Assembly: GCA_937922045.1 (NCBI GenBank) | Contig: CAKZXA010000091.1 | Coordinates: 1 to 44,442 of the forward strand | Source: an uncultured Acidimicrobiales bacterium | Lineage (GTDB): Bacteria > Actinomycetota > Acidimicrobiia > Acidimicrobiales > SZUA-35 | Reading direction: 5' to 3' | Length of the DNA: 44,442 bases | Part shown: one piece after another, positions 1-44,442 of the stretch | How the letters are laid out: every line of letters begins with the position of its first letter | Numbering within the stretch: the stretch's first letter is position 1 | Notes under the pieces: generated by a model | What the model was told of the DNA's origin: nothing | Seen by the model: only the letters and a program-made list of their open reading frames with translations | Databases searched by the model: none | Made by a program: the position numbers and the translations under genes

Positions 1-1453
1 GGAGGGCTACAAGCTCGACCGCTCGCTCGGCTTCGCTCTCGTACTGCTTACCATGCTCGGGTTGATGCTTCCCTTCTATTGGCTGGCCGAGCCCGGCCGC
101 CAAGAGGGTGCGGTTGCCGCCTACAACGCCTCGTTTGAGAGCCGCGGGGAAGGCACCTACACCGTGGGGGCCCAGTGCGTGACCTGTCACGCCGCCGGCG
201 GTGTTGGCGGTGTTGCTCCCTATGTCTTGCAAGACGCCGACGGCCAGTTCATTGCCAACGCCTCGTGGCAGGCACCTGCCCTCGACAACGTCCTCAACCG
301 ATACAGCGAGGATGAGGTCCGTTACATCCTGAATTTTGGTCGTCCTGGTTCGCCCATGGCAGCTTGGGGCACGCCCGGTGGCGGTCCGCTGACGACCCAG
401 CAGGTCAACAACGTGATCGTGTATCTGCGCACGCTCCAGAGTCAGAGTGTCGATCCGATCGATATCACGCTGGCCGGTGACCCAAACGACGCTCAAGATG
501 ACGAAAGCCTGGCCGCTCAGGTCGCTGCCGATGAAGTAAGCGCTGCGGTCATGGAAGAGGTCGAGCGTTCGATCGACGACGGTGAGTTTGAAACGGTCGG
601 TGAGGCGGTCTTCAACCTCGGCCTGTTCTCCGGTTTCCAGGCTGGCGCCGCTGGTTGCGGTCGCTGCCATACCGCTGGCTGGTCGATCGGTGTCGACAAC
701 GTGCTCGATGAAGGCGTGGCCGGTTGCGGCGGCGGTAATCCGTCGGGTATCGGCTACAACTTGTGCGCCAGCTCGACGACGACCACATTCCCGGACGACA
801 CATGGCTGTTGCCCGACGGCTCGTGGTATCGACGGGCCGACTACAACGAACAGCTGCGCACCGTGGTTGAGCGGGGCAACCCGGTCGACTACGACGGCAC
901 CTACCTGCTGGCCGAAGACGGCTCGAAAGTCACGTTGAATGACAAGGGCACTGCGGTAACCAGCAGCGGTGAGCCGTACTGGATTCTCGATGCCACTGAA
1001 GACAACCCCGAGCGAAGCGGTGACTTGGCCGAATGCGCCTATGTGTCGCAACTTTGGGAGTATGGCGGCATTAGCGACCGTACAACCGAAGAAGAAAAGG
1101 CGTGGGCCGCCGAAAATGGCCTCGCACCTGGCCAGGCCTACGCCTTCGCCATGGACGAAGTGCTCGCCACTAATGACGATGGCGCCTACATGGATCCGGA
1201 GCCGGTCACGGCCGAGCAAATCGGGGAAGACGCCATCGTGATGTCGAGCGGACAGATCCTGGCCGATTGCGACATCGTCGAGATGCCGCCTCGGACCAGC
1301 CAAGCCCACTTCGACTTCATCGCTGCTGGCGCTGAGGCTGGAAAGGGCTACGGCGAAGGCGGCCTCAGTGGAGCCGGTATGATGCCGGGCTTCGGCAAGG
1401 TTCTACCCCCTGAGCTGATTGAAGCAGTTGTGAACTACGAGCGAGGTCTGTGA
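1..1453 (+). CDS. Membrane-anchored diheme c-type cytochrome (5' end outside window)
   Basis: The reading frame is open to the left edge, so the N-terminus is missing; the first internal ATG (53) lies inside the hydrophobic anchor and is not the start. Visible from the left are a charged stretch, one transmembrane segment ending in LPFYWLAEP, then a soluble part. Two heme c motifs are present: CVTCH (bases 176-190) and CGRCH (656-670). A Met-containing AGMMPGFG near the C-terminus is a candidate distal heme ligand. The protein should face the outside of the membrane and carry electrons, probably between a quinol:cytochrome c reductase and an oxidase; that role is inferred from fold and neighbours. 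Its stop overlaps the start of the next gene, so the two are probably made together. The family within c-type cytochromes is not assigned. Confidence 0.88.
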   Translation, partial: EGYKLDRSLGFALVLLTMLGLMLPFYWLAEPGRQEGAVAAYNASFESRGEGTYTVGAQCVTCHAAGGVGGVAPYVLQDADGQFIANASWQAPALDNVLNRYSEDEVRYILNFGRPGSPMAAWGTPGGGPLTTQQVNNVIVYLRTLQSQSVDPIDITLAGDPNDAQDDESLAAQVAADEVSAAVMEEVERSIDDGEFETVGEAVFNLGLFSGFQAGAAGCGRCHTAGWSIGVDNVLDEGVAGCGGGNPSGIGYNLCASSTTTTFPDDTWLLPDGSWYRRADYNEQLRTVVERGNPVDYDGTYLLAEDGSKVTLNDKGTAVTSSGEPYWILDATEDNPERSGDLAECAYVSQLWEYGGISDRTTEEEKAWAAENGLAPGQAYAFAMDEVLATNDDGAYMDPEPVTAEQIGEDAIVMSSGQILADCDIVEMPPRTSQAHFDFIAAGAEAGKGYGEGGLSGAGMMPGFGKVLPPELIEAVVNYERGL

Positions 1454-2388
1454 TGCTGGCCACCCAACTCGCCATCATCGATGGCATCGGATTCGATCCC
1501 TTCTTCCGCGGGCTCCTCAGCGTTCTCGTTGGTGTCGTCGTGCTCATTGGTGGCACCTACCTACTCGTGGCCACCAACACGGGCACTCGCTCCGGCTTCC
1601 TCATCTCGATGGCCGGTCTCTTTGGCTGGATGTTCCTCATGGGAATCATCTGGACGATCTACGGCATCGGCTGGCGCGGTCCTATCCCAACCTGGCACCT
1701 CAAAGAGATGAACGTCGATCACGCCGCCGACTCCGACGACGGCCTCCTGTTCTCCGAGATCGAAGAAGCTCACGCCCTGGCCAGGGTCGACCTCGGAGCC
1801 GATGGCATCGATGACGTCGATGTCGCTCAGATAACGGCACTTGAGAACTCGCGTGACATCGACCTCGGCGAATGGCGCTACCTCACCGCCTCCGACGGTA
1901 TTCGCGGTGAAGCGCAAGCTACCGCCGAGCAGCTTCTCGTTTCAGAGCATGTCTTCGACGGTGGCGACTATCTCACCCTCCAGTTCGGCGGCTTCGTCAG
2001 GGACGGCAAACCTGTCTTCAACGAAGATGGCAAAGAGATGGGCTTTCTCGAAGAGCAGGTCGCCCGTGTCGGCCATTTCGTCAACGAAACCTTCCTCCAC
2101 CCCTTCCATGGTGAAGAACTGATCGTCATCCAAGCTCAGGGAACCGTCAGCAAGCCGAGTTTCCCTGGCCAAGCGCCCCCAATCCCCGAGCTCGATCCCG
2201 AGGCCAAGCTGGTTTCGGTGATTATGGAACGAGATCGGGGAGGCCCGATCCCAGGCATCATTAGTGGGCTGCGCTTCACCCCCGCCATGTTTACGATCTT
2301 CAATGGTTTGCTCTTCGCTGTGCTGGCCTGGGCGCTTCACAACCGTGACCGACGTCAAGACGAAATTCGAGCCGCCGTCGCAAGCTAG
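1450..2388 (+). CDS. Unrecognised membrane protein coupled to the diheme cytochrome
   Basis: Encodes 312 residues from GTG 1450, which overlaps the TGA of the cytochrome gene (ATG 1453 is an alternative one codon later). Two adjacent hydrophobic segments lie at about residues 18-40 and 48-72. A hydrophilic, acidic domain of about 200 residues follows, and a third hydrophobic segment sits near residues 280-300 (FNGLLFAVLAWAL) before a short charged tail. No heme, metal or nucleotide motif is visible and I do not recognise the family. The overlap with a heme c gene and the position before complex I suggest an accessory subunit or assembly factor of a cytochrome bc/oxidase complex. That suggestion rests on context alone. 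Confidence 0.8.
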   Translation: MMLATQLAIIDGIGFDPFFRGLLSVLVGVVVLIGGTYLLVATNTGTRSGFLISMAGLFGWMFLMGIIWTIYGIGWRGPIPTWHLKEMNVDHAADSDDGLLFSEIEEAHALARVDLGADGIDDVDVAQITALENSRDIDLGEWRYLTASDGIRGEAQATAEQLLVSEHVFDGGDYLTLQFGGFVRDGKPVFNEDGKEMGFLEEQVARVGHFVNETFLHPFHGEELIVIQAQGTVSKPSFPGQAPPIPELDPEAKLVSVIMERDRGGPIPGIISGLRFTPAMFTIFNGLLFAVLAWALHNRDRRQDEIRAAVAS

Positions 2389-2463
2389 CTCCGGCTGGAT
2401 TGCACCGCGGTTGACAAGACCCACTCCGGCTAACGGAGAACGACAACCATAGAGGAGGTCATC
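2389..2463 (+). promoter_or_regulatory. Leader region before nuo operon 1
   Basis: This 75-bp gap is the only sizeable one before nuoA1. It contains a perfect TTGACA hexamer (2411-2416), a short dyad CTCCG/CGGAG (2424-2428 and 2434-2438) and a strong Shine-Dalgarno AGAGGAGGTC ending just before ATG 2464. No convincing -10 lies 16-18 bp after TTGACA, so a promoter here is possible but not shown; the operon could also be read through from the cytochrome genes. Confidence 0.35.
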
Positions 2464-2961
2464 ATGGCTCAGTACCTGCCGGTCCTGGCCCTGTTGATCC
2501 TGGCTGCATTGTTCGCCGCCGTCAGCTTCGCCGCTTCGAAGCTGCTGGCCCCGCGCAATCCAACAGTTGAAAAATATGCGCCTTACGAGTGCGGCATCAT
2601 CCCCGGCCGAGAGCCACCCGGACGATTCCCCGTCCGTTTCTACCTCGTGGCCATGCTGTTCGTGATCTTCGATGTGGAGATCATCTTTCTGTACCCGTGG
2701 GCCGTAGCCAACGAGCGGTTGGGCCTTTTCGGGCTGGTAGCGATCCTGATCTTCTCAGCCACCGTTTTTGAGTCGCTCGTGTATCTGATCTCGAAGGGCG
2801 CCCTCGATTGGGGTCCTCTGCAGATCTCACGCCGTCAAGACCTCACACCTGTCGACGACGACACCGACCTCGATGGCATTCGCTCGGGACGACGCACGAC
2901 GGCAACCACAATCCGGCGGGTTGGCACAACCGGCCGGTTCGAAGAAGGAGCGGCTGCCTAA
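2464..2961 (+). CDS. nuoA: NADH-quinone oxidoreductase subunit A (operon 1)
   Basis: Small membrane subunit of complex I at the junction of the quinone module and the membrane arm. Its 165 residues have three hydrophobic segments. The loop after the first carries YECGIIP, the conserved region with the ND3-type cysteine, and the second carries the family signature [15 protein letters not shown] Shine-Dalgarno AGAGGAGG precedes ATG 2464. The C-terminal tail, about 45 residues and rich in Asp, Arg and Thr, makes this longer than the usual 115-145 residues. The stop codon overlaps the nuoB start (TAATG), implying translational coupling. The identification is secure. Confidence 0.97.
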
Positions 2962-3551
2962 TGGGATTCAGCGATGTTCAAGAACACGGGTTCGAGGGCC
3001 TCGATCACAACGTCATCACCGCCCCTCTCGAGAAGCTGGTCGGCTGGTCGCGGGCTCGTTCATCCTGGCCCGCCACGTTTGGTCTCGCCTGCTGCGCCAT
3101 CGAAATGATGGCCACCGGCGGCTCGCATTACGACCTGGCCCGACTGGGCATGGAGGTCTTTCGGGCATCACCCCGTCAGGCCGATGTGATGATCGTCGCC
3201 GGACGGGTGAGTCAGAAGATGGCTCCTGTCCTTCGCCAGATCTATGACCAGATGATGGAACCCAAATGGGTCATCTCGATGGGTGTTTGCGCTTCGAGCG
3301 GAGGCATGTTCAACAACTACGCCATCGTGCAGGGCGTCGATCAGATCGTTCCGGTCGACGTGTACGCACCGGGATGCCCGCCGGGCCCCGAGACCTTGCT
3401 TCACGCTATTACGACCCTGCACGACAAGATCGAAACCGGTGAGCTGCTGCATCGTCGTGCTGCGACGGGTGCCGGTGCTGGAATTATGATCGAACAGCGC
3501 GATGGGCAAGGCGAGCCATCGCTCGTGTCGCTGGGGAGCACCCGTTCGTGA
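2961..3551 (+). CDS. nuoB: NADH-quinone oxidoreductase subunit B (operon 1)
   Basis: Carries the terminal [4Fe-4S] cluster N2 that reduces quinone, in the peripheral arm next to NuoD. The 196 residues contain the tandem-cysteine motif CCAIEM, then [10 protein letters not shown] and PGCPPGPE, which together supply the four cluster cysteines. The start is ATG 2961 in the TAATG overlap with nuoA; longer in-frame extensions run through nuoA and are not credible. The last 40 residues are a hydrophilic tail. The stop overlaps the nuoC GTG. The paralogue in operon 2 is clearly different in sequence. Confidence 0.97.
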
Positions 3552-4105
3552 GTGAAGATGTGAACGAAGAAGTCGTGGATGAGGCGCAGGTCGATGAACC
3601 TGACGCAGGCGAAGCCATGGAGATGGCCTACGACTGCCCGGTGTCTTGGTCGCGCGAGCAGAAGGTGATCCACGTCGCTCGCGATCGCTGGCGCCACCTT
3701 GCTCATACGCTGCTGGCCGATGGCTGGAACATGTGTATCGACCTCACCTCGGTCGACTACCTGTCGTACAGCGCCAACCGGAACCTTCCCACCGGTGTTG
3801 CGCCAGAGCGGTTCGAAGTTGTCGCCTCCTTCATATCCCATAAGCGAGGAGAGCGATTGCGGGCCCGCACCCAGGTCCCAGCCGACGACACTCGGGTCGA
3901 TTCGCTCTACGCCATCTATCCTGGCACCGACTACCTCGAGCGAGAGGTCTACGACCTAATGGGGATCGAGTTCACCGACCATCCAGATCTGTCGCGCATC
4001 CTCATGCCGGAGAACTGGGAAGGTCATCCGTTACGGAAGGACTATGGCATCAACGCCATACCCGTCCAGTTCAAGGCGCACGAGGCTCCGGAGACCGCAT
4101 CATGA
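3548..4105 (+). CDS. nuoC: NADH-quinone oxidoreductase subunit C (operon 1)
   Basis: 30-kDa-type subunit of the peripheral arm, structural and without a cofactor. The 185 residues start at GTG 3548, which overlaps the nuoB stop. The family signature is near the C-terminus: an ER(E)VYDLMGI region followed by [22 protein letters not shown], where the PLRKDY ending is diagnostic. The first 30 residues are acidic and low in complexity. The stop overlaps the nuoD ATG (ATGA). NuoC and NuoD are separate proteins here, not fused as in enterobacteria. Confidence 0.96.
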
Positions 4106-5436
4106 CCGTCACCGAAGAGAATGTCGCTGAAGAGAACGTCACCGAACAGAGTGTCGCCCAAGAGGCCGCCTACACCGACCAACTCCACGCTCTGCCTCGA
4201 GCCAAGGCTGTCTTGCGTATGAGCGAGGTCAAAGCGGCCGAGATGATCGACCAGCCTCTCGACGGCGAAAACGATCAGACGATGCTGATCAATATGGGCC
4301 CGGCCCACCCTTCAACCCACGGCGTTCTACGCCTCATGTTGGAGATGGACGGTGAAACGATCCGGCGCTCAAAGCCGATCGTTGGCTATCTACACACGGG
4401 TATGGAGAAGCAGGGTGAGGAACTCACCTACCTCCAAGGCTGCACCAACACCACCCGCATGGACTATGCGGCCCCGCTCTTTAACGAGCTGGTCTTCTCG
4501 ATGGCGACCGAAGAGTTGATCGGTATCGAGGTTCCTGAGCGGGCAACCTGGATCCGCATGCTGATGTGTGAGATGAATCGCATCTCCTCGCATCTGCTGT
4601 TCATGGCCACGAACGGGATGGACCTCGGCGCCGTCTCGATGATGATCTACGGCTGGCGTGAACGCGAGCAGGTGCTTCGCTTCTTCCAGAAGGTCACCGG
4701 TCTGCGAATGAATCACAACTACATCCGCCCTGGCGGTGTGGCCGCCGACCTTCCCGACGGCTGGCGTGACGACGTGCGCTTCCTGCTCGACATGTTGCCC
4801 CACCGTCTCGATGAGTACGACATCCTCATGACCGGCCAGCCGATCTGGCGCGACCGCCTGCAGGGAGTGGGTGTGATCAGCCAGGCCGAAGCCATCGCCT
4901 TGTCGGTGACCGGCCCGATTCTTCGCTCGACGGGCGTGGCATGGGACCTGAGGCGAGATATGCCCTACCTGGCCTACGACGATGTCGACTTTGACGTCGT
5001 GGTTGGCTCCTACGGCGACGCCTTCGATCGGTACGCTATTCGGCTGGCTGAGATCCGCGAATCGATGCGCATCGTTGGTCAGATCCTGGACAAGATGCCC
5101 GAGGGCGATTATCGGGTTCAGGACGCCAAAGTCACGCCACCGCCGAGGGCTCGCATCGATGAGTCGATGGAAGCTCTCATCCATCACTTCAAGATCTTTA
5201 CCGAAGGGTTCAAAGTCCCTGAGGGAGAGGTCTACGTGTCGGTAGAATCCCCCCGGGGCGAACTCGGCTGCTACATCGTGTCCGACGGCGGCCCCAAGCC
5301 CTACCGCATGCATATCCGAGGACCGAGTTTCGTGAACCTTCAATCGATGCCACATATGTTGGCCGATGCGTTCCTGGCCGACGGGGTCGCCATCATCTCC
5401 AGTGTTGACCCCATCCTCGGAGAGGTTGATCGCTAG
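4102..5436 (+). CDS. nuoD: NADH-quinone oxidoreductase subunit D (operon 1)
   Basis: 49-kDa-type subunit that forms the quinone-reducing cavity with NuoB. The 444 residues contain GPAHPSTHGVLRL (about residues 67-79), the conserved HPSTHG loop at the quinone site, and the C-terminal LGEVDR typical of the family. The first 65 residues are an acidic extension opening with an irregular repeat (EENV, EENV, TEQSV), absent from NuoD2. ATG 4102 overlaps the nuoC stop; an internal start nearer the conserved core would also be long enough, so the extension is probable rather than certain. Confidence 0.96.
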   Translation: MTVTEENVAEENVTEQSVAQEAAYTDQLHALPRAKAVLRMSEVKAAEMIDQPLDGENDQTMLINMGPAHPSTHGVLRLMLEMDGETIRRSKPIVGYLHTGMEKQGEELTYLQGCTNTTRMDYAAPLFNELVFSMATEELIGIEVPERATWIRMLMCEMNRISSHLLFMATNGMDLGAVSMMIYGWREREQVLRFFQKVTGLRMNHNYIRPGGVAADLPDGWRDDVRFLLDMLPHRLDEYDILMTGQPIWRDRLQGVGVISQAEAIALSVTGPILRSTGVAWDLRRDMPYLAYDDVDFDVVVGSYGDAFDRYAIRLAEIRESMRIVGQILDKMPEGDYRVQDAKVTPPPRARIDESMEALIHHFKIFTEGFKVPEGEVYVSVESPRGELGCYIVSDGGPKPYRMHIRGPSFVNLQSMPHMLADAFLADGVAIISSVDPILGEVDR

Positions 5437-5438
5437 CC

Positions 5439-6065
5439 ATGAGTCGATTGGACGCTTCAAACGTGCTGTTGGCGCGCGAAATTATCGCCCGCTATCCGCG
5501 GCCCAAGTCGGCCATGATTCCGTTGCTCCACCTTTCGCAGCAGCAGAATGGTCATGTCACGAACGAGGCGATGGAACACATCGCTGAACTGATTGGTGTT
5601 ACCCCCGCCGAGGTGCTCGGAACCTGCTCGTTCTACGAGATGTTCAAGCGGGAACCGGTGGGCCGCTACATGGTCAACATTTGCACGAACATTTCTTGCC
5701 AGCTGCTCGGCGGCGAGGAACTCTTGCACCATGCTGAGGAAACCCTCGGCATCAAGCCTGGCGGCACTACCGAAGATGGCCTGTTCACCCTCGAAGATGT
5801 GGAGTGCATAGCGGCCTGTACCGAGGCCCCCTGCCTGCAGATCAACTACCGCTACGAGAATCGTGTAAGTCTCGGGCGCTTTGACGAGATCATCGCTGAG
5901 GTTCGTGGCGGGAAGCGCGCTGATGTTCCCACCCATGGAACGTTGGCTCGTATCCGTCAGCACATCGATCCCGATCGCCTCGCTGGCATCGAGCCGCCTG
6001 AGGTCGCTGGTGTTCCGCCGTGGTTTGCTTCGCGGCAGGACGAAGCCAAAGAGGAGACCGCCTGA
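5439..6065 (+). CDS. nuoE: NADH-quinone oxidoreductase subunit E (operon 1)
   Basis: 24-kDa-type subunit with a thioredoxin-like fold holding [2Fe-2S] cluster N1a, part of the NADH-dehydrogenase module. The 208 residues contain CTNISC and CIAACTEAPC, the C-x4-C and C-x3-C pairs that bind the cluster. An N-terminal helical domain of about 75 residues precedes them. A 45-residue hydrophilic C-terminal extension makes it longer than the usual 160-180. The start lies 2 bp after the nuoD stop, and the stop overlaps the nuoF ATG. No counterpart exists in operon 2. Confidence 0.97.
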   Translation: MSRLDASNVLLAREIIARYPRPKSAMIPLLHLSQQQNGHVTNEAMEHIAELIGVTPAEVLGTCSFYEMFKREPVGRYMVNICTNISCQLLGGEELLHHAEETLGIKPGGTTEDGLFTLEDVECIAACTEAPCLQINYRYENRVSLGRFDEIIAEVRGGKRADVPTHGTLARIRQHIDPDRLAGIEPPEVAGVPPWFASRQDEAKEETA

Positions 6066-7540
6066 TGGCAACGAACGATTACGTGCCACATGCCGCCGGT
6101 TACGTCGACAACACCGGTCCGAAGATCGTCACCAGCCGCTTTCACCATCGCGACAGCTACACGCTGGAGCGCTATGAGGCCACCAACGGCTATGCCGCTC
6201 TCCGAGCTGTCCTGCAGATGCAGCCCACAGCGGTCCACGAGACCATCAAGGAAGCCGTGCTTCTTGGTCGTGGCGGCGCAGGCTTTCCCGCTGGCGTGAA
6301 GTGGGGATTCATGCCGCCGGTGTGGCCCCGCTATCTCGTTGTCAATGGCGACGAGTCCGAGCCCGGCACCTACAAAGATCGACTCCTCATGGAGCGCGAT
6401 CCGCATCAGCTCATCGAGGGCTGCATAATCACCTGCTTTGCCCTCGGGCTCAACACCTGTTTTCTTTACGTCCGCGGCGAAATGGCCGAAGCGCAAGAGC
6501 GGATCGCTGAGGCGCTTAACGACGCTTACGCCAGCGGCTATGTCGGTAAGAACATCTGCGGTACCGATGTGAGCATCGATGTGGTTCTCACGTGGGGCGC
6601 CGGCGCCTACATCGTTGGCGAAGAGACGGCGCTCATCGAGAGCCTCGAAGGCAACCGGGGCATGCCCCGGCTCAAGCCTCCGTTCTTCCCCGCGGCCAAG
6701 GGCCTGTACATGAAGCCCACGATTGTCAACAACGTCGAGACGCTGGCAAACATCCCCTGGATCATTCTCAACGGCCCGAACGCCTACAAGGAGTTCGGTT
6801 CGGAGAAGTCTCCCGGTACGCGCATGGTCGCCGTCAGCGGACATGTGAATCGACCTGGGGTCTATGAGATCGAGCAGGGTGTCGTCACCTATCGAGACCT
6901 GTTCTACGGCGACAACTTCTGCCAGGGAATGCGCGACGGCAATGAACTGAAGATGTTCATTCCCGGTGGCGGCTCCTCGCCCTGGTTCTTTGAAGAACAG
7001 CTCGACGTGCCGATCGAGGGCTCGCTCATCAGCGCTGCCGGTTCGATGGCTGGCTCCGGCGCAATCGTCGTTATGGACGAAACGACCGACGCGGTGAAGG
7101 CCTGCCTGCGGGTCGTGCGATTCTTCGCTCGTGAATCTTGCGGCAAGTGCACCCCATGTCGAGAGGGCACGACCTGGGAGGAAAAAATCCTTCAGCGGAT
7201 TTACAACGGTCATGGCCGTCCATCCGACATCGACCTCCTCCTCGATATCGGATCCCAGATCAGCCCCGGTGAGTATCCGGTGGCCGCATGGGCAGAGAAA
7301 GGCTTGACCGCCGTTCCCTTCCCCCCGAAGCAAACAACGATCTGCCCGCTTGGGCCATCATCGGTCGCACCGATAACGTCGGCGATTCGCCGCTTCCGTC
7401 ACGAATTCGAGGCGAAGATGACGGCCCGTCCTGCGGACGAGCCCGAGTTGCGCCCTGCGGGCGAAACGTGGGTCGCTGTCGAGATTGCTGACGGCGCCGG
7501 CAACACGTCGGACGTCGAAGCTGCGGAGGTTCATTCATGA
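6065..7540 (+). CDS. nuoF: NADH-quinone oxidoreductase subunit F (operon 1)
   Basis: 51-kDa-type subunit that binds NADH, FMN and [4Fe-4S] cluster N3. The 491 residues start at ATG 6065, overlapping the nuoE TGA. Motifs in order: GRGGAGFPAG (nucleotide binding), NGDESEPGTYKDR (FMN site), GAGAYIVGEETALIESLEG (NADH/FMN binding) and ESCGKCTPCREGT (three cluster cysteines), with the fourth cysteine in TTICPLG. A 50-residue hydrophilic tail follows the usual end. It pairs with NuoE and NuoG, and no second copy exists in the window. The stop overlaps the nuoG start. Confidence 0.97.
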   Translation: MATNDYVPHAAGYVDNTGPKIVTSRFHHRDSYTLERYEATNGYAALRAVLQMQPTAVHETIKEAVLLGRGGAGFPAGVKWGFMPPVWPRYLVVNGDESEPGTYKDRLLMERDPHQLIEGCIITCFALGLNTCFLYVRGEMAEAQERIAEALNDAYASGYVGKNICGTDVSIDVVLTWGAGAYIVGEETALIESLEGNRGMPRLKPPFFPAAKGLYMKPTIVNNVETLANIPWIILNGPNAYKEFGSEKSPGTRMVAVSGHVNRPGVYEIEQGVVTYRDLFYGDNFCQGMRDGNELKMFIPGGGSSPWFFEEQLDVPIEGSLISAAGSMAGSGAIVVMDETTDAVKACLRVVRFFARESCGKCTPCREGTTWEEKILQRIYNGHGRPSDIDLLLDIGSQISPGEYPVAAWAEKGLTAVPFPPKQTTICPLGPSSVAPITSAIRRFRHEFEAKMTARPADEPELRPAGETWVAVEIADGAGNTSDVEAAEVHS

Positions 7541-10026
7541 CCAGCGTCGAACCAACGGAGGCGGTCACCGGCATTCCGTTCGTACTGAACGGAACGGCGG
7601 TCGAGGCCAACGAGGGTGAGCTTCTGATCGAGGCCTGTGAACGCAACGGTGTTCACATCCCGCGCTTCTGCTATCACAACCGGATGAAGCCTGTCGGCAT
7701 GTGCCGGATGTGCCTTGTCGAGGTCGACGGTGGGCGCGGCCCGGCCCTGCAGCCCAGCTGCATGCTTCCGGTGACGCCGGATATGAAGGTCGAGACCGAG
7801 TCCGAGCCCACAAAGAAGGCTCAGGATGGGGTTCTCGAGTTTCTGCTGGCCAACCATCCGCTCGATTGCCCGGTGTGCGACAAGGGTGGAGAGTGTCCTC
7901 TCCAAGACAACGCTTACGCCTTCGGCGCTGGCGAAACCCGCTTTGTCGAGGAAAAGCGTCATTACGAAAAGCCGATTCCGATCAGCGACCTCGTACAGCT
8001 CGATCGTGAGCGCTGCATCCTCTGTGATCGCTGCACCCGTTTCGCGTCAGAGGTGGCAGACGATCCTCTCATTCATTTCATCGATCGAGGATCGCAGACG
8101 CAGGTCAACACCTTCCCCGACCACCCTTTCTCCTCCTACTTCAGTGGCAACACGGTGCAGATCTGCCCGGTTGGCGCACTGACGGCCACCCCCTACCGCT
8201 TCAAGGCTCGTCCTTGGGATCTCGACGCCATCGAGTCCACCGCTGCCGCTGATACCAGTGGTGCTCGCGTGGTGCTCCAAGCAAGCCAGAACGAGCTGGT
8301 TCGCACACTTGGCGTAGACTCCGAGGCCGTCAACTGGAGCTGGCTTTCAGACAAGGATCGTTTCTACTACGAGGCCACGAACTCGCCGGATCGCGTCACC
8401 GAACCGCTGATTCGTGATGGTGGCGAGCTGAAGCCGACTCGCTGGGGCAACGCCATGCGGGCCGCAGCGCGTGCTCTTCGCATCGACCCAGAACGAGTGG
8501 CCGCTATCGGTGGAGCCCGGCTCACACTCGAAAGCCAGTACGCCTGGGCCAAGCTGCTCAAGGGTGTGCTCGGCACCGACCACGTCGACGCTCAGCTTGG
8601 CGACTCCCTCCCGGCCGCACTCACGCTCGGCCTGCCCCGGACGACCATCGCTGAGGCCTGCGCCCCCGGTCAGATCATCGTCTTGATGGGGCCCGATCCT
8701 AAAGAGGTCGCTCCCACGCTCTATATTCGTCTCCGCCACGCGGTGGTGGAGGACGGAGCGACGCTGATCGAGATCACGCCTCGCGCTACCAGCCTGTCGA
8801 AGTACGCCACCCTGCGTCTGCAGACCGCTCCCGGCACCGTAGGCCAGGTGTTGTCGGCCTTGGCCGACGGCCAGCTCGATACGAATGTTGGAACGGTGCA
8901 AGCCCCCGAGCTGGAAAGGGCCCATCAACTACTGACCGGTGACCGACAGGTCAGCGTTGTCTTTGGTCGGGCTAATCTGGCCGAGTCGGCTCGATACAGT
9001 GCCGATGCGCTCGGCGGCATGCGAAGGCTCGTACCCAACGCTGGCTATCTACCTCTACTGCGTCGTTCGAATATCCATGGCGCACTCGAGATGGGCCTCA
9101 CTCCGGGCTTCCTTCCCGGCGGCGCTCGCAACCGTGGTGGTCTCGTCGACAAGTGGCCATCGACGCCTGAGTTCGAAGGTCACGACACCGACGCCATCTT
9201 GAAGGCAGCGGCCCAAGGAGAGATCGACACGCTCGTGCTCCTCGGTGCCGACCCGCTCGGCGATTTCCCCGACTCGACGTTGGCTGAAGCGGCCTTCGCC
9301 AACATCAAAACCCTCATCGCGGTCGACGGCCTGCTCAACACCTCGTCAGCGCGGGCCACCATCGTGCTGCCAGCTGCTCTTTTCGGCGAAGAGGACGGCA
9401 CGTTCTGCAACCTCGAAGGTCGGCTCAGCCCGATCCGGGCCAAGGTCACGCCTCCCGGCCTGGCTCGGCCCGATTGGGTGATCGCCGCCGACCTCTCGCA
9501 CGCGATTGGACCCGAGCTTGGCTACACCACGCTCGAGGAGCTCCGCAGCCAGATGCGAGCCACTGTGCCAGCCCTCGACGACGTCGATTGGGACGAGATC
9601 GACGGGGCCGATGATGGTCCACTCTTCCGGCCTGAACGAAACTGGGAGCTGGAGTTCGGCGATCCGGCTCAGATGCCACCAACATCGAGCTACGGCTACC
9701 GGCTTGTCGTCGATCACAAGCTTTGGGATCTGGGAACGATGTCGCAACACTCGGCGTCACTCGCAAACCTGGCGGGCCCCGCCGTGCTGCGTCTCTCGCC
9801 AAACGACATTCAACTTCTCGACCTCGCTGATCGCCAGCAGGTAACGGTCGATCTTGGCGAGGAATCCTGGGAGCTACCGTTTGTAGCCGATCCTCAGGTT
9901 GCACCCCGCACCGCCTGGATTCCGGCTCGCCTCCCCGGCTTCGATGTGAGAGAGCTCTTGTCGGCTGGTCGATCCATCACCAATCTGCGCCTTCGCACCG
10001 GGGAGGTTCCTGCAGATGTTGAGTAG
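7537..10026 (+). CDS. nuoG: NADH-quinone oxidoreductase subunit G, lacking the N7 cysteines (operon 1)
   Basis: 75-kDa-type iron-sulfur subunit that wires electrons from NuoF to NuoI. The 829 residues hold an N-terminal [2Fe-2S] domain (CYHN...MCRMC, then QPSC), the His/Cys motif for N5 (HPLDCPVCDKGGECPLQD), the N4 motif (CILCDRC with a later QICPVGALT), and a molybdopterin-oxidoreductase-like C-terminal domain. Many bacterial NuoG proteins have C-x2-C-x3-C after an EST sequence to hold the off-path cluster N7; here that stretch reads ESTAAADTSGARV with no cysteine, and the downstream WLCDKGRF-type cysteine is serine (WLSDKDRF). It overlaps nuoF by 4 bp and nuoH by 11 bp. Confidence 0.96.
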   Translation: MTSVEPTEAVTGIPFVLNGTAVEANEGELLIEACERNGVHIPRFCYHNRMKPVGMCRMCLVEVDGGRGPALQPSCMLPVTPDMKVETESEPTKKAQDGVLEFLLANHPLDCPVCDKGGECPLQDNAYAFGAGETRFVEEKRHYEKPIPISDLVQLDRERCILCDRCTRFASEVADDPLIHFIDRGSQTQVNTFPDHPFSSYFSGNTVQICPVGALTATPYRFKARPWDLDAIESTAAADTSGARVVLQASQNELVRTLGVDSEAVNWSWLSDKDRFYYEATNSPDRVTEPLIRDGGELKPTRWGNAMRAAARALRIDPERVAAIGGARLTLESQYAWAKLLKGVLGTDHVDAQLGDSLPAALTLGLPRTTIAEACAPGQIIVLMGPDPKEVAPTLYIRLRHAVVEDGATLIEITPRATSLSKYATLRLQTAPGTVGQVLSALADGQLDTNVGTVQAPELERAHQLLTGDRQVSVVFGRANLAESARYSADALGGMRRLVPNAGYLPLLRRSNIHGALEMGLTPGFLPGGARNRGGLVDKWPSTPEFEGHDTDAILKAAAQGEIDTLVLLGADPLGDFPDSTLAEAAFANIKTLIAVDGLLNTSSARATIVLPAALFGEEDGTFCNLEGRLSPIRAKVTPPGLARPDWVIAADLSHAIGPELGYTTLEELRSQMRATVPALDDVDWDEIDGADDGPLFRPERNWELEFGDPAQMPPTSSYGYRLVVDHKLWDLGTMSQHSASLANLAGPAVLRLSPNDIQLLDLADRQQVTVDLGEESWELPFVADPQVAPRTAWIPARLPGFDVRELLSAGRSITNLRLRTGEVPADVE

Positions 10027-11350
10027 GTCCGCCTCGCTGACCAACGGCCACTTCTTCAACGCGGTTTTGGCCGCTGGCGATCCCTATTTGGGCGATGGCT
10101 CGGTCGACCTGGGCGACGTGATCCTGGCTATCGCCAAGGCCATCATCGCCTTCGTCGTGCTGCTAGTAGCGGTCATGTTGATGGTCTGGTTCGAACGCAA
10201 GGTGGTCAGCCGCCTTCAGAACCGCATCGGCCCTAACGTTGCCGGTCCGTTCGGGATCTTGCAGACATTGGCCGACGGCATCAAGCTTTTCTTCAAGGAA
10301 GACATCATCCCGACCAGAGCTGATCGCTTCGTCTTTCAGCTCGCCCCGTACCTGGCTCTGGTTCCAGCCTTCTTGACCTTCACGATCATTCCGATCGCTG
10401 GCGATTTCTCCGATGGTCAGAACGGGGCGGTCACCATTTTCGGCCGGGAAACGTTCGTGCAGGTCGCTGATCTGCCGGTTGGGATCCTCTTCTTCTTGGC
10501 CATGAGCTCCCTCGCCGTGTACGGCATCATGCTGGCTGGCTGGTCATCAGGCTCGAAGTACCCGCTGCTTGGTTCGGTTCGAGCCTCTGCCCAAGCCATT
10601 TCTTATGAGGCCGCTCTCGGCTTGTCTCTCGCCTCGGTGTTGTTGGTGGCCGGGTCGCTCAGCACGAACGAGATCGTGCAGGCCCAGGCCGGCGAGGGTT
10701 TCGGTGGGATCATTCCCCGCTGGAACCTGATCGTGACGGGGCTCATCCCGTTCGTGGTGTTCGTCATTTCGGGAACGGCCGAATTGAACCGGCCGCCGTT
10801 CGACTTCGTCGAAGCTGAGCAGGAACTCGTCGGCGGCTTCCATACCGAGTATTCGTCGATCCGCTTCTCTCTGTTTTTCCTGGCTGAGTTCATGAACACG
10901 GTGACCATGTCGGCCATCATCGTCACCTTGTTCCTCGGTGGCCCGGCCGGCCCTAACTTCGGCTTCCTTCCAGGGTGGCTGTGGGGCTTCGTCTGGTTCT
11001 TCCTGAAGCTGTTGATCTTCCTGTTCATGTTTGTGTGGTTCCGGGCCACGTTGCCTCGCCTGCGCTATGACCAGCTGATGGATCTTGGCTGGAAGGTGCT
11101 CATCCCACTCTCGCTGGCCTGGCTGTTGCTGTTGGCCGCCATTCGCCAAGCTCGTAACGGGGTCTGGGAGTATGGAGGCAGTGCCTTCAACTCAACACTA
11201 TTGGCCTTGGCCATCGGTACTGGCCTAACCGTTATCGGTGTTGGACTTCTTGGCTTGGCCATTCGCTCGGCTCGTGATGAACGCTTGCGTGCGGCCGGAC
11301 TGGTCGCCGTTGCTGGCGTGTCCGATTCCGGACTTGAGGGAGAGGACTAG
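10016..11350 (+). CDS. nuoH: NADH-quinone oxidoreductase subunit H (operon 1)
   Basis: Membrane subunit that forms the quinone tunnel entry with NuoB and NuoD. The 444 residues carry FERKVVSRLQNRIGPN and the acidic loop FKEDIIPTRADRFVF, then FDFVEAEQELVGGFHTEYS, all highly conserved in the family. Usual length is 320-350; the surplus is a C-terminal extension with an extra hydrophobic segment (roughly residues 385-410) and a 30-residue tail, a form I associate with actinobacterial NuoH. ATG 10016 lies inside the end of nuoG. The NuoH2 paralogue is about 90 residues shorter. Confidence 0.96.
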   Translation: MLSRSASLTNGHFFNAVLAAGDPYLGDGSVDLGDVILAIAKAIIAFVVLLVAVMLMVWFERKVVSRLQNRIGPNVAGPFGILQTLADGIKLFFKEDIIPTRADRFVFQLAPYLALVPAFLTFTIIPIAGDFSDGQNGAVTIFGRETFVQVADLPVGILFFLAMSSLAVYGIMLAGWSSGSKYPLLGSVRASAQAISYEAALGLSLASVLLVAGSLSTNEIVQAQAGEGFGGIIPRWNLIVTGLIPFVVFVISGTAELNRPPFDFVEAEQELVGGFHTEYSSIRFSLFFLAEFMNTVTMSAIIVTLFLGGPAGPNFGFLPGWLWGFVWFFLKLLIFLFMFVWFRATLPRLRYDQLMDLGWKVLIPLSLAWLLLLAAIRQARNGVWEYGGSAFNSTLLALAIGTGLTVIGVGLLGLAIRSARDERLRAAGLVAVAGVSDSGLEGED

Positions 11351-11352
11351 CC

Positions 11353-12027
11353 ATGGGATATCTCGAAGGCTTTGCCGTCACATTGCGCAAGATCGGCGAG
11401 GGCGTAACAACCCGGAGCTACCGCGGCGGCAAGGGCGGCAAGAGCGACCTGAAAGCTCCGAAGCCGGAACGCCTCCACGGTCGCCATGTGCTGAACCGTT
11501 ATGAGGACGGCATGGAGAAGTGCATCGGCTGCGAGTTATGCGCTGGTGTCTGTCCCGCGAACTGCATCTATGTGCGCGGTGCCGAGAACCCGCCGGAGGA
11601 TCCCAAGTCGCCGGGCGAGCGCTTTGGCTACGTGTACCAGATCAACTATCTGCGCTGCATCCACTGCGATCTCTGCGTCGAGGCGTGCCCAACCGAGGCC
11701 ATTACCGAATCGAAACTGTTCGAGTTCTCGTTCACCAACAGAGACGACGCCATCTACACCAAAGATGAACTGCTCGTCGGTGACGACGGTAAGCCCCAGC
11801 AGCTTCCTTGGGAAGATTGGCGCGAGGGCGAAGACGAGCACACCTCGGGCTGGATGCGAGCGACCTCGCCGTCGGGCCGGGCCAGCTACGAAGGCGTTGT
11901 CGGGTGGTCAGGTGAGCTTGGCTACGGCATCCGCGACGCCGAGCTTGGGCAGAGCGCCTCTGGCGAAGACGACGAATCAGCGTCATCAAGCGATGAGGCC
12001 CATGGGGCCGAAGGAGCCGACCACTGA
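11353..12027 (+). CDS. nuoI: NADH-quinone oxidoreductase subunit I (operon 1)
   Basis: Ferredoxin-like subunit with two [4Fe-4S] clusters, N6a and N6b, passing electrons from NuoG to NuoB. The 224 residues contain CIGCELCAGVCPANC and CIHCDLCVEACPTEA, each with the C-x2-C-x2-C-x3-C-P pattern. The C-terminal 80 residues are an acidic, Ser/Asp/Glu-rich extension without known function, beyond the usual 140-180 residues. The start lies 2 bp after nuoH and the stop overlaps the nuoJ ATG. Confidence 0.97.
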   Translation: MGYLEGFAVTLRKIGEGVTTRSYRGGKGGKSDLKAPKPERLHGRHVLNRYEDGMEKCIGCELCAGVCPANCIYVRGAENPPEDPKSPGERFGYVYQINYLRCIHCDLCVEACPTEAITESKLFEFSFTNRDDAIYTKDELLVGDDGKPQQLPWEDWREGEDEHTSGWMRATSPSGRASYEGVVGWSGELGYGIRDAELGQSASGEDDESASSSDEAHGAEGADH

Positions 12028-12614
12028 TGGTAGATATCATCGTTTTCCTCATCTCGGCTGCCATCATCCTCGGTGGCGCCGCTGGCGTTATTGCCTCAAA
12101 CCACCCGGTGCACGCAGCCCTTTCACTCGTCGCCACCTTCTTTGGTGTCGCTGTTCTGTTCGTCCAACAGTCAGCCCACTTTTTGGCCCTCGTCCAGGTG
12201 GTGGTTTATGCCGGCGCCATTGTGGTGCTGTTCCTGTTTGTCATCATGTTGCTCGGTGTCGACGAGACCGAAGACCTCACCGTTGAACCGCTCGGCGGTC
12301 AGCGGCAGCTCGCTGGCATCCTCGGCGTACTCGTCCTCGGCCTTATCCTCGGTGGCCTGTTTGTCGCCGGGCCAGGCGGGGACCGCGGCGCATTGGCCCT
12401 CACCGGTCAACAGTCGAAGACCTTGCCAATCGAGCTCGACGAGTCGGAATCCGACGTCCAGCTCTTGGCCGAAGATCTATTCACCCGCAATGTCGTGGCC
12501 TTTGAGGCCACCGCCTTATTGCTCACCATTGCCACCGTGGGTGCGGTGGTGTTGGTTCGCAACCAGGGCGGCGAAGACGTGGTGGTCGACGAACCAGGAA
12601 CGGCAAGCGCCTGA
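12027..12614 (+). CDS. nuoJ: NADH-quinone oxidoreductase subunit J (operon 1)
   Basis: Membrane subunit of the E-channel region (ND6-type). The 195 residues have five hydrophobic segments; the third carries the conserved VQVVVYAGAIVVLFLFVIMLLG, including the pi-bulge region. A hydrophilic loop of about 35 residues precedes the last segment, and the tail is acidic. ATG 12027 overlaps the nuoI TGA. A 143-bp gap follows before nuoK, largely filled by a 40-codon ORF. Confidence 0.96.
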   Translation: MVDIIVFLISAAIILGGAAGVIASNHPVHAALSLVATFFGVAVLFVQQSAHFLALVQVVVYAGAIVVLFLFVIMLLGVDETEDLTVEPLGGQRQLAGILGVLVLGLILGGLFVAGPGGDRGALALTGQQSKTLPIELDESESDVQLLAEDLFTRNVVAFEATALLLTIATVGAVVLVRNQGGEDVVVDEPGTASA

Positions 12615-12644
12615 TTGGCCGGACGGCCAGAGGTTAGGGAGATC

Positions 12645-12767
12645 ATGGGAAAATTCGGGAGAGAGGCACTTGTGCCGGTGCGCGAGGCAGCGTCGACTGA
12701 CGTCGCCCTATTCAGCGCGGCATTGAGTGATGAGATCGACAACGAGGTGATGCTGTCGTGGAGGTAA
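12645..12767 (+). CDS. Small ORF between nuoJ1 and nuoK1, 40 codons
   Basis: An ATG at 12645 preceded by AGGGAG opens a 40-codon frame that ends TAA at 12765-12767 and overlaps the nuoK GTG by 10 bp. The predicted peptide is hydrophilic to amphipathic, begins MGKFGREALV and ends EVMLSWR, with no transmembrane segment. The ribosome-binding site and the overlap with nuoK suggest it is translated, at least to couple nuoK to nuoJ. I do not recognise the peptide, and a 40-codon frame can occur by chance. Confidence 0.4.
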   Translation: MGKFGREALVPVREAASTDVALFSAALSDEIDNEVMLSWR

Positions 12768-13063
12768 CCGCCACCTGGTATCTGATTTTGAGCGCCCTGT
12801 TGTTCACGATGGGACTTGTCGGTCTCCTCGTCCGTCGCAACCCACTCATCATGTTCATGTGCGTCGAACTGATGCTGAACGCCGTCAATATCAGCTTTGT
12901 CGCCTTCTCTGGTGCGCTCAATGATGTAGCCGGGCGTACCGCAGTGTTTTTCGTACTCGTCGTGGCTGCCGCTGAAGTGGTGGTGGGGTTGTCGCTGGTC
13001 GTCGCTTTGATGCGTCGCCGGCCTACCTTGACCGCCGACGACCTGACCGCGCTCAGAGGCTGA
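12758..13063 (+). CDS. nuoK: NADH-quinone oxidoreductase subunit K (operon 1)
   Basis: ND4L-type membrane subunit with three transmembrane helices and two conserved membrane glutamates used in proton transfer. The 101 residues show MFMCVELMLNAVNISF and VVAAAEVVVGLSLVVAL, each with its Glu. The start is GTG 12758, with GAGGTGA about 9 nt upstream; an ATG at 12808 would delete the first helix. The stop is 13 bp before nuoL1, with GGGGGAGGA between. Confidence 0.96.
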   Translation: MEVTATWYLILSALLFTMGLVGLLVRRNPLIMFMCVELMLNAVNISFVAFSGALNDVAGRTAVFFVLVVAAAEVVVGLSLVVALMRRRPTLTADDLTALRG

Positions 13064-13076
13064 GGGGGAGGAATCG

Positions 13077-15464
13077 ATGGAACAAGTACTCGACGCCGCC
13101 TGGCTCATTCCCGCATCGCCCCTGCTCGGCTTTGTGTTGCTCGTGTTGTTTGGGCGCAAGATGGGCGAACCGTTCGCGGGGATTCTGGCCACCTTGGCTT
13201 CGCTTGGCGCCTTTATCGCATCGGTGGTGATGTTCTTCGGCCTGCGTTCGCTTCCAGCCGCTGAACGTTTCCATATTCAAACCCTGTTCGAGTGGATCAG
13301 CTCGGGAAGCTTTTCGGTGGACGCCGGGCTTCTGGTCGATCCCTTGTCGATCACGATGTGTCTGTTCATCACCGGTGTCGGCACCCTGATCCACCTGTAC
13401 TCGATCGGTTACATGCATGGTGATGAGAACTTCTCGAAGTTCTTCATCTACCTGAACCTGTTCATCACCTCGATGCTCCTGCTGGTGTTGGGCGACAATC
13501 TGCTCCTCACCTTCCTCGGCTGGGAAGGTGTTGGTGCCTGCTCCTACCTGCTGATCTCGTTCTGGTTTACCGATGAGGGCAACGCCTCGGCTGGCAAGAA
13601 GGCGTTTGTCACCAACCGGGTTGGCGACTTCGGGTTCATGCTCGCAAGCTTTCTGGTCTTCGTTTCGATCGGTTCGATCAACTACGACGACATCGTGGCC
13701 CACGCCGGCGATATCTCGTCGAACACCGCCACCCTGATCGTGGTGTTGTTCCTCCTGGCCGCTACGGGCAAGTCGGCCCAGCTGCCTCTGTTTGTCTGGC
13801 TGCCAGACGCCATGGCTGGCCCAACGCCAGTCTCGGCCCTGATCCACGCCGCCACCATGGTCACCTCGGGTGTGTTCCTGCTCACCCGCCTGAATCCACT
13901 GCTGGCCGCGGCCGATGTGTGGACGAGTGGTCTGATCGCCTGGGTCGGTGCTATCACCGCCCTGTTCGCGGCCACGATCGCGGTGGCTCAGAACGACATC
14001 AAGAAGGTGTTGGCCTACTCGACGATCTCTCAGCTTGGCTACCTCTTCTTGGCTGTTGGTGTGGGCGGCTATGTGGCCGCCATCTTCCATATGATCACTC
14101 ACGCCTTCTTCAAGGCCCTTCTGTTCCTCGGCTCCGGGTCGGTCATCCACGGCCTGCACGACGAGCAGGACATGCGCCGTATGGGTGGGCTTCAGAAGCT
14201 CATGCCGGTTACCGCATTCACCTTCATCATCGGCTGGCTTGCCATCGCCGGTGTACCTCCTTTCGCCGGATTCTGGTCGAAGGATGAGATCCTGCTCTAC
14301 GCCTGGAACGCAGACGGCATCGGGGGCAAAGGCCTTTGGGTTATCGGTCTCATCACCGCCCTGCTCACCGCTTTCTACATGACCCGCCAGGTCATCCTTA
14401 CCTTCTGGGGTCGGACCCGCTTCTTCGATGCCACGAGCGAGGAGATCGACCTCGCCTGGGACGCTCGTCTTGCCGGGGTCGGCGCTGATGTGGCTACCGC
14501 GCAGGAGGCTCGCGAGAAGGTACTAGCCGGTGTCGACAAGGCCCACGACGATGTGGCCAAGAAGACTGACGCTCTGGCCAAGGCCGAGGAGAAGCTGACC
14601 GAAGCCTCGGCCGCGCTGGCAGCTTCGACCGAAGCTGACGATGGCCACGACAAGCTCGTGAAGGCGTTCGACAAGGCCACCAAGGCCGTACCGAAAGCTG
14701 AAGAAGCGATCACCAAGGCCGAAGACAAGGTCACCGCTGCGGTGGCGGCTGTCGCCGATGCCGATGATGCGATAAAGGTTGCGCACGGGCGAGGCTCCGA
14801 GCTTGAGTCCGAACGCGCCTTGGCGCCGAAGCCTCCTGAGTACGTCACCGCCCGCACCGAGGCGGTCGATGTCTCCGATCTCGACGACGCAATGCCCGCG
14901 TCGTATCGGGATCGTCAGGAGTATCACCCCCATGAGTCGCCGCTGACGATGACGTTACCGCTCATCGTGCTCGCCGGCTTAGCCGTGGTTGCTGGTGGTT
15001 TGAACCTGCCGTTCACGTCTGATCTTCACTTCTTAGGTCATTGGCTTGAGCCCTCGTTGTTCGGCAACGAGGCGCATCTGACGTCGCCTTCTTCCACCAA
15101 ATGGGCGCTGGCCGTTATCGCCATCACCGTCGGGCTGGTGGCGATCGCCGCCGCCTTTGCCGTCTACTTGCGGGGTCGTCGTGACCCGGCAACGATCGAG
15201 GCTCGCACCCTGGCTCATGGCTGGTTCGTCGACGAGTCGTACGCCAATTTCTTCGGCGGTCCCGGCCGCCGATTCTTTGACCTGCTCGCCTGGTTCGATC
15301 GCAGCGTGGTCGACGGAGGGGTCAAGGGGGTTGCCACTTCAGCGACCGGTGTCGGACGCTTGTTCCAGCTCCTGCAACCCGGCTTCGTCCGCAGCTACGG
15401 GGCCATGCTGACCCTTGGCTCGGTCGTCACGATGGCCTGGTTCCTCGGAAGGATGTTCCTGTGA
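13077..15464 (+). CDS. nuoL: NADH-quinone oxidoreductase subunit L with a coiled-coil-like insertion (operon 1)
   Basis: Antiporter-like proton-pumping subunit at the far end of the membrane arm. The 795 residues contain LLLTFLGWEGVGACSYLLI, the lysine-helix motif KVLAYSTISQLGYLF, HAFFKALLFLGSGSVIHG and PPFAGFWSKDEIL. Usual length is 610-650. The surplus is one hydrophilic insertion at roughly residues 450-610 (14420-14925), between TFWGRTRFF and EYHPHESPLTM, rich in Ala, Lys, Glu and Asp with a heptad-like pattern. The C-terminal lateral-helix part is retained (HGWFVDESYANFFGG onward). A Shine-Dalgarno GGGGGAGGA precedes ATG 13077, and the stop overlaps the nuoM GTG. Confidence 0.95.
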   Translation: MEQVLDAAWLIPASPLLGFVLLVLFGRKMGEPFAGILATLASLGAFIASVVMFFGLRSLPAAERFHIQTLFEWISSGSFSVDAGLLVDPLSITMCLFITGVGTLIHLYSIGYMHGDENFSKFFIYLNLFITSMLLLVLGDNLLLTFLGWEGVGACSYLLISFWFTDEGNASAGKKAFVTNRVGDFGFMLASFLVFVSIGSINYDDIVAHAGDISSNTATLIVVLFLLAATGKSAQLPLFVWLPDAMAGPTPVSALIHAATMVTSGVFLLTRLNPLLAAADVWTSGLIAWVGAITALFAATIAVAQNDIKKVLAYSTISQLGYLFLAVGVGGYVAAIFHMITHAFFKALLFLGSGSVIHGLHDEQDMRRMGGLQKLMPVTAFTFIIGWLAIAGVPPFAGFWSKDEILLYAWNADGIGGKGLWVIGLITALLTAFYMTRQVILTFWGRTRFFDATSEEIDLAWDARLAGVGADVATAQEAREKVLAGVDKAHDDVAKKTDALAKAEEKLTEASAALAASTEADDGHDKLVKAFDKATKAVPKAEEAITKAEDKVTAAVAAVADADDAIKVAHGRGSELESERALAPKPPEYVTARTEAVDVSDLDDAMPASYRDRQEYHPHESPLTMTLPLIVLAGLAVVAGGLNLPFTSDLHFLGHWLEPSLFGNEAHLTSPSSTKWALAVIAITVGLVAIAAAFAVYLRGRRDPATIEARTLAHGWFVDESYANFFGGPGRRFFDLLAWFDRSVVDGGVKGVATSATGVGRLFQLLQPGFVRSYGAMLTLGSVVTMAWFLGRMFL

Positions 15465-17092
15465 TCGCAAGCACACTGCTCGCAGCCGAGACGACGGCCG
15501 ACGTCGCCTTCGGTACCCTTCCATCGCTCATCCTGGTGCCCCTGCTAACCGCAGCGGTCATCATGCTGCTGCCGGCAAGCAGGGCCGACTACGTGAAGCT
15601 GGCCGCCTTGATCGGTTCGGTGATCACCGGTGCGATCTCTATCTATGTGCTGTGGCACTTCGATGTCGCCGACCCCGGCTTCCAGTTCACCGCTCAACGC
15701 GAATGGATTTCAAGCCTCGGCTTGAGCTGGTTCCTCGGTATCGACGGCATCTCGCTGTTTCTCGTGGTGTTGACCGGGATTTTGTTCCCGATCGCCATCC
15801 TCACCACCGAACCCCACCACGATCCGAAGCCCTACCACGTCTGGATCATGCTGCTCATGGCGGGTTCGATGGGTGCCTTCCTGGCCCTCGACCTCCTGCT
15901 GTTCTTCCTCTTCTTTGAGGTTGTGCTGGTGCCGATGTACTTCCTTATCGGTGGATGGGGTCATGGCAACCGCGTGTACGCGGCCATGAAGTTTTTCCTC
16001 TACACGATGGCGGCTTCGGCCCTCATGCTGGTCGGTATTGTCAGCCTCGTGTTCCTGGCTGCAGGCGACACCGGCGGCGCCACGTTCAATGTGATCGAGT
16101 TGGCCGAGAACCATCAACTCTCAACGCTGGCCTCAACACTGGTGTTTCTCTCCTTTGCGCTGGCCTTTGCGGTGAAGGTGCCGGTGTTCCCGGTTCATAC
16201 CTGGCTACCCGACGCTCATACCGAGGCCCCAACCGCTGGCTCGGTGATTCTGGCCGGCGTCATGCTCAAGCTCGGCACCTACGGCATGCTCCGGTTCGGT
16301 GTATACCTCTTTCCCGAGGTCGTCTTCGACTTGGGCTGGATCTTCATGACGCTGGGTGTGATCGGCATCGTCTATGGCGCCGCCGTCGCCACCATGCAGA
16401 AAGACTTGAAACGACTGGTGGCCTACTCGTCGGTGGCGCACATGGGCTTCATCGTGTTGGGCATCTTTGCGCTGAACAGTCAGGGAATGACCGGTGCTGT
16501 CGTTCAGATGGTCAACCATGGCATCACCACCGGCGCCTTGTTCATCTTGGTCGGCTGGATCTATGAGCGACGCCACACCCGAGAGATCGCCGCATTGGGC
16601 GGTCTTCAGAAGTCGGCGCCGCTGATGGCTGGCGTGTTTACGCTGGTGATGCTCTCCAGCGTCGGCTTGCCCGGTCTGAACGGATTCGTCGGGGAGTTCC
16701 TGATTCTTCTCGGAACCTTCTCCGCCGCTCGTTGGTGGGCTGTCGTGGCCGTTTCTGGCGTGATTCTGGCCGCCCTCTACATGCTCTGGGCCTACCAGCG
16801 CACCTTCCATGGTCCAGCTGTTGGCGAGAACGCAACGATGGAAGACATGCGGCTCTCAGAGCTCTTTGGAATTCTGCCGTTGTTGGTGCTCATCGTCTTC
16901 CTCGGTGTTTACCCGAAGCCGATGTTGGATCGTATCGAACCGTCGGTCGACGCTCTGATCGAACATGTTGAGGAGAGGGTTACCGATTTCTATGAACCGG
17001 AGCCCAACGAGGTTGAACGAGTCGGGGTTACCGGCTTGATCGAAGCGGCCGAACATGGTGAGAGCGGCGGCGAAGGCGAGGAGGATCACTAA
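15461..17092 (+). CDS. nuoM: NADH-quinone oxidoreductase subunit M (operon 1)
   Basis: Antiporter-like pumping subunit between NuoL and NuoN. The 543 residues contain LLFFLFFEVVLVPMYFLIG (conserved helix-5 glutamate), FPVHTWLPDAHTEAPTAGSV, LKRLVAYSSVAHMGFIVLG (lysine helix) and GLPGLNGFVGEFLILLG. The start is GTG 15461, overlapping the nuoL TGA. An acidic C-terminal tail of about 50 residues follows the last helix. The stop overlaps the nuoN start (TAATG). Length and motifs are ordinary. Confidence 0.97.
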   Translation: MIASTLLAAETTADVAFGTLPSLILVPLLTAAVIMLLPASRADYVKLAALIGSVITGAISIYVLWHFDVADPGFQFTAQREWISSLGLSWFLGIDGISLFLVVLTGILFPIAILTTEPHHDPKPYHVWIMLLMAGSMGAFLALDLLLFFLFFEVVLVPMYFLIGGWGHGNRVYAAMKFFLYTMAASALMLVGIVSLVFLAAGDTGGATFNVIELAENHQLSTLASTLVFLSFALAFAVKVPVFPVHTWLPDAHTEAPTAGSVILAGVMLKLGTYGMLRFGVYLFPEVVFDLGWIFMTLGVIGIVYGAAVATMQKDLKRLVAYSSVAHMGFIVLGIFALNSQGMTGAVVQMVNHGITTGALFILVGWIYERRHTREIAALGGLQKSAPLMAGVFTLVMLSSVGLPGLNGFVGEFLILLGTFSAARWWAVVAVSGVILAALYMLWAYQRTFHGPAVGENATMEDMRLSELFGILPLLVLIVFLGVYPKPMLDRIEPSVDALIEHVEERVTDFYEPEPNEVERVGVTGLIEAAEHGESGGEGEEDH

Positions 17093-18771
17093 TGGGTTTG
17101 TTCGCTCAAACCGTGGTTGACGCGATCGACACGCCAGAGGTCGAGTGGAAGATGATGGCGCCGTTGCTGGTCTTGGCGGTCGGTGCAATCGTGCTGATCA
17201 CGATCACTTCTGTCGTCCCTCGGACCCGTCGCGGGGGTTTCCCTGCGGCCTTCACCATCACGACCGCCGCCGTCGCTGGATGGTTCCTGAAAGTCGTTTG
17301 GTCCGGTCTCGGCGACCACGCCGAGACCTACGGCATATGGCGCCGTCAGTGGATCGTGGCCGACGCTCTCATGATCGACGGCTTCACCATTTTCGTGTGG
17401 GGCGTTATCCTGCTCAGCGTTTTCTTGTGTGGTGGTCTGCTCGACTCCTACCTTCGCCGAGAAGGCTTCGACGGGCCCGAGTGGTACACGCTGATGATGA
17501 TTTCGGCTGTTGGCGGCATGCTTCTGGCCGCCGCCCACGACCTGATTCTCATCTTCTTGGCTGTCGAGATCTTGTCGATCGCCGTCTACGTGCTGGCTGG
17601 TCTGCATCTGAGGCGCAGCGACTCTCAGGAAGCGGCCTTCAAGTACTTTATTCTCGGCGCACTGGCCTCGGCCTTCCTGCTCTACGGCATCGCCCTGGTT
17701 TACGGAGCGACCGGCACGACCCACCTGGTCGACATCTTCATGTACCGCTCCACGAACGCAGCCGGGCTTTCTCCGCTGACGAACTCGTCGATGATGCTGG
17801 CTGGTATGGCGATGATCATGATCGGGTTCGCCTTCAAGATCTCGGCTGTACCGTTCCACGTTTGGACGCCCGACGTCTACCAGGGAGCGCCAACACCGAT
17901 CACCGCCTTCATGGCATCAGCGGTAAAGGCGGCGGCTTTCGCTGGCCTGTTCCGGATCATGTGGGAGGGCTTCACCTACTACGTCGACGACTGGCGCCCC
18001 GTGCTCTCGGCCTTGGCCATTGCCAGCCTTGTCGTAGGTTCCTTTCTGGCTCTTGCTCAAACCAACGTCAAACGCATGTTGGCCTACTCGTCGATCGTGC
18101 ACGCCGGGTTTATCCTGATTGCCGTCTATGCCGTGCCAGGCGTTACGGGAATCGGTGGCGACGACCCTTCGCGGTTGGGTATCGAAGCCTTCCTGTTCTA
18201 CCTTCTGGCCTACACCCTGATGACGATCGGTACCTTCGGGGTGCTGACGGCCGCCGGCGGTGTCGATGACGCCAACCATGAGCTGGCCGATTACCGCGGC
18301 CTGTCGAAATCTCAACCGGTGCTGGCAGGCCTTATGGCTGTCTTGTTGTTCGCCCAAGCGGGAATCCCCTTCACCGCCGGGTTTGTGGCCAAGTTCCGAG
18401 TGATAGCGGCGGCTGCGGCCAACGAGGCCTACATTCTGGGTGCCGTAGCCATGCTGGCTGCGGTGGTCAGCGCCGTGCTGTACCTCCGGATTGTGGTCAC
18501 CATGTTCCTCGTTGGTGATGAGTTGGTGGCCCATGCGGTCACCGACACCGACGATGACGCTGCCACCGATGGTGTTGCTGACGAGACCGCCAGCAACGAT
18601 CATCTCGGCGAGGCATCGACGCCTTTCGGTCAGGTCTACACGCCGAAGCCGTTGCTGTTGGCTGTGATGCTTGCTGCGTTCGGCACGATCGTGCTCGGTG
18701 TGTTCCCGCAGCTGGTCGAACCGATTCTGACCGACGCGGCCGACTCGCTTTCCACCCTCCGCCAGCGCTAG
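17092..18771 (+). CDS. nuoN: NADH-quinone oxidoreductase subunit N (operon 1)
   Basis: Third antiporter-like subunit, next to NuoK. The 559 residues show FLAVEILSIAVYVLAGL (helix-5 Glu), FHVWTPDVYQGAPTPITAFM, VKRMLAYSSIVHAGFILI and GIPFTAGFVAKFRVI. A hydrophilic acidic loop (about residues 475-515) before the last helix is longer than usual. It is the last gene of operon 1. No stem-loop with a T-run follows; the sequence after the stop is foreign (remnant of an EamA gene, then a transposon end), so the native terminator was probably lost in a rearrangement. Confidence 0.97.
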   Translation: MGLFAQTVVDAIDTPEVEWKMMAPLLVLAVGAIVLITITSVVPRTRRGGFPAAFTITTAAVAGWFLKVVWSGLGDHAETYGIWRRQWIVADALMIDGFTIFVWGVILLSVFLCGGLLDSYLRREGFDGPEWYTLMMISAVGGMLLAAAHDLILIFLAVEILSIAVYVLAGLHLRRSDSQEAAFKYFILGALASAFLLYGIALVYGATGTTHLVDIFMYRSTNAAGLSPLTNSSMMLAGMAMIMIGFAFKISAVPFHVWTPDVYQGAPTPITAFMASAVKAAAFAGLFRIMWEGFTYYVDDWRPVLSALAIASLVVGSFLALAQTNVKRMLAYSSIVHAGFILIAVYAVPGVTGIGGDDPSRLGIEAFLFYLLAYTLMTIGTFGVLTAAGGVDDANHELADYRGLSKSQPVLAGLMAVLLFAQAGIPFTAGFVAKFRVIAAAAANEAYILGAVAMLAAVVSAVLYLRIVVTMFLVGDELVAHAVTDTDDDAATDGVADETASNDHLGEASTPFGQVYTPKPLLLAVMLAAFGTIVLGVFPQLVEPILTDAADSLSTLRQR

Positions 18772-18804
18772 AGCACAAGGTCGTTGGCCAGAGATCTCTG
18801 GGTA
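18772..18804 (-). pseudogene. Remnant of the EamA-family transporter gene beyond the insertion
   Basis: If the 1,587-bp element and one copy of its 5-bp target repeat are removed, the minus-strand frame of the interrupted transporter continues here as RTVP-RDLWPTTL, which fits a loop-to-helix transition of such proteins. It then runs straight into the antisense of the nuoN1 end. Only about eight native codons remain, so the rest of the gene was lost separately, with a breakpoint immediately beside the nuoN1 stop. Small size limits certainty. Confidence 0.5.
18800..18804. repeat. Target-site duplication, left copy (GGGTA)
   Basis: GGGTA directly abuts the left terminal repeat and is matched by GGGTA at 20392-20396 directly outside the right repeat. 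Together they define the insertion point. Confidence 0.8.
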
Positions 18805-18847
18805 GGCCCCGAACTCCCGAAGCTACGCCGAGCCGCAGAGTAGATCC
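18805..18847 (+). repeat. Left terminal inverted repeat
   Basis: Begins GGCCCCGAACTCCCGAAGCT at the outer edge. It matches the reverse complement of 20349-20391 at 40 of 43 positions; identity stops abruptly at both ends. Confidence 0.9.
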
Positions 18848-18879
18848 CAGCGAGGTCGATGAGGCTGCGGAAACGCCCG

Positions 18880-19602
18880 TCACCTAGCGGCCTGTAGAAG
18901 TAGGAACACGGGGACACGGAGGCGTCGTTCATATTCGGCCTGATCGCCGGCAAACAATTCTCTCACGGGACGGCATTCCGCCAGGCCGGTGAGCGATAGG
19001 CCAGCACCTGAGAGGAGTGACAGGTACTGTTCTATTGTTCGGTGGTGCCATAGGACAGGTCTTCCGAACCATGATCGGCTGCGAGGTCCTGACGAGAAGT
19101 AGTTGTCGACGACTTGGGTTTGGCGGGGTCCGTCTGGTGCCTGGTTGCCGGAGGTGATTATTGGGTGGATCACGCTGAACACAAAACTGCCGCTTGGTAC
19201 GAGAGCTTGGCTGACGCGTTCAAAGATCGGGTTTAGATCTTCGACGTAGTGGAGTGCCATGCGTGACGTTACAAGGTCGTATGCGGCTGCGTTAGGCACA
19301 TAGACCTCAATGCTGTCTTGGACGAACTCGACAAGAGGCCCGGCCGTCAGATGATTCGCTCGACGAATCATCTCTTGGGAGCTGTCGACTCCGAGATATG
19401 TCGAGCACCCCTGGTTCGAACAGGTGAGACCAAAGGTGCCGTCACCGCAGCCAAGATCAAGGATCCTAAGGCCTTCGAGTTCGCCTATCGCAGCGGCGAA
19501 GGCTGGATCCTCCATCACGAGGTTTGGGCTCCGGATCTTGCTGTGACGATGGTCGAGATAGGCCGCTACTGAAGCTGGGTCGTCGTAGAAGCCAGCGGTC
19601 AT
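18880..19602 (-). CDS. Class I SAM-dependent methyltransferase (transposon cargo)
   Basis: The 240 residues have the Rossmann-type SAM-binding motif LDLGCGDGTFG (about residues 46-56), then YLGVDSS at strand 2 and a VTSRMALHYVEDL region, the pattern of the UbiE/Methyltransf_11 group. The N-terminus AGFYDDPASVAAYLDHRHS also resembles that group. The substrate cannot be told; a small molecule is more likely than DNA because no target-recognition domain is present. Its ATG overlaps the resolvase stop (ATGA), so it is co-translated with the resolvase and moves with the element. A resistance, metabolite-modifying or selfish role is equally open. Confidence 0.88.
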   Translation of the reverse strand: MTAGFYDDPASVAAYLDHRHSKIRSPNLVMEDPAFAAAIGELEGLRILDLGCGDGTFGLTCSNQGCSTYLGVDSSQEMIRRANHLTAGPLVEFVQDSIEVYVPNAAAYDLVTSRMALHYVEDLNPIFERVSQALVPSGSFVFSVIHPIITSGNQAPDGPRQTQVVDNYFSSGPRSRSWFGRPVLWHHRTIEQYLSLLSGAGLSLTGLAECRPVRELFAGDQAEYERRLRVPVFLLLQAAR

Positions 19603-20204
19603 GCCGACCCATCCAGGCTGTTGATAGAACGGAGTCGGGTTCCGATGCTGGTCTTGTCGAGGTAACCGTAGAGTGTTCCTCGTTTGACGCCGAACATTTC
19701 TGCGATCTGTTGCACGGTGTGTTCGCCTTCGTCATAGAGGCGCTGCGCTTGTTTGGCTTGATCGGCGGTCAGTTTGGGCCGTCGGCCACCTTTGCGGCCA
19801 CGAGCTCGAGCTGCCGCCAACCCGTCACGAGTGTTTGCGACGATCAGCTCGCGTTGGAACTCGGCGAGCACGGACAGCATCCCGAACATGGCTCGCCCTT
19901 CGGCGCTACTGGTGTCGATGCCTTGTTCGAGCACCCGTAACCCGACGTCTCGTTCACGAAGGTCGGCTCCGAGATTCACCAGGTGCAGCATCGATCGACC
20001 GAGGCGGTCGAGGCGAGTGACAACCAGAGTGTCACCGGACCGGATCAGTTTCAGAACCAAGTCCAGCTGTGGGCGAGACGCCTTGGCGCCGCTCGCAACG
20101 TCGAGGTAGATGTCGTCGGCCTCAACGCTGGCTCGTTGAAGAGCATCGAGTTGGTGGTCTGGGGTTTGGTCGATGGTGGAGACTCGGGCGTAGCCGATGA
20201 GCAT
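19599..20204 (-). CDS. Serine recombinase of the resolvase/invertase family
   Basis: The 201 residues begin MLIGYARVST, with the catalytic serine at position 9. They contain VTRLDRLGRS (active-site arginines), the helix region EFQRELIVANTRDGLAAARA, and a C-terminal helix-turn-helix (QQIAEMFGVKRGTLYGYL). Length matches Tn3 resolvases and Pin/Hin invertases. Placement beside a terminal repeat, with dyads of res type just upstream, favours a resolvase that separates transposition cointegrates. ATG 20204 is preceded by TAAAGT six bases upstream, suggesting a leaderless mRNA. It is coupled to the methyltransferase gene. Confidence 0.93.
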   Translation of the reverse strand: MLIGYARVSTIDQTPDHQLDALQRASVEADDIYLDVASGAKASRPQLDLVLKLIRSGDTLVVTRLDRLGRSMLHLVNLGADLRERDVGLRVLEQGIDTSSAEGRAMFGMLSVLAEFQRELIVANTRDGLAAARARGRKGGRRPKLTADQAKQAQRLYDEGEHTVQQIAEMFGVKRGTLYGYLDKTSIGTRLRSINSLDGSA

Positions 20205-20348
20205 GTGTCGACTTTACTTCAGAGCCGTTTGCCGAACATTGTTTTTCGACACGGGTTATCGACGCGATATGGACGCTGCGGAGGGACAGCCTGGCGCGTG
20301 TCGGTAAATGGTCGTTTCTCGACACTGGGCGTGGCTGTCAACGATTGA
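20205..20348. promoter_or_regulatory. Candidate res (resolution) site
   Basis: The 144 bp between the resolvase start and the right terminal repeat contain related dyads built on TGTCG/CGACA. The clearest is at 20299-20324 (TGTCGgtAAA, six bases, TTTctCGACA). A second, weaker one is at 20230-20251 (TGcCGAA...TTCGACA), and a TGTCG half-site lies at 20206-20210. Size, spacing and place match multi-subsite res regions that bind resolvase dimers, which would also repress the resolvase promoter. Assignment is inference from pattern. Confidence 0.55.
20211..20216 (-). promoter_or_regulatory. -10 element TAAAGT for the resolvase gene
   Basis: TAAAGT on the minus strand ends six bases before ATG 20204. 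This is the spacing expected if transcription starts at the start codon. No -35 is asserted. Confidence 0.5.
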
Positions 20349-20391
20349 GGATCTACTTTGCGGCTCGGCGCAGCTTCGGGAGTTCAGGGCC
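20349..20391 (-). repeat. Right terminal inverted repeat
   Basis: Read on the minus strand it begins GGCCCTGAACTCCCGAAGCT and mirrors the left repeat with three mismatches in 43 bp. It supplies the last 12 codons and the stop of the truncated EamA frame. Confidence 0.9.
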
Positions 20392-20652
20392 GGGTACGGT
20401 TCGGCGGGCAGCCGGGAGGAGGCCAAGGGCCGCGGCCCCAAGGGCGAGACGACCGAACGCCACCGACGACGGGGTGAGCGAGTCGAGTCCGATCGCGATC
20501 CACAAAAAGGAGGAGCCCCAGATGAGCGAGACCATGATGGTCAGGGCCCAGTCTGTTGCCTCGAAGGCTTCGGTGCTGGCACCGTCGGCGGTGGTGACGA
20601 GCGCCCGACGTTGAACGCTTTCCGGGCCTAGTTTCGGTTTTTGGCTGTCCAC
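20353..20652 (-). pseudogene. 5' fragment of an EamA/DMT-family transporter, truncated by the element
   Basis: About 86 native codons remain, from GTG 20652 to the insertion point at 20392-20396; a further 12 codons are read from the transposon end before a TAG inside it. The residues WALTIMVSLIWGSSFLWIAIG and SSVAFGRLALGAAALGLLP are the first two helices of the drug/metabolite transporter fold, where full proteins have ten helices and about 300 residues. The product cannot be functional. The start overlaps the end of the ACT-domain gene by 25 bp, so the two formed an operon. Confidence 0.85.
20392..20396. repeat. Target-site duplication, right copy (GGGTA)
   Basis: Matches GGGTA at 18800-18804; lies immediately outside the right terminal repeat and within the transporter reading frame. 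Confidence 0.8.
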
Positions 20653-21023
20653 TGTTGCGATACCCTCTGCCCGGCGGCGACATCGTCGACGAGCACGATG
20701 AGTTGGTGGTCGTGGTCGCTGTAGAGGACCTCGATGCTAACGTTGGCGGCCGCCATCGCACCGCAGAAGGCACCGAGCTGGCCTGGCGTGTCCTGATCGA
20801 GCCGTTGCACGAGCACCTCTCGGCAGGCCGCGACATCGAGGCCAGCAGCCGTGAGGGCCGTGGTGGCTTCATCGCCATTGTCGACAAGGAAGTGGGCGAC
20901 CCCGACACCATCGACGAGGAACATGCCCCCGCCTTCCACGCTGATTCCGGCCGCTCCGAGTGTGTCGCCCATCAGGGCGAGTTGGCCAGGTTGGTTGGTC
21001 ATGCGGATCTCGAGGTCGTACAT
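20628..21023 (-). CDS. Tandem ACT-domain protein
   Basis: The 131 residues consist of two ACT-like halves. The first begins YDLEIRMTNQPGQLALMGDTLGAAGISVEG and the second VQRLDQDTPGQLGAFCGAMAAANVSIEVLYSD, each with the typical PGQL turn followed by a helix and NVS/GIS strand. Stand-alone ACT proteins bind amino acids or related ligands and act as sensors or partners of enzymes and transporters. ATG 21023 is chosen over longer frames because AGGAG lies 9 bases upstream and the ACT fold starts at once. It is divergent from the ArsR gene and upstream of the broken transporter, so it may once have sensed what that transporter moved. Confidence 0.85.
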   Translation of the reverse strand: MYDLEIRMTNQPGQLALMGDTLGAAGISVEGGGMFLVDGVGVAHFLVDNGDEATTALTAAGLDVAACREVLVQRLDQDTPGQLGAFCGAMAAANVSIEVLYSDHDHQLIVLVDDVAAGQRVSQQWTAKNRN

Positions 21024-21058
21024 CGGTGGGTGCTCCTTGGCTGCTGAAGGTGAAAGGA

Positions 21059-21064
21059 ACACTA
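21059..21064 (-). promoter_or_regulatory. -10-like TAGTGT for the ACT-domain gene
   Basis: TAGTGT on the minus strand would give a leader of about 30 bases that includes AGGAG before ATG 21023. The adjacent palindrome at 21075-21094 lies where a -35 or an operator would be. Confidence 0.35.
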
Positions 21065-21074
21065 GGCAGAGGAC

Positions 21075-21094
21075 GTTTCGGCCCGCGCCGAAAT
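21075..21094. promoter_or_regulatory. Palindromic operator candidate between the ACT and arsR-type genes
   Basis: TTTCGGC/GCCGAAA arms separated by CCGC lie between two divergent starts. They cover the -35 region of the regulator promoter and sit next to the -10 of the ACT gene, the expected place for an autoregulatory ArsR-family operator. A very similar dyad recurs at 21799-21814. Confidence 0.5.
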
Positions 21095-21103
21095 GTTCCC
21101 ATC

Positions 21104-21109
21104 TACGAT
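21104..21109 (+). promoter_or_regulatory. -10 element TACGAT for the ArsR-type gene
   Basis: TACGAT ends six bases before ATG 21116, giving a predicted leaderless transcript. No Shine-Dalgarno precedes the ATG. Confidence 0.5.
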
Positions 21110-21115
21110 TGGCGT

Positions 21116-21790
21116 ATGGCCGCAGCAGAACTTGCAACCATCGGAGCACTTATCGCCGACCCGACTCGGGCCGAGATCCTGTGCGCTCTCATGGACGGCC
21201 GGGCTCACACCGGCGGCGAGCTGGCCCGTCACGCCGGGGTCAGCCCCTCCACCGCTAGCGAGCACCTATCCAGACTGCTCGACGCAGCCCTCGTCTGCGT
21301 CGAAGCTCAGGGTAGGCACCGCTACTTCCGCCTTGCGGATCGTCAGACCGCTGAACTCCTCGAGCTGCTCGGCGCTGTTGCCACGCCGATCACACCGAAA
21401 CGTCCTCGTAGCACCGAACGACTGGCCCATGCCCGCTCCTGCTATGACCATCTGGCCGGCGAAGTAGCGGCCAACATCTACGAGCGTCTCGTCGATACCG
21501 GTGGGCTCGCCATCGACGACGGAAGCGTGGTGCTGACAGAAACCGGTCGCCGTTTCTTCGAGGAGCTCGGTATCGACGTCGACGCTGCCTTGAAAGCCAA
21601 ACGACCCACCGTGCGACCATGCCTCGACTGGACGGAACGACGACACCACCTGGCCGGAGCGCTCGGCGCAGCCCTCTTTGACATGATGCTGGCCGACCGG
21701 TGGATACGACGGGGCCAGCGGCCGCGGTCTATCACCGTCAGCGAAAAGGGCGCAGCCGCTCTCCGCCAACACCTCCGACTGGTGGTGTGA
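21116..21790 (+). CDS. ArsR-family winged-helix transcriptional regulator
   Basis: The 224 residues have an N-terminal winged helix-turn-helix: a DPTRAEILCALMDG helix, recognition region GGELARHAGVSPSTASEHLSRLL, and wing VCVEAQGRHRYFRLA. A C-terminal domain of about 125 residues resembles no metal-binding extension I know, so the ligand is unknown; the CxC-type metal site of classical ArsR/SmtB is not seen. ATG 21116 is selected because the conserved fold starts there and TACGAT precedes it at leaderless spacing. It probably represses itself and the divergent ACT/transporter operon through the palindrome at 21075-21094 (inference). Confidence 0.88.
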   Translation: MAAAELATIGALIADPTRAEILCALMDGRAHTGGELARHAGVSPSTASEHLSRLLDAALVCVEAQGRHRYFRLADRQTAELLELLGAVATPITPKRPRSTERLAHARSCYDHLAGEVAANIYERLVDTGGLAIDDGSVVLTETGRRFFEELGIDVDAALKAKRPTVRPCLDWTERRHHLAGALGAALFDMMLADRWIRRGQRPRSITVSEKGAAALRQHLRLVV

Positions 21791-21798
21791 GTCGGCGG

Positions 21799-21814
21799 TT
21801 TCGGTTTGCCGAAA
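21799..21814. repeat. Second TTTCGG/CCGAAA dyad, downstream of the ArsR-type gene
   Basis: TTTCGG-TTTG-CCGAAA is a perfect 6-bp dyad between two convergent gene ends. It may be a second regulator site or a weak bidirectional hairpin; there is no T-run. Confidence 0.4.
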
Positions 21815-21829
21815 TGAGCTACGCCGAGA

Positions 21830-22849
21830 TCAGCTGGCGGTCGTTGCTACCGGCACGTCGCCGTAGTGGCGAGCGGCCACGTCGGGGTGGGATCGCAGCC
21901 TGACCTTGAGGTTGTTTTCGCCGAAGAGCCGATGGATCGGTTCACCCTTGAGGTCGACGAGTTCGGGGCGGGCCTTGGCCGCAATGGCAGGCGGGAGATC
22001 GAGCGGCTCGAAGGTGGATTCAAATGCTGGGTTGAAGAAGAGTGCGATGGAGAGTCGATCTTCGATTCCCGTCGGGCTCACAACCCGGTGTGGGGTCGCC
22101 CGGAAGTACCCGCTCGTTGCTGCCTGCATCATGGCCCCAAGGTTCATCACATAGGCGCCAGGCAGCGGCTCGACCAGGATCATCTCTTCTCCGGCTCGAA
22201 CTTCCAGACCCGCCACCCGGTCTTGCAGGATGAAGGTCAGCAGGCCTGAGTCGTGGTGGAGCCCGACGCCCTGGCTCGACGTTGGATTCCCGCCGGGGTA
22301 GCGGATGATCTTGGCGTGGAGATCGTGAACCGGGAGGAAGGCTGAATCGAACAGTTCGATCGGTTGTCCAAGGGAGAGGGCTAGCGCTCGCAAGACGTGG
22401 ATGCCAAGGTCGAGCATGTCGTCGAGCCAGCGGAGGGCGACCGTTGGAAGCTCGGGCAGGCTGGCCGGCCACTGGTTTGGGCCGCGGAGCCGTAGCCAGG
22501 CCGGACCATCATGGCCCGGTGCCGGGGCCTCCTGCTCGGGCCCGAAGTCGAGCTGGTCGCGCCAGTCCGGTCGGCCGCCGGTGCGTTCGTCGCCAAGTGT
22601 GGTGTAGCCCCGGAATGCGGCGCTGTTTACGAGCGCCAACGCCTCTCGTTCCTGCAGCGGCAGGGCGAGGAAGGCTCTGGCGTTGTCGAAAAGCTGTTCC
22701 TCAAGTTCAGCTTCGATGCCGTGCCCAACGATGTGAGCGAAGCCGACGTGATGGCAGGCTTCGCCAAGCTCAGCTACGAACTTTTGGGCTGCGCTCGAAG
22801 CCGGATCTTCAAGGAAGGGCCCGATGTCGAGAAGCGGGAGGCTGGTCAC
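21830..22849 (-). CDS. 2-oxoglutarate/Fe(II) oxygenase, isopenicillin-N-synthase-like
   Basis: The 339 residues match the plant/fungal-type 2OG oxygenase family: an N-terminal DIOX_N region (LPLLDIGPFLEDP, VGFAHIVGHGIE) and a C-terminal jelly roll with metal ligands HHD in GVGLHHDSGLLTF, the distal His in ATPHRVVSP, and the RLS cosubstrate motif in RLSIALFFNP. Substrate cannot be inferred. GTG 22849 is chosen because the conserved N-terminus VTSLPLLDIG begins there and TAGGAT lies eight bases upstream; a longer frame runs back into the dus gene and is poor in conserved residues. It is transcribed in the same direction as the dus gene, 58 bp downstream. Confidence 0.88.
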   Translation of the reverse strand: MTSLPLLDIGPFLEDPASSAAQKFVAELGEACHHVGFAHIVGHGIEAELEEQLFDNARAFLALPLQEREALALVNSAAFRGYTTLGDERTGGRPDWRDQLDFGPEQEAPAPGHDGPAWLRLRGPNQWPASLPELPTVALRWLDDMLDLGIHVLRALALSLGQPIELFDSAFLPVHDLHAKIIRYPGGNPTSSQGVGLHHDSGLLTFILQDRVAGLEVRAGEEMILVEPLPGAYVMNLGAMMQAATSGYFRATPHRVVSPTGIEDRLSIALFFNPAFESTFEPLDLPPAIAAKARPELVDLKGEPIHRLFGENNLKVRLRSHPDVAARHYGDVPVATTAS

Positions 22850-22857
22850 GAGATTCG

Positions 22858-22863
22858 ATCCTA
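22858..22863 (-). promoter_or_regulatory. -10 element TAGGAT for the 2OG oxygenase gene
   Basis: TAGGAT on the minus strand ends eight bases before GTG 22849, compatible with a leaderless or near-leaderless mRNA. There is no Shine-Dalgarno. Confidence 0.4.
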
Positions 22864-22907
22864 GATAGTGCGAAATCGGCAGGCCAGCGTGCTGGGGCCG
22901 CCGTCGA

Positions 22908-24083
22908 TCAGCCGCCTGAGGCGGCAGAGTCACCGTCGGGGCTGGCCAGCGTGTCGTCCCATGGGTCGCCGAGCCAGCCATCGGGTAACGCCACCACCTG
23001 GGGGCCGCGGGTATGGCCCCGAGCGACCCGCCAGTTCTCTTCGGGCAGTTCAACGTCAGGCACGGTAGCGAGCAGGTCGCTAAGATGGTCGAGGCTCTCT
23101 ACCTGGCCCAACTGGCCTCGGAGCTCGCCACCCACCGGATAGCCCTTGAGATACCAGGCGGTGTGTTTGCGGAACTCGCGGATGCCCTTGTGATCGTCGA
23201 ACCAGTCGACCAGTAGCTCGGCGTGTTCGGTCATCATCTTCACCACTTCGCCGGTGGCCGGGGGAGCGGGGATTGGCTCGCCGGCGAGGGCGGCGGCGAG
23301 CTGGCCAAAGAGCCAGGGGCGGCCGAGGCAGCCGCGACCGATGACCACGCCATCACAGCCGGTCTGGTCCATCATGGCCACCGCATCGTTGGCCTCCCAG
23401 ATGTCGCCGTTGCCCAGCACCGGGATCGAGGTGACCGCCTCCTTGAGGCGAGCGATCGTCGACCAATCGGCGGTGCCGGAATAGAGCTGGCCAACGGTGC
23501 GGCCGTGTAGAGCCACCGCGGCGACGCCAAGGTCTTCGGCGATGCGCCCGGCGTCGAGGTAGGTGAGGTGGTCGTCGTCGATACCGACTCGAAACTTGAC
23601 CGTCACCGGTACCTGGCGCTCAGCGGCACCGGCGGCCTTGACCGCAGCGCCAACGACTGCTTCGTACAGCTTGCGCTTGTAGGGCAGTGCGCCTCCGCCG
23701 CCGTGACGGGTCACCTTGCGCACCGGGCAGCCAAAGTTCAGGTCGATGTGGTCGACCCGGTCCTGGCCGACGAGGCGCTCAACCGCCTGGGCCATGTAGC
23801 GGGGATCGACACCGGCCAGTTGCAGAGAGCGAGGGGTTTCGTCGGGGGCGAAGCTGGCCAGATGATCGGTCTTCTGGTTGCCCTCACAGAGAGCGCGGGC
23901 CGAGATCATCTCGCTCACGTAGAGCCCGGCGCCATAGCGGCGACAGAGCCGCCTGAAAGGCGCGTTGGTCACGCCAGCCATAGGCGCTAGAACCACCGGC
24001 GAGTCGACGACGATGGGACCGATCTTCAGAGACGTAGGCAGAGCGCTAGGCACCATGGCTGTCGGTGTAGCGGTTGGAGACAT
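22908..24083 (-). CDS. dusB: tRNA-dihydrouridine synthase
   Basis: FMN enzyme that reduces uridine in tRNA D-loops using NADPH. The 391 residues have the TIM-barrel signature VVLAPMAGVTNAPFR, the catalytic cysteine in DLNFGCPVRKVTRHGGGGAL, then VTVKFRVG and LHGRTVGQLYSG and VLGNGDIW, and IGRGCLGRPWLFGQL at the phosphate site. This pattern fits the DusB group; paralogue identity is less certain than the family. The start is ATG 24083 with TAACCT six bases upstream; ATG 24056 is an alternative. A C-terminal tail of about 45 residues extends beyond the helical tRNA-binding domain. Confidence 0.93.
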   Translation of the reverse strand: MSPTATPTAMVPSALPTSLKIGPIVVDSPVVLAPMAGVTNAPFRRLCRRYGAGLYVSEMISARALCEGNQKTDHLASFAPDETPRSLQLAGVDPRYMAQAVERLVGQDRVDHIDLNFGCPVRKVTRHGGGGALPYKRKLYEAVVGAAVKAAGAAERQVPVTVKFRVGIDDDHLTYLDAGRIAEDLGVAAVALHGRTVGQLYSGTADWSTIARLKEAVTSIPVLGNGDIWEANDAVAMMDQTGCDGVVIGRGCLGRPWLFGQLAAALAGEPIPAPPATGEVVKMMTEHAELLVDWFDDHKGIREFRKHTAWYLKGYPVGGELRGQLGQVESLDHLSDLLATVPDVELPEENWRVARGHTRGPQVVALPDGWLGDPWDDTLASPDGDSAASGG

Positions 24084-24089
24084 TCCTCC

Positions 24090-24095
24090 AGGTTA
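24090..24095 (-). promoter_or_regulatory. -10 element TAACCT for the dus gene
   Basis: TAACCT is followed by exactly six bases (GGAGGA) and then ATG 24083. GGAGGA touches the ATG, too close to serve as a Shine-Dalgarno, so a leaderless start is the simpler reading. Confidence 0.5.
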
Positions 24096-24326
24096 CGCAC
24101 TTTCTTTGGGTCAGCGGTAAAGATTGCGACCTCCTGTCGTCTGTGTAGGGCTTGAACACGGTTTCTTTCTCGTGCCGTTCACGAGAAGGGTCATCCGGTT
24201 CCCAACACAAAGGAATGCACCTGCTATGTCAATCTCGTCCCGCTCACTCGGCCTCGATCCGGCGTCCAACGAGCTGACGCGCTGCTCTAAGAAGGCCAAC
24301 TGCGACCTCACGATCGCACCAGCGCC

Positions 24327-25538
24327 TCAGGTCATGCTGGGCACGGATGTGGGTTGCACCCGGGCTGCGGTGTCGACGAAGGCCACCAGCACCATGCTGA
24401 CGAAGGCCATCGCGGCCAAGCCGAGATAGGGCAGGGCGAATCCACCGGTGGTGTCGGCCAGCCAGCCAACGCTCGATGGTGTGGCGGCGGAGAGTAGGGA
24501 GAACAGCAGGGTCATGGTGGCCAAGACCTGGCTGAACGCTCGATTGTCGACCTGGTCCCGCACGTAGGTTGCGATGAGGGCGGGAAAGCTTCCGGCCATC
24601 GCCCCGAAGATCATGACCGACACCATCAGGGGAATTCGTCCGCCCATGGCTACGAGCACGTTGGATGCCGTGAGCCCGGCCATGGCTCCAACGAGGAAGG
24701 GTCGGCGGCCGTAGCGGTCGGAGAGTCCGCCGAGCAGAGGGGCTGCGACCATGCCAACGATGCCCATAACCGAGAACATGGTCGTGGATTCAGCCCGGCT
24801 GAATCCACCTTGTTCCTCCAACGCCACCAACATGAAGGCTCCAAACCCAGCCGACATCGCCCCAAAAAGGGCGAAAGCTATCGTGACCTTTGTCGCGTGA
24901 GGAACCGATCGAAGCACGCTGAGGCTGAACCCACCGGAGATACGTTCGGTTCGGCTGAACCGGGCCACCACGATCAGGGCGAGGAGGAGGCTGAGCGTGA
25001 CCAGCGCCTCGATGCCCCAGATCGGTCGCCAGATCAGGTCGTCGTCTAGCCGTTGCCGCAGAGCGGTGGTTCCAAAGCCGAGGGCCACGTTGGAAAGCCC
25101 GATCGCCGACATCAAGGTGGAGATCACCATGCCCCTACGTTCGGGTGCAACGTGGGCGGTGGCAAGCGACGGCGCCGTCAGCCAGATGCCTGCGCCCGAC
25201 CCGCCGGTGAGGCCAACACCGAGGGTGAGCATCCCAACGGTCTCGGAGCGAGCACAAATCAAAAGGCCGATAGCGGCACAGGCCAGAGCGGTTCGCATGA
25301 TGGTGATCGGCTCGACCCGTGGAGCGAGGACGGCCACGAGAGCAACGCCGACGATGTAGGCCAAATAGATGGCGGTCCCGGGGCGCCCTGCCTGGGTGTG
25401 GGTGATTCCGAGATCGTCCTCGATGGCTGGGAGCAGAAGGCCGAGCGTGGATCGTCCGAAGCTGTGCGACACCATAGGGGTCGAACAGATGAAGAAGGTT
25501 GTGAGCAGGGCGCGCCGCGTCGAGGTAGGGATAGCCAT
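24327..25538 (-). CDS. Major facilitator superfamily transporter
   Basis: The 403 residues have about twelve hydrophobic segments in two halves. The loop between helices 8 and 9 carries the MFS signature GGLSDRYGRRPF, and helix 4-5 has GSGAGIWLTAPSLATAHVAPERRG. The substrate is unknown; the overall look suggests a small-organic-anion or drug permease. ATG 25538 is used (a TTG one codon upstream is possible). It is 80 bp downstream of the TauD-type oxygenase on the same strand, so uptake of that enzyme's substrate is a reasonable guess. The 243 bp between this gene's 3' end and dus (24084-24326) contain no ORF that I trust. Confidence 0.9.
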   Translation of the reverse strand: MAIPTSTRRALLTTFFICSTPMVSHSFGRSTLGLLLPAIEDDLGITHTQAGRPGTAIYLAYIVGVALVAVLAPRVEPITIMRTALACAAIGLLICARSETVGMLTLGVGLTGGSGAGIWLTAPSLATAHVAPERRGMVISTLMSAIGLSNVALGFGTTALRQRLDDDLIWRPIWGIEALVTLSLLLALIVVARFSRTERISGGFSLSVLRSVPHATKVTIAFALFGAMSAGFGAFMLVALEEQGGFSRAESTTMFSVMGIVGMVAAPLLGGLSDRYGRRPFLVGAMAGLTASNVLVAMGGRIPLMVSVMIFGAMAGSFPALIATYVRDQVDNRAFSQVLATMTLLFSLLSAATPSSVGWLADTTGGFALPYLGLAAMAFVSMVLVAFVDTAARVQPTSVPSMT

Positions 25539-25618
25539 CAAGATAGAACGAGGCGCCAGGTTCGAGCGAGTGAGAACCGATCCACTGATCGAGCAGGGTC
25601 GGTTAGCCGAGCTAGCGC

Positions 25619-26464
25619 CTACTCGGGGCGGGTGCCGATCAGGGTGACCCGCTCAACTCGTCGGCTGTGGCCGCCATAGTCGGGGACCGCATAATGCTGG
25701 GTGCAGCGATTGTCCCATTGAGCGATGCTGTTTGGCTGCCACCGGAACCGGCATTGAAACTCGGGGATCTCGGCCTGGTGCCACAGCTTCTCCAAGAGCG
25801 CTCGCGCCTCGGCTCGTTCCATATCTTCGATCGTTAGTGTGAACGGCCGGTTGACGAAGAGACTCTTTGCGCCCGTGACCGGATGGGTGCGAACAATGGG
25901 GTGGCTCTGATCTGGATGTTCGGCCTCGGCCTTCTCTCGTTGCTCCGGCGACATCGTCTTTCCGAAGGTCTTGAGGTACGAATGGATCGCACGGCAACCG
26001 TCGATCTGCTCCTTGATTTCATCGGTTAGGCCTTCGTAGGCCAGCTCCATGTTGGCCCAGAGCGTGTCGCCTCCATGCTCTGGAATGCATCGACCAAAAA
26101 GAACCGAGCCGAGCGGTGGATCCGGTCGGAAGGTGACATCGGAATGCCAGAACTCGGCGGCCGAGAATTTCTCCGGTGTCGACTCCAGCACGATGATCTC
26201 AGGGTGGGCTTCGACACTCCTCACAAACGGATGAATCTCAAGCTGGCCGAGGCGTCGCCCGTAGGCAACGTGCTGGGCTTGGGTCAGGTTCTGGTTCCGG
26301 AAGAACAGCACCTTGTGCTGTAACCAAGCATCCTGAATCTCCGCGATCACCTCGTCATCGGCATCCCGAAGATCGACCCCGCGGATCTCGGCGCCGATCG
26401 AGCCGGTGAGTGGGGCAACCGTGATCCGGTTGTACTCCTTGGCCACAACCGAGTCGACTCTCAT
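25619..26464 (-). CDS. TauD/TfdA-family 2-oxoglutarate-dependent dioxygenase
   Basis: The 281 residues match taurine/2,4-D dioxygenases in length and order. They contain the N-terminal GAEIRGVDLRD, the facial-triad His and Asp in FWHSDVTFRPDPP, the distal His in WDNRCTQHYAVPDY, and the arginine-rich RRVERVTLIG that binds 2-oxoglutarate. All catalytic residues are present, so the enzyme should be active. Substrates in this family include sulfonates, phenoxyacetates and alkyl sulfates; the sequence does not allow a choice. Location next to an MFS transporter suggests a small import-and-oxidise module. ATG 26464 is preceded by TACGCT at six bases. Confidence 0.92.
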   Translation of the reverse strand: MRVDSVVAKEYNRITVAPLTGSIGAEIRGVDLRDADDEVIAEIQDAWLQHKVLFFRNQNLTQAQHVAYGRRLGQLEIHPFVRSVEAHPEIIVLESTPEKFSAAEFWHSDVTFRPDPPLGSVLFGRCIPEHGGDTLWANMELAYEGLTDEIKEQIDGCRAIHSYLKTFGKTMSPEQREKAEAEHPDQSHPIVRTHPVTGAKSLFVNRPFTLTIEDMERAEARALLEKLWHQAEIPEFQCRFRWQPNSIAQWDNRCTQHYAVPDYGGHSRRVERVTLIGTRPE

Positions 26465-26470
26465 GGCGCA

Positions 26471-26476
26471 AGCGTA
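26471..26476 (-). promoter_or_regulatory. -10 element TACGCT for the TauD-type gene
   Basis: TACGCT on the minus strand ends six bases before ATG 26464, the same spacing as at several neighbouring genes. No Shine-Dalgarno is present. Confidence 0.5.
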
Positions 26477-26505
26477 GAACGTCGGCTCGGGTGGCCGCCA
26501 AACTG

Positions 26506-26628
26506 ATGGTTGTCAGGTCGACTTACAACCAGCCCATCTTCATCCTCCTCCTCGTGACAATCACCGCTTTCGGTGTTGGTGTGGGCTGCTTCGCCAGCGG
26601 CCGAACGGGCGAGGCTCCGGCGCGGTGA
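26506..26628 (+). CDS. Possible short secreted/lipoprotein-like ORF (40 codons)
   Basis: The frame starts MVVRSTYNQP, has a hydrophobic run IFILLLVTITAFGVGVG and then CFASG, which resembles a signal peptide with an imperfect lipobox, and stops after 40 codons. It lies in the 574-bp stretch between two minus-strand genes (26465-27038), the largest non-obvious gap in the island. There is no clear ribosome-binding site. It may be the 5' end of a decayed lipoprotein gene whose rest is out of frame downstream, or chance. Confidence 0.25.
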   Translation: MVVRSTYNQPIFILLLVTITAFGVGVGCFASGRTGEAPAR

Positions 26629-26699
26629 CCGAAGCGCTGCGACTGGTGCGGGTGGTGGCCCGGTCCGCCTTGTAAACGCTTGTAGGCAATGCCGGGGAG

Positions 26700-27026
26700 A
26701 TGTTCGTGCCCTCGGCCGCCTCGCTTTACGCCGCATTGGCCTTTGTCGGTGACGTGCGAGACATCTGTGATGAACCCAGTGTGATCGTGGATGCGGCCCT
26801 GGCCGGAGCCGGTACCAGCGGCCGGTTGTTCGTATGCTCGACCCCCTCGGTCGAGTGGGCGAGCGGCTCGGACAGGCAGAGCCAACCGCTGGAACTGGAT
26901 GGGTCATTCCCCGGTGAGGCGCTGGCAGGGAGCACGATGCTCGGGTCGGACGAGCTGGTCCTCGCCCGCTTCCCTAACCGCGAACCCTTGTCGATCTCGA
27001 TGGCGGTGGCGGCAGCCCCGAGCTAA
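26700..27026 (+). CDS. Unrecognised 108-residue ORF, possibly a decayed gene
   Basis: Plus-strand frame ending 12 bp before the convergent acyl-CoA dehydrogenase gene. It reads like real protein (SAASLYAALAFVGDVRDIC, ALAGSTMLGSDELVLARF) rather than the Arg/Pro-rich text of antisense frames. GTG 26706 with GGGGAG seven bases upstream is an alternative start. The frame stays open 8 codons further upstream to a TAA at 26673, and above that stop the same frame again looks coding (TEALRLVRVVARSAL). Together with the signal-like ORF at 26506 this may be one broken secreted-protein gene. I do not recognise it. Confidence 0.35.
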   Translation: MFVPSAASLYAALAFVGDVRDICDEPSVIVDAALAGAGTSGRLFVCSTPSVEWASGSDRQSQPLELDGSFPGEALAGSTMLGSDELVLARFPNREPLSISMAVAAAPS

Positions 27027-27038
27027 GTCGGACAGCCT

Positions 27039-28196
27039 CTAGAGGTCTAACGACTTGGCGATGATGGTTTTCATGATCTCATTGGTTCCACCATAGATCG
27101 AGGTCACTCGAGCGTCGACGTAGGCCCGACCGATCGGGTATTCCATCATGTAGCCGTAGCCGCCGAAGAGCTGAAGGCACCGGTCGATGGAGCGCTGCTG
27201 GAGATCGGTACACCAATACTTTGCTTGGGCCGCTTCGGCCGGGGTCAGCGTTCCCGCGTTGAGGGCCAGCACCGACTGGTCGATGTAGGCCTGGCCAACA
27301 TCCACCTCGGTCTTCACTTCGGCCAACACAAACTTGGTGTTTTGGAACGAACCGATCGGCTTGCCGAACGCTTCCCGCTCCTTCACGTAGTCGATCGTCC
27401 AGCCCAGGGCTGCCCTGGCCATGGCCACGCCGAACACGGCGATCGAAAGCCGTTCCTGGGCCAGGTTGGCGGCCAGATAGGTGAAGCCTTGACCTTCCTC
27501 GCCGAGTAGGTTGGCGGCCGGAACCCGCACGTCGGAGAAGAAGAGCTCCGATGTGTCCTGACTGTGCATGCCGATCTTTTCGAGGTTTCGACCTCGTTCG
27601 AAGCCATCCATGCCCCGCTCCACCACGAGGAGCGACATGCCGCTGTGCCGCTGGGTTGGGTCGGTCTTGGCCACGACGATCACGAGGTCGGCATTGATGC
27701 CGTTGGTGATGAAGGTCTTGGTGCCGTTCAGGATGTACTCGTCGCCGTCTTTCACCGCTGTGGTGGCCACACCGGCCAGATCCGAGCCGGTACCGGGCTC
27801 GGTCATGGCGATGGCGGTGATGAGCTCCCCTGAGGCGATACCGGGCAACCAGCGGGCCGCCTGTTCGTCGTTGCAGTAGGCGAGGAAGTAGGGCGTGGTG
27901 ATGTCGTTTACCAGGGTGAGGCCGAGGGCGACCCCGCCCAGTCCTGCCTCGGCTGCCACCTCCCCGATCACCTGGTTGAATCGGAAGTCGTCGATGCCGC
28001 CTCCGCCGTACTGCTCAGGCACCGACATGCCCAGAAATCCATACTCGCCGGCCCGGGCGAAGATCTCTCGCGGCACGATGCCTGCCTCCTCCCATTCGAG
28101 ATGGTGGGGCGCGAGTTCCTTGTCGACAAACGAGGAGAACGAGTCTCGAAAGGCCAGGTGCTCGTCGTCGTAGAGGGAACGTGAGGCTGTGGTCAT
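27039..28196 (-). CDS. Acyl-CoA dehydrogenase
   Basis: FAD enzyme for the first step of beta-oxidation or for branched acyl-CoA oxidation, cytoplasmic and passing electrons to ETF. The 385 residues carry signature 1 (ITAIAMTEPGTGSDLAGV), KTFITNG, and signature 2 near the C-terminus (QLFGGYGYMMEYPIGRAYVDAR) followed by IYGGTNEIMK. The YEGT glutamate of medium-chain enzymes is glycine here, as in long-chain and isovaleryl subfamilies that use a base from another helix, so chain length is not assigned. ATG 28196 has TACTAT six bases upstream. It is divergent from an enoyl-CoA hydratase gene, the next enzyme of the pathway. Confidence 0.94.
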   Translation of the reverse strand: MTTASRSLYDDEHLAFRDSFSSFVDKELAPHHLEWEEAGIVPREIFARAGEYGFLGMSVPEQYGGGGIDDFRFNQVIGEVAAEAGLGGVALGLTLVNDITTPYFLAYCNDEQAARWLPGIASGELITAIAMTEPGTGSDLAGVATTAVKDGDEYILNGTKTFITNGINADLVIVVAKTDPTQRHSGMSLLVVERGMDGFERGRNLEKIGMHSQDTSELFFSDVRVPAANLLGEEGQGFTYLAANLAQERLSIAVFGVAMARAALGWTIDYVKEREAFGKPIGSFQNTKFVLAEVKTEVDVGQAYIDQSVLALNAGTLTPAEAAQAKYWCTDLQQRSIDRCLQLFGGYGYMMEYPIGRAYVDARVTSIYGGTNEIMKTIIAKSLDL

Positions 28197-28202
28197 GGTC
28201 TG

Positions 28203-28208
28203 ATAGTA
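28203..28208 (-). promoter_or_regulatory. -10 element TACTAT for the acyl-CoA dehydrogenase gene
   Basis: TACTAT on the minus strand ends six bases before ATG 28196; predicted leaderless. It shares the 73-bp divergent region with the hydratase promoter, so one regulator could control both. Confidence 0.5.
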
Positions 28209-28257
28209 CGCCCCGCCGTTTTGCCGAGCCAGACGGGCGGTTCTCCGTGTCGAGTGC

Positions 28258-28263
28258 TATGAA
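28258..28263 (+). promoter_or_regulatory. Extended -10 (TGC-TATGAA) for the enoyl-CoA hydratase gene
   Basis: TATGAA preceded by TGC ends six bases before GTG 28270. The last base departs from TAnnnT, but the TGN extension and spacing support a leaderless start. Confidence 0.4.
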
Positions 28264-28269
28264 TCGTAT

Positions 28270-29094
28270 GTGAGCTACGAACATATTCTTTACGACGTAG
28301 AAGACCCGGTCGCAACCATCACCCTGAACCGCCCAGCATCGATGAATGCCTGGACGGGGACGATGGATTTTGAGATCCGCGAGGCCATCCAGCGGGCGGC
28401 TGATGACCAGGCCGTGGTCGGCATTATCATCACCGGCGCCGGCCGAGCCTTCTGCGCTGGCGCCGACATGAATACGCTCGACACCCTGTCGTCTGGCGAC
28501 ACCGAGGAGGCTCAAGCCAGCGAGGGCAAGGCCCCTTGGGCCTATCCCACCGACGACTTCGGCGGCCGCTTTCCCTACCTGATGAAGGTGGACAAGCCGA
28601 TTATTGCCGCGATCAACGGGGCGGTGGCCGGCATGGCCTACCCGTTCTCGTTGAGTTGTGATCTGAGGGTGGTTAGCCCCGACGCCCTCTTCGTCACCGC
28701 CTTCGCCCAGCGCGGCTTGATCGCCGAATGGGGTCTGGGTTGGATGCTGCCAAAGCTGGTCGGCCCTTCGGTGGCGCTCGATCTGCTGTTCTCATCCAGA
28801 CGGGTCAAGGGCGAAGAAGCGTTCGAACTCGGCCTGGCCAACTATCTCGTCCAAGCCGACGAACTGCTGCCCTTCTGCCGTAGCTATATCGAAGACCTGG
28901 CGGCGAAATGCTCACCCGCCTCGCTGGCGATCATGAAACGCCAGGTGTACACCCATTTTCACACGGGGATGGGGGCGGAAGAAGCCGAGGCCCAACGCCT
29001 CATGTTGGAGAGTTTCGAGCGTCCTGATTTCGCCGAGGGTGTGCAGTCGTTCATCCAAAAGCGACCACCCCGGTTTGATCGTCTTGGCGGGTAG
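28270..29094 (+). CDS. Enoyl-CoA hydratase/isomerase (crotonase family)
   Basis: The 274 residues follow the crotonase pattern: VATITLNRPASMNAW, the first oxyanion-hole segment GRAFCAGADMNTL, and the second INGAVAGMAYPFSLSCDLRV. The next helix has SPDALFVTAFAQRGLIAEWGLGWMLPKLVG, where hydratases place the catalytic glutamates; one candidate Glu (LIAEWG) is visible, so hydratase or isomerase activity is plausible but not settled. The start is GTG 28270 (the overlapping ATG at 28268 is out of frame). It is divergent from the acyl-CoA dehydrogenase and probably works in the same acyl-CoA degradation route. Confidence 0.92.
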   Translation: MSYEHILYDVEDPVATITLNRPASMNAWTGTMDFEIREAIQRAADDQAVVGIIITGAGRAFCAGADMNTLDTLSSGDTEEAQASEGKAPWAYPTDDFGGRFPYLMKVDKPIIAAINGAVAGMAYPFSLSCDLRVVSPDALFVTAFAQRGLIAEWGLGWMLPKLVGPSVALDLLFSSRRVKGEEAFELGLANYLVQADELLPFCRSYIEDLAAKCSPASLAIMKRQVYTHFHTGMGAEEAEAQRLMLESFERPDFAEGVQSFIQKRPPRFDRLGG

Positions 29095-29102
29095 AAGCTT
29101 GT

Positions 29103-29119
29103 CCGCCTCACACGGGCGG
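29103..29119 (+). terminator. Short hairpin after the hydratase gene
   Basis: CCGCC and GGCGG arms with a 7-base loop lie 9 bp past the stop. There is no T-run, so it is at best a weak intrinsic terminator. Confidence 0.3.
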
Positions 29120-29196
29120 CACGTACGTCGGCCGAAACAGCGAGCGACGCTTGTCACGTTACAAAAATCACCGAGAAAGTTACATGCTCGGATCTT

Positions 29197-29224
29197 GGGC
29201 CTAGGCCCTTCTCGCCGCTAGAGT
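29197..29224 (+). promoter_or_regulatory. Promoter and palindromic operator candidate of nuo operon 2
   Basis: TAGAGT (29219-29224) lies eight bases before GTG 29233, which has no Shine-Dalgarno, so the operon may begin with a leaderless message. The perfect 12-bp palindrome GGGCCTAGGCCC (29197-29208) sits just upstream, across the -35/spacer region, where a repressor would act. Upstream, GTTACA occurs twice (29158-29163 and 29179-29184 approximately). All functional readings are inference. Confidence 0.45.
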
Positions 29225-29232
29225 TCGCCTTC

Positions 29233-29601
29233 GTGTCGGAGTTCCTTCGCGAGTATCTCTTAGTGTTGCTATTCGGCCTGCTGGCCATTGGTGTCGTCGG
29301 GGCCTTTTTGGGCCTGGCGTCATTGTTGCGCCCCGATCGACCGACCGCGGGGAAAGTCACCAATTACGAGAGTGGTGTTGACCCTGTCGGCGATGGCTGG
29401 TCGCAGAGCCAGATCCGGTATTACATCTTCGCCTTGCTCTTCGTGATGTTCGATGTCGAAGCCGTTTTCATCTTCCCTTGGGCCACGAGGCTTGAGGAGT
29501 ACGGGTATTTTGGTTTGGTCGAGATGGTGATCTTCATTTTCATCTTGGCTCTGGGTTTGGCATACGCCTGGCGTAAGGGCGTGCTGCGATGGTCGTCGTG
29601 A
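29233..29601 (+). CDS. nuoA: NADH-quinone oxidoreductase subunit A (operon 2)
   Basis: The 122 residues have three hydrophobic segments and the signatures [13 protein letters not shown] and [21 protein letters not shown]. Here the loop has YESG, with Ser in place of the Cys of NuoA1 (YECG); both forms are common in the family. It lacks the long C-terminal tail of NuoA1 and is ordinary in length. The start is GTG 29233 and begins the second complex I operon. A 49-bp gap precedes nuoB2. Confidence 0.95.
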
Positions 29602-29650
29602 CCCTGGTCGCTTCGGTTGTTCGCACGAAAGATCTTCTGAGAGGGCCCGG

Positions 29651-30154
29651 ATGGGATTAGTTGAATCAGGCAAATTGCCAAAGGGAATGACGAAGCTGCT
29701 CAACATGAGCCGCAAGTATTCTCTTTGGGCCTATCAATGGGGCCTCGCGTGCTGCGCCATCGAAATGGGCGCCGCATTCGGCTCGCCGCGCTATGACGTG
29801 ATGCGTCTCGGCGTGATCCCTCTGCCTGCGAGCCCTCGCCAGGCCGACCTTGTCATCGTTTCTGGCACGGTCACCGACAAGATGGCCCCTGCCCTACGTC
29901 GTCTCTACGAGCAGATGCCGGAACCGAAGTACGTGATTTCCATGGGTTCGTGCGCCAACTGTGGCGGCCCCTATTGGGACAGCTACTCGGTGACTAAGGG
30001 AGTCGACCAGATCGTGCCGGTCGATGTGTACGTGCCAGGCTGCCCACCACGGCCTGAGGCATTGTTGGAAGGCATCGTCCTGCTGCAAGAAATTATTCAG
30101 AACGAAGACATGGTCGAGAAGTGGAAGGGGGACCCTCTTGCCATCAGCGGATGA
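29651..30154 (+). CDS. nuoB: NADH-quinone oxidoreductase subunit B (operon 2)
   Basis: N2-cluster subunit. The 167 residues have [31 protein letters not shown] and [13 protein letters not shown], providing the four cluster cysteines plus one extra Cys in the middle motif (NuoB1 has SS there). It is shorter than NuoB1 because the C-terminal tail is missing. The start is ATG 29651, with GAGAGGG upstream. The TTG start proposed for nuoC2 lies inside its last six codons. Confidence 0.96.
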
Positions 30155-30857
30155 CACTCAAACAGCCGACGATGCGGAGACCGGCTCCGATACTCCTACC
30201 GATGAGGCTCGCGAAGGTCTGCTTGCGATTCTGAGCGACGAGCTCGGCGATGCGCTTGTCGCCTCGCATCTGAAGCCCGGTGATGATCTATGGATCCGAG
30301 TCACCAACGAGTCTTGGTCCGACACGGCCGACTATCTGAGGAACCGTCAGCGGTTCCGCTTCTTCGACTTCGTGTCCGCTATCGACTGGATGCCCTCTCC
30401 GTACGGCCGCAGTCTTAGCGCCGCCGTCGACGATCAACTCGCCGAAGCCGAGGCCACCTCGGATGAGGCTGCTGTGGCGAGCGAAGACGCCAAGACAGGC
30501 ACAGGCGCCGATGGCTACACCGGCGGCGACACCCGTTTCCAGGTGTTCGCTCGGGTCTACAACCTGACCACGCGTCTCGGGGTAACCCTCAAGGCTGATG
30601 TCGACGAGTCGATGTCGATCGGCACCTGGATCAACACCTACCCGGGCGCAGCCTGGCAGGAGCGCGAAGCCCACGAGATGTTCGGCATCACCTTCACCGG
30701 TAACGCCGACATGCGCAACATCTATCTTCCCGGCGATTTCGAAGGCAATCCGCTTCGCAAGGACTATCCCCTGATGGCTCGGCTCGTGAAGCCCTGGCCT
30801 GGCATCGTCGACGTCGAACCTATGCCAGCCACCGAGAATCCGGAGGATGCGTCGTGA
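30138..30857 (+). CDS. nuoC: NADH-quinone oxidoreductase subunit C (operon 2)
   Basis: Peripheral-arm structural subunit. The C-terminal part has the signature AHEMFGITF...[22 protein letters not shown]. No ATG or GTG lies near the expected start, and the frame upstream is antisense-like nonsense over nuoB2. TTG 30138, five bases after an AAGGGGGA Shine-Dalgarno, gives 239 residues and a 16-bp overlap with nuoB2, and is the best start. An acidic, Ala-rich insertion of about 35 residues (around residues 95-130) interrupts the core and is absent from NuoC1. The stop overlaps the nuoD2 GTG. Confidence 0.92.
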
Positions 30858-32038
30858 CCGCCGTGAACGATCGCGAGCAGCTGGCCTACATCGCCTCGCA
30901 GGCTGCGGATGCACGAGTCAACCTCGAGCTTGAGGCTGAGGGTATGACCCTCAACATCGGTCCTCAGCACCCGGCCACCCACGGCACCCTTCGCATCGTG
31001 CTCGAACTCGATGGTGAGCAGGTGATCAAGGCCGATCCTGTCATGGGCTACATGCACCGTGGCTACGAGAAGCTTGTCGAGGTTCGCACCTATCCTCAGG
31101 TCACCACGCTCATCAACCGGATCGACTGGCTCTCAGGCTTCGCCAACGAGGTGCCCTTCATCCTGGCCGCTGAGAAGCTCATGGAGATCGAGGCGCCGGA
31201 GCGAGCCAAGCACATCCGCACGCTCCTCTTCGAGATGTCCCGAATCGCCAACGTCACCCTCTTCTTGGGCGATATGGCTGTTCAGCTCGGCGCGGTAAGC
31301 CCCGTGTTCTACGCCTTCCGCGACCGGGAGTATGTGCTGAACCAGATCGAGGCGGTCACCGGTGGTCGTTTCCACCCCAACTTTGACCGCATCGGTGGCT
31401 TGAAAGACGATCTGCCCGCAGGCTGGATCGAAGATACCAAGGTTGCCATCCAAAAGATCTACGACTTCTGCGATGAGATGGAAGATCTGCTCGTCGGCAA
31501 CGAAATCTTCCAGGCCCGCACCCGCGGTATCGGTATCATTCCCGCCGATGTAGCCCTGTCCTACGGCCTTTCGGGCGCTAACGCTCGGGCCTCCGGTATC
31601 GACTGGGACCTGCGCCGAGACTCCGACGTTGGTCAAGGCGGGGGTCTCGCCTACGACAAGGTCGACTTCAAAGTCTGGACCCACCCCGACGGCGATTCGT
31701 TTGCTCGGTATTGGGTTCGGCTGCAGGAAACACGAGAAGCCTGCAGCATTGTCGAACAGCTCCTCGACACGATCCCGTCCGGCCCGATCATGGCCAAGGT
31801 GCCCCGCATCATCAAGGTGGCTGAGGGCGAGGCCTACGTGGCCACCGAGAATCCGCTGGGTGAGATGGGCTACTACGTGATCAGCCAGGGCGGTCTTGAA
31901 CCGTTCCGGGTGAAGATTCGGTCGGCCAGCTTCTCCAACATGTCGATCACCCCCTGGTTGTTGCAGGGAACCTACGTGCCGGACGTCATCACGATCCTGG
32001 CCTCGCTGTATTTCATCTTGGGAGATATTGACCGCTAA
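30854..32038 (+). CDS. nuoD: NADH-quinone oxidoreductase subunit D (operon 2)
   Basis: The 394 residues contain GPQHPATHGTLRIVLELDGE at the quinone site and end LGDIDR, as expected. Compared with NuoD1 the N-terminal acidic extension is shorter and the core is clearly divergent, for instance HPATHG in place of HPSTHG. The start is GTG 30854, overlapping the nuoC2 TGA. Its TAA overlaps the ATG of a 22-codon ORF. In operon 1 nuoE, nuoF and nuoG follow at this place; here they are absent. Confidence 0.96.
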   Translation: MTAVNDREQLAYIASQAADARVNLELEAEGMTLNIGPQHPATHGTLRIVLELDGEQVIKADPVMGYMHRGYEKLVEVRTYPQVTTLINRIDWLSGFANEVPFILAAEKLMEIEAPERAKHIRTLLFEMSRIANVTLFLGDMAVQLGAVSPVFYAFRDREYVLNQIEAVTGGRFHPNFDRIGGLKDDLPAGWIEDTKVAIQKIYDFCDEMEDLLVGNEIFQARTRGIGIIPADVALSYGLSGANARASGIDWDLRRDSDVGQGGGLAYDKVDFKVWTHPDGDSFARYWVRLQETREACSIVEQLLDTIPSGPIMAKVPRIIKVAEGEAYVATENPLGEMGYYVISQGGLEPFRVKIRSASFSNMSITPWLLQGTYVPDVITILASLYFILGDIDR

Positions 32039-32106
32039 TGCCGCTCGCTACGCTCGCTAACGAAGTTCTGCCTGCCGCAGGACTCCCGGAGGCACAGACG
32101 ACATGA
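32038..32106 (+). CDS. 22-codon ORF bridging nuoD2 and nuoH2
   Basis: ATG 32038 overlaps the nuoD2 stop (TAATG), and its TGA (32104-32106) overlaps the nuoH2 ATG 32103 (ATGA). The peptide begins MPLATLANEVLPAAGLPEAQ and has no recognisable motif. A short dyad CCTGC/GCAGG (about 32070-32080) and GGAGG (32087-32091), which would serve nuoH2, lie within it. The double overlap suggests it is read by ribosomes and couples the two genes. It may be a coupling peptide, a real small subunit, or scar sequence left where nuoEFG was lost. Confidence 0.4.
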   Translation: MPLATLANEVLPAAGLPEAQTT

Positions 32107-33164
32107 TCGCGATTGAGCTCGCCTACTGGCAAGAAGCCATTTTGAAGCTCCTGTTGGGGTTCGCCATCGTGCTGCCTCCAGCGGGCATCACCGTGTATTT
32201 GTATCTGTTCAAGATGGTGTCGTTCATGCAGAGCCGTCTTGGTCCTATGGAGGCAGGCCCGTACGGCTCGCTCCAGCTCGTGGCCGAAATCGGCAAATGG
32301 GCTCAGAAGGAAGACATCTTCCCCACAAAGGCCGATCGGTTCGTGTATGCCGCCGCCCCGTTTGTGGTCCTGATCAGTACCTTCTTACTCGTTCTGGTTG
32401 TTCCTTTCGGCCCTGACCTGGCGATCATCGGTGGCGAGAACGGTGTCGACACCGGCATCTTCTTCGCTCTGGCGGTGTCGTCGATCTCGGTTATCGGCAT
32501 CCTTATGGCCGGTTGGGCTTCGGCCTCGAAATACTCTCTGCTCGGTGGTCTGCGAGCGGCTGGACAGCTGATCGCCTACGAGCTGCCGCTCGTGCTCGCT
32601 GTGGTCGGTGTCGTCATCCAGGCCGGAACGCTCAGCATGCAGGGCATCGTGAGCGCTCAGTACGAGGGCGAAATCTTCGGATTCGGAGGGTTCGGTAACC
32701 CCTACTTCCTCACCCAGTTCGTCGGTTTCATGATCTTCTTGATCTCGGTGCAGGCCGAGCTCGCCCAGGCCCCCTTCGACATGCCCGTGGCCGAGTCTGA
32801 GCTGGTCACCGGCTACATGACCGAGTACTCGGGCATGCGCTTCCTACTCTTCTTCATCGGCGAGTTCGCTACGGCGAATGTCTTTGCCTTCATCGCCGCC
32901 ACCCTGTTCTTGGGCGGATGGGCGGTGCCGCCCTTCCTGGTCGACATGATCCCGGGCCTCGAAATCGACTCGTGGGCCTTCAATCTGATCGGCCCCGCGG
33001 TGATGATCGTCAAGATGTTGCTTCTTACCTTCGTCGTCTACTGGGTGCGCTTCACCTTTCCTCGCTTCCGCGAGGACCAGCTGCAGCGTTTCGCCTGGAA
33101 GGTACTGATTCCGATCTCGCTGGTGAACATTGCGGTTACCGGCCTGCTGAAGGTGGTTTTCTAA
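32103..33164 (+). CDS. nuoH: NADH-quinone oxidoreductase subunit H (operon 2)
   Basis: The 353 residues, a normal length, carry [22 protein letters not shown], the acidic loop [14 protein letters not shown], and [21 protein letters not shown]. About eight transmembrane helices are visible. It has no C-terminal extension, unlike NuoH1. The start is ATG 32103, overlapping the 22-codon ORF; the stop overlaps the nuoI2 ATG. Confidence 0.96.
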
Positions 33165-33667
33165 TGCCTAAGGTTCCTGGCCTGATCAAGGGCTTGAGCG
33201 TTACGTTCGGCGAGATCGTGAAGACGGTGACCAAAGGCGCGGACACGGTTCAGTACCCCCACGTCAAAGAGGTCCCGGTTCCTCGCGCCCGGGGCGTTAT
33301 CGCGCTCCACGAAGAGAACTGCACGTCTTGCATGTTGTGCAGCCGCGAGTGCCCAGATTGGTGCATTTACATCGAGGGTCACAAGACACTGGCCCCGCCT
33401 CGGCGCGCCGGTGGCAAGCCTCGCTCAGTCAACAAGCTCGATCGTTTCGATATCGACTATGGCCTCTGCATGTACTGCGGTATTTGTGTTGAGGTCTGTC
33501 CCTTCGAGGCCTTGTTCTGGACGCCTGAGTTCGAGTACTCAGAGCCGAAGATTGCCGATCTGCTGCACGACAAGGAGCGTCTCGGTGAGTGGATGGAGAC
33601 CGTGCCTGAGTTCGAGCCCTACGAGGGCGGCTCCGAGGCCAAGGTAAAGAAGGTGCCGCGGCCGTGA
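33164..33667 (+). CDS. nuoI: NADH-quinone oxidoreductase subunit I (operon 2)
   Basis: Ferredoxin-like subunit, 167 residues. It contains [15 protein letters not shown] and [15 protein letters not shown] for two [4Fe-4S] clusters. With NuoEFG missing, this subunit would be the outermost cluster carrier and the likely docking site for an external electron donor. The start is ATG 33164 in TAATG with nuoH2. The loop between the clusters and the C-terminal 45 residues are basic to mixed, not acidic as in NuoI1. Confidence 0.96.
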
Positions 33668-34206
33668 TCGTTGCTCTCCTCGCCCAGGGCACTCCGCTGA
33701 CCGAGACCGGTCTGTGGATTGCCAACACCTTCTTCTATCTGATCGCCTTCGTCGCTGTTGGCGCTGCGCTCAAGATGGTGACCACCTCAAACGTCGTGCA
33801 TGCCGCCCTCTATCTCCTGGTGGTTCTGTCCGCGGTGGCTGCAACCTACGTGATTCTCGGCGCCGAGTTCGCTGCGGTAACGCAGGTGCTGGTCTATCTG
33901 GGTGCCGTGATGGTTCTGCTCCTGTTCGGCGTGATGCTCACACGGGCCAAGATCGGTGCCGAGGACGACCTCGATCACGAGCAGCGCTGGATCGGTGGCC
34001 TCGTCGCCGTCGGCATGCTCGCAGTGATGGGATACTCGCTTCTTGAGGCCTACGGCTCCACGCAGCTTCCAGCCGACATGCAGCCTCAACGGGTTGGACC
34101 CATCTCCGATGAGATCTTCAGCACCTACATCGTGCCGTTCGAGGCCTTGTCGGTGCTCCTGTTGGCTGCCCTCATCGGTGCCGTCGTCGTAGCGAGAAGG
34201 GATTAG
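33664..34206 (+). CDS. nuoJ: NADH-quinone oxidoreductase subunit J (operon 2)
   Basis: The 180 residues have five hydrophobic segments, with [21 protein letters not shown] as the conserved third segment. The start is GTG 33664, overlapping the nuoI2 TGA. The product is shorter than NuoJ1 in the last loop. It is followed 3 bp later by a 30-codon transmembrane ORF and then nuoK2. Confidence 0.95.
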
Positions 34207-34209
34207 AGA

Positions 34210-34302
34210 ATGTCTCTTGTTCTCCTCCTCGCCGCCGTCCTAGGTGTCGCCATGCTCGGAATCTTCGCTGTGGGTTTCATGATGAATCGGAAGGGCCGCT
34301 GA
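34210..34302 (+). CDS. 30-residue single-helix membrane microprotein between nuoJ2 and nuoK2
   Basis: ATG 34210 is preceded by AGAAGGGA at good spacing, and the TGA is one base before the nuoK2 ATG. The product begins [20 protein letters not shown] and ends with a basic RKGR, a single hydrophobic helix with a positive C-terminus. It is densely packed, 3 bp after nuoJ2 and 1 bp before nuoK2. This is what a genuine tiny subunit or assembly peptide of the membrane arm would look like. I know of no named complex I subunit with this sequence. Confidence 0.7.
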
Positions 34303-34303
34303 G

Positions 34304-34603
34304 ATGTTTCTGAATCAGTTTCTGTTGTTCGCCGCCGTCTTGTTCTGCATCGGGATCTACGGTGTTTTGGCTCGTAAGAACGGCGTGCTCGTTCTCATGT
34401 CGATCGAGCTCATACTCAACTCGGTCAACATCAACCTGGTGGCCTTCGGGGCCTACAACCAAGATCTGGCAGGCCAGGTCTTCGCTCTATTCATCATTGC
34501 TGTTGCTGCGGCCGAAGTCGGCGTAGGTCTGGCCATCGTGCTGTTGATCTACCGCAACCGTCGCAGTATCGACGTGGCCAAGGCCAACCTACTCAAAGGC
34601 TGA
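34304..34603 (+). CDS. nuoK: NADH-quinone oxidoreductase subunit K (operon 2)
   Basis: The 99 residues have three helices with both membrane glutamates: [16 protein letters not shown] and [19 protein letters not shown] 34304 has GGAAGG about nine bases upstream, inside the microprotein gene. Length is ordinary. The stop lies 8 bp before the GTG of nuoL2. Confidence 0.96.
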
Positions 34604-34611
34604 TCTGAGAC

Positions 34612-36996
34612 GTGTTTGCCCTACTCGCAGCGGAAACCGCCGAAGCCGCCACGCATTCGTCGCTCTATGACAATGTGTGGCTGGTCCCTGGCCTACCGGC
34701 GTTGTCGTTTCTGCTGATCCTGTTTTTCGGTAAGAAGCTGCCCTTCAAGGGAGCCGAGATTGGGCTCGCCGCTGTTGGCGCTGCCTTCCTCTACGCCCTG
34801 ATCACCATGTTCACCTGGATTGGTGATGTGCAGGACTCGGCCGCTCATGGCGACGAAGAGGAACACAGCCTCGTCGTCGAGGGGCTCTCCGTTGGGAGCC
34901 CCGTCACTGGAAGCCCCATCACTGAAAGCCCCATCACTGAAAGCCCCATCACTGAAAGCACTGCATCGGTGGTGCTAACCGCTGAAGACAGCCATGGCCC
35001 ACCTCGTGGTGCCGCCATCGTCAACGAGGTCGAGTGGTTCTCGATCGGTTCAGCCAGCGGCGAAGCAGCCCATAGCGATGATGGTGCCGAAGACCACGAC
35101 GAGGAAGCAGCCGACGACGGCCACGGCGCCTCCGAATACGGCAAGTACCCGATTTCGATCGGCACCCTTGTCGATGGCCAGTCGGTCATGATGCTGTTCG
35201 TCGTCACGCTTGTATCTCTGCTCGTCCATCTCTACTCCACCGAGTACGTAAAGGGTGATCGGCGCTACACCCACTACTTCGCCTTCCTTTCCCTTTTCAC
35301 CGCCTCCATGTTGTTCATGGTTCTTTCCAGCTCCACGCTGCAGCTCATCGTTGGCTGGGAATTGGTCGGTGTTTGTTCGTTCGCCCTTATCGGTCACTGG
35401 TGGGAAGAGAAACCAAACTCCGACGCGGCTCTCAAAGCGTTCCTAACCAACCGCGTCGGCGACATCGGCCTGCTCATCGGCATGTCGATCCTGTACTTCG
35501 CCGCCGGCCGAACCTTCAGCATCCCAAGGATCAACGAGCTTGCTGTCTCGGGCGCAATCGACAAGAACACCTTGATGATTGCTGGCACCTGCCTGATGGC
35601 GGCCGTGATGTCGAAGTCGGGTCAGTTCATCCTGCATACCTGGCTGCCCGACGCCATGGCTGGCCCCACGCCTGTTTCGGCCCTCATCCACGCCGCCACG
35701 ATGGTGGTGGCCGGTGTCTACATGATCGGCCGGCTGTACCCGGTCTTCTATATCGGCTTCGGTATGGATGGTGGCTCGCTCAACCTGATGGCGTTCCTCG
35801 GCGGGCTCACCACGGTGGGCGGCGGCCTGCTCGCCTTCGTCCAGCGAGACGTGAAGAAGGTCTTGGCCTACTCGACGGTGTCTCAGCTCGGCTACATGGT
35901 GCTGGCCCTCGGGGTCGGTGCCTACACGGCTGGCATGTTCCACCTCTTCACCCACGCCTTCTTCAAGGCCTGTCTGTTCCTTGGCGCCGGTTCGCTGAGC
36001 CATGCCTGCCACCACAGCTTCGACATGAAGTCCGACATGGGCGGCCTCCGGAAAGTCATGCCGGTCACCTTTGCCACCTTCGTCATCGGCACGCTGGCCC
36101 TCGCTGGCATTCCCCCCTTGGCTGGATTCTGGTCGAAGGATGAAATCTTGGCCGGTGCCGGTGTTTGGCCTGGTACCGAAGGAAACGGCACCTTCACCAT
36201 TCCGTTCATCTTTGGGATCATGACGGCGGCGTTGACTGCGGCCTACATGACCCGAGTGATCTGGCTCGTCTTCTTCGGCGAGTACCGAGGCCATGAGCAT
36301 CCCCATGAGAGCCCGAAGATCATGACGATCCCGCTCGTCATCCTGGCCACGCTGGCTGTGTCTGTCGGTTTCCTGAACATGCCTAGCCCCTTCGTGAAGG
36401 CCATCGGCTTGCCCGAGGGTTGGGCCCACCGCTTCGAAGACTGGGTAGAACCCGCCAGCGTCTCGACCTTCCCCAGTATCAAGCACGCCAATCCGAGCCT
36501 GAGTCTCGCCATCTTTGCCTCGTTCTGCGCACTCGGCGCGGCCGGTGCCGTCTGGATGTACTACAAGCGGCTCTACGCCAAAGACCCGATGGCCACCGAA
36601 TACACGGCCGAAACCGGCAGCATCATGGCCAACGTGGCACCGCTGGCCATGGCTCACAAAGTTCTCGAGGAGAAGTACTACCTCGATCACCTCTACACCG
36701 ACGCCATCGCCGGAGGCACAAAAGGCCCGCTGGCCCGCTTCGCCAACTGGACCAACCAAAACATTCTCGACGGTGTGGTCAATCTGGTTGGTCTGCTGTC
36801 GGCCGCGCTTGGCAAGTTCGTCTACCAGTTCATCGATCAGGGTGTGATCGACGGATCCGTCAATGCCACGGGCAAGTCAGCCTCAGGTCTTGGCGGGATC
36901 CTGCGAGGCGTCCAGAGCGGCCAGATTCGCCAGTACGCGAGCCTGATGTTCGGGGCGGCCGCCCTGATGGCCGCCGTGCTCATCTTCGCTGTTTAG
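34612..36996 (+). CDS. nuoL: NADH-quinone oxidoreductase subunit L with an acidic repeat insertion (operon 2)
   Basis: The 794 residues contain LQLIVGWELVGVCSFALIG, MAGPTPVSALIHAATMVVAGVYM (an excerpt of the conserved core), KKVLAYSTVSQLGYMVLA and PPLAGFWSKDEIL. The HPHESPKIM junction follows FFGEYRG directly, so the NuoL1-type insertion is absent. Instead about 110 extra residues lie between helices 2 and 3 (roughly residues 75-180): first a run of SPITE repeats, then EWFSIGSA, then an Asp/Glu/His-rich stretch. The length equals NuoL1 only by coincidence. Start GTG 34612. Confidence 0.95.
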   Translation: MFALLAAETAEAATHSSLYDNVWLVPGLPALSFLLILFFGKKLPFKGAEIGLAAVGAAFLYALITMFTWIGDVQDSAAHGDEEEHSLVVEGLSVGSPVTGSPITESPITESPITESTASVVLTAEDSHGPPRGAAIVNEVEWFSIGSASGEAAHSDDGAEDHDEEAADDGHGASEYGKYPISIGTLVDGQSVMMLFVVTLVSLLVHLYSTEYVKGDRRYTHYFAFLSLFTASMLFMVLSSSTLQLIVGWELVGVCSFALIGHWWEEKPNSDAALKAFLTNRVGDIGLLIGMSILYFAAGRTFSIPRINELAVSGAIDKNTLMIAGTCLMAAVMSKSGQFILHTWLPDAMAGPTPVSALIHAATMVVAGVYMIGRLYPVFYIGFGMDGGSLNLMAFLGGLTTVGGGLLAFVQRDVKKVLAYSTVSQLGYMVLALGVGAYTAGMFHLFTHAFFKACLFLGAGSLSHACHHSFDMKSDMGGLRKVMPVTFATFVIGTLALAGIPPLAGFWSKDEILAGAGVWPGTEGNGTFTIPFIFGIMTAALTAAYMTRVIWLVFFGEYRGHEHPHESPKIMTIPLVILATLAVSVGFLNMPSPFVKAIGLPEGWAHRFEDWVEPASVSTFPSIKHANPSLSLAIFASFCALGAAGAVWMYYKRLYAKDPMATEYTAETGSIMANVAPLAMAHKVLEEKYYLDHLYTDAIAGGTKGPLARFANWTNQNILDGVVNLVGLLSAALGKFVYQFIDQGVIDGSVNATGKSASGLGGILRGVQSGQIRQYASLMFGAAALMAAVLIFAV
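34897..34956 (+). repeat. In-frame 15-bp tandem repeat in nuoL2 (four units)
   Basis: Units of AGCCCCATCACTGAA encode SPITE. Units 2-4 (34912-34956) are identical and unit 1 (34897-34911) differs at two bases. Unit length is a multiple of three, so copy-number change would keep the frame. Confidence 0.95.
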
Positions 36997-37079
36997 TTTG
37001 ATTTCTTCCCCGTAGCGGCGCTCAGGCGTCACCTCATTTGATTTACCTGTTCAAGTAAGTAACCAGTCAAGGACCATAC
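36997..37079 (+). promoter_or_regulatory. Internal gap before nuoM2
   Basis: This 83-bp gap is the largest inside operon 2 and looks more AT-rich than its surroundings. TTTGATTT occurs twice (about 36998-37005 and 37037-37044), and CAAGGA precedes ATG 37080. No stem-loop with a T-run and no convincing TAnnnT at start-site spacing are seen. It may hold an internal promoter or processing site. Confidence 0.25.
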
Positions 37080-38639
37080 ATGCAGAGCTTTCTAGATTCT
37101 TGGGGTATCACCTCCATGGTGTTCGTGCCGCTTTTGGGCGCCTTCATCATGATGCTGATTCCTGAGAAAGAAGAAGAACTTCATAAGACGATCGCCTTCC
37201 TGGCCACCATCGTCTCGGCCGCAATCGGCATCCTGCTGCTGCGCAACTTCGACTACGACCACACCGAGCTCTTCCAGTTCGGCGTCGATCGAAGCTGGAT
37301 CGACGTCATCAACGCTCGGTACACGGTCGGCCTCGACGGAATGTCGTTACCGCTTGTAGCGCTGACCTTGCTGGTTACACCGCTGGTCATCATCTACTCG
37401 TGGAACCACATTCCTGAGCCAGGCAACGCCAAGGCGTTCCTCATGCTCATCCTGGTGCTTCACACCGGCATGCTCGGCACCTTCGTAGCCCGAGACCTGG
37501 TCTTGTTCTTCGTGTTCTTCGAGGTCGTGTTGTTGCCGATGTACTTCATGATCGGCGTGTGGGGCGGCGAACAGCGCCTCTACGCCTCAATCAAGTTCTT
37601 CCTCTACACCCTTTTCGGTTCGGCCCTCATGCTGGTGTCGTTCCTGGCTCTCTACAAGCTGACCGGGGCCGAGACCTTCGACATCGTACGCCTGTCAGAG
37701 CTGGTCGCCGAGAAGGGCATCCCCCTCTCGACGCAGGTCCTCGTCTTCGGCGGCATGTTCATGGGCTTCGGTATCAAGGTGCCGATGTTCCCCTTCCACA
37801 CCTGGCTGCCCGATGCTCATACCCAGGCGCCAACCCAAGGTTCGGTCATCCTGGCCGCTGTCTTGCTGAAGCTAGGTACCTACGGCTTCATCCGCATCGC
37901 CCTCCCGATCCTGCCCGCAGCTGCGGTGGAGTGGGCCCCTTGGATCGGCCTCCTGGCCGTGATCGGCATCATCTACGGAGCGCTCGGCTGTCTGGCGCAG
38001 ACCGATATGAAGCGCCTCATCGCCTTCTCGTCGGTGGCCCATATGGGTTACGTGATGCTCGGTATCGCCACACTCACCGATTTCGGTATCAATGCTGCCA
38101 TCTTCGGTATGGTCGCTCACGGTCTGATCACGGGCATGTTGTTCTTCGTGGCCGGTTCGGTCAAGGAGCGCTACCACACGCTGGAGATCGCCCGACTCGG
38201 TGGTCTCCTGGTCCAGGCCCCGAAGTTGGGCTGGATTCTCGGTATCACAACGATGGCCTCGCTCGGCCTACCTGGCCTCGCCGGGTTCTGGGGCGAGTTT
38301 CCCGTCATCCTTGCTTCCTATGATCCCGCCCCCGGCTTGAGCGACACCCTCTTCCGGGTGTACATGGTGATCGCCGCCATCGGTACCGTGCTGGCTGCTG
38401 GCTATCTGCTGTGGCTGCTCCAGCGCACCGCCTTCGGCACACCTTCCGAAGAGTTCAAGAACGATCCCAACATCCATGACACCGTCTTCACCGAGTGGGT
38501 TGCCTGGGTGCCAATGCTTATTCTTATCGTCGTTCTCGGGTTCGTTCCGAGCCTGATCTTCGACGTGACCGACGGGCCTGTCCAGCTCATCAGTGACATG
38601 TTCGTGAATGGCGTCGATGGTTCGGCGCTAGGGGAGTAG
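37080..38639 (+). CDS. nuoM: NADH-quinone oxidoreductase subunit M (operon 2)
   Basis: The 519 residues show LVLFFVFFEVVLLPMYFMIG (helix-5 Glu), FPFHTWLPDAHTQAPTQGSV, MKRLIAFSSVAHMGYVMLG (lysine helix) and GLPGLAGFWGEFPVI. Length is normal, with no acidic tail as in NuoM1. ATG 37080 has CAAGGA upstream and sits after the 83-bp gap. The stop is 2 bp before the nuoN2 GTG. Confidence 0.96.
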   Translation: MQSFLDSWGITSMVFVPLLGAFIMMLIPEKEEELHKTIAFLATIVSAAIGILLLRNFDYDHTELFQFGVDRSWIDVINARYTVGLDGMSLPLVALTLLVTPLVIIYSWNHIPEPGNAKAFLMLILVLHTGMLGTFVARDLVLFFVFFEVVLLPMYFMIGVWGGEQRLYASIKFFLYTLFGSALMLVSFLALYKLTGAETFDIVRLSELVAEKGIPLSTQVLVFGGMFMGFGIKVPMFPFHTWLPDAHTQAPTQGSVILAAVLLKLGTYGFIRIALPILPAAAVEWAPWIGLLAVIGIIYGALGCLAQTDMKRLIAFSSVAHMGYVMLGIATLTDFGINAAIFGMVAHGLITGMLFFVAGSVKERYHTLEIARLGGLLVQAPKLGWILGITTMASLGLPGLAGFWGEFPVILASYDPAPGLSDTLFRVYMVIAAIGTVLAAGYLLWLLQRTAFGTPSEEFKNDPNIHDTVFTEWVAWVPMLILIVVLGFVPSLIFDVTDGPVQLISDMFVNGVDGSALGE

Positions 38640-38641
38640 AC

Positions 38642-40168
38642 GTGTCGATTCTTGCCTCGCTGGCGCCAGCAATAGCGCAGACCACGGAGTTCGTGCGTCC
38701 CGCCATCGACTGGCATGCCTTCGCGCCTGAACTGGTGCTGTTGGCATGGGGTGCCTTGGTAACCGTCATCGACCTGATCGGTGGCGAGCGAACGCGCCGG
38801 TTCATGCCATCACTGACCGGCATTGGGTTCCTTCTGGCCATGATCCCGGTTCTGACCTTGTGGAGCCAGAACGACGACCTGCCGCGCGTCTTGTTCGACG
38901 GCGCCTACATGGTCGACCATTACTCGCTGGTGCTCAAGGGCATCTTCCTGGTCTCGGCCTACGTGATCGTGCTGTTGTCGAGCAACTACATGGCTGAAGG
39001 CGACTACTACGACGCCGAGTACTATCAGCTCATCGCAGCCTCGGTTCTCGGCATGCTGGTGATGACCTCAGCGAGGGACCTCATCTCGATCTTCATCGCT
39101 CTCGAGCTGATGTCGATCCCGGCCTACCTCATGGCCGCCTGGCGTAAGAGCGACCTCAAATCCAACGAGGCCGGTCTGAAGTACATGCTGATGGGTGTCT
39201 TCGCCTCGGGCATCCTGCTCTACGGCATGTCGCTGCTTTACGGAGCGGCCGCCGATACGCGCCTGGTCGAGATCGCCGATGCCATCGACACCGGCGAGAC
39301 CACACCGATCTTCACCCTCGGGGTGCTTTTCACCATTATCGGTTTCGCCTTCAAGGTCTCGGCTGTGCCTTTCCATACCTGGGCCCCCGATACCTATGAG
39401 GGAGCGCCGACACCACTCACCGCCTTCCTGGCCGTTGCCTCCAAGGCTGGTGGCTTTGTGGCCCTGGTCAGTGTGGTGCTGTTCGCCTTCCCTCACCAGT
39501 GGGAGATTGCCGAGCCGGTGATGTGGATCTTGTCGGCCTTGACGATGACGGTCGGCAACCTGATCGCTCTGCGACAGACGAATATCGTGCGTATGCTCGC
39601 CTACTCGGGTATCGCCCAAGCTGGCTACATGTTGGCGCCGCTCGCCGTCTACTCAAAGGTGCCGGATCTCGCACAGTCGTCGATCGTCACCTATCTGCTG
39701 ATCTATGCGGCCATGAACCTCGGCGCCTTCGCGGTGGTAATCATCGCGGCCCGCAAAACCCGTTCTGGCGACATCGAGAGCTATGGCGGGATGTTCCGCT
39801 ACGCCCCTGGCATCACGGTGGCGATGACGGTCTTCCTCTTCTCGTTGACCGGCATTCCGCCGATGGGTGGCTGGTTCGCCAAGTTCCAGATCTTCAACGC
39901 TCTACTGTCGGCCGAAACCACCGCTGCCACCGTGCTGGCCATTATCGCTGCAGTCAACTCGGTGATCGCTGCCTACTACTACCTGGCGATTGCCAAGCAG
40001 ATGTGGTTCTTGCCCGCCCCCGACGGCGATCACTCACCGATCGTGGTTCCGCCCGCCCTTATGGCGGCGGTTGCCATCACCGTCATCGTGACGATCGCCA
40101 CCGGTTCGGTTGGTGTCGGCCTTGTCGGCGACGCCACAGACTTTGTCGAACTGCTCGCTTCTCCCTGA
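38642..40168 (+). CDS. nuoN: NADH-quinone oxidoreductase subunit N (operon 2)
   Basis: The 508 residues have FIALELMSIPAYLMAAW (helix-5 Glu), FHTWAPDTYEGAPTPLTAFL, VRMLAYSGIAQAGYMLAPL (here VRML follows TNI, with no lysine just before the AYS motif) and GIPPMGGWFAKFQIF. The start is GTG 38642. It is the last gene of operon 2; its stop is only 2 bp from the stop of the convergent surface-protein gene, so any terminator must lie within that gene. Confidence 0.96.
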   Translation: MSILASLAPAIAQTTEFVRPAIDWHAFAPELVLLAWGALVTVIDLIGGERTRRFMPSLTGIGFLLAMIPVLTLWSQNDDLPRVLFDGAYMVDHYSLVLKGIFLVSAYVIVLLSSNYMAEGDYYDAEYYQLIAASVLGMLVMTSARDLISIFIALELMSIPAYLMAAWRKSDLKSNEAGLKYMLMGVFASGILLYGMSLLYGAAADTRLVEIADAIDTGETTPIFTLGVLFTIIGFAFKVSAVPFHTWAPDTYEGAPTPLTAFLAVASKAGGFVALVSVVLFAFPHQWEIAEPVMWILSALTMTVGNLIALRQTNIVRMLAYSGIAQAGYMLAPLAVYSKVPDLAQSSIVTYLLIYAAMNLGAFAVVIIAARKTRSGDIESYGGMFRYAPGITVAMTVFLFSLTGIPPMGGWFAKFQIFNALLSAETTAATVLAIIAAVNSVIAAYYYLAIAKQMWFLPAPDGDHSPIVVPPALMAAVAITVIVTIATGSVGVGLVGDATDFVELLASP

Positions 40169-40170
40169 GA

Positions 40171-43100
40171 CTAGGCCTGGGCTTCATCGTCGCGTCGTCG
40201 TCCGCTGAGTAGCCACATCCCGCAACCGGTGGAGACGAGGATGAGGCCGAGGCCTCCCATTCGCCACGCCTCGCCGCCGGTTCGCGGTAGGCCGAAGGGC
40301 AGTAGGGCTGGGGCCGGCAGTGTCAATGGCGTTGCCGACGGTTCGCCGGTCGGGTCGCCTCCGTTGACCGAGAGCGCGTTGACCGTGCCATAAGGACTAG
40401 CACCGGTCGCGGTGGCTTCGTTTTCGAGATCATCTCCGCTGGCGGGGCGTTTGACGTCGACCACAAGGGTTATGGCGGCCTGGGCGTCGACGGCCATGGT
40501 GTCGGTTGCGGCCAGCAGGTTGATGTCTGCCATCCCGTTGAAGGCAGCGTTGGTGGTGAGCACAGAGCTGGACACGCTGACGACGTTGAAGTCGGCGCCA
40601 ACCCACTGCGCTTGCAGGTCGTCGGTGACGTTCACGTTGCGCAGCTCGATTGGTCCGGTGTTGGCCACGATCAGTTCGAAGGTGGTCCGGAAACTGCCGT
40701 CGCTGTTGGCTGTCGGTGTGCCGACCACCTGTTTGGCGACGGCGATCATCGGTTCAACAGCCAAGGCCAGAGGGGTCGGGCTCTCGGCGGCAGCGTCACC
40801 CGTTCCCTCAGGGTCGGGGTCTGAGCCGTTGACCGAATCATCTTCAACGGCTGCTCCCGTTGGGTCGGTACCGCTGATCGTGGCGTTGTTCTCGAACTGG
40901 CCCAGCTGCTCTGGAATCACCGTGATGGTGAGATCGATGGTTGAGGTTTCGCCGACGGCGAGCGTGTCGCTGCCCGCCAGGAGGCCGATGTCGGTCAGGC
41001 CGTCGTAGCTGGCGCTTGGCGTCAGAGGCAGGCTGGCTTCAAGCGTGTCGACGGTGACCTGCACGCCAACACCGAAGGTGGCGTTCAGGTCGTCATCGAT
41101 CTGTACGTTGGCGATGTTGACGTCGCCTAGGTTGGCGGCGACGAAGGAATAGGTGAGCGTAAAGCTGCCGTCTTCATTCAGGGTTGGGCCGGAGCTGATC
41201 TCCTTGGCCAGACCGATGATTGGGTTCTGACCGAAACCGACGGTGGTCGGGCCTGTCTCAGCGCCGGATCCGTCGCCATCCGGGTCGGGATTCGAGCCGG
41301 AGATGGAGTCGTCTGAAACCGGGGTCCCGTAGGGGTCGGTGCCGGAAGCGGTGGCCACGTTGTCGTAGGGCCCGGGCAGGGCGATGGTGGGGGTGACGGT
41401 GATGGTGAGATCTATGGTCACCGTGTCGCCTGGTGCTAAGGAATCGGTGCCTGCCAGCAGGCCGGTGTCGCCACTGCTCAGTCCATCGAAGGCGCTGTTC
41501 ACCGCGTAGGTTGAGTCTGCGCTCAACGAATCGACAACCAGCGTGGAGCCGGCGCCATAGGTGGATTCAACGTCGTCGTTCAGCTGGAGATTTGAGACGG
41601 TGACCGTGCCGAGGTTGGTGGTTACGAACTGGTAGGTCAAGGTGTACGAGCCGTCACCGTTGTTGATCGGACCGTCGGTGATGGCCTTGGCGACACCAAG
41701 TTCGGAGACGAAGGGCAGCTCGAAGGCGGTAGGGGTCGAGTTGTTTGATGGGTCGCCATCATCGTCGGGGTCTGCGTCAACCCCATCGTTCGAGGTGTCT
41801 TCCACCCCTGCGCCCCATGGGTCGACACCATTCGCAGTGACCGAGTTTTCGAATGGTCCCGGAAGCGGAATGGTGGAGAAGACGGTGATGGCCAGTTCGA
41901 TCGTTGATGACTGGCCTGGTTCAAGGGCGACAAGGCCGTCGACCAGGTTGATGTCGCTGGCGGTCAGGCCGTCGTAGCCGGCGTTGGCCACGAGGGGCGC
42001 TGAGGCGGTCAGGGCGTCGACAGAGATCGTAGAGGCCGAACCGAAGACGGCTTCCAGATCATCGGGGACCGCAACGTCGGCCACGATCACGTCGCCCGTG
42101 TTGGCTACGGTGATGCTGTAGGTCAAGCTCATGGAACCGTCTGCGTTCAGAACCGGTCCGTCGGCGATTGCCTTGGTCGTCGAGAGCTCAGCGGTGGGAG
42201 CGAAGCTGACGGGGGTAGGCACGCTGTCGTCGCCGGGGCCGTCGGCGCCGGGATCGGGGTCGGAACCGTCGGTCGAATCGTCGCTAATGCCAACGCCATA
42301 AGGGTCGTTGCCCGAAGCGCTCGCCGTGTTGTTGTAGGTGGTTCCGAAGTTGTCGCCCGGCACGGTGTCGCCGGGGATGACATCGAAGGACACGGTCACG
42401 GTGCAAGACTCGCCAACCGCTAGGGCTAGGCCAGGCACGATGGTCGGATCGAACAGGTTGCTGTCGGACACGCCGGCGTCGTAGAGCGGGTTCTCGAAGC
42501 CCTGGCACGGCCCGACGTCATCGGCATCAACCGTGAGGTTGGCGAAGATCGAGGCTGCTCCGAAGGTGGCGAGCAGATCGTCGGCGACTTGAACGTCGGC
42601 GAGGTCGACGTCGCCGCTGTTGAGGACCACCATCGTGTATTCGATGCCGACCGTACCGTCGATGTTGAAGGTAGGTCCGGCGCTGAGCGCTTTCGCCAAG
42701 CCGATCTCCGGGTTGTAGCCGATGATCGAATCGGCGGTGTCGGCCGCGGCCACGGTGAGGGTCGCAATGCCGGGCGCGTGGCCGGCGGCACTGGCCGTGT
42801 TGGTGTAGGTCGTTTCGGCCGGTAGCTCAGCAGGGGGAGCGGGCGGCATCACGTTGAAGGCAACGGTGATCGTACATTCGATGGGTGTGTCGGGATCGTC
42901 GGGATCTTCGGCGGCTCGAAGCGTATCGGTACCGACGAGCAGGTTGATATCGCTCGCTGGGTCGCCGTCCCACGCTCCGTTGGCGGTGCACGGAGCGGTA
43001 GCCGTGACCGTCTGAGCGGTGATGATGGATCCGGTACCGTACACCGGGATCAGATCATCGATGACGGTTAGGTTGGCGATGTCTAGGGTGCCGGTGTTGG

Positions 43101-44442
43101 CCACAGTGATGCTGTAGAGCAGGTCCATCGAGCCGTTGGGCAGCAGAACCGGGTAGTCGGGCTCGAGTGTCTTCACGGTGCTCATGGCCAGCGTGAATTC
43201 ACCATCGACGATCGTGATCTCGGCGGTGTCGCTGGCGGCCAGGTTCTGACCGTAGGGGTCATCGCCTGCGCCATCGGCAGTATTGGTGTAGGTCTGGTCG
43301 CCGGAGGCGGGCGGCACAGGGTTGAGCTGTCCGATGGTGAGCGAGGCCGACAGGGTTACGGTGCAGGTCTCGCCTGCGTCGAGCGTGTTGCCGGCGTCGA
43401 GCATGGCCACATTGGTCACGCCGTCATAGGTGGCGTCGAGGAGGAAGCAGCCGGTCGGGTCGGTGACCAGTGTTGGCCCGGAAACGATGTCGGCCACGTC
43501 GTCGATACCAAAGGTGGCCCGCAGATCATCGGCGATCTGCACGTTGGCCAGGTTGACGATGCCGGGGTTGTGCATGGCGATGTCGTAGGCGACATCGAGG
43601 GTGCCGTCGGGGTTGACCTGCGATTGGACGGCGCTCTTCGTCAGTTCGAGTCCGTTCGTGTAGCTGACGTCGCTCGTGGTCTGGCCACTGTCGCCAACGG
43701 TGTTGCCGTAAGGATCGGTGGAGGTTCCGGCCGCTGTGTTGGTGTAGGTTTCAACGTCGGGCGAAACCGCAGGCGAGATGCCAGCGTTGATCTCGTAGGT
43801 GATGGTGAAGACGCACACGTCGAGCGGTGCGAGGGTCAGGTTGCTGTCGGCTCCGCCCGCTATGAGCTCGATGGCGCTTGCGGATCCAACCCCGGCATAG
43901 GTGCCGTTCTCGAAGCCGACACAAACGCTGTCGGCGACAATCGAGCCCGATACCCATGTGGTCCCGGCGCCGAAGGTGGTGGCAAAGTTGTCGACCAGCT
44001 GGACGTCGTAGAGGTTGACATCACCGGGGTTTGTAACCGTGACGGTGAAGACCCCTTCAAGGTCACCGTCGGCGGTGACCGTCGGCGGTGTTGGCGCAGC
44101 CTTCGTCACCGTCATTTGAGGGTTGGGACCGAAACTGACTGGGGTCGGGGAGGTGTTGCCGCTAGGCCCGTCATCTTCAGGGTCGGGGTCGTTTCCGTCG
44201 ACCGAGTCGTCGTTGACCCCGTTGCCGTAGGGGTCGGTTCCCGAGGCGACGGCGGTGTTGTTGTAGGTGGTGCCGAAGTTGTCGCCGGGCACGGTGGCGC
44301 CAGGCGTGACATCGAACGACACCTCAACGGTGCAGCTCTCACCCACAGCCAACTCGGCTGTTCCGTTGAACAATTCGGTGTCGTTGGCACCGGCGGTGTC
44401 GCCGCCATCGAACGAGCTGTTCTCGAATCCTTCGCAGACTCC
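40171..44442 (-). CDS. Large repetitive LPxTG cell-wall-anchored surface protein (N-terminus outside window)
   Basis: The frame is open to the right edge, so over 1,420 residues are visible and the N-terminus is missing. Eight repeats averaging about 155 residues are present, each opening like GLAKEISSGPTLNEDGSFTL, continuing with a VANTGDV- and DDLxATFG-type stretch, and closing with a DPYG/DD.../DPDPEDDG acidic run, the pattern of DUF11-type adhesin/stalk domains with likely calcium-binding loops. The C-terminus has LPRTG (40276-40290), a hydrophobic helix and RRRDDEAQA, a complete sortase signal. It probably forms a long wall-attached stalk. Convergent with nuoN2. Confidence 0.92.
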   Translation of the reverse strand, partial: GVCEGFENSSFDGGDTAGANDTELFNGTAELAVGESCTVEVSFDVTPGATVPGDNFGTTYNNTAVASGTDPYGNGVNDDSVDGNDPDPEDDGPSGNTSPTPVSFGPNPQMTVTKAAPTPPTVTADGDLEGVFTVTVTNPGDVNLYDVQLVDNFATTFGAGTTWVSGSIVADSVCVGFENGTYAGVGSASAIELIAGGADSNLTLAPLDVCVFTITYEINAGISPAVSPDVETYTNTAAGTSTDPYGNTVGDSGQTTSDVSYTNGLELTKSAVQSQVNPDGTLDVAYDIAMHNPGIVNLANVQIADDLRATFGIDDVADIVSGPTLVTDPTGCFLLDATYDGVTNVAMLDAGNTLDAGETCTVTLSASLTIGQLNPVPPASGDQTYTNTADGAGDDPYGQNLAASDTAEITIVDGEFTLAMSTVKTLEPDYPVLLPNGSMDLLYSITVANTGTLDIANLTVIDDLIPVYGTGSIITAQTVTATAPCTANGAWDGDPASDINLLVGTDTLRAAEDPDDPDTPIECTITVAFNVMPPAPPAELPAETTYTNTASAAGHAPGIATLTVAAADTADSIIGYNPEIGLAKALSAGPTFNIDGTVGIEYTMVVLNSGDVDLADVQVADDLLATFGAASIFANLTVDADDVGPCQGFENPLYDAGVSDSNLFDPTIVPGLALAVGESCTVTVSFDVIPGDTVPGDNFGTTYNNTASASGNDPYGVGISDDSTDGSDPDPGADGPGDDSVPTPVSFAPTAELSTTKAIADGPVLNADGSMSLTYSITVANTGDVIVADVAVPDDLEAVFGSASTISVDALTASAPLVANAGYDGLTASDINLVDGLVALEPGQSSTIELAITVFSTIPLPGPFENSVTANGVDPWGAGVEDTSNDGVDADPDDDGDPSNNSTPTAFELPFVSELGVAKAITDGPINNGDGSYTLTYQFVTTNLGTVTVSNLQLNDDVESTYGAGSTLVVDSLSADSTYAVNSAFDGLSSGDTGLLAGTDSLAPGDTVTIDLTITVTPTIALPGPYDNVATASGTDPYGTPVSDDSISGSNPDPDGDGSGAETGPTTVGFGQNPIIGLAKEISSGPTLNEDGSFTLTYSFVAANLGDVNIANVQIDDDLNATFGVGVQVTVDTLEASLPLTPSASYDGLTDIGLLAGSDTLAVGETSTIDLTITVIPEQLGQFENNATISGTDPTGAAVEDDSVNGSDPDPEGTGDAAAESPTPLALAVEPMIAVAKQVVGTPTANSDGSFRTTFELIVANTGPIELRNVNVTDDLQAQWVGADFNVVSVSSSVLTTNAAFNGMADINLLAATDTMAVDAQAAITLVVDVKRPASGDDLENEATATGASPYGTVNALSVNGGDPTGEPSATPLTLPAPALLPFGLPRTGGEAWRMGGLGLILVSTGCGMWLLSGRRRDDEAQA

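Follow-up and report, generated by a model that had tools for sequence, protein, structure and literature searches.

A transposase-less resolvase and methyltransferase unit in an Acidimicrobiales genome with the ends of actinobacterial Tn3-type elements

Transposons of the Tn3 family move replicatively through a cointegrate, and the first mobile insertion cassettes, found in Bacillus, were IS-derived and are not known to carry a resolvase module. TIME-RES of Pseudomonas ZM1 (1186 bp) is transposase-less and carries tnpR and res between imperfect 40-bp inverted repeats of Tn3-family type; it was caught transposing, at 7.8 x 10^-5 and with a 5-bp duplication (Szuplewska et al. 2014, PMC4133298). 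Its ends are of Tn5044/Tn5563 type, its resolvase has 309 aa, and that account describes no cargo gene. TIME-COMP1, from the same source, is likewise without a transposase and pairs a 187-aa TnpR with one chromosomal-type gene (DUF1652), the whole being bounded by two complete TIMEs (PMC4133298); the term mobile insertion cassette is also used there, and such cassettes resemble the unit presented here in holding cargo between transposon ends without a transposase. Among actinobacterial class II elements, Tn4556 of Streptomyces fradiae has a methyltransferase passenger (345 aa), a possible res site by IR-R and 5-bp duplications, and is autonomous, with a TnpA of 994 aa and a resolvase with the phage-integrase motif PF00589, a tyrosine type (PMC6403206). 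The hallmark ends of the family start with GGGG and close with TAAG, as in Tn6516 and Tn6517 (PMC6305408).

The unit considered here has 1587 bp (18805-20391), is flanked by copies of GGGTA, and lies in a window (the whole stretch of DNA that was analysed) of 44,442 nucleotides from an uncultured Acidimicrobiales bacterium. The host assembly, a draft of 4.88 Mb in 128 contigs and about 97% complete, holds one copy. The unit and the adjoining target sequence are made up as follows.

18772-18799, minus strand: short continuation of the EamA frame past the unit, followed by the nuoN end
18800-18804: left target duplication, GGGTA
18805-18847, plus strand: left inverted repeat (IRL), 43 bp, starting GGCCC
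18880-19602, minus strand: gene for a class I SAM-dependent methyltransferase of 240 aa, the cargo
19599-20204, minus strand: tnpR, serine resolvase of 201 aa (Resolvase and HTH_7 domains)
20206-20272, minus strand: putative res sites II and III, placed by comparison, limits approximate
20299-20324, minus strand: putative res site I, 26-bp palindromic, found in five of seven compared relatives
20349-20391, minus strand: right inverted repeat (IRR), 43 bp
20392-20396: right target duplication, GGGTA
20397-20652, minus strand: N-terminal part of the interrupted EamA-type transporter gene, the target

An earlier note, made from the letters alone, had described a non-autonomous element with 43-bp terminal repeats, a GGGTA duplication and two coupled genes but no transposase, and this anatomy holds. 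The repeats match at 40 of 43 positions (93% complementary, three positions differing), and the window contains their outer 31 bases twice at up to three mismatches, where 100 shuffles give 0.00 on average. Both copies of GGGTA are exact; for 5-mers drawn at random from the window, the probability that two are alike is 0.0016. Only two genes were identified in the unit, both on the minus strand, and an ATGA forms the overlap of tnpR with the methyltransferase start. No TnpA query scored better than E 0.4 against the unit, where no transposase fragment was found, and the tniA, tniB and tniQ genes by which Tn402/Tn5053 elements are recognised are not among the two genes identified. Because a Tn3-type DDE transposase gene is absent, the unit is classed as a non-autonomous derivative and not as a Tn3 transposon.

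Judged by its sequence, the unit appears to fit the TIME-RES pattern of tnpR and res between Tn3-family-like inverted repeats with no transposase. It differs from TIME-RES in its cargo gene, ends and resolvase length, and in being known from the sequence of one insertion. Like TIME-COMP1 it combines TnpR with a chromosomal-type gene, within one pair of inverted repeats rather than two TIMEs; compared with Tn4556, its resolvase is of the serine type. No gene-less TIME with GGCCC ends was identified for a comparison of subterminal sequence. What is new is the combination, in which the cargo is coupled to tnpR: transposase-less tnpR units and methyltransferase passengers were both already known, the latter from Tn4556, which limits the earlier view of such a cargo as unusual.

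The ends conform to the Tn3 family in length (inverted repeats of about 38-40 bp; here 43 bp, of which 39-40 are conserved in relatives) and in the 5-bp target duplication, exact in four of seven relatives as well as here, and a resolvase gene with an apparently multi-part res site lies beside them. They do not start with GGGG or close with TAAG, the form in the unit being GGCCC...GTAGA. The earlier note had taken such atypical ends as a sign of a possible new subgroup; they are atypical, but they are common to several actinobacterial genera and not peculiar to the unit. Since relatives with a Tn3 TnpA also have GGCCC, it is a trait of a lineage and not grounds for exclusion from the Tn3 family, and the kinship with Tn3, put forward in the earlier note as the nearest fit, is now shown: elements that have a Tn3-type TnpA and 5-bp duplications lie between copies of this terminal repeat. 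In the open-licence literature, searches with the repeat core, with Tn3 and GGCCC, and with Tn3 and actinobacterial genera yielded no description of GGCCC ends.

Relatives were sought by scanning the contigs of 84,980 species (genome_contigs) with the outer 19 bases of the repeat only, which gave 42 stretches. In 20 of these, two of which are one contig (L105 and L131), the next 24 bases, which the scan did not use, match IRR at 13-19 positions, where 6 would be expected with equal bases. Nineteen of the 20 are actinobacterial, and the other (L093) is from a Planctomycetota MAG. The 22 stretches under the 13-of-24 line were left out of the count; two of them (L118, L126) still reach 33-35 bits with a repeat model that was trained with them.

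Seven relatives with both ends were assembled from the extended scan loci plus one further plasmid and one further genome: L145 (Saccharomonospora), L146 and L147 (Hoyosella altamirensis), L148 (Hoyosella sp.), L149 (Kribbella, 9.6 kb), L188, and L212 on a Streptomyces plasmid, whose repeat is more diverged, still starts GGCCC and closes CAAGTA. The full-length relatives with a transposase that the earlier note had hoped to find by a repeat search thus exist. L146 and L147 are two insertions of a single 3916-bp element, whose TnpA of 981 aa is intact and aligns with Tn4430 TnpA almost from end to end (E 4e-73). All seven relatives contain Tn3-type TnpA sequence, in aligned blocks 56-100% identical to the Hoyosella TnpA; the gene is frame-broken in L145, L148, L149 and L212, and L188 has a 139-residue match only, so that Hoyosella alone offers a documented intact donor. 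The proposed check on duplications came out in part: they are exact in L146 (TACCT), L147 (TCAAT), L149 (GTCTA) and L212 (GGGTC), but agree at four of five bases in L148 and are lacking in L145 and L188. The Hoyosella, Saccharomonospora, Kribbella and Streptomyces elements (L146/L147, L145, L149, L212) have ends like those of the unit, and L145 and L212 share res and tnpR with it as well; unlike the unit, they carry tnpA and lack this methyltransferase, no homologue of which was found in the seven two-ended relatives at E 1e-5.

Stretches in which a single end was located offer further observations. On a Pseudonocardia plasmid (L179, 8001-13435), a GGCCC end adjoins a resolvase and a mercury-resistance cluster, and a second end was not found in the stretch. 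In a Hoyosella sp. (L156, 8311-9054), an end stands with a resolvase and about 9 kb inside gives no TnpA match, possibly a transposase-less derivative. Single-ended relatives such as L156, L179, L199 and L200 may be further transposase-less units.

The unit is probably a non-autonomous member of this GGCCC-ended actinobacterial Tn3 lineage, mobilised in trans, whose cointegrates are resolved by its own TnpR. Given that the ends and the resolvase are kept and that a methyltransferase stands where the transposase would be, it would move only with the transposase of a related Tn3-type transposon. Following the established mechanism of the family, TnpA of the GGCCC-ended lineage would recognise both ends of about 40 bp in trans and pair them; replicative movement would yield a cointegrate and the 5-bp duplication; and the unit's TnpR would then resolve the cointegrate at res, between tnpR and IRR. 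The methyltransferase occupies the place of tnpA and the other genes of full relatives and would be expressed together with tnpR, presumably from a promoter within res, the ATGA serving translational coupling. The unit lies in an EamA gene, the remainder of which was lost before or after the insertion.

This reading is supported by L145, the relative nearest in layout. The order in L145 is IRL, tnpA, cargo, tnpR, res, IRR, and its right end is collinear with that of the unit (34 of 38 terminal bases, 82% over 28 nt at site I, and 68% over 622 nt including tnpR), with 223 bp from IRR to the tnpR start vs 187 bp in the unit; everything L145 has between IRL and tnpR is replaced in the unit by the methyltransferase. 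In a different history, a full transposon of tnpA, cargo and tnpR might have inserted here and later lost tnpA, leaving a stranded remnant that never moved as it now is. In relatives tnpA does stand between IRL and either the resolvase or the cargo, the unit is single copy, and deletion in its neighbourhood is evident from the loss of most of EamA. Yet no fragment of tnpA is left, nothing is broken in the two repeats, the duplication, res or the two genes, and only about 33 bp separate the methyltransferase stop codon from IRL, all of which makes such a history unlikely beside mobilisation in trans.

The target itself can be followed across the insertion. Once the unit and one GGGTA are removed in silico, the EamA transporter frame reads through the join. 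Of 20 distinct relative loci, 10 give an EamA alignment that spans the join with no gap and 10 give one that ends earlier. Only 4-6 residues align past the join, which makes this a short test, because nuoN begins after 33 bp and the remaining EamA is gone. Most of the gene is missing beside the unit (18772-18804 and 20397-20652 remain, with nuoN directly next), and the host's best match to the missing part is a paralogue 38% identical. This deletion is an event distinct from the insertion, and the unit does not account for it, because 28 bp and the duplication still lie between the two. Within flanks of up to 1.5 kb in 29 family genomes, nothing convincing was found for EamA near nuoN; in a genome of the same genus (G030), there is an EamA gene (37%) some 2 kb beyond nuoN, but its orientation is opposite to that in the host. 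Elsewhere in the window, at 37101-40009, is a second complex I subunit-like gene pair, which compares with nuoN of the first set at 28% (37101-38387) and 36% (38696-40009); the window may hold two nuo-type clusters.

TnpR is assigned by Pfam to Resolvase (2e-42) and HTH_7, and its nearest solved structures are DNA invertases, then the gamma-delta and Tn3 resolvases. The res-like region of the earlier note is borne out when the 144 bp that separate tnpR from IRR are aligned with the sequences upstream of seven related resolvases. The putative site I, TGTCG-N16-CGACA, recurs in five of these loci (L145, L029, L031, and L028 and L032, which are mutually near relatives), 122-123 bp upstream of the start codon vs 120 bp in the unit and thus within 3 bp; half of it is kept in L030 and it is absent in L033. 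TnpR shares 65% identity with the L145 resolvase, 74% with the L212 resolvase and 80% with one from Nocardia farcinica pNF1, and the closest resolvases (78-80%) adjoin TniA/B/Q genes and not Tn3 TnpA. Being close both to L145 and L212 and to resolvases linked to tniA/B/Q, the resolution module has probably been exchanged between transposon types. The resolvase nearest to TnpR, in L028 and L032 (6001-7299), forms the N-terminal portion of a 432-aa recombinase on Nocardia plasmids, which has tniQ, tniB and Mu-type transposase genes as neighbours and the same site I upstream.

The identities of 80% and 78% to resolvases adjoining TniQ, TniB and Mu-type transposase genes would also suit a Tn402/Tn5053-type (TniABQ) unit, the nearest resolvase being one from Nocardia plasmids. 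The unit's ends recur, however, on elements with Tn3 TnpA, a model of the ends finds no such repeat in L028 or L032, and the resolvase module appears common to both transposon types; we therefore regard this assignment as highly improbable. Coincidence or an assembly artefact, for which one might cite the draft state of the host assembly and the EamA sequence missing beside the unit, is still harder to credit, the repeat being unexpected by chance and common to independent named genomes.

Against mobilisation in trans, no second copy of the unit was found in the genomes searched: the repeat at up to three mismatches occurs in one of 395 class genomes, its own, and a search of the phylum with the repeat model, under filters that lose weak matches, returned six of 396, its own included. 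The earlier note had named as the contrary outcome that no other copies exist and that relatives keep the two genes as fixed chromosomal genes without the repeats; a second copy is indeed lacking and relatives of the methyltransferase look chromosomal and free of repeats, but the repeats as such occur widely and in connection with transposons, so that the outcome holds in part only. The one Tn3 TnpA match above the family cut-off in the host is a decayed C-terminal piece (C73:5187-5732, L050), 53% identical to Hoyosella TnpA, where three other Tn3 TnpAs give 28-31%, which suggests that the GGCCC-ended lineage was once present in this genome; an intact TnpA of that lineage was not found in the host assembly. 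Tn3 transposases occur in 11 of 248 genomes of the host's order, and the aligning loci are mostly about 25-33% identical to Hoyosella TnpA, the exceptions being the host remnant and a partial TnpA in G491 (72% over 341 aa); two of the order's Tn3 loci (L051, L057) have GGGG ends.

Several candidate ends were set aside. A repeat-like stretch by the G491 gene agrees at 27 of 40 bases, has no partner and was not counted. Two viral-contig matches of the outer end lie within other genes, are half matches only by score and are attributed to chance, while matches on Pseudosulfitobacter plasmids are not ends, the one looked at lying inside a recombinase gene.

The cargo belongs to Methyltransf_25 (5.8e-16), and its nearest structures are the SAM-dependent methyltransferases 3bkw and 3g5l, of unstated substrate; to judge from the family, its putative substrate would be a small molecule rather than DNA. 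Homologues 48-54% identical occur in 7 of 39 host-family genomes, and across related genomes the identity is 46-57%, the 57% coming from another aligner; the top-ranked match on plasmids has 39%. The available flanks of the homologues contain no copies of the repeat, so the gene looks like a chromosomal one captured by a transposon. A close tnpR is found in 5 of 395 class genomes and a close methyltransferase in 4 of 377 order genomes (own included in each), and within these samples the host alone has both.

A wider picture, which we offer tentatively and would sooner doubt than assert, is that of self-resolving gene cassettes: a hitherto undescribed GGCCC-ended actinobacterial Tn3 subgroup whose TnpA spreads small transposase-less units, each with its own resolution system and with a captured host gene built into its tnpR operon, so that the binding of TnpR to res governs how the cargo is expressed. 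The unit itself illustrates how a chromosomal-type gene could be made mobile by no more than a pair of ends, a resolvase and a res site. The GGCCC-ended lineage would escape searches for the GGGG hallmark, and if such units are common in actinobacteria, ordinary gene movement may have been overlooked there, because the unit has nothing resembling a transposase.
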